Positions 1-64,000 of a DNA stretch of 64,000 nt are shown here, piece by piece. The stretch is from contig JAGFMI010000006.1 of the NCBI GenBank assembly GCA_021030905.1, positions 1,674,001 through 1,738,000 on the forward strand, in the 5' to 3' direction. The stretch comes from Pyrenula massariospora. Taxonomy: Eukaryota; Ascomycota; Eurotiomycetes; Pyrenulales; Pyrenulaceae. The position numbers were made by a program, and so were the translations under genes. Position 1 is the stretch's first letter; each line of letters begins with the position of its first letter. The notes under the pieces are model-generated. The model saw only the letters and a program-made list of their open reading frames with translations, made no database searches and was not told the DNA's origin.

Positions 1-935
1 GAGGCTGAAGACTTCTTGCGGTTGGACATTTCATTTTAACCTGACCGAGCTGCCAATGACCGCAGGCGCACTGATGTTGCCAAATTTGACACATCTTGAG
101 TGAGGCTACTTCGCTACGAGTGATGCTGGTAAACCGTGGACGAGAAGATTAACCAAAGGGAAGATAGGCTGCTTTGAGAAATGGTTGCTCTGATGTACTT
201 GTAGTAGAGATAGACTGATTGTGATTGATCAAGATTTGCAAAGGCATTGCGTTAGGTGCCTCCCAGCACAAATACTTATAGCAATTATCTATGGATTCAA
301 TTTCCTCATTATGAGTCGCGATATCTGACTGTATGGTACAGTGATTAAGCTTCTTCATCATACCTTTGAAGGCCGCGATGGTCGAGACTTGGTAGCTGAT
401 GTTCAGCATGGAATGTGGCAGGCCCTAAACTCAGAAGGCTTTGGCTGGGTGAATGTTCATCCGATGGTGTGGCCATATGCTAGACAGCGTAGCTGTTGTC
501 GCAGAAGACATTCGAAGTGCTTGATGAAGGAGAGTAGGGGAAGCTGTGTCTCTTAAATGCGAGAAGGATATTCAAGAAAGAAGAGCACTACAATCTTCAT
601 AGAAGTGGATCTGTTCAGGTCAGTCAAAAGAGCTTCAAGGCAAAAACATTGAATAAGATGGCACGGGCCCACTTAATCTGAACATGTAATCGAGGCAACA
701 ATAAAGACGCTGGAAGCAGCTTTAGAAATAAAATTGAAAGGCGGTGTGTAGTGAAAGTAAACAGATGAGTGCAGAGAAAAAGTGAATGGCCTTCACAAAG
801 AAGAGGAATAATGAGTCATCTGCTGTAACATCCTGAAACCCCCGATATCAGCATCAGATTCTCCCTAAGCAACAAAGCTAACTTCACAATACATGCAAAA
901 ATTCTGGACTTAATGTCAGAATCAATGCTCATGGT
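1..935. other. No supported gene
   Basis: Only short overlapping open frames on both strands, without recognisable domains or a convincing start context. It may hold the 3' flank of the damaged regulator that follows. Confidence 0.5.
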
Positions 936-2320
936 TCAGAAATTTATCTCTCCCGTGAGCTGTCTTCTCGCCTGCCTTGCCCATGTTGAGCTCTCCAACA
1001 ACCCTTCCCTCCATGGCCTCATCTCCATTAAGTTTATTGCTTCGTTGCGAATCGATTCTTCATGGCAGTGCACAGCCGTCATGTAGACTGCATGAATCAT
1101 TCCTTCGCCGAATGGAAAAGGTGAGGTTAAGAAGGGCTCCGGAGCCACGTTCAAAGCAGTTGTGACCCTTGTTATAATCTGTGAGAATGACTTGGTGTAT
1201 GGCCCGAAATCAGAAGACCCATCCTTCTGGCAGGCTAGCAGCAAAATTCTGATTTTCTCGTAGTTGATCGATGCCACCTCCATTCTGCACTGATCTTCGA
1301 TGCTGTCCTTACTGACCGTGGCCATGACATCGAGTAGTGAGTCATGATGTTCATCCAGCTGATACAGGATGTCTAGTTTGAGCGGGTAAAAAGGGCCGTT
1401 AGGAAAAGACGGCCATTTCATCTGTGCCTGAATCCGTGTCGCCCGAATGAACTCCCCAGCCCGCCGCTCGAGAGCGCCAAGATTCCACAGCACCCGGGCT
1501 ACATTCTGCATGCCCTGGTCGGGAGCGCGCAGGTCAATATCCAAACCTGGGATGATGGTCACTTCAGGGAAGGCGGAGCGAAAGTTGAGCCAAGAAGAGA
1601 GCATAAGGTCAACATGTGCTAGGGCTCGGACGGCAAAAGACTCTAAGGTGGCGTTTGGGCCAGGCGTTTTGTCGTATGTGTCTCGTGTGTCGGTCAATCG
1701 CCAGGGCTGCCGTTGGCTTCGCTCTTTGTGCGAGGATACTAGGTCATGGGAGGTGAATCGGAGAACGGCCATCGCACCCGTATAGTGTCGAAAGGCGCCT
1801 GAAAGATCTTTTTGGACAATATGGAACACGCAGGCAAGCATGCACATGAGGATTGTAAAATGCTCCTGTGGGGCTTGGAGTCTCATTTGCAGCTGGGTGA
1901 CCACATTGAGAAACTCCATAATGGCCAGTTTTAGGAACTGCTGTCCATCGTTTTCCTCCACCATCTGAAGGTCGGTCTCGATTTTGGTGCTTGTGCATCG
2001 CACCTACTGCGATCACGGCGCTGTGTATTGCTTGGTCTGTTTCACTGTTCTGTAGGACAAGACGGCCCCATACGTCCCAGCCAAGTCCAATTCCTAAAAA
2101 AAACGAGGTCTTGTTCTGGAAGTATTGGAAGGCATACTTCTCGCGATCACTTCTGAATCTCTTCGTCTGTGGGTTTTCATAAAAGAGATAATGACGGACT
2201 TTGAGCTTCTCGTTGGTCGCTCGCTTGATAGTGAGGCTGTTCGTATACCCGCATAACGCACCAAGCCTTTCACAACTTGCACAGGTCGGGCGTTGTTCAT
2301 CGCATTTGATATGTCTTTTT
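936..2320 (-). pseudogene. Zn2Cys6 fungal transcription factor, damaged or incomplete
   Basis: This reads as a fungal zinc-cluster regulator. The N-terminal part holds the second half of a Zn2Cys6 cluster (KRHIKCDEQRPTCASCERLG), but the first Cys-x2-Cys pair is missing. A good acceptor (cacag, ending at 2321) suggests an upstream exon; I could not find one encoding the missing cysteines. The middle has the typical AVIAVGAMHK stretch of the fungal-specific transcription factor domain. Near 1950-2000 the reading moves to another frame, which then runs to the stop at 936 with typical helices (TILMCMLACVFHIV, FRHYTGAMAVLRF). A 43-nt GT-AG intron (gtaggtgcg to ccttcag) would restore the frame but would delete the conserved AVGAMHK part, so a one-base indel is equally likely. 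Target genes are unknown. Family assignment is fairly sure; whether it is functional is not. Confidence 0.6.
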
Positions 2321-2399
2321 CTGTGCACATGTAAGAAAAGGATGATTTCGTATGTCATGGAGTGCTTGTATGGTCGCTCAGGACACAAGTTGTGCCGCG

Positions 2400-3581
2400 C
2401 TTGCGGTGAAAAGGGCTAAACGAAGAACCCTACAGAGTTACTAGCGGTCCTGACCGCTGTTCTGTAGTGAATCTTTTGGCCCGCGCCGCTTAGAGCCAGA
2501 ACATGAGAGGCAAATAATGAGAAAGCAGGACTCACTTGCAGTTTATACACCCAGTCCTGACCTTCGAATGCGGTACTCGAGCTTTAGCAAACCATGCGCG
2601 CGAATCTGTAGTCATTTTTGAAACATCGGCATACCTACAGAAGACGTAGAACCGGACTCTTTGAGTAACATGTGCAAGATGGATAAGAAATATTCATGAT
2701 ACTGCGGTACTTATTTAAGGCCAGTCCCTGTAGAACAACTTGAAGCCTCCGAAATGGATCTAGCGCCGACCTTGTCGAGCTCGTAGACCCACATTCCTTT
2801 TCGGGGTAGTAGTGACAGAACTACGAGTCTTTTGAAAGTCAGCCTTACAAAACTGGGTCAATCGGGACCAATGAAGGGATTTAAACTGTATTGGTAAGCT
2901 TGGATCTCGACAGCCGTGACTCTATTACAGTCATTTGAGCGGGGCTGTCTTGAGCGCTCGGTTGGTATTATCCGACGTGGCTTGCTCAACGCTGGTGTTT
3001 GCAGTGTTCTAACGCAAAAGGATTCGTTGAGGACACGACGGCTATAAAGTAGACTCGACATACTAATAGCTTGGTGCAAGCTTTACATTATGCAGGAGCC
3101 AAAAAGTTAGCTTTGCCGCTGGGATAGAAGTGGGCCGTATCTGCCTAAGATCAGCAGCTGGCGCTACCACGCAATAAATCGATCATTGGACACTTGGGCG
3201 AGGGGATACTCGACTTAGGAAGGCGCACGATTAAATTACTCGTGCGTAGGTGAAATGGCCCTTGTTGAGACGACTCAGTCAACTATTTTCAGGTGGCGAA
3301 GCGGCAAGGTGCTCCAATCTCTAGTAGGAACGAGGAAATGCGCAAGTCCATAAGAAAAGTCGCAGTGGCAAAGAGAGCGCCAGGGACAGTCGAAATGATC
3401 AATTGAATAAGCAAAGCATGGGTTTAAAATTCTAGCCACACTGATTTCGAACTATGTAATGACCACCATCATCGAATTTTGTCGGCACGAAGTTGTGTAA
3501 AGAAACGTGAGCCGCAACGCTGGAGCTTGAGGGGCGATGTTGGATATCAATGATTCTTGAAGAACAACATTGCATTGAATC
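2400..3581. other. No supported gene
   Basis: About 1.2 kb between the damaged regulator and RPS22. It should contain the RPS22 3' flank. I see no domain-bearing frame. Confidence 0.45.
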
Positions 3582-4210
3582 TCAATAGAAGAATCCCAGA
3601 ATCTTTCCTGCGTTGTGTTTCCTCCTCGCTTCCTCATGATCCATAATCCCAGAGCTGGTCGTCAGAACGACGTAGCCGAACTGACGTGAGGGTAGGAGCT
3701 TCACGACCCATTTTTCGAGATCTTTTAGCTGGACGTTGTAACGTGGAGAGATGACACCAGTTTTGTTCAGACGCCCATTAAGCTGAATCACAATCTTGCC
3801 ATTCCGGTGATCGTCGACTTCTTCGAACTCGCCAATGTACCCTAGAGAAAAGGCAGCATTAGTATTGTTGCGTTCGTATAAACATGTGCTAGACATAGAA
3901 TGCTGAGGAGCAACGTGTAAGAACGACCGCGGTTTCGTCTCTCGGACCATTTACGGGCAAAGGTTGTGGGGTCTGAAATCGAAACCACCGCCTAGTTGAG
4001 GGGTCCGAAGGAGTGTGTAATGAGGCATATTCTAGTGTTGGAACGAGACGGAGGTATTGATTTGTAGAGTAAATTACCATGCTTTTGCATCACTTGCAGG
4101 AATTTGACAATGACTTTCGAGCTGGGGCGGATCAGAACCTGTCGCTTCCCCGCTTTTTCGGCATTGTTGATGCTCTTCAGTGCGTCATTGAGAACCGATG
4201 TTCTCACCAT
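3582..4210 (-). CDS. RPS22: 40S ribosomal protein S22 (uS8)
   Basis: A component of the small cytosolic ribosomal subunit that contacts 18S rRNA. Exon 1 (4210-4078) begins [20 protein letters not shown] and includes the near-invariant [20 protein letters not shown]. The intron (4077-3842, 236 nt) has donor gtaatt and acceptor ttctctag. Exon 2 (3841-3582) resumes with [19 protein letters not shown] and ends in the family signature [12 protein letters not shown] then GKILGFFY. The spliced product is exactly 130 residues, the usual eukaryotic length. The intron is long compared with most in this window, as is common in fungal ribosomal protein genes. The gene is divergent from the LysM gene, with about 590 bp between the two starts. 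This is the most secure housekeeping gene here. Confidence 0.96.
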
Positions 4211-4799
4211 TGTGAAGGTGTGGATATAGGGGAAAGGAGAGGTTTGCGAGGTTCGGATGAGGTAATTGAGATTCTCAAGTCCGCAGAAATGAGGTATCTA
4301 AGTTCGCACGAAAAGATGTCAGTCTCTGTAGCCTAGAGCATAAAGAGTGCCCCATCATGGGTTCTTCAGCTCATGCTGGAGAGGGAAAGGTATCAAGCCA
4401 CAGCGACATCTTCGAGGTCAATGGTTATGCAAGTGCACCACCGAGGCCCTGCCGGTAGGCTGATTCTTTCTCTCAGGCTAAGTGATGAGCGTCCGGATCA
4501 CGAAATATAACATACCTCAATATTTAGGGGCGAGATTGGAAGCCGGTGTTAGGTGCATATCAACATTGACAACTTTCGAAATCATGAAAATATTCGTGGA
4601 GATTTCAATGTGTGCGGCTTGGCGTGCGGTATCGATTTTGGGGAAAGTGTGCCGAGGGCGCCGTGGCGGTGGAAGTGATGTCGTCACTGGCCAGCACCCA
4701 TCTTTGTCTTAGAGAATGTTGAAATCTGTATTATAGAATAGTGTCTTTTGTTTTCTTGTACATACTGTGTAGTACCCATCCCTTTTCCTTTTGTACAAA
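4211..4799. promoter_or_regulatory. Divergent intergenic region between RPS22 and the LysM gene
   Basis: This 589-bp gap must hold the promoters of both divergent genes. Just upstream of the LysM start it is pyrimidine- and T-rich (cccttttcc, ttgtttttct). No specific factor site could be assigned with confidence. Confidence 0.4.
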
Positions 4800-5573
4800 A
4801 TGACCGGTCCTGAAAGTTGCTGTACTTGCGCTACTCTTCTGACTGATACAAAAATCCCCTACGATACAACGTCTGAAAAGCCAATTTGCCTGGACCGTCG
4901 CTTGGATTGCTGTGGTAGGACCATTTGCGCGTCATGTCAGCATGACAATCCTCGATTCCAGACTTATTGCCCTTTCTGCCAAATATCCACAGAGCCTTCG
5001 GCATTACCTGCTGCAGGTTTACGACTTCCACCCACGTATTCTGAGACCTCGAGACCTTTAACGACCGTTAACGACGAACCACCACCTTACAGTGAGAGAA
5101 GCGCGGGTGTAACTCCTTCGCTAGAAAGCTCGACAGCATCGAACCCTCGACGAATGGAAGATGTCGTCCATCATCTTTCTGCTAGTGACACTGTCCACTC
5201 GCTCTCGTTAGCTTACCGCGTTCCTCAACCTATCCTTCGCGCCCACAATAATCTTCATAGCGACTCTCTACTTCCAGCGAGAAAATTTCTTCTCATCCCG
5301 CGATCTCATTATGACGGGCCTCCACTTTCCGAGCCACCAGACCCTGTGGAAGAAGAAAAGAAAAACAAGTTGCGGAGATGGATGGTGGCAACCAAATGTC
5401 CAGAGTATGATATTGCAACCCTATATTTGAAAGGGAGTGAATACGACCTCGGTCTTGCGATTGAGGCATATAAATCAGACGAACAATGGGAGAAAGAGCA
5501 TCCGATGAAAGGAAAAGAGAAACGAACCAGCAAGAGAACACAAAGCACGGGTTTGACCGGACAGCTTTCCTGA
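4800..5573 (+). CDS. Intracellular LysM-domain protein with RING-like Cys cluster, PPxY motifs and UBA-like tail
   Basis: The first ATG (4800) gives 257 residues with no signal peptide, so this is not a secreted chitin-binding effector. Residues 7-60 contain eight or more cysteines arranged like a small treble-clef or RING-type zinc fold (CCTC, CLDRRLDCCG, CASC, CPFC). Residues 77-80 (PPTY) and 94-97 (PPPY) are two PPxY motifs, the usual ligand of WW domains such as those of Rsp5/NEDD4 ubiquitin ligases. Residues 124-168 form a LysM domain (SASDTVHSLSLAYRVPQPIL, then LLPARKFLLIP). Residues 195-232 look like a UBA/CUE-type helical tail (YDIATLYLKGSEYDLGLAIE). Cytosolic LysM proteins of this layout are widespread and poorly characterised in fungi; a link to ubiquitin-dependent sorting is inference. 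The gene converges with the next one at 5717. Confidence 0.85.
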   Translation: MTGPESCCTCATLLTDTKIPYDTTSEKPICLDRRLDCCGRTICASCQHDNPRFQTYCPFCQISTEPSALPAAGLRLPPTYSETSRPLTTVNDEPPPYSERSAGVTPSLESSTASNPRRMEDVVHHLSASDTVHSLSLAYRVPQPILRAHNNLHSDSLLPARKFLLIPRSHYDGPPLSEPPDPVEEEKKNKLRRWMVATKCPEYDIATLYLKGSEYDLGLAIEAYKSDEQWEKEHPMKGKEKRTSKRTQSTGLTGQLS

Positions 5574-5716
5574 TTCGAAACCTTCCCCTTGAACTTTTCA
5601 AGCCACCATAATCATACCTGCATAACCCTACCGAACTCTGAACCCAAGAACGCCTTTTTACTCCTACCTCTACACCGTATTTCGAAGCACCACAATGCCA
5701 GCACAGTGCACACCAC

Positions 5717-7477
5717 CTACCGCTGCACAACAACAATCTTCCTCCGCCGTCTCTTCACGTCTCTACAATCCGCCTCCACACCCTCCAAAAATACCACCTT
5801 CCCACTCCCAAAACACTCAATCAGCGCCGCTGCAATCCTTTCACTCCTCTTCTGCTTCTCCCGCCCACCTATCAGCCTCCTCTCCGCCTTGGCTCTCTCC
5901 CTCGCCTGACGCTCCCCCCGAAAGGTAGCCTCATCCTCGTCACTCCCGTTCCTCACCGTCAGCGTCCGCTTCACCCGCGCTGCCGGTGTCGAGGTGTGTC
6001 CCCAGCACCTCATGCCATCGGCAACGAAGCTCACCATCCGCATCGCCACAGGCACGCCCAGCTCGCGCTCCACCGCCTGCGCGACGGCTTGCTCGTCACG
6101 CTCCCCGCGCACCAGGCGTGAGAGGATGGCGGTGTAGATGGCGGCACCGCGTGCTGGGCCGAGGGCGGGGAGGGATTGGACCGACTGACGGGAGAAGCTA
6201 GTGGTGGTGGGGCTGGGGCTGGGATAGGGCGGAATGGTGTTGAGCCATCTTTTGTACGCTCTGGTGGACGCGGAGTCGGAGTCTTGAGATTTGGTGGTGG
6301 GGTGGTGGACCTTGAATGAGGATTTGGCTTTCCTCAGGGGTTTGAGGCGGATTATGAGTGTGACGTAGTGGCGCCATTTGGAGAGGACGAGGTGTTTGCG
6401 CACTTCAGCCGTGAAGGCGCGGCCAACCTCTGCGAGGTGGAGGTCGGTTGCGGAGCGTTGAAAGTCGTCGAAGGTCCGTTTTCGGCCGCCTGAGGAGTTC
6501 GCGGCGGGTTGTTGCCGGGCGGCTGTCGGGACCGGAATGCGAGGGTTAGCGGCTGGCGCTGGTGCACAGGGGTCGAACAGCGAAGGAGAGGCGGACGACG
6601 CGATGGAGAGTGGACGTCTCTGCTCCCGCGCGACAAATTCGCCTCTCTCCAGTTGCAGCACACGCCGGGGCTCAGCGTGCTTGACTGCTCTCCCTGAACG
6701 ATCAGCCCCGCGGCGAAAGCCCTTCGACTGCTTCTTCGAGGCGCCGTGCTGCTGGCGCTGGGCGGAGGATCCCGCCGGGACGAAGGGGTACGGACAAGCT
6801 TTTCGAGGGAGTTGGCGCGTGGGGATGCAACGCGACGCGTACAAGTCTTCGCTCGCAGGACGCACGACGGGCCAAGGTGAAGCTTGGAGATTCAGAGATG
6901 GTTGCTGCTCAGCAGCAGGGAGTGTTTGTGTTCCGTTCCCTGGTGTAAGCGAGGGAGGGTGTTCTCGGAGCATGCGGCGAGTAGCAGACGGCGAAGATTC
7001 AGCAGTCAAGTTCTCCGGTATGATTCTGGTCTGCTCGGCCGCAGCGAGACCCGGTAGATGCGAGATCGGGTACTCGGTGACGGGTCGCTGAGTGGGACCT
7101 GCTTGTAAGGCTGGAGGATAATGGTGTACCTTCCGCGTCTCATGCCTCAATGTTCTACGCTGTGGCGGAATAGAAGTCCCCTGGACCCTAATTTCTGCGT
7201 AGGCAATGGTATTAGTGCCAGCAGTGGTCTTGATCTTGTTCATGTTCCTTGACCTTGGCCCGGCGGTGGTATTTTGAGACTCAAGAGCTGGAGATACAAT
7301 CCGCAGGGGAGATGGACTCACCGGCTGGTAGGAGGACGGGCGGCCGTTCTGGATCCGCGATCCACGATGAGTCGACGGGGTGGAGGAATCACTCGATGGC
7401 ATTGAGTTTGAAGTTGGCACTGAACGGTTGAAGGTCTGTGGAACGGGTTTTCGAGGTATTTGATACATTGAAGACAT
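5717..7477 (-). CDS. Large basic, low-complexity protein, probably nuclear
   Basis: A single uninterrupted frame of 586 residues from the ATG at 7477 (MSSMYQIPRKP); a second ATG lies three codons in. I do not recognise a named domain. The first half is rich in Pro, Ser, Gln and Arg and probably disordered. A more ordered block follows RKRTFDDFQRSATDLHLAEV (EVRKHLVLSKWRHYVTLIIR, and later AIYTAILSRLVRGERDEQAV). The C-terminus is strongly basic (KRRRRKIVVV) and could act as a nuclear localisation signal. The long intron-free frame and balanced codon use argue that it is real. It converges with the LysM gene, 144 bp between stops. Confidence 0.7.
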   Translation of the reverse strand: MSSMYQIPRKPVPQTFNRSVPTSNSMPSSDSSTPSTHRGSRIQNGRPSSYQPVSPSPLRIVSPALESQNTTAGPRSRNMNKIKTTAGTNTIAYAEIRVQGTSIPPQRRTLRHETRKVHHYPPALQAGPTQRPVTEYPISHLPGLAAAEQTRIIPENLTAESSPSATRRMLREHPPSLTPGNGTQTLPAAEQQPSLNLQASPWPVVRPASEDLYASRCIPTRQLPRKACPYPFVPAGSSAQRQQHGASKKQSKGFRRGADRSGRAVKHAEPRRVLQLERGEFVAREQRRPLSIASSASPSLFDPCAPAPAANPRIPVPTAARQQPAANSSGGRKRTFDDFQRSATDLHLAEVGRAFTAEVRKHLVLSKWRHYVTLIIRLKPLRKAKSSFKVHHPTTKSQDSDSASTRAYKRWLNTIPPYPSPSPTTTSFSRQSVQSLPALGPARGAAIYTAILSRLVRGERDEQAVAQAVERELGVPVAMRMVSFVADGMRCWGHTSTPAARVKRTLTVRNGSDEDEATFRGERQARERAKAERRLIGGREKQKRSERIAAALIECFGSGKVVFLEGVEADCRDVKRRRRKIVVVQR

Positions 7478-8102
7478 AACAGGCAATAGTTGCAGAGCTG
7501 GAGGCACTCAGTCTCATACAATTCAATATATAAGAGCTGGAGCACTGTACGGTTCAGGAGGTGCAAGAGAGAGCGATGCTGGGAATCGCTCGATAACATG
7601 GGCGCAAAGCTCTTGAAGGGAGGATTTTTACCAAGTGATAGCTTATTCTTGGCCTCATAATGGATTGTGTTCCGTCTTTGTCCCCGTTCCTTGTTCTTGA
7701 GCGTGGGACTTTGGTTAACAATGCTAGTGCAAAGAAAGTAGCCAAAACAGAACATATAGAACAATGACATTGTTAGTCAAAATAGGCATGTTAGGTCATC
7801 AAGAGAGATAATGGAAGATATTACTGAAAAGAATTGTGGAGCGGTATTCCGAGATAACGCTCCTGGGTTTCGGAATACGTTTAGCTAGGTTTGAGTAGGT
7901 ATTTGCCATAAAATATCGTCTCTTAGGACTTTGTAGCTTTGATGGAAAAGAAAGCGTAGATTCAGAGTATTGTACGTGCGACTGAGAAAGAACAAAACAC
8001 CCATGGAAACACAACCAATAAGCAACGAGGCGGATCAAGATCCTTAACCCGGTCTAAGCCGCAATTCAGTAATCACAGGGTCCATTTTTGGAAGAGTTTA
8101 AA
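7478..8102. other. Intergenic region, no supported gene
   Basis: Expected to contain the promoter of the basic protein (-) and the 3' flank of the histidine phosphatase. Its short frames lack ATG starts or domains. Confidence 0.4.
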
Positions 8103-8984
8103 TTATAATTTCTGTGGCAGCCCAACATGGACGTTGAAGCTTTCGTCGCCATTGAAGTGCCATCCGCGCTCTTCTCCGTCCTTCAGATGCCGGCAGTAGC
8201 TGTTCTCTACGCAGTCAAACCCGCCGGCGACCCCACCATTGGTGATCCATGCTGACGGGTTGGTCTCGCTCATCATATCTGCTTTTCCTTGGGTGGTACC
8301 TCTTCGCACAAACTTGCTGATCCCGCAGGTAAAGCACTTGAAGTCTTCTTCGCCTAAGTCTGAGGGCTTCTTTCCCGTCAACACTCTCCCAGAGCATATA
8401 ATAGGCGCAGCATGTCCACATATTAGTATCGTGACTTCTTCATCCTTTCTGCCCTGTGACCGTAACTCCTCATCTACATCGCTAACGATCTTCTGTAAGG
8501 CCAACGCGATGCGGTCATGAAGACCAGTAATGCTCTCGCCATTTTCAGGCGGGAGCACATGACTTTGGTAGTCGTCCGCGAGCCATGGGAAAAATTCCAC
8601 GAGAACACTGGGCTTTGCTGGAGGCGGATGTTTGAACCATGCTTCACCAAACCATTCTCCAATTCCTCTTTCACCCCGAACTTTACCTCTCCAGCCTCCT
8701 CCTTCCAGCGCCTCTACCGTAGGCTTCAACGTCTCGAGACATCGGTAGTATAAGCTCGAGTAGATGTAGAGTCTTCCTTCTCGGGCAAGGGGACCCAGCA
8801 GTGGTGCGAGGTATGTAGAGGTTTCGTTTGCTTGGGCTACGCCATGGGAAGCGAGGACGGGGTCATTCGGGATCCCAGTTGGAAATTGTAGATGTGAGTT
8901 AGGCGTGTATGTGCCTGTCTGGTGATTCAGAGTCCATCCAAGGCGATGACCGTGGCGTAGGAGGAGGATGGTGGTCACCGGCAT
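8103..8984 (-). CDS. Histidine phosphatase (phosphoglycerate mutase) superfamily protein, TFIIIC tau55-like
   Basis: An intact 293-residue frame starting at ATG 8984. Residues 10-12 are the RHG catalytic motif (ILLLRHGHRLG), with His11 the expected phospho-acceptor. The second catalytic histidine is in TILICGHAAPII. Between them are LYIYSSLYYRCLETLKP, with the conserved Arg after the SS pair, and an acidic residue in GIGEWFGEAW. The histidine-phosphatase core followed by a short tail ending in RGWHFNGDESF resembles fungal proteins annotated as RNA polymerase III factor TFIIIC subunit Tfc7/tau55-like or as general phosphoglycerate-mutase-like phosphatases. The superfamily is certain; the TFIIIC link is inference. 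Confidence 0.88.
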   Translation of the reverse strand: MPVTTILLLRHGHRLGWTLNHQTGTYTPNSHLQFPTGIPNDPVLASHGVAQANETSTYLAPLLGPLAREGRLYIYSSLYYRCLETLKPTVEALEGGGWRGKVRGERGIGEWFGEAWFKHPPPAKPSVLVEFFPWLADDYQSHVLPPENGESITGLHDRIALALQKIVSDVDEELRSQGRKDEEVTILICGHAAPIICSGRVLTGKKPSDLGEEDFKCFTCGISKFVRRGTTQGKADMMSETNPSAWITNGGVAGGFDCVENSYCRHLKDGEERGWHFNGDESFNVHVGLPQKL

Positions 8985-9651
8985 GGTGTGACAAAGAGTC
9001 GAGATAGGAAGTGTCTATGATCCATTGTGACTTCAAACTAGACCGTTCAACATCTTCATATCTAGGCCACTGTTTTTCAGGTCTCCAAATCGTTGAAATG
9101 GCTCAATGGCTGGCTTTCGGTGGGTAGAAAATTACAAAGCCGAGGTCAAAGTGGTCCCCTGTGCCCCGAGGCCGCGGCTAAGATTCGGCACAACTCAGAC
9201 TGGTCTTGCCGGAATCGTTCACATCAGAACTTTCGTCAATGAACTAGCTCAAAATTACTCAGGGTTCTGAAAATTGTCCCCAGGTGCTTTTCAATCATGC
9301 ACCTGATGTGTTCGAATCTTGTACTATTCTTCGCAAATCTTTGTTTTTCCTTTCGATATCATTTAGAGAAGGCCCTCCCTAAAAGCCTGAGGTCCCTTTG
9401 AGATATCCCCAATTATCTAAAGCTCCGAGATGAAACGGCTTAGCAAGCTGGTAAATGCGTAATTAGAGCCTCTACCCGCCGTTTTATTATGACCTTGAGA
9501 GGAGAGCAATGAGTTAAAAAGCAAGAAAACGCCAAGCTTGATACGAGTTCTGTTTACATCAAAACAAGTATCTATTCTACACAGAGTAGACATGTTGCTT
9601 TATCGTCTTTATTACCGTTTATCATTCCTATGAATTCTTTCTGAAAAAGAT
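8985..9651. other. Intergenic region, no supported gene
   Basis: Holds the promoter of the phosphatase on its left side and the 3' flank of the next minus-strand frame on its right. No coding potential seen. Confidence 0.45.
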
Positions 9652-10437
9652 TCATTCGTTCCATGCTCCTGGAATACTCAGACGAAGCTGCTCCAGCTGA
9701 GCCTCAAGACGTTCTTCTCCCTCTTCTGAAATTCCGTTTGACGCATCGACAGTGGTCAAAGGATTCTCAAAAATTCCACCAGCTAGCCCGTCATCTGATA
9801 AATGAGAGTGAAAGCCAACCAAAAGCACAGGCCGCTTTTCCCACGTCGATTTGTCGCATGGAATGGCAACGCTATCAAGGATCTTGGCAAGGCTATCGAA
9901 GAAATTAGCCCATGAGATGGCGGCGTCGTGGGGATCAAGATCCTTCTGTGTTGATGCTGCTCTGTCTAAGTAGCCCTGAGCACTATACATATCATTAAAG
10001 AGCTTCGCCGCTTCCTTCTCCAGAACTGATTCGTCAGGAACGAGCTGGATAAGATGAGCGGGTGCAAAGTATTCTGGGCTAGGGTTTCCGTCATTGTCTT
10101 CAAGAATTGATGCATAAGCCTCAAGATAATGCCAAGCATAACGGAGTAAGGCCATGTAGCTGGACATTTAACTGCAATGCTTCGAAATGTGCTTCAAAGC
10201 CGATTCGTCAGTGTTTTGCGCGGGACTTGACACTAGCAATTTGCTCATAGACCACTGTAGCTTGAGCAACTTGATTTCGGCGTACCTTATGAAAAATTCT
10301 GCTTTCTCCCAGATTTTATTGTAGTCGTCGGCAGCTGAAGCGTTCAACTCATATTGAGTTTCGTCCCTATCGTGAGGTTCTACCTTGTCAACTTCGGTAA
10401 CAGTGTCAAGCTTTATAATATCAAACGCAACATCCAT
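9652..10437 (-). pseudogene. Diverged member of the local two-block helical family, with in-frame stop
   Basis: From ATG 10437 (MDVAFDIIKLD) one frame runs to 9652, interrupted by a TAA at 10170-10168 and followed at once by ATG. Reading through would give about 260 residues. The N-terminal block (DYNKIWEKAEFFIRYAEIKL) and the segment just after the stop (SSYMALLRYAWHYLEAYASI) line up with IWDRLRGSCKELKSLLEKA and SQYISFLECSLDTTERSIG of the 55.4-kb gene. The C-terminal block (FFDSLAKILDSVAIPCDKST, then W) resembles the ends of the 43- and 57-kb members, with an extra acidic tail after it. A 13-nt GT..AG stretch around the stop is far too short for an intron. Either the gene is inactivated or an upstream exon was missed. 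Membership is inferred from pattern, not high identity. Confidence 0.5.
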
Positions 10438-10449
10438 TGTATCGTCAAG

Positions 10450-11660
10450 GCTAGTTTGAAATTTGATCAAGTATTTTCAGCAATGACGCTCCCTAGAATC
10501 GTGAAAGTTCTTGTATCTAGCGTTAGTGCCAGAAGAAATACAGTCTAGAGGCCTCGAGACCGTTCAATTTGTATTCTTCTATCTTTGTTGAACCTTTCGA
10601 TGAGACCGGAGCCACTATCTTCGTACCCACAAAGAAAGTCTCCATCGTAACAGGTTGAAAATTTTCATATCAAGGAACTCGAGCAAGACGATCTCGATAG
10701 CGTTGTTGAAGCTCGGGAAAACAAAATTGAAGAGTCAATGCCAAAGTTGTGGAAAAGCCATTGTCAAGAAGGAGCGAAACACAGTGACGTTGCAACGTAA
10801 TAGGAAGGGCAGATACGAATTTGCTATCTCATGACCCGGGAATTATGTCAGCATACATGCGAGACGGTGTTCAGCCTCTTTACATTCTGCAAGAACTCCA
10901 AGCAACGGAGGGTTGTCCGAAGTAGACGTTGATTCCCTCCCCAACCTTCTCCGCCAGCGTAAGCTTTCCAGGGAAAGGCCTATCTTATCTTGTCAGCTAG
11001 GCAGACATGCCTCTACACTTTGGCCAACCTTACAAGTGGGTTTCGTCGTTTAATAACCTCGAGCCATATCTAAACTTCCCAAATATTATCACCATGAACC
11101 CTGCAGCACCTCGTACCTGGTCCTCCGTTCTGAAATTTTTCTGCTGGCATCGTAACCCAAACAAAATGTCATGCCCCTTTCAACGCCAGACGTAGTTGGG
11201 TGGAGCCCCGTAGACTAGTCGTCGTCCACGCCAGCTCGAGCTGTGTGCCTTGTCCCGGGCCGGAATTCAACTTCGGCGGGTGCGCCGATGAGACCTGCTC
11301 GCGAGAGCTACAGGCGTTGGAGATCATCGTGGAGATGATGAGACAGAGCACTACGCCGTCCATGCAGAGGTGGATCGATGCCGCGAATACACCAGTGCGG
11401 GAGACGCAGGAACATGAGACTGCAGGCCCCCCTGAGAGCGAAGCTGTAATGCAAAGAAACCGTCCTGCTATGAAACCGCTAAATCCACAGCCGCCGAGGC
11501 GGACAGAGCGGACAGGAGGCGCAGGAACGCAGTAGCTGCTGATTGTTAGCTATCGTAACCAGTGGGATAACATCTAAAATTTGTCTCACGAATAGTCTCC
11601 AGCATGGCTCAACAGAGAGATTTGGCCTCTCTGATAGATGCGAACGAGATAGATAGGCGC
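10450..11660. other. No supported gene
   Basis: A GC-richer frame at 11200-11535 starts only with GTG and has no domain. Otherwise nothing is recognisable. Confidence 0.4.
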
Positions 11661-11894
11661 GTGATACTCTATAGAGTTATCTTCGACGATCGTATATTCC
11701 GATGAACTTATCTAGACTGCTGTTGCCTTCGCCACCATTCCCGCAGCGCTTCCTGGCATGCCTCCTTCCGGTGGTCGTCCGGCTACCTATGATCGCTGTA
11801 GATCCTGCGCAATTCCTATTGTTCGGTTCTCGGTCAGTAGAGCATCCCGCAATCTCTGCTTTCCTTCTATTTCGGTCGACCGAAGCCAGTAGAT

Positions 11895-12905
11895 TCACAG
11901 AAAGGGGAGCACCACCAGCAAGCGCATCGTCGAAAAGGGGGAAGAGAATAAAGGAACCTCCCCAAAAGTGAATTATGTAGAGAAGAAGAAGAAGAAGAAG
12001 AAATTCTCGACGAAAAACCAAAGCGTGAAAAAACCTTACCTCGATCTCATCACACTGCCAATCCCTGGGCTCCGTTGCGCCCGCGACCCAAAAATACAAA
12101 CTCGGCCACACCTCCCCCCACCCGCCGCCGCGGTGGTAGCTATCGGCGGCACACCGAGCACCTCCATATCCCACCACTCGCGCTTGAGCTCCGCGGCCCA
12201 GTCCGTGACCGTGAGCGTCGATCCCTCGCACCAGGTGTCGCGCCAGCGGCTCGGGTCGTCCGGGGGATAGGTTGAGGGGTAGGCGAAGCGGACGGCGGTG
12301 TAGGGGGTGACGGTGCCGTCGGAGGTGTCGATGTAGTAGATGCAGGCTTCGCGGTTGGTGCCGGCGGTTAGTTGGATCACCCAGGGTGGCGGGGAGGTGT
12401 TGGTTGTTTCCGAGGAGGGGGAGGGGGACGATGATGATGGGGCGGAAGGGGAGAGCACGTCGTACATCCAGCCCGGGCGCGTGCGGGTGGTGAGGGAGTG
12501 GTCGCGGGCGGCGAGGCGGTAGTGGCAGGGGAAGTATTCGGGTTGGATCCAAAGCGGGGGGAAGGGTGGTTGGCGTCTGTGGCGGGGTCATGGGAGGAGG
12601 CTTAGGGGAGGTATTGGAGTAGGGCGGCGGCTTCGGGGTATTTTGTGGATCCCAGCGGGTGGGAGGGTTGAGGGAGTGATCGAGGACCAGCCCGTCATCG
12701 GAGACGGGGGAAGTGCAGGTGCGAGGCGGGGATATAGGGGAGGGAAGTATATAGAGAGGTTATGGCGGTGATGACGGCGGAGCGTTGGCAGTGAGCGGTC
12801 CGGCCGCCGAGGCGCGCTACACCGTCTACACGATTCTTCGTGCTTGGGACTAGAACAATAGGGTTCGAGACAGGAGGTTGAAATGTGATAGCACTTGGAA
12901 ATTGT
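11895..12905 (-). pseudogene. GC-rich gene of unknown function broken by several frame changes
   Basis: Protein-like stretches follow one another in changing frames on the minus strand. From about 12905 a frame gives AITFQPPVSNPIVLVPSTKN and later AVITAITSLYTSLPYIPASH. It switches at a C-run near 12705 to SDDGLVLDHSLNPPTRWDP, switches back for STKYPEAAALLQYLP, then moves to a third frame for WIQPEYFPCHYRLAARDHSL through ACIYYIDTSDGTVTPYTAVR to DWAAELKREWWDMEVLG. At the six-base G-run near 12115-12120 it moves again to EVWPSLYFWVAGATEPRDWQ. A good donor (gtaagg) follows CDEIE at about 12035; the putative intron beyond it holds a (GAA)n run near 11980-12002. At least four one-base shifts, several at homopolymer tracts, mean either a decayed gene or assembly indels. 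I do not recognise the family. The left boundary is uncertain. Confidence 0.5.
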
Positions 12906-14108
12906 CAATGACGATTTAGGCACTGTAGTAATAGGAGATGCGCCCAGATGGAACAGAGCCTCGAACGCACAGCTTCAGTTCAAGACTGACAGGTCCTCCG
13001 TAGATTCCTGTGCAATAAACACCCTGTTTCGTGCCTTCACTAGGCTCTAGGCAACTAAGGGCAACCTCATCATCAATCAGCAGGCTATGCTGTAAGTTCA
13101 TGACTCCTCAGCGAATCTAAGGACAATGATACAGAAAAGTCGGAACATCCTTACATTTTTAAAATAGGGAGGCGCGAAAAACAAGACTGCAGCCGCATCT
13201 GGTTTCCCGCGTGCAGTCGAACCGTTGACATGAGCACGGCAACCTCCGGCGAGAAGCTCGTAAAGTGAGTGTGGTTACGTTGAGCAGAGCTGTGAGAATT
13301 CTGTCAAAGTAGGTCAGCCCCGCATGTGCCGCATTTGTTTCAAACCTTGCGGCAGTGACTTGCGTTCATATCCGCCCTATCGGAGCTGCATTTTGGGAAC
13401 CTAGTAGAAAAAGATGACCTGAGACCAAGGAGAGCTTACAAAGCAAGCTGCAGAGCCCTAGATTCCATGACGATCATTGGTGATTAAGGGCTAAGGCCTG
13501 ATAGACAAGCGGGCTGAGGAGCAACTGAACAGGGAATGCAGTATGTTTGCGCTTCTAATCAGGAACGTGCAGTCGTAGATAGCTGCAGGGAGTGAACGCC
13601 ACATTCAAAAGTGCGATAGTGGGCCAGGGGACTTTCGCTCGATCATCACAAATCCGCCCAGACAACCTTTTAACAGCGCAATTTGTTGACTTCGACAAGT
13701 GCTGCATGCAAGGGTCGTTGCATCAAGCATACGGACGTATGCGAAGCGGCCATTCGTTAATGCTCTTCCTACTATTGGCCACCTGACCGGGAGTTACAAA
13801 CCATCAAAAAAAATGCATGACGAGTGTTGTTGGCTCAGAATCCCTGACTTTCTCAGGTGCCAGGTTTCGCGAAAGCATACATCTCTAGTCGGTAGCTAGC
13901 AGTGAAATGATTGGAGGAGAGCTAAACTGAGTCTGCAGACCTTTGAATGGGGGCAGGAACTGGAGGTCCTTCCTCAGCTTTGGGGGCTCGAACTCTAGGT
14001 CGTCATAAAACAAAATGTAGTCGTTGCTGCACGACCTGAGAGGTTGAAAGCGGTTGAAAGAACATTGTTATCTTTTTTTGACTGTTGAAATTTGATACTG
14101 CTATCACC
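12906..14108. other. No supported gene
   Basis: Short frames only; the right end must contain whatever promoter the rhodopsin-like relic had. Nothing else is recognised. Confidence 0.4.
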
Positions 14109-15449
14109 ATGAATACTTCTGGCTCTGAATCAGCTCAGCTTCTGACCAGTCTCTGCATCGGTATGATTGTTATTGCGACAGTGGCCGTTGCTCTTCGCTT
14201 CTGGTCCCGGGTTGTTACATACAAACCACGCTCACGAAAACCACGTTTCTGGTGGGATGATTGGCTCTGCCTTCTGGCTCTAGTAAGTAGCACCGCAAGC
14301 ATATACCGTGTGGAGAATCCGTTCTTACTGGATAAAACTTTCATAAGCCTTTCTCTTTGACTCAATGTGGCCTTTCGCTTTACTGGGCTAAAATTGGGTT
14401 TGGCAAGCATACACAGACCGTGGTACCTAGCGACGTAGAACTGAGTCTCAGGATGCTCTATGCAGGGTTAATAATTTACGATGTCGCTATATCCTTACCG
14501 TAACTATCAGTTCTTTTCTTCTACTCTCGGCTCTTTGCAGGTTCTAATAGTGGGAAGTTCAAGATCATGCTTTGGACTACCGCTTTTCTTGTAATTGCGT
14601 GGCTTCTGTTTGCCATTCTGTCGAACACCTGGCAGTGCAGACCTATTTCTAAGACTTGGAATCTACTAGAACCCGGTCATTGTATTAACAACTACGGATG
14701 GTGGTTGATTGCCACAATCTTAAGCGTCATTATTGATGTGATGATAATGATCTTACCCCTTGGCAAGCTGAAGACGTTGAAAATGAAGCCGCTCAAGAAG
14801 ATCGTAGTGGTAGGAATACTAATGTGTGGATACAGGTAAGATCAGTTAATATGCAGTGATCTATGGGTACAACTAATTGAATCAAGCGTGATTGTTATTT
14901 CAATTGGACGCCTTGTATCAAATGTCCGAGTGGGGCCTACTTTGACAAAAGATATCGATTGTAAGTTCTTAAAAATACTTCTTCCTCTATCTTAGACTGC
15001 TTGGAAAGATTATGGGGGTTTCTAAAGGCTACCGGGGGAATTTACGAATGAAACCCCACAAAGGTCTACATATACTAAGAAAACAAGACAAAGTTGTGCG
15101 GATCATCACTTGGAGTACAGCTGAGGCACCGATCTCGATTCTCGGCGTTTGTTTGCCAAACATCTTCGCGTTGGTCAAATACGGTCTGGCACGACGACCT
15201 TACAATCTCCTGAGTTCGCTTACAAGCGCGTTTGAAACGGTAGGGGGGAGCTCCAGCAAGTCCTACGTACGTAGCGGGGATGACGAGGAAAGAATGTATG
15301 AAGTGAATATGGTTGGCAGCTCAAAAACCTTTTGCATGGGTGGTAAGAAATCGCTAGCTGGAGGAGCGGACCAGTCAAGCAACAACTTTGAATTGGCTCC
15401 TCCGCAAGCAGTACATATACGGCATGGGGCTGATGTGATGCATACTTGA
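14109..15449 (+). pseudogene. Rhodopsin-fold integral membrane protein, inactivated by a nonsense codon
   Basis: A fungal seven-helix rhodopsin-domain protein (PTH11/SAT4-like group). Exon 1 (14109-14282) gives MNTSGSESAQLLTSLCIGMI and ends WDDWLCLLAL. Intron 14283-14347 has donor gtaagt and acceptor cataag. Exon 2 (14348-14835) gives SLYWAKIGFGKHTQTVVPSD, then YDVAISLP, a TAA stop at 14511-14513, and continues LSVLFFYSRLFAGSNSGKFK in the same frame. An intron follows to 14886, and exon 3 (14887-14960) gives SVIVISIGRLVSNVRVG. The last exon contains ITWSTAEAPISILGVCLPNI and a polar tail ending at 15449; its 5' edge is uncertain (aag acceptor near 15092 fits best). The stop falls where relatives have a charged residue before the leucine-rich helix; no plausible intron removes it. 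All other splice sites are intact, so inactivation looks recent, or the base is an error. Confidence 0.8.
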
Positions 15450-16786
15450 CAGTGTACATTGCTTGGAACGATATAAGTGTTGCTTCTACAGGACTGGGAA
15501 GTGGTATGAATTTGAAGTTCATAATCATAATTATTGTGGTAGGCTCACGAAGAGGACTCTCTTGATGAAGGCGATGCAAAAGACGAAGTGAGAGGCTTAC
15601 ATCGAAGACCCGTTCGAAAGGTCAAAACTACAGTACCTCTTTCGAAGGAGAGATTCAGGGAACTCACGGAAAAGGAAATCAGGTATCATGTCAGGAATTC
15701 TTCAAGAGTAAGAGGACTGAATCAGTATTTTTAGAGAGCAATAGGCATTTGCACGTAGACAAAGGACAATACTGTCATCTTTAACTCTGCGGTTTTACCA
15801 AATCATTACATAATACTATTTGGCTCATGAATAACCAAATATCGGAACCATTCCCTTGTATTTCTAATATGCCTTGTTCTTGTGCAGCGGCATCCAGTGC
15901 CACCTCGCTGCGATATTGTCAAACGGAGATGGGGCAGGCCAAGACAAGCACATATTACTGCCTGTATAAATTATATAGAGATTTATAAGCAGACAGAATT
16001 TTCATATCTTCTTAGCACGCCTGTCATGCTAGTTAGGTCGACCCAAAACAGCTGCTTTGTTTGACATCATTCTAGAGCCTTGTTGCCATATTTGGAAGCT
16101 TACATTGACCTTAGCAACAAGTCGATGCGAGGCATCGATGATCTTATTCGGAACGAGGCAACCAGGCGGTTGATCCACGCATACCACGGTCGATGTGCGC
16201 GGATTCCGACGTCTATTGGTAAGCACATTGCACACGTTAGTCACCCATGCGAAAGCCAAAGGAATAGCCCCAGCATAAATTGTACACTGCATCTTGCAGG
16301 GATGCTGTCCGAGATTAGTGGTTGATGGAATGACCGTCAAACTTGTGCCGTGATAGCCGTAGATGAGTCCTTGATTGAAGCTATCCCCATTTGGGAAGCT
16401 CTTGCACGTGGGGAGAGGGTCAATGCCTGGGAATTCATGGCTGAATATACTTTGTCAGACAACATAACAACATGGCCTTGACTACCAAAAATTTCTAGAT
16501 CTTTTGAGCGGTCATAAAGTAGCCGTTTCGAACTAGCGTCTAGTGAGATATGTAGATAATACCATTTCCTATATAAGACGATGCAGGTTCCACTTCATGG
16601 ACTTCTATGAGATTCAGAATAGAGCATGTGGTCTCATACTCAAATACGAGAAAGGCTATCCCATTTTCTTGCATAAATACATATCCTAAAGCGCAAAAAT
16701 ACCTAAATAGGCAAATAAATATCACCTCAAAGCAGACATATGGGACGGTCATGATGCGGAAGTCTCGCACTCTTCATCAGCCTCAG
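15450..16786. other. No supported gene
   Basis: AT-rich 1.3-kb gap between two convergent rhodopsin-fold genes. No frame with an ATG and recognisable content. Confidence 0.45.
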
Positions 16787-18046
16787 TCACACCTGCTCGG
16801 TCGGTCTTGCGCCCTCAAAATCGTTTATTTGACTGTCAACCATCAAGCCGCGCTCATAAGCCACGAGAAAATCATTCGTGACCAGTATTCCGTCTCCTTT
16901 TGGCTTCAGAGTAGTTTCTTCATCTTTCGATCGCTTACTAATCTTTTGTACCCCCATCTTAAAGTAACGGCTCTCGGTTTCGCGTTTGCTGCTTTGGTGA
17001 GGGATATTCCGCTTTGGGGTTATTATCAAGCTTCGCACTGCGCAGAGAGGTGTTTCACTGAGGAGAAAAGATAAGACCGGACGCATCTGAAGTAAGCATG
17101 CAGACACGAGGTAAACTGTTGCTTCAATCATAGTGTACACCACCACAGGTACTCCATGCCAAGAGTGATCATAGCTGGGTTGAAAAAGCACTATCTGACG
17201 TACAATGCAGACAATTATGCCCCTAGAAAAAGTCAAAACCACCATGGGACTTTGAGAGAGAAGTTTCTTACATGCTACCTAAGAAAGGAGTAGTAAGAAT
17301 TCCGGCCTTGACCCGCCACGGGACTTGCACCTTCCAAATTGTCGGTATCGGCAATATTCCCAAGCACAAATCACCTAGTATCATTGGGATAGGACCGAAT
17401 CGAATCAAAAACATAGGCCTTACGCATGTCCCATCAACACTAGGGTTCCAAAGCTTCTTCACTGGTCGGCATTGAAAGATTGCTATTGGGATCTCAATGA
17501 CAGTGCAAATGATGATGAAGAGACCCACAAGCTTTGCGGCGAGTCGATCCTTTTTTCCGGTGAAGATGGAATGATAGACGAAAAGTACGGCCAATCTTGA
17601 GCATGTGGCGGATGCTAGGAAAAGAACAGGCCCGGCTATGAAAGCGGTCTTTTGATAAACGGCGTAGATCTCTGGGTAGATGATTAAGGACTCCATGTGT
17701 CGGCCAGAACGACCAAGCTTCACTGATACTGCATTTTTTCTCAGACCCTTCCACACATTATGGACGATTGTAAAAGCATACCTATGTAATTTGCGTTAAG
17801 TCCCCAGGAGAGCATCAGTCCTGCGAGTACAAGACAGTCGGCGGCTCGTACTCCACTTCGTTGAATCCATCTCGCCCAGAACCGTAGAGCAACAAACGTT
17901 ATATCCAAGACGATACAAGCAATGGCGGTCCTCAGTATCATGAAGCCACGGTCCTCGTCAAGGCGGGCCTGTCCATATCTGTCGAGCCACCATTGAGGTA
18001 TGGCCTCGTCATTGGAAAGTCGCGGGATATGTCTGTCACTTGACAT
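16787..18046 (-). CDS. Rhodopsin-fold integral membrane protein (fungal rhodopsin/PTH11-like)
   Basis: Three exons give 385 residues: 18046-17782, 17728-17272 and 17222-16787. Introns are 53 nt (donor gtatgc, acceptor atgcag) and 49 nt (donor gtaaga, acceptor tttctag), and the phases agree. After a polar N-terminus (MSSDRHIPRLSNDEAIPQWW) come helix 1 (RTAIACIVLDITFVALRFWA), helix 2 (ADCLVLAGLMLSWGLNANYI), the loop SGRHMESL, then helices including FIAGPVLFLASATCSRLAVL, VGLFIIICTVIEIPIAIFQC, PIPMILGDLCLGILPIPTIW, GIIVCIVRQIVLF and YTMIEATVYLVSACLLQMRP. The cytoplasmic tail is basic and polar. The conserved pair linking the third loop and fourth helix (CRPVKKLWNP) fits the family. Many such proteins are putative receptors; the ligand is unknown. 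It is the intact cousin of the pseudogene at 14.1 kb but too different to be a recent copy. Confidence 0.85.
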
Positions 18047-19281
18047 GTCTCACAATGCGAAGGGACTATGTAAAAGCTGAATGGTGGCTGCTGGAGAAAT
18101 TGAGAGTATGTAAAGTCGACAAAGATGTATCATATCAGTGCATAGAAAACGGTTTGTTAGAATAGTATAGAACATGAGTTTACCCGCAGGACCTCGATGA
18201 ACCGATCAACAGGAATCATGGGCTTGGAATTCGAAAGGCATACTTCAAATTTCATAAAGCAAAAGAATCAATCACAGGTGTCAGAGATTGATCTACAAAG
18301 GTCATTGCCAGCCTGATGTGCCTTTTCGGGGCGGGTTATAACGCAGCAACCTTGGGGGCCACGCAGGAGATATGAAACAATTACGACTAAACCAATGAGG
18401 TGAGTGCTTTACGGCGCATACCTGTTGTGCAACGTGCAATACTTGTCAGTCTGTCGGGATAAAGTGCGCGAGCTTTAGGGCACAGGAGCCTGCCCCTCGG
18501 CCGCCATCCACTACTATAATTTCGTCAAAGAGAATACCGAACATGCTATGGACGGGCAAGAAGTCTCCACAGCAAACTAGTGAAAAGCTCTTGCGATAAT
18601 CAGAGCAGAGATGGTTCTGAGCAACATGGCAGCTTTCGAATTTGCGGCATAGAGTCATTCATTGTGAGTGTCCCCTTACAGCCCGTCAAATTCCAGAAAC
18701 TAAGACATGAAAAGGTGCCGTCAGCTATAGGAGCGATCGTCAAGCCAGGATATTCCGGCTGGAGGTCTTGCTTTGGATTGGAGCAACTGGGCTCCTGGGT
18801 CGTGTCGCAACGCGCGAATCAAGTCAACAACTCGTGTCGAAAGTTTCCTAGATGGCGCTGCGGCGTTGCGGCACGGCTCGGGATCATTTGGGGGCGCTAT
18901 ATTAGGGCATCCTTCCCAGGGGTGGAAAGAAAGTTTACCGCTGACATCGTAATTATTGCCACCCTATTTGGTAGGAAGTCCCTTACTACCGCTGCCGCAC
19001 TTCCGACGATCAGTCCGTGTGAACAAGATCTCAGCCGGTACATGCTTGTATTCTCCTTGCCATACATGCCTTGCTATCGAGAGCGGCGCAGAGCGGCGTA
19101 GATCCCTGCAAGAATGGCCAGCCGCCATTAAGGAGCTTCAGTTTCCCCTGTCAGCCTTGCCAAGATTTATGCCTGCTTCCTCCACACCGCAGAAAATCAT
19201 CTGCTTCTACAAAGCCTTCGCTAAGACGGGGACGAGCTTCATAAAGGTCTTCGTGCTCACCATTCCCTATCCCTCGTTTAA
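18047..19281. other. No intact gene; possible degraded 5' part of a transporter
   Basis: Frames open on the plus strand from 18580 onward show no clear transmembrane helices or motifs. If the transporter tail at 19282 once had an N-terminal part, it would have been here, but I cannot recognise it. Confidence 0.35.
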
Positions 19282-19668
19282 GAACTCGGCAAAGACATCG
19301 TTGGCGTCGTCATTTTCCAGACTCGCGTCCTTGGCGGTACGGTCGACCTCTCCATCGCGTCTAGCGTGCTCAACTACCTCCTCACCTCGCATCTGAAAGA
19401 CGGTGTCGTGGGCTTGCTGAACACCCTGCTCATCGATCCGACGATAATGCCAGCGAGGCGGCAGCTTGATGAGAAGAGAAAGGTATTGACGGCTTTTGCA
19501 GAGGGCTACAGTCTCGATGCGAAAATTATGGTCGGGTTCAGAGCGGCGCAGATGCTGGGCATTGTGCTGTCGCAGAGGAGGCCGCAGATAGTGCTTGAGA
19601 GGCCAGCGTGTCAGATGGATCGAACAAAGCAGGAAAAGTCAGAATCGACAGGAAGCAATTACCTCTGA
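19282..19668 (+). pseudogene. C-terminal remnant of a DHA2-type MFS efflux transporter
   Basis: The open frame follows a TAA at 19279-19281 and encodes about 128 residues. Its start has the penultimate-helix signature of fungal 14-helix drug efflux pumps (VIFQTRVLGGTVDLSIASSV). Its later part carries LTAFAEGYSLDAKIMVGF and AAQMLGIVLSQRRPQIVL, typical of the last helix and tail of the family. The extracellular loop between them is shortened and irregular. No matching upstream helices were found in frame, so only the end of the transporter remains. Substrate cannot be inferred. Confidence 0.65.
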
Positions 19669-20554
19669 GATCCTCGGCGGTAGCCTGCTACTGCTTGACA
19701 TACTGGCCGCCAACTTAGGTAAGTCACGTGAAGAATCAAAGAATTGCGTCAGGAAGAGCGTTTGATACAACGCTCTCTGGTACCACTGTAATGTCTCAAC
19801 CAGTCGGCAGCGATCCGTAATTACTACGTTCATGGCCTACATGACTACACGAAGTGTCTTGTACTTGTTACGCTCATTATTGACAGACGAGGTTCGAAAC
19901 TACAGAGTATAGAGGTCTGAAAAGTCCTGGAAGAAGGGTGGTGCGAGGTGCAAGTCAGGTACTGGAGCATCATTCAGGGCAGATTTTTCTAAATATCTCC
20001 AACGCTGCTAAAGCTCGGCCTCGTAAGTGATATCTTGCCTTTACCGGCCAGCCATTATGGACTGAATATTCGGGAGCTTCTTACACATCCAAATCTTATC
20101 AAGGCCTTGTAAACGCTCAAATTTGACCTATTGTTACCTACTTGGAAAAACCCTCTAATTCCTTTGCTTTATAATAGCTTAGACAATTCTTTCTGTGTAG
20201 ATTTCCTTCAAATGTATAAGAGACAATGCCATTTAAGAACTCCGTCATTATTCCCCATGTTGACAATGTGGCGTTCTGAAAGCGCGCCCTTTCAAGAAAG
20301 TCTCATGTCTACTAAATTTTCTTTGTTTGCGATCTCCCGACTAGTCCTCCTAGTCTCATCTCTTAGAGACTTGTATGACACCGGATTCCTTATTTGGGGA
20401 GAACTGCGGGCGTATTTAAGATGGTCTTTCTCCTGAGATATCGAGCATTTTAATCTATTCACACCATTTCAAGCTCTATATCTCTCATACAATTCCAAAG
20501 AACAACAGATATACCAAGCATCTCAGCTTCTCCTCACTTCGAAAAACCAAAAAT
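19669..20554. other. No supported gene
   Basis: AT-rich. A TATTTAA element at 20413-20419 lies about 140 bp before the small frame at 20555. Confidence 0.4.
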
Positions 20555-20770
20555 ATGTCGCAGTCAACTATGCCACAGTCCGGTATTAAGATCCCCACAG
20601 AGGAGCAATTCAAACTGGACAAATTGGCTCTACTCGAGATGGGGGCTGACGAACAAGATATACAATTTCTTCAAGAGTTCTTGGATAAATTGCTTGATCC
20701 ACAGAACCTAGCAAAGATTGTGCGAGAGTTTGAGACTACGTGGTCCTCCTGGATAGAAGGGACCACGTGA
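20555..20770 (+). CDS. Small hypothetical protein, 71 residues
   Basis: It starts with a good fungal context (aaaaatATGtcg) and a TATA-like element about 140 bp upstream. The product is acidic and mostly helical (TEEQFKLDKLALLEMGADEQ, then FLQEFLDKLLD) and ends WSSWIEGTT. No signal peptide or membrane segment. I do not recognise it. It could be a real small gene, the first exon of a longer one, or a fragment. Confidence 0.35.
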   Translation: MSQSTMPQSGIKIPTEEQFKLDKLALLEMGADEQDIQFLQEFLDKLLDPQNLAKIVREFETTWSSWIEGTT

Positions 20771-22103
20771 GGTTTGCTTTTGGAACTAGAACGATCTAGA
20801 CTGAGGTCTAGAGAGTGGTAATTGTGTATTTTAGATGACAATTCGTCCACGTGAAATTTAATTGTTTCAAACTCATCATAACGTGTATTTCCTTCTAACA
20901 ACCAAAAATTTGAGCCTTTGTTCCATTTGTTTAATGGAATACAGTGAGACTTCTGGCTGGCTATTCTATTTAGGGCTATAGCTCAATCAAGTCTGACCGA
21001 CTTCTGACACGAGCGTTTACTGGTCCTCTTTCAAGCAATAAATGATAAGCAATTAGTCGTATCTTTGTAATCTCTGTTTCAACCCTCTGTAGGCCCTAAG
21101 CGAGTCTGAAACTTTGTCAATGTGGCTTCGAGCTTCTCGGTCTCATGTTGGCAGGAGGTCAGTTTTTGACAGGGTCTATTCAAAAGCGTTCCCAAATTCT
21201 TTTTTCATAGCCCCTGGCAAATACTATCGCTTCAAGCTTCAGTCTGTTATATAGTGTCATGAGATCTTTGTGGTGTAGACTGCTCTACTGTTAGGATTGT
21301 AGCAGTACAACAAAGACAAGATAGCAGAATACTTTCCCTACGTGTCAGACCATGAATCCGTGCTCCAGAATTTGAATGACTAATGAACTGAGAAAGATAG
21401 AACGTTAATTCATACCGCACTACGCGATACGGCTCCAGGACAACCTTGGCGCCGTTTTCCAGGTCTTACTCTTTTAGGGTTTGGTCCTAGTTCTCGGAAG
21501 TGCATGACTTTCAGATACTAGACTCAGTTTTGACAGCGTAGACTCATTCAACATGTCTGAGAAACATAATGAACAAAAATATTCAACCATTTACAGGGTA
21601 GCAAGTGAGCAGGCTTGAGTTAAGTTTTCTCTCTTTATCATCAGGGCAAAAAAGCATAATGATCACCAACATTGCGACTTAGGTATAATGAGACCCTGGT
21701 AAGAAGGTCAAAATCGGAAATCCAGGGACATTTATTCTGGAACATCTACACTGAAGGATAATAAAAAAGTAAGATATTGGGTGTATCATACTTCTAGCAA
21801 AATCATGTGTTCCCTCACTCCAGACACTTAAGCTAAATACAATTTCAGTCTGTCCGGCAGTAATCATCAAATCTGTTAAGATCTGAGGACCATGTCGTCT
21901 ACTGGTGCATTTCCGAAAGTTTGGACTAGTTGCGACTTCTATACCAGATGCACTCGGAAGCTAAATCCACTAAAGCAAGGCAATCACCTTAGACCTACCA
22001 ACCGTTGTTGCTTTAGACAAATATGTTGGCGCATCAAGCTCAATCCCGGGTAAGACCATCTTCCAGCGCTCCACTATGCCCGAATATAGCGGAGACATTC
22101 AGG
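20771..22103. other. No supported gene
   Basis: AT-rich 1.3-kb gap containing the 3' flank of the HET gene. Nothing recognisable. Confidence 0.45.
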
Positions 22104-23909
22104 TTATGACGTCCAATCTACTTGAGGCAGACTCAATGTGGGAAATGTAGGTCTCGACTCCCTGTAGGCTGCATGTTTTCCTTGCAAAGGCAGCGTGTTC
22201 TGCTCGAGTCGCCACGAACTAGTCCGAGGACGAGGCGCCTCCCCATCCCTATAGAACCTGCAGACGAATTGGACGCTCCAAAACTCGTTCTTACATAGTG
22301 TTTGATCATCCATTCGGGTTAACTTGAAAGACACCGAAAGACTAAGGTCTGACTCTGGAACCTTGAAAACGACTGACGATGACTTAGGTACCTTGTGATA
22401 GATTAATGTCTCCAGGACTTGGGAGCTATTATGCTCCCATGTTGAGACCTGGGATTTCACTTCATTCAGCTCTGTGTGAAACGCGTAGTAGTCAACCAAT
22501 GAGCACTGCTGATGATCCAAATCTAGCTTAGACCAGCCAATAGCATAGAACATGCATTCGAAATTAGCATTGATGTAGCGGTAACCCACCTCTCCGGACA
22601 ACCTTATGATGAGTCTCAGTGTTGCAGAATCCCATTCTGAATCTTTTTGCAGAAAGAATAGCTGGTCTTCGTCATCGTATCTACTCCATGACCAAGCATC
22701 ATAGATGTCGATATAGCGCGGTAGCTGGATTTGGAGTACGTGCGAGCGTGTTTGAGCTATCGAGAAACCTACATTTGTCCGCGAAGCCTCTCGATTAGAA
22801 TCGACTTCCGGTAGCCCGGTTAGGAGATATCGCCCTTTGACCGATGTTGGCGTAGAAGAGTCGATATTTTCTAATATCGTCCATGGGTCTTCCCTGAGGA
22901 ACTTGTCTGGCCCACACTTCCTCAGCATAATCCCAAAAGAATTTCCCGGATCATCGGCACAATCTAGAGGCATAATGTATCGGTAGGCCGTCTTTCCCGG
23001 AATGGCCTGAGAAAGAACCTGAACATCGGTTTTGATACCCAGGTTCGACACCGAAAACTCTCTCCGGGCATATTTAAGCAGCTTCGTCAACGGCCGTGAC
23101 CTAGAGAACGCAAGAGGTGAGCTCGCCAGAATCCCGCAGAAGACCCGACTTTCAAGCTCTGTTTCACTTTTGGTTGTACGAGGTAGCTTCCAAGCAAATA
23201 TGCTAAGGTCAGCTGTAGACTTAAAAATCTCCTCCTGGAGTCGTCGGAAAGCCTTCTCCTCCTCGCCGTACAGCAATGGCATGTTAAGATTGAAAATACC
23301 TAGCAAGCAATATGCAGTATCTTCAACTCGTGTGGTCTCTCTATGAGCTGCCCAGGCCATTTTTTCCGCTACAGCCACCGCTGAAAGCTGTTCCTCATGC
23401 CGAAGAATATCGATATTGACGGATGTGATTCTAGACAGAGAATCCCCGAGATGGCTCTTAGAACCCCGATCGTTCCATTTCTTATCGAAGAACAAAACAT
23501 TCTTAGGAGCGATCAGTTCCTGCAAGGTCCAGCCCCGCGTAAACCAGCGGCAACGAGGTAGCAAGTCGTTGAGTTGTCCAGAGTCATCAAGGTCCGAGAG
23601 ATACGCAAAACATACCTCTGCACGCTCATACCACAAATACATCGAGTTGATGGCTTCAGTAAGCTCTGCGCTGCTAGATTTGTCAATGCAGCAAGTATCT
23701 ACCCACGCGTAGTCCAGGCCAGCCTGACGTGACAGTTGGCAAGTCATCTCAATTTTTTGGTACCCTTTCATTGAGCTTGGCCGAGCTCCGTTCATGTCTC
23801 GAAATGAGACTTCCTCTTGCTCCCAAGTGTGGGATAGGATAGCATATTTGGGTATATTACGGCCAATAAACTCCTCCAAAAATCCTGTGCCGGTGTTGAT
23901 AAGCCTCAT
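22104..23909 (-). CDS. HET-domain (heterokaryon incompatibility) protein
   Basis: One intron-free frame of 601 residues from ATG 23909 (MRLINTGTGFLEEFIGRNIP). The start fits the usual opening of fungal HET proteins, where a short strand precedes YAILSHTW. The domain covers about residues 20-170: YAILSHTWEQEEVSFRDM, then GLDYAWVDTCCIDKSSSAEL with the acidic and cysteine residues typical of HET, AINSMYLWYERAEVCFAYLS, and RCRWFTRGWTLQELIAPKNV. A segment VEDTAYCLLGIFNLNMPLLY follows, with the rest unassigned. There is no NACHT or WD40 part, so it belongs to the short HET-only class. Such proteins trigger programmed cell death when partner alleles mismatch; the partner here is unknown. It is separated from neighbours by long gaps. 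Confidence 0.93.
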   Translation of the reverse strand: MRLINTGTGFLEEFIGRNIPKYAILSHTWEQEEVSFRDMNGARPSSMKGYQKIEMTCQLSRQAGLDYAWVDTCCIDKSSSAELTEAINSMYLWYERAEVCFAYLSDLDDSGQLNDLLPRCRWFTRGWTLQELIAPKNVLFFDKKWNDRGSKSHLGDSLSRITSVNIDILRHEEQLSAVAVAEKMAWAAHRETTRVEDTAYCLLGIFNLNMPLLYGEEEKAFRRLQEEIFKSTADLSIFAWKLPRTTKSETELESRVFCGILASSPLAFSRSRPLTKLLKYARREFSVSNLGIKTDVQVLSQAIPGKTAYRYIMPLDCADDPGNSFGIMLRKCGPDKFLREDPWTILENIDSSTPTSVKGRYLLTGLPEVDSNREASRTNVGFSIAQTRSHVLQIQLPRYIDIYDAWSWSRYDDEDQLFFLQKDSEWDSATLRLIIRLSGEVGYRYINANFECMFYAIGWSKLDLDHQQCSLVDYYAFHTELNEVKSQVSTWEHNSSQVLETLIYHKVPKSSSVVFKVPESDLSLSVSFKLTRMDDQTLCKNEFWSVQFVCRFYRDGEAPRPRTSSWRLEQNTLPLQGKHAAYRESRPTFPTLSLPQVDWTS

Positions 23910-24357
23910 TGCCCTTGACAAGAATTTCTTTCCAGTCGTTTTCTAAGGAGCTCCAAGGCCCCGGCTGACTAGATGTTACTCGCACTATTCAGGTTGCTGT
24001 AAGCACATACCGAACGTAACCAAATAGAGATTTAGGCTTTTGGTGAGAGAGGTAATTACTACGAGGCTGGGTATTTTCGAAGGTCGGCGTGGCTTGAGAT
24101 GCACCGGTGATAAACCAATCAGAAGCAAGGAGATGGGTCAGGCAATCCCGAACTTTCACGAATAACCGCGAAGGCACAGAGATCTTTTCTGAAGCTCCAC
24201 TTCCTCAATTGACGGAAAGTCTCCTCGATAACTAGTATCCCCCATGACCGGGAACTTACTGGGTTGGGAATCGTGAACGACAAACGAGGAACGAGATTCC
24301 GAATGCGGGGCAGGTTGATTGCGACGAAGTGCCGCTACCAGCCTTCCTGCACAACGT

Positions 24358-24503
24358 TTATCCCCTATGCTGGTAAAAATGTCGATGGGTTTTTTGGGCC
24401 AATGACGGCATTGCCATCCCCCGGCGCCGATCACAACAGGGGAAATAGTAATGCCGTCATCGGCCCAAAAAAACCATCGACATTCTTACCAGCGTAGGGG
24501 ATA
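24358..24503. repeat. Foldback element with about 60-bp inverted arms
   Basis: Two arms of roughly 60 bp (24358-24417 and 24445-24503) are near-perfect reverse complements around a spacer of about 27 bp. Left arm begins ttatcccctatgctgg; reading the other strand, the right arm begins ttatcccctacgctgg. The few mismatches I see are mostly C/T or A/G. The element could be a miniature inverted-repeat transposable element or the remnant of one, or a hairpin-forming transcript. Target-site duplications are not clear. Confidence 0.8.
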
Positions 24504-24504
24504 A

Positions 24505-25343
24505 CTCTGAACATCATCATCCATAAATATTGCAACCAGTCTCTCTGCTTCTAGCTACCTTTTTTGCAGACGTTGATTTGTAATTGTCGCTGCTAAACTG
24601 CCTTTGACGCTCGGCACATTCACCCATTCCCTCACTAAGGCATTCTGTAGTGCCTTACTGTCAAACAGTCCACTGCACCAAAAGACCGGCCATAATGGCC
24701 AAGACGGATAGACTGCTTCTGCTCGACACTTACATTATGATTAGAGTCAGGATCCCTACGCAGGATACAAGCTTATCACGTAGATCCTGATAATTAGTTG
24801 TAGCTCTATGGTAGGGGTGATTTAGGTAGAGGCTCCCTCATCAAGAAATGAAAATATCAAATCTCATCGCGATATTCTGTGCTGATCTTCCTCAATGTCC
24901 TTCCTCTGACGCTAGCCTCCTGGACCTTAAGTGTTGAACCATGCTAATTGCAAACAGGACATCCACTTCAAATCCATGCTCTAGGTACAGAAAATCGATA
25001 CGGTCTAGCAGAGCAACGGGTCAGGTACTAGTGCTCGTCATCGGGAGACCCTGTCTTGATATGAGCAGCCGAACTTGAGAGGCTTGTTGGAATTGCGTAG
25101 TAAGTATGGTGCCAGCAGAAGTGTGAAATAGGCTCCCACAGCCATATCCCGAGAGAGCGATATATAGCTGAGGCGAAGCATATTAAATGTGCTAGCAGAA
25201 CCCGGTGAGATTCACGATTATTTACAGCAAGACACAATATACAGGACAACCAATATAGTGTATAGCCAAATATGTCCCTGTTCCGCTTGAAGTGACAGAA
25301 CCCCATCGGCGAGTGCGTTCAACTATCAGCGAACATAGTCAAC
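24505..25343. other. No supported gene
   Basis: Holds the 3' flank of the discoidin-like gene. No domain-bearing frame. Confidence 0.4.
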
Positions 25344-26240
25344 CTAATGTGGGTCAATTGTCTCCTGTTTCGCCGCAAGCTCGGCAGGTAGAATTGCTTT
25401 GAGCTCTTGGCGCACTGGCAGCACAGCTTGTCCCCCCAGTTCCGGTTTCTCCCAGGACTCTGGCTCGCTCCTTCTTCTCTGCCTGAGTGTAACGGAGAAT
25501 TTTGGCTTCTCCCACGATTGACGCTGGCCTCGCCCGCTCCTTCGCCATAGCCGGAACATGATTAATGCTAGGATGATGGATAGTGCGGATACGCTGCCGA
25601 GCACGACACCAATGATAGTAGCAGTGTGACTGCGCAAATTTGGTCGAACATTTGATGTAGGCGATGCTGACGTGAGCGGAGACGCTACGCCCGTGCTTGG
25701 ACTTTTTGGCGGCAAGGTCTCCTTGGCGTAAAAAGGATATACCTCGACAATCCGTGTCCAGAAAGGAGACAAAGAGTCCGCTCTAGTGGAATTTAAGCTG
25801 TTTATGCGAAGTTGTGAAATGTTGGTCGGTTGTGGAAAATTTGCTGTCGATAGAAGTATTGTTATGTTCGACACGTGAGCGAGTTGCTCCCAGGAGCCGC
25901 TTTCGGAAAAGCTTTCGACAGTGTATTCAGTGACCCATCCCTCCACGCTTGAAGTTATTGACACCCCAACAAGTTCGACGATGCTAGGGGGAATGATGGT
26001 GAGGACGTCGGGATATTCATCATCCGTCGAATCATACCAGAACGTTTGATCATTGTTATCGATGGTGTTTTCTGGGCCAAAATACTGCTTTTGAGACCCA
26101 GTAGACAAGGGAGCTACGGAAGAGGCGTTGACTTGCGTTCCATCAGGCCACGCAGATTGCGCAATCACCATGGAAATAGTAGCAAGCCAGAAGCAGAGAG
26201 AAAAAATTAAAACAAGAGGCCGACAATAGTATTCTGTCAT
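25344..26240 (-). CDS. Single-pass membrane protein with discoidin-like (F5/8 type C-like) ectodomain
   Basis: I chose ATG 26240, which gives 298 residues and a clear signal peptide (MTEYYCRPLVLIFSLCFWLA); an in-frame ATG at 26414 would add an unlikely N-terminal extension. Residues about 45-170 resemble a galactose-binding-like sandwich (FGPENTIDNNDQTFWYDSTD, LTIIPPSIVELVGVSI, SFSESGSWEQLAHVSNITIL), the layout of F5/8 type C domains. A Ser/Thr/Pro stalk (about 178-200) leads to one transmembrane helix at 207-231. The cytoplasmic tail starts with RLWRRSGRG and contains a repeated SWEKP motif (RQSWEKPKFS and PESWEKPELG). It could be a cell-surface sensor or adhesin; ligand unknown. Confidence 0.75.
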   Translation of the reverse strand: MTEYYCRPLVLIFSLCFWLATISMVIAQSAWPDGTQVNASSVAPLSTGSQKQYFGPENTIDNNDQTFWYDSTDDEYPDVLTIIPPSIVELVGVSITSSVEGWVTEYTVESFSESGSWEQLAHVSNITILLSTANFPQPTNISQLRINSLNSTRADSLSPFWTRIVEVYPFYAKETLPPKSPSTGVASPLTSASPTSNVRPNLRSHTATIIGVVLGSVSALSIILALIMFRLWRRSGRGQRQSWEKPKFSVTLRQRRRSEPESWEKPELGGQAVLPVRQELKAILPAELAAKQETIDPH

Positions 26241-27914
26241 GACAGTGGCACTTTTAACTGTGTATGACCCAACGCAGAGTCGGTAAGAGGCGAAGGTCGA
26301 AATGAAGGTTTGTGCATTTTCGGCGAGCAGGATACTGTTCGTCAAGAAAGATTTAAAAGCTGAGACTATTGCAGATGAAGTACGAGATCCAGCATAAGAT
26401 CCGGGCAAGGTCATCAAATATTGATTCTATTCGATTGGATACGGGATGATGGCAGGGAGCTGATTAGTGCCCGCACACTACAACCCTTTTGAGCCTGCCC
26501 GGATCAGCTGCATGCATTTCCGATTCGCCAAAATTAGGCTTTTAGGCCGGTCTCCCGCTATGAAGTTGTGAAAGTTTAAGCCTCTTTAATTTGGACTATT
26601 CGGCAAAGCGGTCGAAACTGACTCCACGCATCCGCTTCGTCAATGAAAAAATTCGACATCACCTTTCGAAAAGTGCCAGGCTTGTAGGACTGAAGGACTT
26701 ATGATGAGAGGTAGACCCTTGGAGCATAGCGATGAGAATTTAGCAGTATCTGAGTCCATAGGCTACGAGTGCACAGGCGAACACGCGAATCGACACAAGC
26801 CAATCAAGAACAAAATGGGGCGGCCTTCCACCAGTGTCGGTAAGTTGTTCATTCAGCATTGGTTTGACGGGTCATGTTCTCCGAGCGCACCACTGATGGT
26901 TTCAAATGCTGCAGATTAGGTATGCAAGGCTACTATCATTGAAGAAACACTGTCAGGTTGGGTCGACCGAACAGCAGTCGGACACACCTCCGAGCCGAAC
27001 GTTTTAGGGCCGACTCCAAAAGTCAACGTCTCGGCGCCAAGCACGGCAAGCTCACCTCGGTCTAGCTTCAGGTAACGAAATAAGCGAGCCACACGTCGGT
27101 AAGACTTTGAACACTCTCTTGACATATGCGAGCGATGATTCCGAGCGGAGAGAGTTCTGCAAATCCGCGCCACTCCCGCAAAGGAGTGACCCGCGCTCGG
27201 CTATCGCCGTACGAGGACCAAAGTGCAAGCTCAGACCGACCAAAGTAGAGATTGCTAGAATGTGCGAATGCTAAAACTCTCCAACCGCGTCTAATAAGTA
27301 ACTCACGGCATTCTACTAAGACTGCAGAGCCTTTCAGGTCTAGTATTTGCCACGAATGAGGTTTGATCTAAGCTGATGTGGACGTCGCCTATCGAAATAT
27401 ACTTTCCAGTTAGATAGATTGATAGTAAATTTATGCTTAAGCTCTCATGTTCGACGTGACGCGGCTCATCGCGGAAAACATCGTTTCTGCTATTCAGGAG
27501 AGTATCGAAATCTGGAGCCACTGTCGCAAGCGTCGGAGCCAAATCCTACCATCCGTGAGAACTACCTAGAGGATAACCGTGGCTACCAAACGAGAAAACA
27601 TCATCTTTAAGTTCAGTGCACGCGTGTATCGTTTGCCTTTGAACCATTACCTTGTTTGGTGACTATAAGTGACCCTCAAGTGGTGTTTCACTTCCAACTC
27701 ACACTAGTGATTATCGTTCACGAGCTATCTGCTGCTTTTACCGGCATTGCCGACACTTTCTAAGAGAAGGTCATAGTAAAAGCTTTGTATCACCGATCCT
27801 TTGTTCCAATTAAATGACGAAATATATGACCAGGTAGTTTTTCACCTTCGGTAACCTCATGTGGTCATAATTTCCAAGAGTGACCCACCAGAATAGTCTA
27901 TCAATTCAAACCCA
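26241..27914. other. No supported gene
   Basis: A 1.7-kb gap with short frames on both strands. The right end leads into the TATA box of the 28-kb pseudogene. Confidence 0.4.
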
Positions 27915-27922
27915 TATAAATT
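27915..27922 (+). promoter_or_regulatory. TATA box of the 28-kb family pseudogene
   Basis: tataaatt, 126 bp before the TTG at 28041 that appears to replace the original ATG. Confidence 0.5.
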
Positions 27923-28040
27923 ACATTCGTATCAACAGCGAGTATATCTTCTCACTGCGCGAAAAATTGACAGAACTCAGCTTCTACTTCCTGAGAAAAC
28001 ACAAATATCAACAGACTCCCTCGACTACCTGCTGGAGGAC

Positions 28041-28837
28041 TTGACTCAAGCCATCAACCTCCACGAAGGGTTCGATGAATCAGACAAGCCAAGCTCTTCT
28101 CTCGAGAGCCTAATGGAACTGATGTATCTGGATGAAGTGCTTCCTCGTGATCAGGAACAGCGGCATGAGGAGAAGAAGAAATTCGAAGCACTTTTGTCCG
28201 CAAATCGATGCCATGAGCAGCCTCTCCCAGTCTCTCAGAAAGATTTTGACTTGAAGCACTAGGATAAACTCCGCCATCTCTGCAAAGAGCTCGAGAGCCA
28301 AGTCTTCAAAGCGGCAGAGGGCCTCCATGACGTACGTTGCTCGCTCTATGATCTACTCCGCAGCGTAGACGGTTTTAAAAACCCTTTAATCGAAGGGTTT
28401 GACAATATCATGGGGACTTGCGGCTTCTTCGCACATTGAACATTCTACATATGGATCTGTGCCGATATCAAAATATCTTGCGTCGCACCACGTAGGATAA
28501 TGGGAGCAAGATTAAAGACTCTTAGTCTAGAATCTTTGGACATTCTCGACTGAAGACTATCAACCGCCACCTCGACTCTCTTCAGCTGGACGTGAAGAGT
28601 ATGAAAAAAGATATTGCGCAAGCTACAGTTCTTATCTCGAAGATCAGGTCTATGGTCGATGAGCTGCGGACCAAAAAGCGAGACGTCAATGGCTTGTTGG
28701 GTGCCACGAGTGCTTTCCTTGCCGGTATTAATATTGAATCCGATGCCAAAGCCGTGGTCGGCTTTTTTGTTCGAAAGATACTCACTTTAGCGGAGCAATG
28801 GGAGACAGCCAAAGGGATGAAGGCCAAGAAAGACTGA
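28041..28837 (+). pseudogene. Pseudogene of the local two-block helical family
   Basis: The reading begins at TTG 28041 (context TTGACTCAAGCC), at the TATA spacing where the other members have ATG, so the start codon seems lost. The frame runs through SSSLESLMELMYLDEVL, meets TAG at 28260-28262 and continues in frame with DKLRHLCKELESQVFKAAEG and SLYDLLRSVDGFKNPLIEGF, the N-terminal block. A TGA follows GFFAH at about 28438. The C-terminal block is in another frame, from about 28540: LKTINRHLDSLQLDVKSM and KKDIAQATVLISKIRSMVDE, ending AVVGFFVRKILTLAEQW. It therefore has a lost start, at least two stops and a frameshift. TAG for CAG and TGA for CGA would be C-to-T changes, as in RIP, though that is inference. 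Confidence 0.65.
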
Positions 28838-31800
28838 AAAAGATTTTACAGAGCTTATTAGGGAGCAGATTTAGGAATGTAATTGATATCTGCAGAGAAA
28901 ACCAAGCATCCTTAGCTATTTGTCCCTAAGATGGCCTTTTGGACCGAAGAGATGATAGTGTTACCTAAACTCTTTCATTGGAATTGAGCACAAAATGACA
29001 TATTCTTACAGTTTCTTCAAGGTCATTTTCTTAAGCCAACATATTAAGTGAGTTAGCTACAGTATCTATTTACAGTTCCCTAAATGGTTTCCACCGTAAC
29101 ATTTATATTTTCTCACCTACTAAAACACATCACTGTTTCAAATAGCAGGATCGCAAACTAATCCCGTTACGTTGGAGCGCCCTCTCTACCTCTCCATCTG
29201 ATCCCAAGCCCAGAGTCTCCACTTTCACTAGAGGTTTCTCTTTTCACGTCTAATTGTCCGCTCTCTGCATGAATGTCCAATAGTTGTGTAAGGTTTTGGT
29301 ATCTCGAAAGGATGATGGCAGATTATCGTATACCGCGGCACCTAATAGAGGAAGTTAGAGGTGCTAAATAAGACGGATGGGAAGATGGAATCCATAGCAT
29401 CTTCGGAAAGTAGATTTAGTTCAGTCTTCTGAGCAAAGTTTCACTTCGTGAAGGCGATGCATAGTCTGGGATTATGTTCAGAATCAGTAACAACATGCTA
29501 AAGGCGTCGATTGATGTTTTCGCCAACCGTGATGACGGGAAAGAAGGTTGAGAGATGGCGATGCTTGGACGATGTCGAAGGCAGAACGAAATGACTCAGT
29601 CTACTTCAAACGTTCAGTCGTTTATTACTGTACAGACTTGGGAGAGTGTTCGGTGGAGGCGAGGAGGCGGTTGTGTTGAAAGAAGGGAGATTTGATGATG
29701 AGAATATTGCGACAGGGGATGTGGAGTTGATAAAGGAGCCATGTAGCAGAGGATCGTGGAGATTATCGAGCTCCGAAAGGATCTTCGAAGTGGTATAGGG
29801 TCACTAAACGAGCCAATGCTGACTTTACATTTTGCAAGGGAGATGGATAGGTCAGATCCACCGAAGAGAACTGGGAGACTTGATAAAGTCGGAATCAGCA
29901 CATACAGGAATAAGGAAGGCTTGAATAGCTAAATGGTGATCGTTTTCTCGAAGTGTGTCCTCCATGAAAAAATTCAATATAGCTCTAACTAGTTGATTAG
30001 TCACACTATCTTAAATGAAGGGAAAGATGTCTGCTTAGGTCTTGAAGCTTCTACTGCTGTAGGTTGCGAGCTAATACCGACGCTTTCACCTGTTGAAAGA
30101 TCCCTTTGTCAGAAAACTCCACATGCTCTAGGAGGAAAGGATGCCTTAGATACTGCTATAACCAATCAATGCGTCCCAGGGTATTCCAGCATGCCTGTCG
30201 AGCACCGACACAGATGGTTCTATGAATCTGGAGTATGATCGGTTAGGATGATATACAGCGCCATATGCTAGTGTAAACTCTTGGTTGGATACTGCTCTCT
30301 CGGACGAGATAAAGAAATATGAAAGCTTTAATCGTGCTCATCCACGCAGGAAGAAGTCACGTCATCGGGACACATATAGACAAGAGACTTAAGAAGTGAG
30401 GCACTCGCACTTTTCTTGAGAGAGAATGAGAAACAAAGCAGCTTCTGTATATCTTTATATCTTGACGTAGTCAAGATTGACGGTGAAAGATCATGTTCTT
30501 GCTCTCATGTCTGAAGACTTCCAACATCGACATGGCTCCCAGAAGATGGGTCTTCCAACGTTTCGAAGCCAACATACAAGGCTAGAAAAGAACACAACAT
30601 TGAGGAGATAGGTACGGGAGACACCAAGATAAGTAGAACTAGCAGTATGGGACAAAGGACAACTAGGCCTCCCTTCTGGTGTTGGCGTTGATTGCAAAAC
30701 GAGACTGGACAGAATCGAAATACGAAAGATTGAATTCTCTCTTGGTATGACTGTAATGAGATCCCTTGAGATCCAAATACCCTGACGGGCCAACAAAGTT
30801 TGTACAACTTAAGTGGGTGGCAAAAATAGGAGTCGTCGGCGCCCACGGTCAGATATTTGAAATCAAGGATGGGCCCGACACGCAAAGCGGTATGGCGCGC
30901 TTAAGCTGCGTATTCGCATTCATCTCACATGATTCGACAACCACCACAAGCAACGATCTATGTTACTTTGCGGAGCATTGACATCCGGCGGAGGAACAAG
31001 CGTTTCCTAAAAGGCTCGAATATCCGAGGTGAAAATTTTGTGGAATGGTTGGTCCCGGAACCGGTTTAGCGTAAGGTGCTTCTCAGCCGCATTCGCGCAG
31101 TAGTTGCACATCTACGGGAGAGGCATTTTGCAAAGAGTGGGCAGCTTGCGTGGCACGAGTCATGGTTAAACTCATGGCTTGAGTCATGGCTGACAAAACA
31201 TGCACTTTTGCTCCTCAGGGGAGACCAGGATGGCTGATCAAGCCTCTCGCTCCTCTAGATATGAGCTGTTCTTCTTCGCTTTGAAACATACTGCTAGACT
31301 ATCGACCATTACTTCCACCACACAGGTGGTCGCCAGAGCCGTCAAGTTAACACCGACATTGACATAAGCATCACAAGATCCGCACGAACTGCATAGCCGT
31401 GCTGATTTCCGCCCCACGACCCCACTGCGGGCTTAGGAAAATGCCTTTAAGATTCCGAGACCGTCTGATACGCGTCATTTATAACGTAAAAGACGTAACA
31501 TGTTACAGTACCGTCAAAGGTGTGATTTCTGCACCTAAACCCAACATCCATCATATTTAATTGAGCATGGGACAGAGTATGTACCATTCAAGCCACCTCT
31601 CCAACTTTGACAAGACTAAAGATAGACACGATCTCTGACTCGAGAAGCCTTTCTTGACAACCTGCCAGAGGTGTTGGTGATGCTCACTTCCTATCGTTGG
31701 ACATCATCGACTCCACAGAAATGCAAGACCAGCAGTCGGAAAGGTTTTGCAATGGCTATCAATCCAACGAGCACAAAATTGCCGTTGGAAATTTGACGTT

Positions 31801-32088
31801 GCTCCAAAAGCTAACATCAACAAATTCCGCAATTGATGCGATGGTCTTCAAACGAGATGCCTGGGCGAGGCAGAGTACAGGTCGTTGAACCAACGACACC
31901 TTCATGTTCACGGGACAATTTTCAAAAGCAAATTTTATATAATGTAGCGAACGAATGATGAACCCTCGAAGGCAATCTCGCTACTCAAGTCTCTTATAAT
32001 CTCCTATCGTTTGATTTTTCCTTTTTAGTGTCTGGCACATATACCAAATTTTGTGACTTTCCTTACTGTTTACTTCTCCCTACCAGAT
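28838..32088. other. Long gap without supported genes
   Basis: About 3.25 kb with scattered short frames (for example near 29.6-29.9 and 30.5-30.9 kb) lacking ATG starts, domains or splice-linked partners. No RNA gene recognised. Confidence 0.45.
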
Positions 32089-33457
32089 ATGGATGTTCTT
32101 AACGCAGCCTTTCTGGCCCTTACTCTCATTCCATTAGCGAAAGAATTCTTTCCTTCCCAAAAGGGAGCATCAACCACGGTCCGGATTGGGGCTGGCATGA
32201 CCAAGAACGGTGAGGGTAGCGCTAGCACTGGTGGCAGTTATCCTAATGTCGCATTGTTCGATAACAACGGCAACCGACTTGGGTTCCAGCAAGGAAGTGG
32301 CTCGATTTCTGATGGCAATTATGGCGAGGTGGTGGTAAAGCATATTGATAGCAACAACAACAAGCCCGCGAGTTACATCTCAATTTCGAGTGGTAGTTCC
32401 GACGCACTTTGTATTGCATATCTAGCAATCACGTGGGCGACAGGCGACAATTTCCAGTTCTTTGGAGATGCCGGGGTTCAATGCGGTATGATGTGGTATC
32501 CTTCAAGCCAGCAGGTGCCAACCCAGCAGAATCCAAACTATATGCCTCCATGTGTCTGGTAAGGACCTTACTCCCAAGAAATTTCGGAAACTACTGGTAT
32601 TCGGACCGCGTCCGCTGACTGTCCGTTTAACAGGATCGACAGCCCAGACGATAATGGAAAGAAGACCGTCGACGCCTTTCCACAAGGTTTCAGCTTCCAT
32701 GTGACCGACTTCCAATTTACCCATACCGACGATGATCCCCGAGCATTGGGCTATCAGAAAGATCCTGACACTATGTGCAAAGCACCCGCCCGATTTGGCA
32801 CCTATCCCGGTAAGCTCATGTCATTTCTCCCTGCTGTCTCAATACCTCTTCAATCACCAAGCACGTAGAGTTGCTCTAATCAAGCCTCTAGTACTCGACG
32901 AACTAGCCTGCGTCCCCGTCTACGACCCACCGCTCCCTTACCAACAAGACGGTACCGACCCCAAAGATAAATCTCTCATCACCGTCCCCGGCAAAATCCA
33001 ATGTGACCCCCACCCGGGCGTCAAGGCTACCGCCCAGCAGATCATGCAGCTCCGCAAGTGGTCCGGCGGGCGTTTCCCCGGCCCCACCTACGGCGCTAAG
33101 AATAATATTCGGCGTCGAACCCCGCACAGTGGACTGCGAACCCGCGCAGAGTCGGACTGCAGGGACGAAAGGGTGGTCATCTCGCACCACTTGGCTCACA
33201 GTGCAAAGGAGGTGTGCGAGAGCGAGACGAGTTCCGGACCGGACTTTGTGAGCGTGGAAGAGGGTACGTTCTGTGACATGTGCACACACACGCTTTATCC
33301 TGTCTGTCAAGATGCGGAAAGTGGGGGTTGTTTTGATATGGGGACACAGAAGATGAGGAATGGAACCGCGGATGGGTTGCACGGACGGGATGCCGTGGAT
33401 GTTCCCGTCAAGGAATATGGAAAGGCGATTGTCTGGGGTGGCGATGCTGGAAGCTAG
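32089..33457 (+). CDS. Secreted Cys-rich protein of an uncharacterised ascomycete family
   Basis: Three exons give 403 residues: 32089-32558, 32634-32809 and 32892-33457. Introns are 75 and 82 nt with donors gtaagg and gtaagc and acceptors aacag and tctag; phases agree (W is split TG|G). The N-terminus (MDVLNAAFLALTLIPLAKEF) looks like a signal peptide. The first region has VRIGAGMTKNGEGSASTGG, SDALCIAYLAITWATGD and a Cys-poor beta-rich look; the second gives WIDSPDDNGKKTVDAF and FSFHVTDFQFT; the last has KEVCESETSSGPDFVS and FCDMCTHTLYPVC, with conserved-looking cysteines. I recall similar sequences as hypothetical secreted proteins in many ascomycetes; no enzyme motif is evident. Residues in the middle of exon 3 (about IRRRTPHSG) are unusually basic and could hide compensating shifts. 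Confidence 0.8.
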
Positions 33458-34211
33458 AGCTAGTTCTGTAGCTATTACGAGTCATTTCCCCTGTTGCTAG
33501 CGGGACAGCAATATCTATACAGGCGTCGCGCTATGGTAATTCTAGCGGAATCTCGATCCTTCAGGTGACGAATCTCGAGCCTTACCATAAACAGCAAAGA
33601 AATCTTCCAATAAGAAAAACCAGAGCAATGACACTATCTTAGCGCCGAAAATTTGCCGTTGGAAAAGACATTCTCGGCCCCCTACATAGTACGTATATTT
33701 CGCCCCATGCTTGTGTCAGCCCTGTGAAACTATCAGGACAAGCATTTCGTTTGTCGATTAAGCTTGGCTAGACGACTCTGCGGCTGAATTGGCCAAGTGG
33801 GGTCTACCCTGGCTAACCCGCCAGTTTGGGAGGCCTTGTCCCTGTATAGAACCATAACACGAAGGGCGCCGGAGGACAGGGGAACCTTTCGGCACGAGCC
33901 TAGAAAAGAATCTGCGAAAAAAAATAGAGTTCTGTGAGGTGAGAGTCTAAGGTGACACGATCGTATTTCGCGAAGGAACGTAGAGAGTTAAGGAAGGTGT
34001 GGAACAATGAAAGGTCACGTGACAAAGCTGATTCCCCTGTGGGGTGTATGAACAGACGAAAATGACCAGTGAGATTTCGAGGGACGAGCTTGTGTGTATA
34101 TTCAAAGCAATGCGATACTTCCGGATCAAACTCAACAAAATAAGTGACTGTAAAAACTAGAATCAAAGACGAAAACCAAGAACGAACGCTCCAAAACGAA
34201 AACCGTAGCCA
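33458..34211. other. Intergenic gap between two convergent secreted-protein genes
   Basis: No coding frame supported; contains both 3' flanks. Confidence 0.45.
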
Positions 34212-35598
34212 TCAAGGCTTCTTGCAACTCAGGGCAGGCAGATCCTGAACGTCCTCTTCCCTCGGCACGTACGTCGGATCTTTCTTCATCTGCGTCATCA
34301 TGTCGTCCAGAGTCTTTGGCTGATCAGCTGGAGGAGGGCTTGTCGTAGTCCCCTCGCCACTACCTCCACCTGAGGTCCCGCCGCCTCCCTTTCCGCCAGA
34401 AGTGCCGCCGCTACCCTCACCGGAAGTACCACCTCCCTCTCCACCACTTGTTCCACCTCCCTCGCCGCCTCCACCACTTGTCCCACCTCCCTCACCGCCG
34501 CCGCTCGTCCCGCCTCCTTCGCCACCACCGCTGGTTCCGCCTCCCCCTTCACCACCGCCGCCGCTGGTGCCTCCTCCACCCTTTCCACCGCCGCTGACGA
34601 CCTCGATTGGGCTCCGACGAACACGCTTTCGATCGACATGCATCGGATCATCTACAGTATTTGGAGTAACGTTGATACCGAGCTCGTCGAACAATTCCGC
34701 ACAGGTTGGATTTTTGGATGTCCTGAATGGTCTGCACGGTGGGATTTCGCCAGCCTCCGGCGGCACTGGCATCTTGTCCTGCCAATTGGAAGTATAAGCA
34801 TCAGACTGGCCTCGTCTGTTGAACGGTCGCGGGTCTTTGAAGTTCTTCACGCCCCATATCTTGATGGTGGTTCGTGGAGGGTACCTCGGAAACTGGACAT
34901 TGACCCCATCTTGCATTTGCTCTTTGTAGGCGGCGATCTCTGTTTGTATTGCTTCACGTTCCTGTGGCGACAAACTCTCCTCATACTTGTTCAAGAGTCG
35001 ATCTTCAACGTGTACATGGAAAGTGGGGTCGTCAGGGTTCCGTCCTTCCTGTGTCCGGGCAGTTTCAGACCACAAACCCTGTTCACCATCACCTCCGCCT
35101 TTGAGATAGCCCTAGCAAAATTCGAATTAGTCACTACCACTGAGACTTAATCGACCGAGGTATTATATAAGGATGTTGCTTCGCCGGATGTGTTCAACTT
35201 ACAATCATGGGTCCATCAGGGATGGTCACCATTTTATAGCCCTTCCCAGGTGTGTACATAACCCCAGACATGTAGTTGCCTTCTCCTTTTTCATTCCTTT
35301 TCCAGCGAAAACCCTTCTTCCATGCATCTTCGAAATGCTGCCGAGCAAGTCTTAGGCACTTAGCCTCGATATCAGGTGGTGGCTGATCGATATCAGCCTT
35401 CAAATCCCTCTCCCAATTTGGGAACCTGTCCCATTCGTCTGGAGACTCGCAGCCAGCAATAGATGCTTTGGTCAGGTCTGAAGGAGCGCGCTTGAAAACG
35501 GAAAATCGGTTAGGAGAGGTATCAGAAGTGTGAACATTATCGAGAGGGATTGCAAGCGCCAAGGAGGCTAAGAAGAGTAGAGAATGCGAAAAGAGCAT
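34212..35598 (-). CDS. Secreted protein with Gly-rich repeat domain
   Basis: Two exons give 431 residues: 35598-35203 and 35111-34212, with a 91-nt intron (donor gtaagt, acceptor tgctag). The signal peptide is clear (MLFSHSLLFLASLALAIPLD), and KR at about residue 37 could be a processing site. The middle region is globular (CESPDEWDRFPNWERDLKAD, then GYLKGGGDGEQGLWSETA, then IKIWGVKNFKDPRPFNRRGQ). From about residue 315, imperfect repeats of GGGTSGGGE type run for about 85 residues (34345-34605), followed by a short tail (DMMTQMKKDPTYVPREEDVQ) ending in Cys-Lys-Lys-Pro. The repeat is flexible and elastin-like in composition. It could be a cell-wall or effector-like protein; the function is unknown. 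The family is unfamiliar to me. Confidence 0.8.
34345..34605 (-). repeat. Gly/Ser/Thr/Glu minisatellite inside the secreted protein gene
   Basis: Imperfect tandem units of about 24-30 bp encoding GGGTSGGGE variants. Both strands are open here, which produces proline-rich mirror frames on the opposite strand that I regard as shadows. Confidence 0.75.
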
Positions 35599-37347
35599 GA
35601 CACGTCGTTAGTAATGATCAATCAATGATAGGAGGAGAGGGAAAGCCAGCTCTGTGGCATTTCTGGAAGAACAGAAACATTTCTCTGGAATCTGAGCAAT
35701 TTTATATATGCCGATCGTCAAATAATGCATTCATTCCTTGGAGGTGTCTTTTGTCCAGGACGCCTGCCAACCTACTGCAAGACAACTTCATGCCCACTTG
35801 AACTCTCTAACATTTGAAAAGCACTGCAAGGTAGTTCCACCTGGAAGCAAACAAACTGACTCTCATACACTGGTGCGGATCACTAGTATCGCTGGAGGCC
35901 GCGCTTTCCTGCTATGTATTCATTTAGAATAACATTTTGATGTTGTCTTTGACATGTGGTGAGTTTTGCCGGCACGTTTGCTCACCTTGTCCTGTTTGTC
36001 AAAAGATCAACATCAGCAGTTAACCAGTGGAGAAGACAATTGCAACTCCAGCACGCGCATTCCGGTGTGGGAGGTGTACATGGGCTCTGTCGCTATCGAC
36101 TTCGTCCCATCTTTGGGTTGCGCGTTGCATCAGGTTGCACGGTTGCTAGTTGTGGCAGTATGTCAGATAACGTCTCTTCGTTGGAATAGACTGAGCCATT
36201 TGCTAATGGTTATTGATGTACCACCAACTTCTGTGCGAAGTGGCAGGGTCATGGAGCGGAGCTTGATATTCACGAGTCGACCAACTGCTAGACCCACAGA
36301 CCTAAGGCTAGAAAGGCTCCGCGGAAAAGATACGGCACAATTGAGTCTAGGAGAACCCCGTCTACGCCGTCCCAAATAGGTCAGATATTTCCAGAATGAG
36401 GATTGGCGGTAGGGGTGACTTTCGTTGTTGGATGCGTCCAACGTTGATTACGAAGCCATTTTCAAGACGGTCTTTGTCATTTGACGAAACCTACAAATAC
36501 CGTAATTAAACCGTCTGACAGCTCTTAAGTAATCTAGCCCAGAAAATGGATCACACAACCTTGAATCCGCTCATTGCCCGGTCTCAGCTGACGACTATTA
36601 ATGGGATGTCGGCGCGGGGGATGATTGGGGCCAAAGGATGCAAGGGTTATTGTCATGCGCCGCAAGGCTGAAGTGCAAAAGCGGCTCTAGGATACGAGGT
36701 GTTGTTGGAGGCCATCTCTAACGCATTAAGGACAATAGATCCGATTTAATCGTGATTGGCACCTTGTACACTGATCAACACCGATGAGCCATGAAGGTGC
36801 CGTCGACAAGGAGACGCGAGAGTGAAAGTCACGCTGCTAGAAGGGAGACGCGCGTTTAGCGTGCCAAGGCTGGACTAAAGGCGGTGTGATTTTGCCACAC
36901 CTAAAACGCGACCCGATGCTCTTCCTCCCTCCAAAGCACCATGATTTGTCTCGAATTCACCCGTTGCAGAGCCTCAATTGGACATGAAATGCCATATTCT
37001 TTAGGTCATCTCTTGCTTTCGATGCCGGAATGGAACAGGACTACATGACGCGGCTCGCTTACAGACAATTCTGCATAGTTTTCCTAGCCAAGGAAACTTC
37101 GGCCTCGCAATTTGCCGGTCCTAAACCCTCGGATTAGAGGAGCTTCAACAGGTCTTTCCGCTGTCTTTGAATAAGAGCTTGCGTTAAGCATTTGATGAAC
37201 CAAAAGTGGTCCTATAGACTTTCATCGGACTTTACCAAGACGGTCAGAGGCCGTATTGATTGAGACTGCCTCCGACCTAATCTTTGATGACAGTAATTGA
37301 AAGCTTTGAAAAAAGCCATCACGTAATTGTTGAATAAGACTTATACA
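35599..37347. other. No supported gene
   Basis: A 1.75-kb gap with overlapping short frames near 36.0-36.4 kb but no ATG-initiated domain. It holds promoters for the flanking divergent genes. Confidence 0.45.
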
Positions 37348-39102
37348 ATGACTCCCGCTCGGACGGAAGGTCAACGACCTACAGTCCACTATTCGTTTCT
37401 CAATCTCCCGCCTTCGGTCCGTCACAAAATTTACGAATTGAGCGGCTGCGTTCGCGCTTGTCCCATTGATCTGAACAACGAGTCTAGACGTCGTACTCGC
37501 ATTGTCGCCAGAAAAGAATCCAATCAGCCGGATACGAATCTTCGCTACGACCATCCCATGAGTCAAAAGCGCGACGTCCATTTCGCATGCCCTGCGGTTC
37601 CATCGGGATACGGCTGCGAATGTCCTCCTGTACCAATAGCTCTGCTGCACACATGCCGTCTTGTCGCACGTGAAGTGACAGTCATCATCTACGGAAAGAA
37701 TCATTTCTCAATATCCGAAGGGAACTACAAGGGCCTTGACCCAATTCTGCAGCTTGGAACAACAGCCCTTTACTCGCTTGCATCTGTCTCAGTCTGCCTG
37801 AGTGCTACGAATTCTCCTCCGACTAATTCCATGTGGCCATATCACGAATGCAAATGTCATAACCATAAACGTAGGTCCAGTCACCATCTTCAAGTATACG
37901 TTAGGAAAAGTGGCAACATGGAATGCGATGGTATCTGCAAATGTGGCTACATAGAGCCTTTGGGCACAGACTCTGAGCACGATCGCGCTATAATTGGACA
38001 ATGGAAAGCTGTCTGTGAACACCTAGACGCTTTCATTGCTCCTGGAACCTTGCGGCTTCATGTTGTGTGCGATACAGTTAGCTATGCAACCGCCCAAGAA
38101 GTTTGCGAGCCCTTGCGTCAATTGCGTCTCGCAAGCTGTACACTTCGTCTAAAGAATGTCGTTACTCCACGGATTCATCGGCTCGCCTACCGTGTCGCTG
38201 CTGCTTCGACCCTGCGTGTTCCGTCCTCAGAACGTGCTTCTGTCAACCTGCCTCTCGAGATCCTACAAAACATCCTCACCTTCACAAGTCTAACGGCACC
38301 TCTTCCTCTTATTTGGCAACCGCGGACAGGATTTATAACCACAGACTCCCACTGTTGCCACAAGTGCAACCCTACTCTTGACTTTTGTTGTTGCCGATCT
38401 TTTCACTCCGCCTACTCACCTACCTGTACTTGTTGGCGATTTCCAACGTCTCTTGTACAAATTAGTTGCTCCCTTCGCGTTGCCGCCTTAAAACTGTTTG
38501 CTACGACCAATCACTTTATCTCATCTCCGTCTGCTGAACTGCCGCTTGGTAGCATTGGTCTTCTCCCACTTCTCCGTGCCATCCCTTCTCCCATTTCAAT
38601 ACCCCTTCGCCTCCGCAAGTTAACACTAAGTCTTCCGAAGTTCTCCGATATAGAGGGCCGGTATCGTCCAGTTTGGGAGCCAGAATGGACGAAGACCGTG
38701 AAATTTCTACGCACTTACCTAACGCTCTCATGCTTGACTTTCACGCTAGATCTTTCCGGTCACCGTGGTGAATGGGACTTCACGTACAGCCATAGCGGGC
38801 AACGCTACGACTATGAGCCGTGCATGTGGAACAAGTACCAGTTTTTCGTCAATGCGCTGGTTCCGAATCCAGGCAAGGCGACTTTCGAGCGTTTCTTTGT
38901 CCATCTAAGCTGGCCAGAAGATCAAAGCATAAGGGAAGATAGAGAGCAGGACCTAGAACGTAGAGTCATGGGACAAGAATGGAACGGAAGAGACCATGGA
39001 AAATATGATGTCCTGAAGAGTGCTTGGCACGTTCGACCGGAAGATGAACTACAATGGATGGATGGAACCAAGGTGGAGGACGGCTTTGTAGACATGATCT
39101 AG
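37348..39102 (+). CDS. F-box-like protein with Cys/His-rich segments
   Basis: One intron-free frame of 584 residues from ATG 37348 (MTPARTEGQRPTVHYSFLNL). Residues about 17-31 (FLNLPPSVRHKIYEL) look like an F-box-like start of the fungal type that precedes LLHTCRLVAREVTVIIYG. A second copy of the pattern is near residue 300 (NLPLEILQNILTFTSLTAPL). Between them and after are Cys/His-rich stretches (HECKCHNHKRRSSHH, HCCHKCNPTLDFCCC) that could bind metal. The C-terminal half contains leucine-rich strands (LRKLTLSLPKFSD) and a charged end (EREQDLERRVMGQEWNGRD pattern). F-box proteins recruit substrates to SCF ubiquitin ligases; the substrate is unknown. The gene stands upstream of the 40-44 kb array but shows no similarity to it. 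Confidence 0.75.
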   Translation: MTPARTEGQRPTVHYSFLNLPPSVRHKIYELSGCVRACPIDLNNESRRRTRIVARKESNQPDTNLRYDHPMSQKRDVHFACPAVPSGYGCECPPVPIALLHTCRLVAREVTVIIYGKNHFSISEGNYKGLDPILQLGTTALYSLASVSVCLSATNSPPTNSMWPYHECKCHNHKRRSSHHLQVYVRKSGNMECDGICKCGYIEPLGTDSEHDRAIIGQWKAVCEHLDAFIAPGTLRLHVVCDTVSYATAQEVCEPLRQLRLASCTLRLKNVVTPRIHRLAYRVAAASTLRVPSSERASVNLPLEILQNILTFTSLTAPLPLIWQPRTGFITTDSHCCHKCNPTLDFCCCRSFHSAYSPTCTCWRFPTSLVQISCSLRVAALKLFATTNHFISSPSAELPLGSIGLLPLLRAIPSPISIPLRLRKLTLSLPKFSDIEGRYRPVWEPEWTKTVKFLRTYLTLSCLTFTLDLSGHRGEWDFTYSHSGQRYDYEPCMWNKYQFFVNALVPNPGKATFERFFVHLSWPEDQSIREDREQDLERRVMGQEWNGRDHGKYDVLKSAWHVRPEDELQWMDGTKVEDGFVDMI

Positions 39103-39441
39103 GTATAATATGGAGCGGCTGAGAGGAAAGTCGCTGCCACTTATTGTATTCTTCTATGAGCCAAAGCTGTCATGAACTCTGTAGAAATCACCAAGGCACT
39201 ATGCATGTTCATGCATCGTTTCAGAGCCTATGTCAGCACGAGGATCATTCATTATCTCCTATTCCCAAAGCCATCGATGTCACTAGCTCCCACCAGGTAG
39301 CTCATGTTTGTCACCTGCCCATGGAATCTAGACTTCTTTCATCTCTGGCCCACTGCTTCTAAGAATCAGATCTTCATTCTCAAACCCTGAGCAGGCCTAC
39401 CTGACCCGTGGATCCCTAAAGTCAATCTCCCTTAGGCAAGA

Positions 39442-39762
39442 TTGAGCCACGAATGCGTCAAAATAGTGGATGAATGGGGACGGCGATCGAGAACGATATT
39501 GTCTATCGATGCAACAAACTCTCGCCTAGCGCAAATCGATCAATTTGCAACGCAATCTCGGGAAATCTGGTGCAAAGCTCGCTTCATAATTTCCCCGGCT
39601 AGATCCGCCTGCTCTCGACTCAAGCGATCCTACAACATGCTCGGCTTGGTTCTTTCCGCTTCCTGTGACCACATTCTCGACTACATCTCTCTCCTACGGC
39701 AGGGTCGATGCATGAAAGTCTTGTCTCCGCTAGATACAAGGTCTGAAGAGAAGGACTTCTGA
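39442..39762 (+). pseudogene. Possible relic of the local two-block helical family
   Basis: A frame with no ATG start encodes REIWCKARFIISPARSACSR and then CDHILDYISLLRQGRCMKVL, which resembles the N-terminal block and its Y-x-x-L-L segment. Shortly after its stop, another frame gives RLKRETAELAVPCKKPLDKM, reminiscent of the start of the C-terminal block. The match is weak; position just upstream of the tandem array supports it. Confidence 0.3.
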
Positions 39763-40365
39763 CATGGAAATATTCATCCAACAGACTTAAGCGAGAAACC
39801 GCAGAACTAGCAGTGCCTTGCAAGAAACCATTAGATAAAATGTGACAGGCTCAATAAGGACCGCTCTGACCCTTGCTAAACGGCGAGACTCCTATGATCA
39901 GGCCTTCATGATCCCACCTACCTCTGGTCCTTGGGGACGAGCCCACACTTATCGTCAAAAGACACTAAAAGAACTTTTCCAATAGCTGTAGTCAATCCGA
40001 GCGCGACAAAAAGCTTCACTAAGCTCTGCATCCAAAAGTCTCTCTTGCGCGTTACCAAAAATGCGGTCTGGTTCTCACTATTAAAGGGTGGCTTGAAGAC
40101 ATAGCGACGGCATCAAGTGAGCTGGCTTGATCGTTGGAACGATTTTGGTAAGAAGAATGGTGGCGAGAAAGCTTCCTACCAATGACAATGTCTTTATATT
40201 CTGCGTCTGCAATATTTTTTGTTCCCGAGACTATACCATTATACCTTCTCTGTCGTAATTCTCACTTACACAAAGTCTTAAGGGAGCGTTTTCACTCGCC
40301 TCATTGTTGATTAATGGCTTTGTTTATGTTCCTGTCTGATAAAGGCATGGTCAAATTCATCTTCT

Positions 40366-40373
40366 TATAATAC
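40366..40373 (+). promoter_or_regulatory. TATA box of the 40.5-kb family gene
   Basis: tataatac, 93 bp before ATG 40459. Confidence 0.45.
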
Positions 40374-40458
40374 ACACCAACGATCAATTATCAGTTATAG
40401 TGAACTGTTTCTTTGCGTTTCACGACTTTCGTACAAGGATACTTTCACCAAAGTCAAA

Positions 40459-41121
40459 ATGTCTCCCCTCCTCAAAGCACACCAACAGCCCCACCCGACG
40501 AACGTCGCGGCTACCCCAACATCCCTTTGGGATCCCTGCCGCCAATCCTGTAACGACCTCTCATCCATCCTCTCTACCGCCTCAACGCAAGTGACCTCGC
40601 TCCTCCACTCAGTGCAAGACCTCCTATCCCCGAGTTTAGGCTTCTCCAACTCCTTTCGCGCCCAATTCACCGACACTTATTGTACCTCCGGCATCCAACA
40701 ATATAGGGCTCTACTCGAAGAGCAACTCGACGCCTGCAAGTGGATCCTGGCTGCCCGCATGGCAGAGTACCTAGGGACAACCGACATCGAGAATAGTGAT
40801 GCTGGGGCCGAGCTCAACAAACAGAGAACACAGCTTGAGTGGACGATTGAGGAGCTCAAGAGCAATGCGACGCCATTAATTGTGGACCTTGAGCAGCTTC
40901 AGATGTGGGCGGCGGAGGTTGAAGCTTTTCTTGAAGGGGCGTGTACGGAAGATGCGTGGCAGAAATGTTCGTATGGGGGAATGCGGGCATTTCTTGAAGA
41001 AGGGAATATTCGGATAGATTCCAGATCACTGCTTCGAAGTCTGATATGGAAGATAGGGAATGTGGCGGCGAAGTATGAGAAGATTGTTCGGGATGCGCGT
41101 GGGGTAGTGGGAGACTCCTAG
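40459..41121 (+). CDS. Two-block helical family protein, array member 1
   Basis: One exon of 220 residues from ATG 40459 (MSPLLKAHQQPHPTNVAATP). A polar N-terminus precedes block 1 (CRQSCNDLSSILSTASTQ, LLHSVQDLLSPSLGFSNSF), which ends in SGIQQYRALLEEQLDACKW. Block 2 starts LNKQRTQLEWTIEELKSNAT, continues IVDLEQLQMWAAEVEAFLEG and ends SLLRSLIWKIGNVAAKYEKI. It lacks signal peptide and membrane helices; heptad-like hydrophobic spacing suggests a helical bundle or coiled coil. I do not recognise the family. Members at 41.8 and 43.1 kb lie on the same strand at 636- and 757-bp spacings. Function unknown; promoter with TATA box 93 bp upstream. Confidence 0.75.
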   Translation: MSPLLKAHQQPHPTNVAATPTSLWDPCRQSCNDLSSILSTASTQVTSLLHSVQDLLSPSLGFSNSFRAQFTDTYCTSGIQQYRALLEEQLDACKWILAARMAEYLGTTDIENSDAGAELNKQRTQLEWTIEELKSNATPLIVDLEQLQMWAAEVEAFLEGACTEDAWQKCSYGGMRAFLEEGNIRIDSRSLLRSLIWKIGNVAAKYEKIVRDARGVVGDS

Positions 41122-41757
41122 AAAGGCGTGGCAAGCTGGAGAGCAAGCAGCCTTTTGGGAGAATGGCAAGTAAAAAATCCACTAGGTCTTGAAGAAGCAC
41201 ATAATATAAGACTTATAGTCAAGCTATACCTTTCCCAGTGCAAAAATATAATGTTTTGATTGATACAATCTCACTTTTGTTGTTTATCAAGTTAAACTCG
41301 ACACAAATATTCCTCCAACAAATTCTTGAGAATCTATAACTGCATGATTATCCCAACAAGCTCTAAGTTATAATATTGCATTCTAGACTTCTCTAAGTCG
41401 CCATTATTTATTAATATAGCCATGGATATGGAATTAAGACTTCCAAATGAACTTTAGTCACTGACAGCTTGCAACTTGAAGCTATTGACAGAATTAGAAC
41501 AATGTCTTTGTCTCAGGCTTTTCTGCACAAGATTGGTCGGTGTAAAGGCCGTACAAAGAACATAGTTTACCGTAACTCACCTTAGTCACAAACCAGTCTC
41601 TCGTTACTCAAAGAAAAGTCAAGCTACCTATAAATACTAGATCACTTACCAGTAGAGACAATCCTCGTCCGCTACAGCAATCATCATTTCTTGTCAAAAA
41701 CACAAACTAAACTCAGTCAGACGCTTACAGATCCCCTGCTCAACAACAAAAGTGAAC
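41122..41757. other. Intergenic spacer in the tandem array
   Basis: AT-rich; contains the TATA box of the second array member. Confidence 0.45.
41629..41636 (+). promoter_or_regulatory. TATA box of the 41.8-kb family gene
   Basis: tataaata, 129 bp before ATG 41758. Confidence 0.55.
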
Positions 41758-42375
41758 ATGTTCTCACCTATTCGGAAACCAACCAGTACCCCGCACAATG
41801 GGCCAGGTCGGGTCTGTCTTCAACGCTGCGAAGAACTCGACATCTTGCTCTCAGAAACAAACAACAAGATCCTGGCCCTCAGCCGATCAGTCACAGTCAT
41901 GGTAACAGAAAGTGGCCTAAGTGACCCGTTAGATCGCCACTCTAACATGAACCACAGGATGGACATGGCCCGTTACTGCGACCTGCTTCGGGCAAACTTT
42001 GACTTATGCCGCGTGCGAATCGATGCTCTTGACGAGTCCATGGAAGATTCCATCGGCGTCCATAGCGAATTTCCTAAGTTCACCTGGTTCGTCGAGCGGC
42101 TCACAGAGTCTACGAAGGAGCTCGCTACTGATGTCGACAGTCTGAAGAACTACTGCGACCTTACGAAAACTTTGCTTGAAGATCTCAAAAAGGAGGACCC
42201 ACTCTTCTCTTTCTTTACGGAGGAGATGAATGCTTCTTTCCCAGGCGGTGAGTCTCGAGGCAATGCTTCTGTCTTGGTCCAGGGGCTCAAGAGAAAGATC
42301 CAGCAGGTGGACTCTCGATGGGCTGAGAGGTATCAGCAGGGCGAAGTTTTCGAAAAGTTGATAAGAAATATCTGA
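41758..42375 (+). CDS. Two-block helical family protein, array member 2
   Basis: One exon of 205 residues from ATG 41758 (MFSPIRKPTSTPHNGPGRVC); an upstream in-frame GTG is unlikely to start it. Block 1 is CLQRCEELDILLSETNNKIL and SRSVTVMVTESGLSD, ending MDMARYCDLLRANFDLCRVR. Block 2 is FVERLTESTKELATDVDSLK and NYCDLTKTLLEDLKKED, and ends VLVQGLKRKIQQVDSRW. The Y-x-x-L-L core and the terminal helix plus Trp match the other members, while most residues differ. Soluble, likely cytosolic; no domain recognised. Confidence 0.72.
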   Translation: MFSPIRKPTSTPHNGPGRVCLQRCEELDILLSETNNKILALSRSVTVMVTESGLSDPLDRHSNMNHRMDMARYCDLLRANFDLCRVRIDALDESMEDSIGVHSEFPKFTWFVERLTESTKELATDVDSLKNYCDLTKTLLEDLKKEDPLFSFFTEEMNASFPGGESRGNASVLVQGLKRKIQQVDSRWAERYQQGEVFEKLIRNI

Positions 42376-43132
42376 CGTTGTGGGGCATCTATCGATGATT
42401 TGATGAATGGAGACGGCATGAAACCGGCATGATTGAATTTATCAAGGTAGTAAGCGGTAAATATCCAAATTGAGAGATAGAAAGACGAAAAAAGTTATTT
42501 CTTACTGTATTCTATAACGATCCTGAAACTGAGTGTCTTCGAATAAGATGTTTTAGCTAAAGGAGCCACAGTGGCTCAGGGGCTCAGAGTTCCTGTCGGT
42601 AGATTTCAGCATGCACTTCCAGGTAGCTAAGTTATAATTTCTCGGCTTTAGCAAACTATAGTGTAGCCGTTCAAAGTTGTTCAAGTCAATACAGACTACG
42701 AGGAGGGCTTAACATGAAGGTAAACGATGTCATTCTCTATGTTACCACCTAACCCCTCTTCCCTAGGGCCCACTCAGCGGAATGCCACCACTTTAGACCA
42801 TTACTACTACGTCGAACTAGTGAAAGCGATAATTCTGCCGCCAAATGTATGTCAATTTTATGGCAAAGGAGCACGGCTTAGAAAATTTAAAGTCCGCGAG
42901 TCAGCCTCTCGTTTTTATTGATAGAGCTGGAACAATACCGACGTCTTAGGCTTCTCTTTGCTAGTAGGATGATGATCTAACAGAAGTCTCTTCTGAAAAT
43001 CCACATAGCTATCTATATTTACGTTTAGCGTTAGTCTTTGTTCAAAGAGAACAATATGTACATAAGTACTGGATTTAGTACGGGCAATTTTCTCCTTCAT
43101 TCTCACATTGTCATCATCAATCTAGTCGCACC
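42376..43132. other. Intergenic spacer in the tandem array
   Basis: No supported frame apart from promoter elements of the third member. Confidence 0.45.
43014..43021 (+). promoter_or_regulatory. TATA-like element of the 43.1-kb family gene
   Basis: tatattta, 119 bp before ATG 43133. Confidence 0.4.
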
Positions 43133-43897
43133 ATGTCCTCACCTTGGAAGCCACCAACGATAACTCGTCATGATGAACCGCCCGCCGACACAATTCAGCT
43201 CAACCAGCCTTTCCCAAACGAACTCCACCAACAACATCAACCCTCGAGTTTCGGCACGACACAGGCTTCGTCGTATATCTTAGATCTCTGTCAACGCACC
43301 CACCAACAAACCGAACCCGTCCTACGCAAGATCCACGCTAGCTTCGACGACCTCTTCGACATGGCGGACAGATTACTGTGCAAGCACGCCTTCAGCAGCG
43401 AGCTCCTAACCCGCTTCAGGGTCTACGAGCGAGACTCGGGCATCCTCAACTACCAGCGCATCCTCCACGACGACTTCAAGAAATGCGCCCAGACGCTCGC
43501 TGCTATTGCGAAGAAACAGCAAGAGGGCGTGGAGAACAGCGATCCCAAGATACCCGAAAATAACCGTGTACCCCGGAGCTTCCTACAAGGTACGCCAGCC
43601 GCGGTCCAGAAAGACTTGTCGCTGACCGAGCTATCCCAGATTCTCACAGAGATCGAGCAGCGGAAGAACGAGCTAACACTCATGCTCGAGGATATCATCA
43701 AACTCAAGAGGAGTGCCTTGAACGCGAATCTATTGGTCGCTGGCAAACCACCGGTGTTTCCGCTAGGACAGGAGGCTCATGCGCGTATCAAGGGTAAAGA
43801 ATACCGGAGGGCCGTCACGTGGCTTCTTATGGAGGATTTGGACTGTGTGGCGGCTCCGTGGAAGGAGAGGGAGCGGAGGGCTGGGGGATGCGCATGA
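43133..43897 (+). CDS. Two-block helical family protein, array member 3
   Basis: One exon of 254 residues; ATG 43133 has a good context (caccATGtcc). A Pro/Gln-rich N-terminus (residues 1-45) precedes block 1 (YILDLCQRTHQQTEPVLRKI, SFDDLFDMADRLLCKHAFSS), which ends DSGILNYQRILHDDFKKCAQ. Block 2 is SLTELSQILTEIEQRKNELT and LMLEDIIKLKRSALNANLLV, and the end is RAVTWLLMEDLDCVAAPWKE. The terminal Pro-Trp is shared with the 55- and 57-kb members. It has a GC-biased third position compared with its neighbours, supporting real coding. Function unknown. Confidence 0.75.
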   Translation: MSSPWKPPTITRHDEPPADTIQLNQPFPNELHQQHQPSSFGTTQASSYILDLCQRTHQQTEPVLRKIHASFDDLFDMADRLLCKHAFSSELLTRFRVYERDSGILNYQRILHDDFKKCAQTLAAIAKKQQEGVENSDPKIPENNRVPRSFLQGTPAAVQKDLSLTELSQILTEIEQRKNELTLMLEDIIKLKRSALNANLLVAGKPPVFPLGQEAHARIKGKEYRRAVTWLLMEDLDCVAAPWKERERRAGGCA

Positions 43898-44498
43898 GTA
43901 GGATTTGGAGGCTGGGAAGAGAGTAAGCATTTTGAAAGAGTGCTGGGTGGAAGTCGTGATCAGATTGGTATAGCTCAAGGCCTTGCTATAGGCTTGAGGA
44001 TCAATTAATATTATCCGATATTTGAACTGTCATTACCGCAAATGTCACGCCGTTTGTACCGTGAAGTGCAGTGACAGCTCTCTTCCCTGAGGTGTTGATA
44101 TTTAAGGGTGTACATATAGGTCAGATGGTGCCATTTTTTGAGTTAGTGTACGCCGGCCGATGTCAGATACTTTTCTTCTTTTTATCTCTCTGTTGCGCCG
44201 ACTTATCTCAGTGATTAAAGTGTTCTGGTTCTCGAATCAAAAGCACGCAATATTGGTGATAAGTCCTAAAGGTAAGATGTGCTTAATCCAGTCATTTGAG
44301 ACCCTTTCTGTTCTGAGCTGTCTACCTTGTTGGCACACGTTTCTTGATCGACTCATGTTATTGTGTCCTAACGACTCTAGTCGGGTGTCAGATGATTGTG
44401 ATTCCTCCTCAGAATCTGCACTCTTCTTCTTCTCTCCATCTAAATTGCTATTAGTGTGCATTTCATTCAAACTGGAAGATTCATCTACCTAGAAAGGA
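43898..44498. other. Spacer with a possible charged tail exon on the minus strand
   Basis: On the minus strand 44470-44237 encodes EKKKSADSEEESQSSDTRLE, a charged stretch that could be a cytoplasmic tail exon of the membrane-protein gene to its right. The linking intron would be only about 31 nt, so this is uncertain. Confidence 0.3.
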
Positions 44499-45262
44499 TT
44501 ACAATGCGGAGTAAGCCGGTGCCACGAGCATAAGAAGGGCAAGATATTGGCCGAATGTCCATTGGTTGTCCTCACCGGTATTCATGTTGCAGCCGTTCAG
44601 TCCGAACTTCGGCCATATCACTACCGAGATCAAGACTGACGTTGATGCCATGGTGAAGATAGAGATCACCACGCCAGCGGTCCGTGATGGTTTTATCCTC
44701 TCAAAAACTGTCAAGAACAGGAACACGTCCCCAGAGCAAATTAAGACCGCAAACGCAAAAAGCAAAACATCATACCACGCTATGTGATGCCCATCAGAAT
44801 CAACTTGGTCATTGTCTCGGCCGACAAGGCTACCGAATAGGACAACGCTCTGCACCATACAGAGGCCGTGTCGTAGTCTGCTTGAAGCTCGTTTCTTGCG
44901 TGCTGCGCTAAGCCAAAATGGTACTGCGTGGCTGCTGTTTCCGAGCAAGGCGAGAGCGGCTGACATGATAGCGTGTAGATCGGCCACGGAGTGAAGGTAA
45001 GTGATGATCCCATATAATGTTATGGCCCAGCTGGTGATGAATTGAGTGATTCCCAGGCTCACTGCTGTCTTTTCGGCGACTTTGGATCTGGAGGCAAATA
45101 GCGGTACAATCCCAGCAGCCAGAGCAGCAATAACGAACCAAAAGGATGACCCAATCGTTTTTAGTTTGTTCCTTGGTAATTTAAGCTATCGGTCAATTTT
45201 TCCCCTGTCCCGGCAATGCCGGGGTTTGGCTTGCAAGGGCTATCTGTTGAAGTGCTAGACAT
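44499..45262 (-). CDS. Multi-pass membrane protein, reading frame broken near its start
   Basis: A hydrophobic frame runs from about 45188 to the stop at 44499. Helices include SSFWFVIAALAAGIVPLFAS, ITQFITSWAITLYGIITYLH, LHAIMSAALALLGNSS, LRHGLCMVQSVVLFGSLVG, IAWYDVLLFAFAVLICSGDV, TAGVVISIFTMASTSVLISV and FGQYLALLMLVAPAYSAL. The likely start ATG at 45262 (MSSTSTDSPCKPNPGIAG) is in another frame that ends before the first helix, so one indel or a missed intron lies near 45185. At the other end the frame stops at TAA right after YSAL. I do not recognise the family; it may be a fungal orphan membrane protein. Possibly a recent pseudogene. Confidence 0.55.
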
Positions 45263-46306
45263 CCTGTGCGAGTCTCAAGAGCAATCGTCGTACTCTGTCT
45301 CGCCTAGTCCGCATGTAGGAATAGAGGATTGAGAGCTTGGTATTTCAAGTAGATAGTCTTGAAGTGAACAACTCTTCAAATTGTCAAAGGACGCTTCCCA
45401 AGAATATAAACACGAGATTGAGAAGAACATAATGCAGCGATTCCCCAGTTTTTGAAGAAAGCTGCTCTCAGCTCAGAGCAATAAAACTACGACCGAACTT
45501 TGGTGGAGGGCATGGCCACAAGACTTCACAATTTGTGCGGGTATTAAAAGCCAGCTTTGCAGTAGTAGCAGCAGCCACCACCGCCTCAGCTATCAGCTCA
45601 CGAGCGCCAAGACAATCGCAGACATATTGCTTTTTGCATATTCAGAGAGCTCAATGTTCATCTTGCCTCCTAAGAATGTGTGATCCGCTGGCAGAGGCGC
45701 TCGAGCTGATAACTGAACAAGTGTAGCGGTGGCTTAGTGCAAAGCGGGGCGTGAAAGGTCTACGCCGACATGTTCTAGTTTCTGGTATTTCTCTCCGTCG
45801 AAATCTACTGCACCTTATCGATTGCCCCAGCGAGAGCATGTGAATCTCTGTCGTAAAAGCTGCTCTCTCTTGCAAGAGCAATATGGGGCCGTTAAGCCAA
45901 TAGCCTAAACAGATAAAGAGTCTGAGGCCGGAAGACTTTAACGTCTAAATGTAAAGCCTATACCAGTTAATCGGATCAAGGAATCATGATAATCTTCGAT
46001 CCAACCACCATAAAAGTCAAAAATGCAATCCAATTATTCCAGCTCTACTTGAACTTCCCAGACAGTGTAGGTATTATTTAAATCTGAATTACCGTTGAAC
46101 AACTTCGCCGGGCCGCTGCTTTTCTATTCCAAAGCCGAAATGATCATATCAGGCGACATTCCTCGCTCATTGATTCTTCAGTGCCGTACAAAGGCCGTAA
46201 CTCATATCACCAGAAAAAGGAAAATTATGTGCCCAACAGAGAAAAGCCTCGTCTATACATACGCTGAACCCAAGAAAAGATAACCCATATCCGCCCCTCC
46301 CGAACC
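45263..46306. other. No supported gene
   Basis: A short frame at 45535 has a signal-peptide-like start but no ATG. Otherwise nothing. Confidence 0.4.
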
Positions 46307-47133
46307 TTAGAGCATAAAAGCCATGCCAGCCATAATGACAGCGCCGCCAACCGATCCTGCGACATGAGATGCAGCACCCGTAAACATCGCAGGCGGTGTG
46401 CGGGTGGCGGTACCTGTCCCGTTGCCCGGTTTCCCACCGGAACCGGTGCCTGTAGGCCCTGGAGGGACCGGAGTCGTGATATTTGATGAGCCGCCGGTGG
46501 ATGCATTGCATTGGGCTGGAGAAAAGGTTAGAAAATGCTATTAATCGAGAGAAGTCCTTTTTACTAAGGTCTATACTCACCTCGTTGTGCAGAGCAGAAT
46601 GCTTGGTTCGCGTTTGGAGCGGTCCGGCACGCATTTTCTTGAGCTTGACAATACGAGATCGGAATTGTGGTGTTTGAGGACCCGCCAGTCGATGCATCAC
46701 ATTGAGCTAAAAAGAAAGAGTCAGAATGTTCCTGATCGAGAATCAAGCATCGTTACTTACCTCTTTGTGCAGAGCAGAATGCTTGATTTGCGCCCGGAGC
46801 GGTCCGGCACGCATTCTCTTGAGCTTGACACACGGAGACCGGTGCCGTGGGACCAGGGGTAGGCGAGGTGGTTGTTGTTGTGGTAGTGCCGGGGACACAG
46901 CCGGCACGTTGAGCGGAGCAGAATGCCTGGTTGGCGTTGGGAGCGGTGCGGCAGGCGCTCTCTTGTGCGGTGCAGTAAGCGTCACAACTGGCGCGTTGAG
47001 CGGAACAGAAAGCCTGGTTGGCGCCAGGAGCTGTTCGGCATGTGTTTTCCTGGGTAACACAGGCGGAGGGAGGAGCTTGGGCGATGGTAGTGGTAGCGGT
47101 GAAGAGGATGGAGGCGAGGACTGTGTACTTCAT
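46307..47133 (-). CDS. GPI-anchored cell-wall protein with four Cys repeats
   Basis: Three exons give 235 residues: 47133-46761, 46706-46581 and 46515-46307, with introns of 54 and 65 nt (donors gtaagt and gtgagt), both in phase 1. Residues 1-20 are a signal peptide (MKYTVLASILFTATTTIAQA). The mature protein carries four copies of a repeat of type C-x-x-Q-E-x-x-CRTAPxANQAFCSAQR, two in exon 1 separated from the third by a Thr/Pro linker, and one in exon 2. Exons 2 and 3 both begin with A-Q-C-x-A-S-T-G-G-S-S-N. The C-terminus (GAASHVAGSVGGAVIMAGMA and a hydrophobic end) fits a GPI-anchor signal. The cysteine spacing is not CFEM-like. Likely a wall-bound structural or adhesive protein; the function is inferred only from layout. 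Confidence 0.85.
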
Positions 47134-49037
47134 GATTGGTAATATGTATTCTGTACAATTGCGATCGATCGAACGGAAGATTCAAGCAAGCTGCAACTGG
47201 GAGACTTTGACAGGGTCAGATGAATCTGCAAGATGAATTCAGGTGTCTTGAGTGACATGAGATCCATTATATATGGGAAACCAATTGAGAGTACTCTTTC
47301 CCTCCAACCTCTCCATACTTCCAAACTTGAGCCTTCCCTCTGAAAATCTCGTCCAAAGACGCCACAACCGCACAATACGAAGTATCGTCGGCGGCTTTGC
47401 TTTATCTACCTACTTTGTGGCGTTTGTGGAACATAAGCTTTATGACCAGCTAGCCAACCTCTCTCTTTCGCACTCCTGCAAATATCCCTATTGAGACGTG
47501 CGCACTTCGTAGCGCCGACCTATGGTTGAGCTTCTGGCCCCGTTTTGAAAACACTACCAGCCATTTTGATCTGTGTGCTAGGGCGACAGCTAGGATCCCC
47601 CACAAATCAAATGTACCGGCGCAAAGTTTAGACAAAGCGAGGCTTGGCGGGGAGGCTGGTTGAAATGAGGGCTAGCTGAGGTGGAAGTGCAGGCGCTTGT
47701 TCTGGTTGAGGCTGGAGCTTTGATGTCCCTATGGGAGATTGTCGGCGTTTTTAGCGGGGTGGTTGGGGTGGAAACCTTAATGGAAACCTTAATCCAGGGG
47801 GCGGGGGTGGAGCGCCGACACCAAACTTGAGAAGCTTTGACAAGTCTGATCAACCGACCGCAGCCACGTACTGCAGCCATTATAATCTGGAATTGCATCT
47901 CGTTAATAGGCTCTCTTAATGATGGCTTATCTATTGCTATTGCATGGTCATTCATATTGCCGGCTAAGTTGGTCGAATGGGTCGTTGAGTGCCGCAGCCC
48001 CCTTCCGTCCTCCGACTTACATCAGAACACGGTCAAATCGAACAACAGCGGATAACACCAGTCTGGACTCTCCCCGAACGTGAATATGGCGTCGTCACTG
48101 AAGACTCTCTATCATCATCAGTAGTGTGCCCAATTATGATGCGCTTGTTTGAACCAGCCCGCTGGCGATGAGGCATTGATATAGGGTCGATATTTCCACT
48201 GTTTGTAACTTGGTACGGTGCTACAGCAAAGGTCGAGAGCAATAATACTACTCAGAGGGGATAGCCAGATGTATTAGATAATTTATCTTTCTATAGTATA
48301 CTAACATGCCCCGTAAGATAAATCCTTTGATTGATAGATTTGATATAATGTAACCTTACAGGTCGGACGGCGCAGCTAAAGCGGGCTACTGGACGGCATC
48401 TGCTGGTAGAACCACAAGACCGACTTGACAGAGCTTCCCTACTTCAATATACGACACTTATGGCAGAAAATTGTGGATAGGTAAAGGCTATCGCTCCCCT
48501 CCACAGTTGGGGTACTGCCGTTGATACAGAAGATGGCATGGCAGAATTCGGCAAAGTAGGTCGCAGTACAGAGTACGAGCAAGTGTGCCGGCTAAATCAA
48601 TTTTGGGTCGCAGTGCGGCTCCGCGTCTAGCCTTTGCTCCCAGCGTAATCCAAATGGCCGAGCCCATATCCTTTCGTCTCATGTCGAGAGGATTAGTCCT
48701 TCTTCTATGCACGTCATTGGTCGTGCCTGGTTAGAAGCAGGCCCCTTGCTATTGTATGTCTTACCCCGTTAATATTGTGAGTGGGGCAGACTTCTCTATC
48801 TTGTTCTAGCGGTGCTTAGGGGGGTTTTGACAATGTTAACTATACAGCAGCGGAGATGGTTATGTGCTTGGAGAGATGTGATCATCAAAGGCTCAGGATC
48901 TATGACCCGGCTACACAAAGTATCCCGGCCTACCCTTCCCTTTACCTCTCCAGCATCTCCCTTATCGGTACTGCTTGGGCCGTGACATTACAAACGCCTC
49001 GTGACATCATTCTTGTGGACACTTCGCCGTCACTGCT
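47134..49037. other. No supported gene
   Basis: A 1.9-kb gap with short frames only; the right end is the 3' flank of the CorA-like gene. Confidence 0.45.
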
Positions 49038-52000
49038 CTATCCAGACTCTCCGTTTTCGAGGTCGCTCCCTCCTCCAGACAGTCCCTCTTCCGAAGTTGT
49101 GTTCTTATTCCGCCTTAAGCGTTGGCGCAAAGTGCCCATCTTCGTTCGTGCCTGGAGTAAATCGCCAATCCCAGGTCGAATGATATTGAAGCTCTGGCGT
49201 TTACCGTCGACGGAGTGCTCCCGCTTTTTCCGGGCTTTACCCCGATCATCGAAAATGAGGATGCAGTAGAACACAAGCGCCGTGACGAACAGTGCAACAG
49301 CCGCCGTGATAACCATCGTGTTAACAACGTGCCGCTGTGGAACTTGTCCCATACCAAACAGACTGCTTGCGAGGCCTACAGGCAAGAAGAATGCGGTCAA
49401 ATATGTGAAGCGCTTGATATTCTGTGCCTCAAATCGGGAAATGGCGATGCGAATGGATTCCTGCGCACTAGTCACAAGGCCGATACAGGATTCGATCTCG
49501 GCCTGCTGGATTCTCAGGTCTCGGATGCATCGTTCTTGCATAGCCATGCGCCTTCTGATCGACTGTCGGTATTTCTGCTCATCGTTGCGAGTCCACCTTG
49601 GCCGGCCCTGGCCCCGTGTACTCTCGCGATTTTCCCAGCGATCGACCAATTCTAGGACAGATGCGAAATTGCTCTTCAGCATGATTAAGATTTGTAATAT
49701 CTCTTGTAAGCTGTGGAGGCCTCGATGCTCGAAAGGTGTATTGTCAAAAAGATCGTTTTGTTCAACATTAGCCTTCGTAGGTGCTCCTTTCTTAATCGCT
49801 TCAAAGATATCGTCGGCACATCCGCGAACTTTTGATAGTATGCGTTCAAATAGGATCAGCTCGAGAACCTTCCTTTGTTGCCAATGTTCGTGTTTTTTGA
49901 CCAGTACGTCTACAAGGTTCTCGCTCTGGCAGCCTGCAAAGTTTTCGATGATGTGACATGTCCAAGATCGATCAAAGAAATCTCCAACGAACCGGAATCC
50001 TATCGCGGCCTCCGAGATGTGCGAAGGTTTGGATCCTTCACTCAGATCGGAACATCGTATAGACTTCACAGATCGCACAGGAGGGAAGCTTAGCTCCTGG
50101 GCTTCACCTTCACCATGAACCAACTGATAAAAGCTGCAGTGCAGCTCTGTTTCCCATAGATTGGAAAATACAACCGTATCATCGACAATAAACTCCCTAG
50201 ACTTTGCATGTCGATCAAAAAAGTGAGAAATATGCTCTCTCCCCCCATCAGGGGATGCTAAGTAGCAGACAGCTGCAACTATCTTGTCTCCTGGTCCGAG
50301 ATATATTAAACGTTTCTTCGCCTTCTTTGCAATGCGCTTTTCTCTGAGTCCCCTCCAAAAATCGTAATATTGACTGCCCTTGTAATAAGAGGTATCAGGA
50401 CCGTCAAATCCTCTTTTGCGCTGCTTCTTACCCTTCCCTACATCAATCGTCGTGAGTAACCTAGGTACTACCAAGTTCCAAGGCGTGGCTTCAGCGGAAA
50501 CTTCATTTGTAAGTTCTGCGATACACTTTCCTACATATGTATCACGATCTATCTGGTCCAATATTGAGGCTGGGATTTTGAGATGCGGCGGCTCGAAATC
50601 GAGAAAATTGGGATAATCGTAAAGCCATTCCTCAGGAACGTCAACAATGTTACTTAAATCGACAAATTTGCCGTAGGAACATGTCGTTTAAGAGGGACGA
50701 TACGAAGGGCAGGGCCGTCCGGCTGACTGTTTCGACTTATATCGAGGACAGCTGCCGCTTCTCTCTTTTCAAGTTTGTCAAAAGATGAGTAAATCTGATC
50801 ATCTGTACTCATAAGAGGGGTTGACCGGGCGATACTCGTTCGCCTCATTGGCTGGTGCTTGAGTTGTAAATCTCGACCAGGGCTACGAGAAACCCCTGTT
50901 TTGTGTTCGCTCTCTCTGTTTTCCTTTCCACCTTCAGATGCCCTAGTTCGTCCCTCAGAGTCGATGCGTCCTCTTTCATTATCTTGATGGTGTCCGCTAA
51001 GTTCCACAAAGAGAAGCACGGAAGGTATCTCAAAACCGACGCCAAAAAAGAAGTCTCGATACAGGTCACGATCAAAAAGTGCCGGTTCTTTTGATGTCTC
51101 ATCTATCTGTCCTGAAAATAGTCCATTACCAGATGAAGAATTCAACAGAATTTGCCTAGCATGGGAGATCATGTTTGGGGCACTGTAGTTTGGATCGAGT
51201 TGATGGCCCCTAATTCCCATCAGAATAGCTAGAGCATAACGTAGAGGATTGTCCCATTGCATTTCATCGTTCCCTCCGTCATGGAGGGCTTGCGATTCCA
51301 CGAGGCGTAGCCACAACTCAGATATTGGCTGAGAATCATCCTCGAAAAACCCCTCATTCATCCCATAATACAAGACCGTGTCCCGAGAGTGGAACAGGAA
51401 ACGTGTCTCTCGAGCAGACCTAGTGACGCTAAGCATTCGCTTCTTGTAAATGTCGTTTTTGAGGGTGAACCTCTTGAGAATCTGCTTTCTCAATTCTTTA
51501 GTGGTGAATTCGAGCCTTGGGCCATCTCTGTCTCCTCTTCTTTTGCCATTAGGAATGCAATCTCTAAGCTCCAAAAGAGATATCATGTTGGCATTGAGAG
51601 ATGAGGAATTGTTTCCTTCGATCCTTCCTATCAATTGATCAATGGAATGCAAAGCCCTCCAAATCCAGACATGGTCACTTAGGCGATACGTCCTAATGTC
51701 TGTACCATCTGGAAGATGCTGCCATGTTGTAGCCAGGTGGTTCTTGGTTTCGGTGAGGACCCTTATCCAAGATTTGACCAATCCAGACAGCGGTACCGAT
51801 ACCAGGTCAAAATCGTCCTGGTCCGTGAATACTTTCAAGTATTCCATTACCTTCAGAATATGCATGGGCATGTTTGTCGGGTTGTCAGGCGGTATCTCTG
51901 GAAAACCATCGAAAACTGGTACGATAACCCTGCCATCCACCCAAATGTTTGAGGCACAAGCTTGAGCATCAGCATTAGCTTGCATGTTATGAAGCTTAGC

Positions 52001-53578
52001 TTTAGCAGCATCAAGTGCAATCTGAGCGTTGTAGAGCCTCGCGGAGATATCAGTCATATGCGTTTCAAGGTTCTCAAGTTCAACAGCAACGATAAACTCA
52101 GTTCTAGCGGCATCATATTCAGATTTGGCAGCACGAAAATCAGTTCCAGTGGCAGCGAGGCCAAAGATCCATCGTAGATGCCCTTTGCAGGTTTTGTAGA
52201 TCCTCGCACGAAGGTACTGAACAGCTGGATCTCCATCTGGTTGATTATCAAGCTGCCTATACATCAATAGAAGATATTGGAAGGCAAAACTGCATTAATG
52301 GTATCAGAAAGAGTGGAGTTACGCTCGTTTGTTACTTACAAGCTGCCTGATACTGATACCCGATGATCACCAAAATCACCACAAGTCAAAGCCACAGGGC
52401 CATCCAAAGGGTCTTTTTCATCCTCAAAGGATTTATGAGGAGTTAAATGTGCATCGACTTCCTGCTCAAGAGGAATACTGCATACGGACAAGATATGTTC
52501 CAGGTTGCGTCGAAGACGCCAGCTTAGGGCAGGATTATTCGGAAAAGGCCATTGATCTAAAGCTGGCGCAGGAGCTTGGACAATGTTATCCAATGCTACA
52601 CTCGATGTCGGCAAAATGAAATCTTTCCAGGCCGATCTGGATTTTAGATAGCGAAGTTTGAATGCTGCCGTAATCTCCAACGTCTCGGACGCCTGTAGAT
52701 TACATGCTATTGGCATATTCCTTTTCCGAGGGTTCTCGCGGTCCGAAAGTGCTAACTGTTGCGCCTCACCATTTCGGAATAACCCCACGATAACGCCTAG
52801 CTGCTCTTGAGTCCCGTCTTGATTGTCCTCATTGAGGTTCTTGCCGAGCATAACGATGCTGTAACCATAGGGTCCGAGCTCGCAGTCCATCTCGATATCA
52901 TCATTGTCGTTCACATAGTCCATATCATGCATCTGAAAGCTAGCCTCGAGATGCAACTGTAGATCCGCGGTAGTGTTCAACGTATTAGTCACTACATATT
53001 GTTGTATAATTATCCCATTTTGACAAAACAAACGAATTCTAACATCGATTTTCCTGGCGGAGTATGTGATTTGAGGCCACCGGTCATTGAGAAACTCTAA
53101 GACTGGATTTTCATGTTGCAGATTTCCTTTGTCTGCCATGCGCAAACCAAATCCACTATGCGGAGAAGACAGCTCTTGCTGAAGACTCTCTGCTCTCCAC
53201 GTAATGTCATATGGTGCGACTCCATTGTAAAACTCCAGCCCAAAGATCTTCGAAGGGCTCTTAGTTCCCCCTAGATATCTGCTTAGTCTCATTATTTCTC
53301 CATATCCATTGACAGTAGATGTAGTGCCCCGGTCACCAAAAGAGGCATAAGTGGATCGCTGCTGCCTTCCATCTGCAGATTCCGGTGAAGTGTCCTTAGC
53401 AGCACGGTAGTCATGTCGATTAGGGAGGTTTTCATGCTTATCCGAGGTGCGGGAAAGTCCTATTTAAGTGCCGTTAGATTACTAGGGGTTTCGTTTTACG
53501 AGAGTTCTCACGCTTGATACAGCTCTGAAATTCGTGACTGTCGTAGTCAGGTAGGTTGTCGTCGAATTCGATCGTCAT
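49038..53578 (-). CDS. Very large CorA-like Mg2+ transporter-type protein, with one unresolved frame change
   Basis: Exon 1 (53578-53512) starts MTIEFDDNLPDYDSHEFQSC; introns of 52 nt (53511-53460) and 50 nt (52339-52290) join it to exons 2 (53459-52340) and 3. Exon 3 stays open to a TAA at 50654, giving 940 residues without membrane helices. They include a long helical stretch (AKSEYDAARTEFIVAVELEN) that may be coiled coil. From about 50682 an overlapping frame carries on (FVDLSNIVDVPEEWLYDYPN, ILDQIDRDTYVGKCIAELTN) for about 550 residues and ends with two helices typical of CorA, the first ending SSLFGMG in place of the canonical GMN. The two frames clearly belong together. Between them is either a one-base indel or a 50-nt intron with the weak donor gttcct. 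The large N-terminus plus CorA end is known in fungi; transport activity is unproved because GMG replaces GMN. Confidence 0.75.
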
Positions 53579-54040
53579 CCTGGGCGAGCCCAGATGAATA
53601 GCTTTCACAGATCGACATTAGTAAAAATTCGAGGGGAGGGAGGAGGATATCTGGGCCGTGGGCCGATGAGGCTGAAGTGCGAATGCGCGGGGTCAAATGG
53701 CGCACAAGTCGTCTAAGCTCAAGATCCTCCGATTGCCACGCTTGCGAGGCAGGCTTGCAGGTGGCCATGTCAAGTTGTGTAGTACAAAGCAAGGTGCAAC
53801 GAGTACAGTCGAAGGCTTGTCGTTTCCCCGCGCTCTTACGCCCAATTCTCTTGATGTTAGTGCTTAGCAGTGCGTTCAAGCTGCTGCCAGGGCTCGCGAG
53901 TACCTGTTCTGAGTCTTTAAGTATAGTCCGGCATTCGTATAGATCCTACCGCGCATCTACTTCTCGAGCTTAAAGCTTTATTTGCTTTTCGTTGAAGAGC
54001 CCCAAGGAGGGTGAGCGGGGATTGCGCCGGAGCGGCCTTA
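53579..54040. other. Upstream region of the CorA-like gene
   Basis: Contains the promoter and an overlapping short minus-strand frame of no clear meaning. Confidence 0.4.
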
Positions 54041-54170
54041 CTATCGAGGCTGGGTAACAGAAATCGTGGCCCCCCGTCGCGCCCTACCGGTTAATAATCG
54101 GCCTGAAGAGCCTGAAGAGGGGCCACGACAGCTGTCACCCAGCCTCGTCTACACTGCAAGCGGCCCCGCA
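54025..54170. repeat. Inverted repeat, probable transposon-derived foldback element
   Basis: Arms of at least 30 bp (54045-54074 and about 54118-54147) are reverse complements: the left begins cgaggctgggtaacag and the right, read on the other strand, begins cgaggctgggtgacag. Both then share gtggcccc inwards. Outside them a weaker match (gcggcc and gcggggccgc) extends the arms to about 45 bp. The centre of about 45 bp has no coding content. Likely a miniature inverted-repeat element or a solo terminal repeat pair. Confidence 0.7.
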
Positions 54171-55245
54171 GATTCCCTATTCCTTTAGCACGGCCAAATA
54201 GCGATACCACCTATTGAAGCGCCTCCCCAGACGTCCTGATTGATCACTACACCGGTCGAATGATTTCATGAAATGTTTGCAGGCTCCGATATCCTGTCAA
54301 CCAATCATTAAAAAGCATCGACGCCACGACTAGCTCGATTGAAAGCCCTAAGACGAAACAGTAACCTTTGAACCACTTCCAGTGTTAATCCTTGCGCATC
54401 GACGCAAATAACCCATTTGAAGAGAGCGAACCTAGACTTTTCGATTAATTTCTAGGTAAGTGCGAGGATGGTGCATTAATGCCGGTGGCCCCTAGCAGTG
54501 AAAGTTCGGATCCTAGGAGTAAGTGCTCCACAGGAGCGGATATTTGGACCCCAGGCTTTAGAGCGTATCTAATTCTATGCGTGAATAGCTTTTGAAATTT
54601 CCAAGTTCATGCCACCTCCTCTACTTAAACTAAGAGGTATACTTGGTCAAAAATTGCGAGGCATATGGATAGTACGTCGGAGGGCGAAAGAAAGGGCGCC
54701 TGAGCAGTGTGTGAACGACGCGAGGAGCGGTTAGCGAGTAGCAGTGGCACTGCGCCTCAGTAGCAGCAGTGAGCCTTGATGGCTGAGACGGGAAGTTCGA
54801 AAATTGAATGTTGCAAAACATCATATCATGCTCCATATCGACAACCTTCTCCATGCCATCGGCTTAAATGGTTGTTATGATAGCGAACAAGAGACAATGA
54901 GGATACTAACGACGAATACATATCATGTCATTCTGACCTCGTGCTATCAAGCGTATTGTAACCAAAATACCTAGCTTAGCAAGCTTAAAGGTAGATATTA
55001 CGTGAAGGGTGAGACATGGCGCAGCCGAGACAACAAAACTAATTCGGACGGTGATGCGCAAATTGAATAAGCCAGAGGGAACAAAGTGTGTTCTATCACC
55101 GTTTCGTGACCTCCAGTAATGATGGAACAATGACCCTCTCAACAGTAATTAGTACAAAACTTTTCTATCAGGCAACCCGCTCAGCTTACCGTACTTAAGC
55201 TTAGCATCAATAATGAGACTCTTTGTCTGTAGATATTATGGAGGA
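54171..55245. other. No supported gene
   Basis: Short frames only; leads into the TATA box of the 55.4-kb gene. Confidence 0.4.
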
Positions 55246-55252
55246 TATAAAT
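55246..55252 (+). promoter_or_regulatory. TATA box of the 55.4-kb family gene
   Basis: tataaat, 129 bp before ATG 55375. Its position argues that the upstream in-frame ATG at 55213 lies outside the transcript. Confidence 0.6.
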
Positions 55253-55374
55253 GCCCTATCCTTGCAGCTGAGCAGATCCTTCTGTTTCTTATCAGGCTTC
55301 TTCTACCAGCTGACAACATCACAAGATCCAGACCAAATCTTCCGCTCTTACTTGCACCTACTTTGCTCACCACA

Positions 55375-56046
55375 ATGGCATGGCGTTGTCTAGCTCGCCT
55401 CTCAGATCCGCCAGCGGAAATGGAACGAGAACCAAGTCCCGCCGAAGAGTTGCCGATGCCAGTGATATGGGACCGCCTTCGCGGCTCGTGCAAGGAGCTC
55501 AAGTCACTTCTCGAAAAAGCCGAGAGCGACACCAACAACCTCTGCCAACAAGTGAACGACATGCTCAGAGGAAATGGGGTTAAAGCGGACGGGTTGAATT
55601 CTTTCAATGAAAGTTTCAGAAACACAGGCTTATCGCAATACATCAGTTTCCTTGAGTGCAGTCTTGACACAACCGAACGCAGCATAGGCGTTCTGGACAT
55701 GGAAGATGACGACGAGCTCGAGATAATAAATCCCAAAGAATGCGCCACTAAAGAACTTTCCGAGAGGCTGTCTTGGGTTGAGAAGCTCAAACAGGCAGCA
55801 TACGAGCTTGTTGCAGACACCGCGCAGCTCATGAATCATGTGACTGTCGCCAGAGAGTTGATTCATGCTCGTATGAGCGAGCAGCCCGAGCCTATGGAGA
55901 GGTTCTACGCTGGACCTAATAGCATTATTCATGACGTTATGTCTGATCAGGGTGACAGACACGGCGACGTGTGTGGCTTGATTCGCTGCCTTCTTTTCAA
56001 AATGGAGCTGACCACCGCGCCATGGAGTTGGAAGAGTAGGATGTAA
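55375..56046 (+). CDS. Two-block helical family protein, 55-kb member
   Basis: One exon of 223 residues from ATG 55375 (MAWRCLARLSDPPAEMERE), chosen over 55213 because a TATA box lies between them. Block 1 is IWDRLRGSCKELKSLLEKAE and NLCQQVNDMLRGNGVKAD, ending TGLSQYISFLECSLDTTERS. A short acidic linker (DMEDDDELEI) follows. Block 2 is SERLSWVEKLKQAAYELVAD and TAQLMNHVTVARELIHARMS; the end is VCGLIRCLLFKMELTTAPW. No membrane segment or signal peptide. It is the closest model for the family consensus and is followed after about 900 bp by the interrupted copy. Confidence 0.75.
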   Translation: MAWRCLARLSDPPAEMEREPSPAEELPMPVIWDRLRGSCKELKSLLEKAESDTNNLCQQVNDMLRGNGVKADGLNSFNESFRNTGLSQYISFLECSLDTTERSIGVLDMEDDDELEIINPKECATKELSERLSWVEKLKQAAYELVADTAQLMNHVTVARELIHARMSEQPEPMERFYAGPNSIIHDVMSDQGDRHGDVCGLIRCLLFKMELTTAPWSWKSRM

Positions 56047-56947
56047 ATAAGTCTTGATAAGGTGTGAAGCAGACTGCGAAGGAGGATGAGTGCGAGAATG
56101 ATACAGTTGAACATTGTACAATACTTGGAAGGTGAAGAATCGACGAGAAATTGGTAGCTAGAAATGGACAGTGAATGTTCATTACAACACGCTCAAAATT
56201 CTTGGCCCAAACTATGAAAGTGACAATGTAGTACTTATAACACGTTCATTTTGGTCCGTTCTGCTCCGGCTCAACTACAGGAATATTCAAATTAATACTT
56301 TGACATGAAGTTTCGAGCTCTTCCAAAGAACGGAAATTCCAAACCTTCTAGCATCTATCAGAATTGCACTTAATTACATGGTAATAGCGAAATTTGCTTA
56401 CCTTTCAAATATGTGAAGGCCAACTCTACGAATTGTTTCTCATTAGCGCGCGCTGATTTGTAGATATGCACTAGCGCAATAGCGAGGCTCTATTGGCGAA
56501 GGAAAGCATAATTGTCAACGAAATGCTTCAATATTAGCAAACTGTTCAATTTAGGGAAAGTTCCAACGTACAAAAACAAATTCTGACCACCATGCATCTC
56601 GAGTTCTCTTCGGTTCTCTTGCAGATATCCCAGGTACGCTAACAAGTGGGATTGTTAGTTGGTGATGGGGTGAACAATGGCTTTGTTTGAAATAATGCTT
56701 TGACAAAATCAGGAGGTGAAACCTCCTTTGACATCATATTGGAGCTATGCTTGCCCTCTCTTAGCCCAAACGAACTGACTGGTCTTTGTGGGCCGATATT
56801 AGAGGGTCTATAAATGTCCAAATTGTTGCTGACGGATTCATCCCTCATTCCCAAACCATCGTTCAGCATTTAGCTTTACACACAGAGATATCCAAAAGCT
56901 TGTACCAAATCACATCTCTCAACTACTACCCAACGCCAGAACGAAGA
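56047..56947. other. Spacer between the 55- and 57-kb family members
   Basis: No supported frame; its right end holds the TATA box of the next member. Confidence 0.45.
56809..56815 (+). promoter_or_regulatory. TATA box of the 57-kb family pseudogene
   Basis: tataaat, 139 bp before ATG 56948. Confidence 0.5.
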
Positions 56948-57796
56948 ATGTTGTCGCTCTTCAAAGGATCAACAGCAGGCCGTGAAGACCAGCCGTCCAG
57001 CGAGCCAGATGAGATTAACGAAGTGCCCGCTGAGTCAAATGATCAAGGTGGTGTCATCGAGCCAAATGAGCAAGATGATGTCATCGTAGACATCAATAAG
57101 CCAAAGCCTCGAGTTTTGGACCCTGATCAGACGTGTTCAACGCTTGGAGACCTCTGCATCCGTTGTCGTGATGAAGTTCACAGCCTCATATTCACAGCAG
57201 AAAAGGATCTTTTACAATACTCCGGTCGTGTGGAAGCAATGCTATCCTGTAGCACAGAAGTAATAACATTCCAAGATGGCGACGCATTCAACCTTCAAGA
57301 AATCTTCGGTGAGGATCTCACCATTTCCGGTCTTCACAAATACTAGGACGTCCTAGAATACCAGCTGCGCAAGTTCACAGACAGATTCAACAATGACGCA
57401 GATAAAGGGCAAGAAGATGTTGGAGATCACCCGTCCAACCATGCCGACTCATCGCAGCAGGAGAACGTCAAAACTCAGAACTCCACTGACGCTAGAATAA
57501 CCAAGCGCTCTAAGCTCGTCTCGCAACTTGATGATCTCAAGGAAGATATAACCCACCTGATCGCGGATTTGGGCCATCTCAAACGTCATTTGGCGTCGAC
57601 AGAGGCGTTGATCAAAGACCTCGACATGACCAAGCCTCGTTTTAGAACGCTCTCTGGAAAATACCAAATAGATTTTCTCGACAATCTTTATCCTCTAGCG
57701 GATGCAGTTTGCCTGATCCGTGGCCATCTTCGCAAGTCCGAGCAGATAGGGTCACCATGGGAGGAAAAATATAAGGCGAACAAAGATTCCGATTAG
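56948..57796 (+). pseudogene. Two-block helical family member interrupted by one in-frame TAG
   Basis: From ATG 56948 (MLSLFKGSTAGREDQPSSEP) the frame runs through a polar acidic N-terminus with an imperfect repeat (VIEPNEQDDVIVDINK), then block 1 (TLGDLCIRCRDEVHSLIFTA), to the TAG at 57344-57346 directly after SGLHKY. The same frame continues without further stops to 57796: DVLEYQLRKFTDRFNNDADK, then block 2 (SQLDDLKEDITHLIADLGHL, LKRHLASTEALIKDLDM) and the end AVCLIRGHLRKSEQIGSPWE. The read-through length is 282 residues, longer than its relatives because of a linker rich in Asp, Ser and Gln. TAG sits inside the conserved Y-x-x-L-L segment, so a truncated product would lack block 2. A CAG-to-TAG change would explain it. 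Confidence 0.65.
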
Positions 57797-59857
57797 AAAG
57801 TTTGGGACTCAAAAACTAGGGACAACAAGCCGATGAAGAGGGATGATGTTAAACCAAGGCAATCGAGGATTTCAAGATAGGTGACAGATTGCTAGCTAGG
57901 AATGCACAATAGAATTTTTTTTTTACCATGAGATCTCGCAAGTGATCCCCGGAAATGAAAATTGTGAGCACGCTGTGGAACTCGTAATCTTGACCGTAGT
58001 GGCTCACTACCGCATTGTGCCTGCTCGTGCTATGGGAAGTCGAGAACTATTTTGCTCCAAATTCCCATATCATTGCCCTCTAAGTCGAGGGAACACAGTC
58101 AGGAGAATGAGTCACTTTTCAGGGGATCGGTAATGGAATTGGATCTTTTATTCATGACCTCTAGCAATTATCAGTTGATTTTGTTAGGACACAGACGCGA
58201 TGCAATTAATCGCAACTGTATGAAGACTTTTCAAAGCATACCGTCATCTTTGATCTTGTCTCTATTATTGTTGAGTTCAAATCAGAAAGTCGACGATTGA
58301 TCTAAGCTTCTTTTCCCTGATGGCACCGTGATAAAGAAGACGTCAGACTTGGTTGCATGTCGATCCCTTATATCTTCTACTGTTTGACCGTCGATAAGCA
58401 GACAGGGCAACTCGGGTGACTAGAGGAAATGTTTTGACGTGCCAGAGTAGCATGGTGTCAAGCGATATGCTCATTGTCGTCTATACAATAGGATAAAAGC
58501 GCGCTAAACCTAAACGAGCATTGTTTTCGAGCTCGCGAGCAAAATTCGCCTGCTCGCCAAAATAGATAGAACAACAAGGAATAATATACAACCCCTCGCG
58601 TTTACCACCTCTGTTTGACACATGGGTAAGAGAGATTTCAGGCAAGTAGTTGAAGATAGAACAAATAGACAAGTATGATAGTAAAGACCATCAGTATCTC
58701 CCGTATATCGGTGACCGCCAAATATGCGTCTATCCTCTCTGTGACATAAGAAATGAGCCAGCTGTGCCACATTGACAAAAAGACGAAAATAAGGAGATCA
58801 GAGTCCAGTGACATACTCCTGGTACTCGTCTGCTCGTCACGCCCCAGGGCTCTTTGCGTTTTGCGCTTTCACCAAAAAAAGATATCTGAGAAGGTTGGGA
58901 ACATCGGTTGATATTCACGGCTATCTCTTGTACTCCTAGGTGGTTGCCTTTCGTACGCTCGAGATCAATTTTCGGCACGGCATTTACGAGCGGTATATAT
59001 CGCTAGGAACGTTCGACACCTTCTGTTGTATCCGATCCCCTCCACCGCTTCCATCTCAGGGCTCAAAGTCTGCCTTGTCGGTGTCAGTTTCCAGTGGCCA
59101 AAGATATTATCGGTACCTCGCGATCGCAGGGCCATCCTCAAGATCCGGTCCAGCTCCGACAAGACTCGTGCCGTTCGTCCGAAGCAGTATGTCCAGCATT
59201 GGAGATCTATCTGCCTCACGAACGTGAAAATAGCGTGTTTCCAACATGCACCGCGCTTAGATAATGGACCCTTCCGGCCCATCAGATAAGATCATGATCA
59301 TATCTTTCGGACAACTTCCGATGGAAATCGTGGAGCAGACTTTCTTTTGGCAGGTGAAACCAAAGCCATAGGGATATCGGCGGCTTCTTAAGATCATCTT
59401 GTGCTCCAAATTCTCGTGCAGTAGAATCTCTGCCTTCTAACACATAAGCGTCCATCTCGGGATCCCCAAAGGAAGTTTGCCGGCGGGGGCCGGACGGCTC
59501 CCGATGGTGGTGCGGAAACTGGGGCTGCCCCATCAAGTTTAGTGGACCATAGGGGACTCATGGGGTCGGGTGCGGCTCCGGACCGTCGGCGCCAAGGCTT
59601 GGTCGAAAGCTATCTATTGTGGCGCAATGTTACGTATTCTTTACTTAATTTTCGCACAAATTTTCGATATGTCCGACGTAGATTGGTGTTCTAGGGTTCC
59701 GATCTCAGCTGCACCATGGAAAATTTTTGAGGTCCCCTGGAGGAACAGAAGACTGAGGTAACCCTACAGTACCCCAGATGATATTGATATCCTAGTGCAT
59801 ATGCTGCCTCAATGCATTCGGTCATCGTCCCGCCCTGTCCGCTCACCATGAGCACCA
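57797..59857. other. Long gap without supported genes
   Basis: About 2 kb with short mutually overlapping frames at 58.5-59.5 kb, none with a recognisable domain. Right end is the 3' flank of the HPP gene. Confidence 0.45.
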
Positions 59858-60684
59858 TCAACTTCCGACTCGCAATGAGGAAACGTACCCCACTTTCGAC
59901 CTCACCGGCTCTGGCACCTTCAGACCCTTCTCCACATCAAACCCCGCATCGGCAGCTGGAACAGATGTGCTCGCGGCCTTCTGGACCGTTGAATTGGGTA
60001 GCTGAGGCGCTACCCAGAAAACTGGATAACGGCGTTGAATGTTGTTGTTGATCAGTGCCACAACAAGAATCAAGACCGAAGACAAGAGAATGACAGGGAG
60101 AAAGTACCATCCCAAGCCATTGATGGAGGCGTCGACCACTGGTAATAGAGCTGTAGCGCCGGCAGGGGGATGCAGGGTCTTGGTGGTTTGCATGAGAACG
60201 ATTGCTATTGCGGCGGCTAGTGACGCTGCCAGCCAACTGAGGTTGTGGCTGGTGCTTTGGACGCCGGATGGCGGAATGCGGAAAATGTGCGTAACTATCA
60301 CCCCAGTGAGAGCGCTCAGGAGATGCCCTCCAACAAGCGCACGTGGCTGCGCAAGCGGAGATTCGATGGCCCCGTAGCACAGCGCTGCGGAGGCTCCCTA
60401 TAAGGACCGGGTTAGCATCTATGTGGAGTGGACATTCAAGGTCCTTGTGTACATACGTATGAAGCGACGATAGGAGGAAATCTGCGATCTTCGAAATATA
60501 ATGTATGACCAAAGACAGCCTGCAAAAGAGCGAGACCGCAGAATGAGCCGATGAAGGTCCAGAGATACTGAAGATGCACAGGAAGGGCTTTGCCAGGGGA
60601 CCCGGAGCGATATCCCAGCCAGTGGCTAATCCATACTGGTAAATGTGAGAGTAGCGGAGTACGGCGTGTCGTGTGCGCAGCCAT
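59858..60684 (-). CDS. HPP family integral membrane protein
   Basis: Two exons give 255 residues: 60684-60457 and 60397-59858, with a 59-nt intron (donor gtatgt, acceptor cttatag). The signature HPPAGA occurs in LMQTTKTLHPPAGATALLPV. Four hydrophobic helices surround it: LQYLWTFIGSFCGLALLQAV, ALVGGHLLSALTGVIVTHIF, WLAASLAAAIAIVLMQ and WYFLPVILLSSVLILVVALI. The first exon ends VASY and the second starts GASAALCYGAIESPLAQPRA, which is the conserved loop before the second helix. HPP proteins occur in bacteria, plants and fungi; some plant and cyanobacterial members are reported as nitrite transporters, but the fungal role is not established. The C-terminal tail is short and polar. It is divergent from the P450 gene, with about 1.2 kb between them. 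Confidence 0.88.
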
Positions 60685-61863
60685 TATTCCGAAAATATAA
60701 ACTTTGACCGATTAATGAAATTCCGTACAGGCAAGATGAAAGAAGAAAGTAAATTCTGGAGATGAAGAAGGTAGATGAGATTGACTTCTAAAGATCGCGG
60801 ATAGCGGTTGGGGCACGGAATGTTAAACCGCAGGAAAAGTAAGAATTTGGGAAGGGTTCGATAGACTCTTCCTAGACGATCTGCTTCCGTTGAGGCATAA
60901 TGCATGAGGGTTGAGGGGCCAGCAACATAAGGAAAAGATTACCATAGATGCAACCATACAAGCGTGGTGCGGGACTAAGTTGACTCAGGAGTAGAAAATT
61001 CAAGAGAGATGGACAGGCCATTGAACAGAATAGAAGCTAGACCGTGGAACGGAAATAGCCAGGGATTTGCTAGAAGTGGAAAGATTTCCCAGCGGAGCTT
61101 GGGTCCAGCCTGTAGCTGTAGCAATATTAGATATGACCAAAAAGTCATCCGAACGGTTGCTATCCGAGAAATTAACAATTGCTTTTTCCCCTTGTCCTAC
61201 CGCATGAGGCAAGCGGGAGATCCACGCCTAGAAACGTGAATGGAGCGATCCCGACTCTGGGGGCGAGGGTGTTAAAATCGAAGTGGCACGTGCGCCGCGG
61301 CCACTAGAGCTGCAAGGGGCGGCGGATGAAGCCTCGTCTAGCCTCGCATCGTCTCCGACTTAATGCCATCGAACGATGAAGATCTTCAAACTCTTGGTAA
61401 TCGTACACCATGTGCGGCATGCAAACAGCCGAGTCCTTGATTGATGGTGTGAGCCATGTTCCAGAATCCCAATCCATGAAGTGGCGAAAGCAGTTGCCGA
61501 GAGCCTTCTAGACGTTCCAAAAGGGTCTTCAAGGGCCTAAAATTGATGATCAGACCGTGGCTGACTTGAAGAGGGAATGCGAGGTCAATTGAACGCTTTT
61601 CAAATGCATTTCAAGTCTCCTATTAGTTAATGCCGCTATCTCACAAGCTCGCCGTCTCGTCCAGTGACGAGCGCTACCATCCACTATTCATTGGATCTGC
61701 CACATCGAAAGTGGCTTGGGTTCCAGCTGTCCAGTAATTCTTCGGATATAAGTCAGCTGGAAGGACACGAGATGGACATTTCAAGAGACATCTTTTCCCC
61801 AGGTTTGGAGGCCAGAACCAGCCGTTCGCAAAGTTTCCTGCTTCGACTGCTGTCTTGCCGAAC
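60685..61863. promoter_or_regulatory. Divergent region between the HPP and P450 genes
   Basis: Holds the promoters of both genes. No coding frame of value and no specific sites recognised. Confidence 0.4.
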
Positions 61864-63952
61864 ATGGAGGCAAATAACACTCAAATCACGTCTCTTTTAA
61901 CGCCTATCTTCACACCTGTCTTTACACCGATTCCGAGCATTGTGATAGAGGGTGTCGACGTCAAGTCTCCATGGCCGTTCTCAACAGCGACCATAGTGGC
62001 AACCCTGGTGGTGCTTATTCGCCACGTCGTGGGACTGGCCCTGCCCAAGCGGAAAGTGAAAGATGATATTGGTAAAAAGATTCCAAATGGACCTCGAGGT
62101 CTTCCTATCGTCGGTGAGTATCAGGTCTGGATAGAATGTGTAGAAATTCCACCACTGATAGTGGCCAAAGGTTCTTTTCCGTTCCTCACCCACTATCCCG
62201 AGCTGAGTCTCGACTATTGGGCGAAGAAGTTTGGTAATCTCTATTCGATTTGGCTTGGTAATCAACTCTTCGTAGTCGTATCGGATCCTGGTATTGCCAA
62301 AGATTTGATGGTCACCCATGGCGCTATCTTCTCAAGCAGGAAGGAGATGTTCATCAAGAGCCAAACGGTTTTTGCTGGTCGAGGCATCACGGCGACTCCG
62401 TACAACAGCCGATGGTAACTTTCTTGATAACGAAGCGAGCTTTGCTGAGTCGAATTTACAGGCGGAAACACCGAAGAATCGCAACAGGCTGGTTATGTCA
62501 AAAAGCGGTCGATGATTATACGCCAGTGCTAGATCGTGAAGCGACTGTACTGATCAAGGCATTGTATGAAGCTGGGAAAGGCGGCCTAGTACCGGTCAAT
62601 CCACAGGTAAGTGATGCAGCAAATAGATCGAAAACGACACAGCTAAGTTTTGATTAGCCGCATGCAGGTCGTTGTAGTTTGAATAACATGCTTAACATCG
62701 TATTTGGAATCAGAACGGACAGTATTCACCATCCTCTCGTTGCTCAGGCCCTGAAACTCAGTCGTGAATTTATGTAGAATCTCGCCCCTTGATAATTAGC
62801 ACAGCTAGCTTAACTGACACAAATAAAGGAACTGCACGGGACCAATGTCGAACTTGGTAGATTTCTTGCCAATTCTGCAGAAGCTCCCAAGTCCAATGTT
62901 GTCCAGAGGGAAACGTCTTCATCAAGGACTTGTCGATACCTACGGAGGCATGATCAAGGAAGTCGAAGAAAAGATGAATCACGGTGTCCCAGTTGACAAT
63001 TGTCTTGCAAAATCAATGATCGAAACAAGGGCGGAGGAAGACATGGATGACCTAGATATGGCGATTCTTGCTTCAGCTTTCATGATCGGAGGAGTCGAAA
63101 CAGTAAGCTGAAAGGAGGTTTTTTCATAGCTCCGGGGGCGATGCTGACCCGCTTCCAGACAGCTTCAATTATGCAGTGGTTCTCAGCTCTTATTCCTGCA
63201 TACCCTGAAATTCAGAGGAAGGCACAAGAAGAGCTGGACAACGTCGTCGGACGTGATCGCCTTCCTACTGTCAATGACGAGGTCAATCTTCCTTACTGCC
63301 ATGCAATCGTGAAGGAGGTACTAACCATACCAATGCATTCATGACCCTGCTAATATGTCTCATAGGTAGAGCGTTGCCATAACCCGTTTTGGCTAGGGAC
63401 ACCACATGTCGCCAGTGAGGATTTTTGTTACAAGGGTAAATTGATTCCAAAGGACACAGTTGTTGTCTTGAATACATGGACCATGCACCATGATGCAGAG
63501 AGACACCAAAACCCGGGGATGTTCATGGTAAGGAGCGAACCTTCACCCTTTATAATTTAAACTCTGACCAGGTTCTAGCCTGAGCGGTACCTGCATGATA
63601 ACCTGACTTCCGCTCAAAGCTCAAACGTTGTGAATCCTAGAGAACGGGACCATTGGATGTTTGGCGCCGGGTAAGTCCACGGATCTTGTCCGATAGCTTG
63701 TGGTATCGGAATTCAGGAATCTCATTCATCTACAGGAGACGCATCTGTCCAGGCATGATCGTCGCCGAGCGCGAGATCTGGCTCACAATCTCTCGCATGC
63801 TTTGGGCTTTCGACATGAAGGAACTTCCGGGCCAGCCAATTGATTTGAAGGAATATGATGGCTTATCCGGAAGGTCCCCGATTCCATTCCAGATCAAGCT
63901 TAGACCCAGGGATGAGAATGTTCATAAAGTGCTCTTGGGGGCCAAGATATGA
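61864..63952 (+). CDS. Cytochrome P450 monooxygenase, complete, nine exons
   Basis: Exons: 61864-62113, 62171-62414, 62462-62606, 62658-62773, 62829-63102, 63159-63317, 63366-63527, 63579-63670 and 63736-63952. Introns are 47-65 nt and all phases agree, giving 552 residues. The N-terminus has a membrane anchor (FSTATIVATLVVLIRHVVGL), then IPNGPRGLPIVG. The I helix has AILASAFMIGGVETT (residues 339-344 GGVETT); the K helix ExxR is E396-V-E-R399; PERY is at 451-454; the heme loop is FGAGRRICPG with Cys485 as thiolate ligand. The protein is microsomal and needs a P450 reductase. The body (FAGRGITATPYNSRW, GTPHVASEDF) resembles fungal P450s annotated as O-methylsterigmatocystin oxidoreductase-like or phenylacetate hydroxylase-like, but I cannot assign the CYP family or substrate. 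No biosynthetic backbone enzyme is within the window. Confidence 0.93.
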
Positions 63953-64000
63953 ATGGGGTCCTTTGGATGGCCATCGGTACACGCTGTCGAGCTGTGTAAG

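What the first reader, a model, noticed from the sequence alone, without database searches (positions are those of the whole stretch)
40459..43897. Tandem array of a fast-diverging helical protein family with no recognised domain
Three intact intronless genes on the same strand encode proteins with two shared helical blocks: block 1 ending in a motif like S/T-G-x-x-x-Y-x-x-L/I-L (SGIQQYRALL, MDMARYCDLL, DSGILNYQRIL) and block 2 ending in leucine-rich helices with a final Trp or Tyr. Outside these positions almost nothing is conserved. Five further copies or relics lie elsewhere in the window (9.7, 28.0, 39.4, 55.4 and 56.9 kb). The combination of tandem duplication, rapid divergence and pseudogenes is typical of genes in conflict or self/non-self recognition, but that role is inference.
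Basis: partly seen in the sequence, partly recalled or inferred. Interest (0 to 1): 0.85.

Follow-up and report, generated by a model that had tools for sequence, protein, structure and literature searches.

The report
Uncatalogued fungal helical-bundle gene family
Three neighbouring fungal genes, with relatives and broken copies nearby and on one other contig, belong to one real but uncatalogued family of small proteins predicted to fold as bundles of helices; what they do is unknown, and the idea that they serve self/non-self recognition is only a guess.

Summary
Genes at 40459-41121, 41758-42375 and 43133-43897 are intact, intronless and homologous. Leave-one-out profiles recover each (E 1.5e-25, 3.5e-14, 2.5e-4). 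Two AlphaFold models (pLDDT 83 and 71) share the order of their main helices. There is no Pfam hit above cut-off and no PDB fold match at E<=1e-3 for either model.

Of the five further copies claimed, 55.4 kb is intact, 57 kb has one in-frame stop, and 28 kb is a relic. The 9.7-kb copy belongs to a diverged subfamily, tied in only by profile comparison. The 39.4-kb relic is not supported.

Single-protein searches of the whole genome add one locus, on contig C10, with one member of each subfamily. 'Fast-diverging' is not shown: synonymous sites are saturated and the tree unresolved, so the copies may simply be old. Conservation falls on the hydrophobic core, so I read them as cytosolic, non-enzymatic interaction modules. 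A recognition role is possible but untested. HET genes near both loci mean little: the genome has at least 150. No other fungal genome could be searched.

The parts
40459..41121 (+). g1: intact family-A gene, 220 aa, intronless; modelled as a helical bundle (main helices 25-55, 64-75, 78-104, 114-162, 184-218)
41758..42375 (+). g2: intact family-A gene, 205 aa
43133..43897 (+). g3: intact family-A gene, 254 aa, most diverged; same order of main helices as g1 in its model
55375..56046 (+). g4: intact family-A gene, 223 aa from the ATG that fits the alignment (an upstream in-frame ATG at 55213 would add 54 residues)
56948..57796 (+). g5: family-A copy, open except for one in-frame TAG at 57344-57346; holds an in-frame 27-bp tandem duplication at 57032-57086
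28203..28837 (+). g6: family-A relic, two pieces in different frames with in-frame stops
9652..10437 (-). g9: family-B (diverged subfamily) copy with one in-frame stop at 10168-10170; closest relative g8 on contig C10

Best explanation
This is a real, small family of paralogous fungal proteins that has gained and lost copies in a roughly 48-kb cluster and at one other contig. Each intact protein modelled has a disordered N-terminal tail followed by an up-and-down bundle of four long helices plus shorter ones. The hydrophobic seam of each helix is kept and the surface is free to change. With no hydrophobic N-terminus, no membrane segment and only 7 invariant positions among five intact members, the protein is most likely a cytosolic, non-enzymatic interaction module, each copy binding its own partner through its variable surface. 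SHOWN: homology of the copies, intact frames, one predicted order of main helices in two members, core-weighted conservation, broken copies. INFERRED: cytosolic location, lack of enzyme activity, binding through the surface, any role.
For: Leave-one-out profiles find each of 5 intact members (E 2.5e-4 to 1.5e-25 for a set of 5299 frames; the best of 2000 shuffles of each has E 0.55 or worse). Models of g1 (pLDDT 83.4, pTM 0.76) and g3 (71.4, 0.64) share the order long, short (12 residues), long, long, short (7), long. Hydrophobic positions repeat at 100-110 degrees in 5 of 5 helices; the commonest residue has frequency 0.55-0.84 on the seam against 0.38-0.47 elsewhere (partly circular, since an aligner favours hydrophobic matches). 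Invariant among five members: P3, L38, L48, Y82, L86, D143, L147 of g1. The highest 19-residue hydropathy is at most 1.01 in g1-g4, g7 and g8. Five frames stay open although synonymous sites are saturated (pS 0.60-0.80; pN 0.48-0.54 in 9 of 10 pairs), which argues for function. RIP-type dinucleotide indices of the copies do not lie in the RIP direction (thresholds recalled).
Against: Both structure models were made with alignments that hold the same window sequences, so they are not independent, and only the order of helices was compared. Saturation makes the pN/pS contrast weak. Expression is unknown. The longer start of g4 (55213) would add a hydrophobic N-terminus. One invariant Asp and one invariant Tyr leave a small door open for a catalytic or ligand site. 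Hydropathy was used, no dedicated signal-peptide or membrane predictor.
Confidence: 0.55

Rival explanations
1. The family works in fungal non-self recognition or intragenomic conflict: variable surfaces of the bundles discriminate partners, and copies are gained and lost under changing selection.
For: Seven linked copies in the window, of which 2 carry a single stop and 1 is a relic; diversity lies mostly outside the core; a second, diverged subfamily lies at both family-A loci. Two-gene clusters are described for fungal death pathways (PMC10197012, passages only).
Against: Divergence may simply be old. No receptor or known death domain in 38 Pfam scans of other window frames. HET genes near both loci are expected in a genome with at least 150. 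No population data.
Confidence: 0.22
2. Ordinary, old paralogues with a housekeeping or developmental role, not in conflict; tandem linkage is left over from ancient duplication.
For: Saturated synonymous sites, end branches of about 1-2 changes per column, an unresolved tree, and the copy on contig C10 lying no further out than the tandem ones.
Against: Two single-stop copies and one relic show turnover; proteins with housekeeping roles are usually better conserved and would more often have a Pfam family (general knowledge).
Confidence: 0.25
3. The proteins are membrane-attacking HeLo-like cell-death executioners.
For: Helical and about 200-250 aa, as HeLo proteins are (size and fold recalled).
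Against: The HET-S HeLo domain attacks the membrane with an N-terminal transmembrane helix (PMC10197012, passages); here the N-terminus is hydrophilic (highest 12-residue hydropathy near the start at most 0.55 in g1-g4 and g7) and of low confidence in the models. No HeLo entry is named among the 50 PDB matches listed for either model, and no HeLo family in Pfam at E<=10.
Confidence: 0.04
4. Chance open frames or relics of a transposable element.
For: Short, no domain.
Against: Five intact homologous frames, 0.05 such frames expected per window, a confident fold for g1, two loci found in the genome by seven single-protein searches, and no repeat shared by the copies in a blastn of the window against itself at E<=1e-3.
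Confidence: 0.02

Closest known systems
HeLo / HeLo-like (HET-S) death proteins of fungi
   Same: Helical, similar size (recalled), in fungi
   Different: No hydrophobic N-terminal helix, no NLR partner seen among the frames scanned, no Pfam match and none among the 50 PDB fold matches listed
Generic antiparallel four-helix bundles (designed Maquette-3, PDB 6z0c; IncA soluble domain, 6e7e)
   Same: Best Foldseek matches of the models: general up-and-down bundle
   Different: Best E about 0.09-0.11 and TM-scores below 0.5 in the listed rows; no sign of common descent
Fungal lineage-specific tandem gene families (birth-and-death families; recalled as a kind)
   Same: Linked copies, loss of copies, no catalogued domain
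   Different: Distribution in other fungi could not be tested here

Membership tests
HeLo domain (HET-S type) | N-terminal transmembrane helix that attacks the membrane | tested here: not met
   Hydropathy near the start at most 0.55 (12-residue windows) in g1-g4 and g7; low-confidence N-terminus in the models of g1 and g3; feature as described in PMC10197012 passages
HeLo domain (HET-S type) | Match to a HeLo profile or fold | tested here: not met
   No such Pfam family at E<=10 for g1-g4, g7, g8, the 9.7-kb piece and both pieces of g5; none named among the 50 PDB matches listed for each of two models
HeLo domain (HET-S type) | NLR/STAND partner gene next door | tested here: inconclusive
   None in 38 Pfam scans of other window frames, some overlapping (18); the window has 139 frames of 90 aa or more, so many short frames and split exons were not scanned
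Allorecognition (het) gene | Balanced polymorphism or diversifying selection between strains | not testable with these tools
   One genome only
Allorecognition (het) gene | Incompatibility reaction between strains that differ at the locus | not testable with these tools
   Needs crosses or transformants
Secreted small effector | N-terminal signal peptide | tested here: not met
   Hydropathy only: no hydrophobic N-terminus in g1-g3, g7, g8 or in g4 from its aligned start; the longer g4 start would have one; no dedicated predictor was run
Family A of this report (membership of g8 and the 9.7-kb copy, subfamily B) | Profile similarity above shuffled and unrelated controls | tested here: met
   hhalign score 36.7 over 130 colinear columns; 0 of 150 column shuffles (best 21.0) and 0 of 127 single-sequence control frames (best 19.1) reach it; as single sequences g8 scores 26.1 and g9 25.4. 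Against: an earlier, poorer B alignment gave p 0.015 only, the 9.7-kb piece without its first part scores 18.7, within noise, and direct phmmer/blastp E-values are 0.07 or worse

The most novel reading that the evidence does not exclude
A two-subfamily (A and B) system of helical-bundle proteins is a new class of fungal non-self recognition or conflict genes, unrelated to HET, NLR, HeLo or gasdermin proteins, in which bundles with a constrained core and free surfaces recognise each other or a changing partner; A and B work as a pair, which is why both loci found in the genome hold both.
Probability: 0.1. Interest if true: 0.75.

Novelty: new member of a known kind. Interest (0 to 1): 0.4.

Why it matters
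Filamentous fungi hold many uncatalogued, lineage-restricted gene families (general knowledge). This one has a confident predicted helix architecture, several intact copies, copies lost by a single stop and a second linked subfamily, which makes it a tractable case for asking what such families do. If it proved to be a recognition system it would add a kind not built on HET, NLR, HeLo or gasdermin parts.

Tried and rejected
39.4-kb relic: no match to profile A at E<=10 in a stop-tolerant scan of the window and flanks, E 11 to profile B; rejected. HET context: HET genes lie at 22.1-23.9 kb of the window and near the C10 locus, but all 150 candidates scored, of 362 found, pass the cut-off, so such neighbours are expected. 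RIP as cause of divergence: the indices of the copies (TA/AT 0.46-0.71; (CA+TG)/(AC+GT) 1.08-1.53) do not point to RIP (thresholds recalled). CorA hit of g3 (E 0.082, below cut-off): chance. TIGR02436 'four helix bundle protein' to g4 (E 0.15, 12.3 bits against a cut-off of 24): below cut-off. C22 match of g5b (E 0.63): a long coiled-coil-like frame, chance. Stops at a shared position in the broken copies: looked so at first for g5 and g6, but in g6 the motif resumes in another frame, so the positions differ. Bacterial, archaeal and viral collections: no relative of g1. Tree of copies: no supported fork. More members in the fetched flanks (C30 80 kb before and 90 kb after the window, C10 76-94 kb): hhalign of profile A against 546 frames gave nothing beyond known copies, g8 (26.1) and noise near 19. 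Papers: seven searches listed 14 papers in all; none of the titles describes such a family; only PMC10197012 was opened, and only passages were seen.

Full report
What is there. The window is part of a 2.24-Mb contig (C30) of a 37.8-Mb, 33-contig genome, by gene content a filamentous fungus (Zn-cluster, HET, P450 and fungal rhodopsin genes); the species is not known to me. The three reported genes are open from ATG to stop at 40459-41121 (g1, 220 aa), 41758-42375 (g2, 205 aa) and 43133-43897 (g3, 254 aa) on the + strand. A first-order Markov version of the window gives 0.05 ATG frames of 200 aa or more per 64 kb (1 in 20 simulated windows).

Are they a family? Yes. Direct pairs: g1-g4 (the 55.4-kb gene) E 7e-14, g1-g7 (a gene on contig C10) 1e-13, g1-g2 2e-7, g1-g3 2e-5; g2-g3 gives only 0.32. 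A profile built without a member still finds it in 5 of 5 cases (g1 1.5e-25, g2 3.5e-14, g3 2.5e-4, g4 8.2e-20, g7 1.8e-20, scaled to 5299 frames), above all 2000 shuffles of each. g3 is the weakest member.

The other copies. 57 kb (g5, 56948-57796) is open but for one in-frame TAG. 28 kb (g6) is a relic in two frames (E 1.2e-4 and 7.9e-4 in a stop-tolerant scan). 9.7 kb (g9, minus strand, one in-frame stop) belongs to a diverged subfamily, B. 39.4 kb is not supported. So the window holds four intact A genes, one A copy with a single stop, one A relic and one B copy with a single stop.

The rest of the genome. Single-protein searches of the whole genome with six family-A queries and one family-B query find one further locus: contig C10, with an intact A gene (g7, C10:84177-84908) and, 0.8 kb away and convergent, an intact B gene (g8, C10:85704-86504). 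These searches work frame by frame, score only the best candidates and did not find the 28-kb relic, and the tool does not take a profile, so diverged members may be missed. g8 was noticed because it lies beside g7, so that neighbourhood is not an independent finding; but its only other match in the genome lies in the window cluster. By my arithmetic about 0.5% of the genome lies within 35 kb of an A gene, a distance chosen after seeing the result, so chance is a poor explanation. Common descent explains the linkage without any pairing: profile A against profile B scores 36.7 over 130 colinear columns, against at most 21.0 in 150 column shuffles and 19.1 in 127 unrelated frames taken as single sequences. 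As single sequences g8 scores 26.1 and g9, with X at its stop, 25.4. Against this, an earlier comparison with a poorer B alignment gave only p 0.015, the 9.7-kb piece without its first part scores 18.7, inside the noise, and direct phmmer and blastp comparisons of A with g8 or g9 give E 0.07 or worse. The A-B link is good but rests on profiles.

Fold. AlphaFold2 on g1, with eight window pieces as alignment, gives pLDDT 83.4 and pTM 0.76: helices 25-55, 64-75, 78-104, 114-162, short ones at 166-169 and 173-179, and 184-218. g3, the most diverged member, with six pieces as alignment, gives pLDDT 71.4 and pTM 0.64: a short helix 18-23 in a low-confidence stretch, then 42-85, 89-100, 103-134, 156-202, 213-219, 224-251, the same order of main helices. 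The two jobs share sequences, so this is support, not proof, and the comparison is of helix order only, not a superposition. Foldseek finds nothing at E<=1e-3 in the PDB for either model (best 0.11 and 0.088) or among viral models for g1 (best 0.10); the top PDB matches are mostly designed or generic helical bundles. A second structural aligner was not available. Sequence searches find no Pfam family above its cut-off for g1-g4, g7, g8, the 9.7-kb piece or the pieces of g5, no NCBIfam family above cut-off for six members (the one weak match, to g4, is a 'four helix bundle protein' model at 12.3 bits against a cut-off of 24), and no PDB profile match better than E 0.19 for A and 2.1 for B.

How it evolves. 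In 10 pairs of intact members pS is 0.60-0.80 and pN 0.48-0.54, except 0.33 in the one pair with only 16 aligned codons: silent sites are saturated, so 'fast' cannot be told from 'old'. The maximum-likelihood trees have no supported fork and end branches of about 1-2 changes per column, and the C10 copy lies no further out than the tandem ones. The three genes are neighbours but not demonstrably each other's nearest kin. Within helices, hydrophobic positions repeat at 100-110 degrees in all five, and the positions of the seam are more conserved (0.55-0.84) than the rest (0.38-0.47). Turnover is real: three of seven window copies are broken. RIP does not look like the cause.

How it most likely works. 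The proteins have no hydrophobic N-terminus and no membrane segment by hydropathy, and only seven invariant positions, of which Y82 and D143 are the only ones with functional groups. I read them as cytosolic, non-enzymatic binding modules whose core is held and whose surface differs from copy to copy. The target is unknown. Self/non-self recognition is one way to use such a module; here it rests on analogy alone. HET genes lie near both loci, but the genome holds at least 150, and no NLR turned up in 38 Pfam scans of other window frames, some of them overlapping, out of 139 frames of 90 aa or more. HeLo membership fails on the membrane helix and on profile and fold search.

Verdict. A genuine, apparently uncatalogued fungal family with a confident helix architecture and a second linked subfamily. 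The conflict reading is open, not shown. Relatives in other fungi could not be searched with the collections on hand.

Noticed in passing
window 24358-24504: A 147-bp imperfect palindrome (82% self-complementary) with matches at 9 other places in the genome, 2 of them only 36 bp long: a MITE-like hairpin repeat.
   Followed up: partly
window 54045-54147: A second 103-bp palindrome (72%), not similar to the first at E<=1e-3, perhaps an older hairpin element.
   Followed up: no
window 46567-47181, minus strand: Frames that encode a hydrophobic N-terminus followed by repeats of a Cys-containing unit, continuing in a second frame: looks like a secreted repeat protein, split by introns or broken.
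   Followed up: partly
window 49041-50687, minus strand: 549-codon frame whose end matches the CorA membrane segment: 26.9 bits for the whole frame, just under the Pfam cut-off of 27; the 214-aa ATG frame at its end scores 29.9.
   Followed up: no
window 14504-14836 (+) and 16790-17795 (-): Two fungal rhodopsin-type genes or fragments on opposite strands.
   Followed up: no
window 57032-57086: In-frame 27-bp tandem duplication inside the broken family copy g5.
   Followed up: partly
whole genome G000: At least 150 HET-domain frames (362 candidates in the first look, 150 scored) in 37.8 Mb: a HET-rich fungus.
   Followed up: partly
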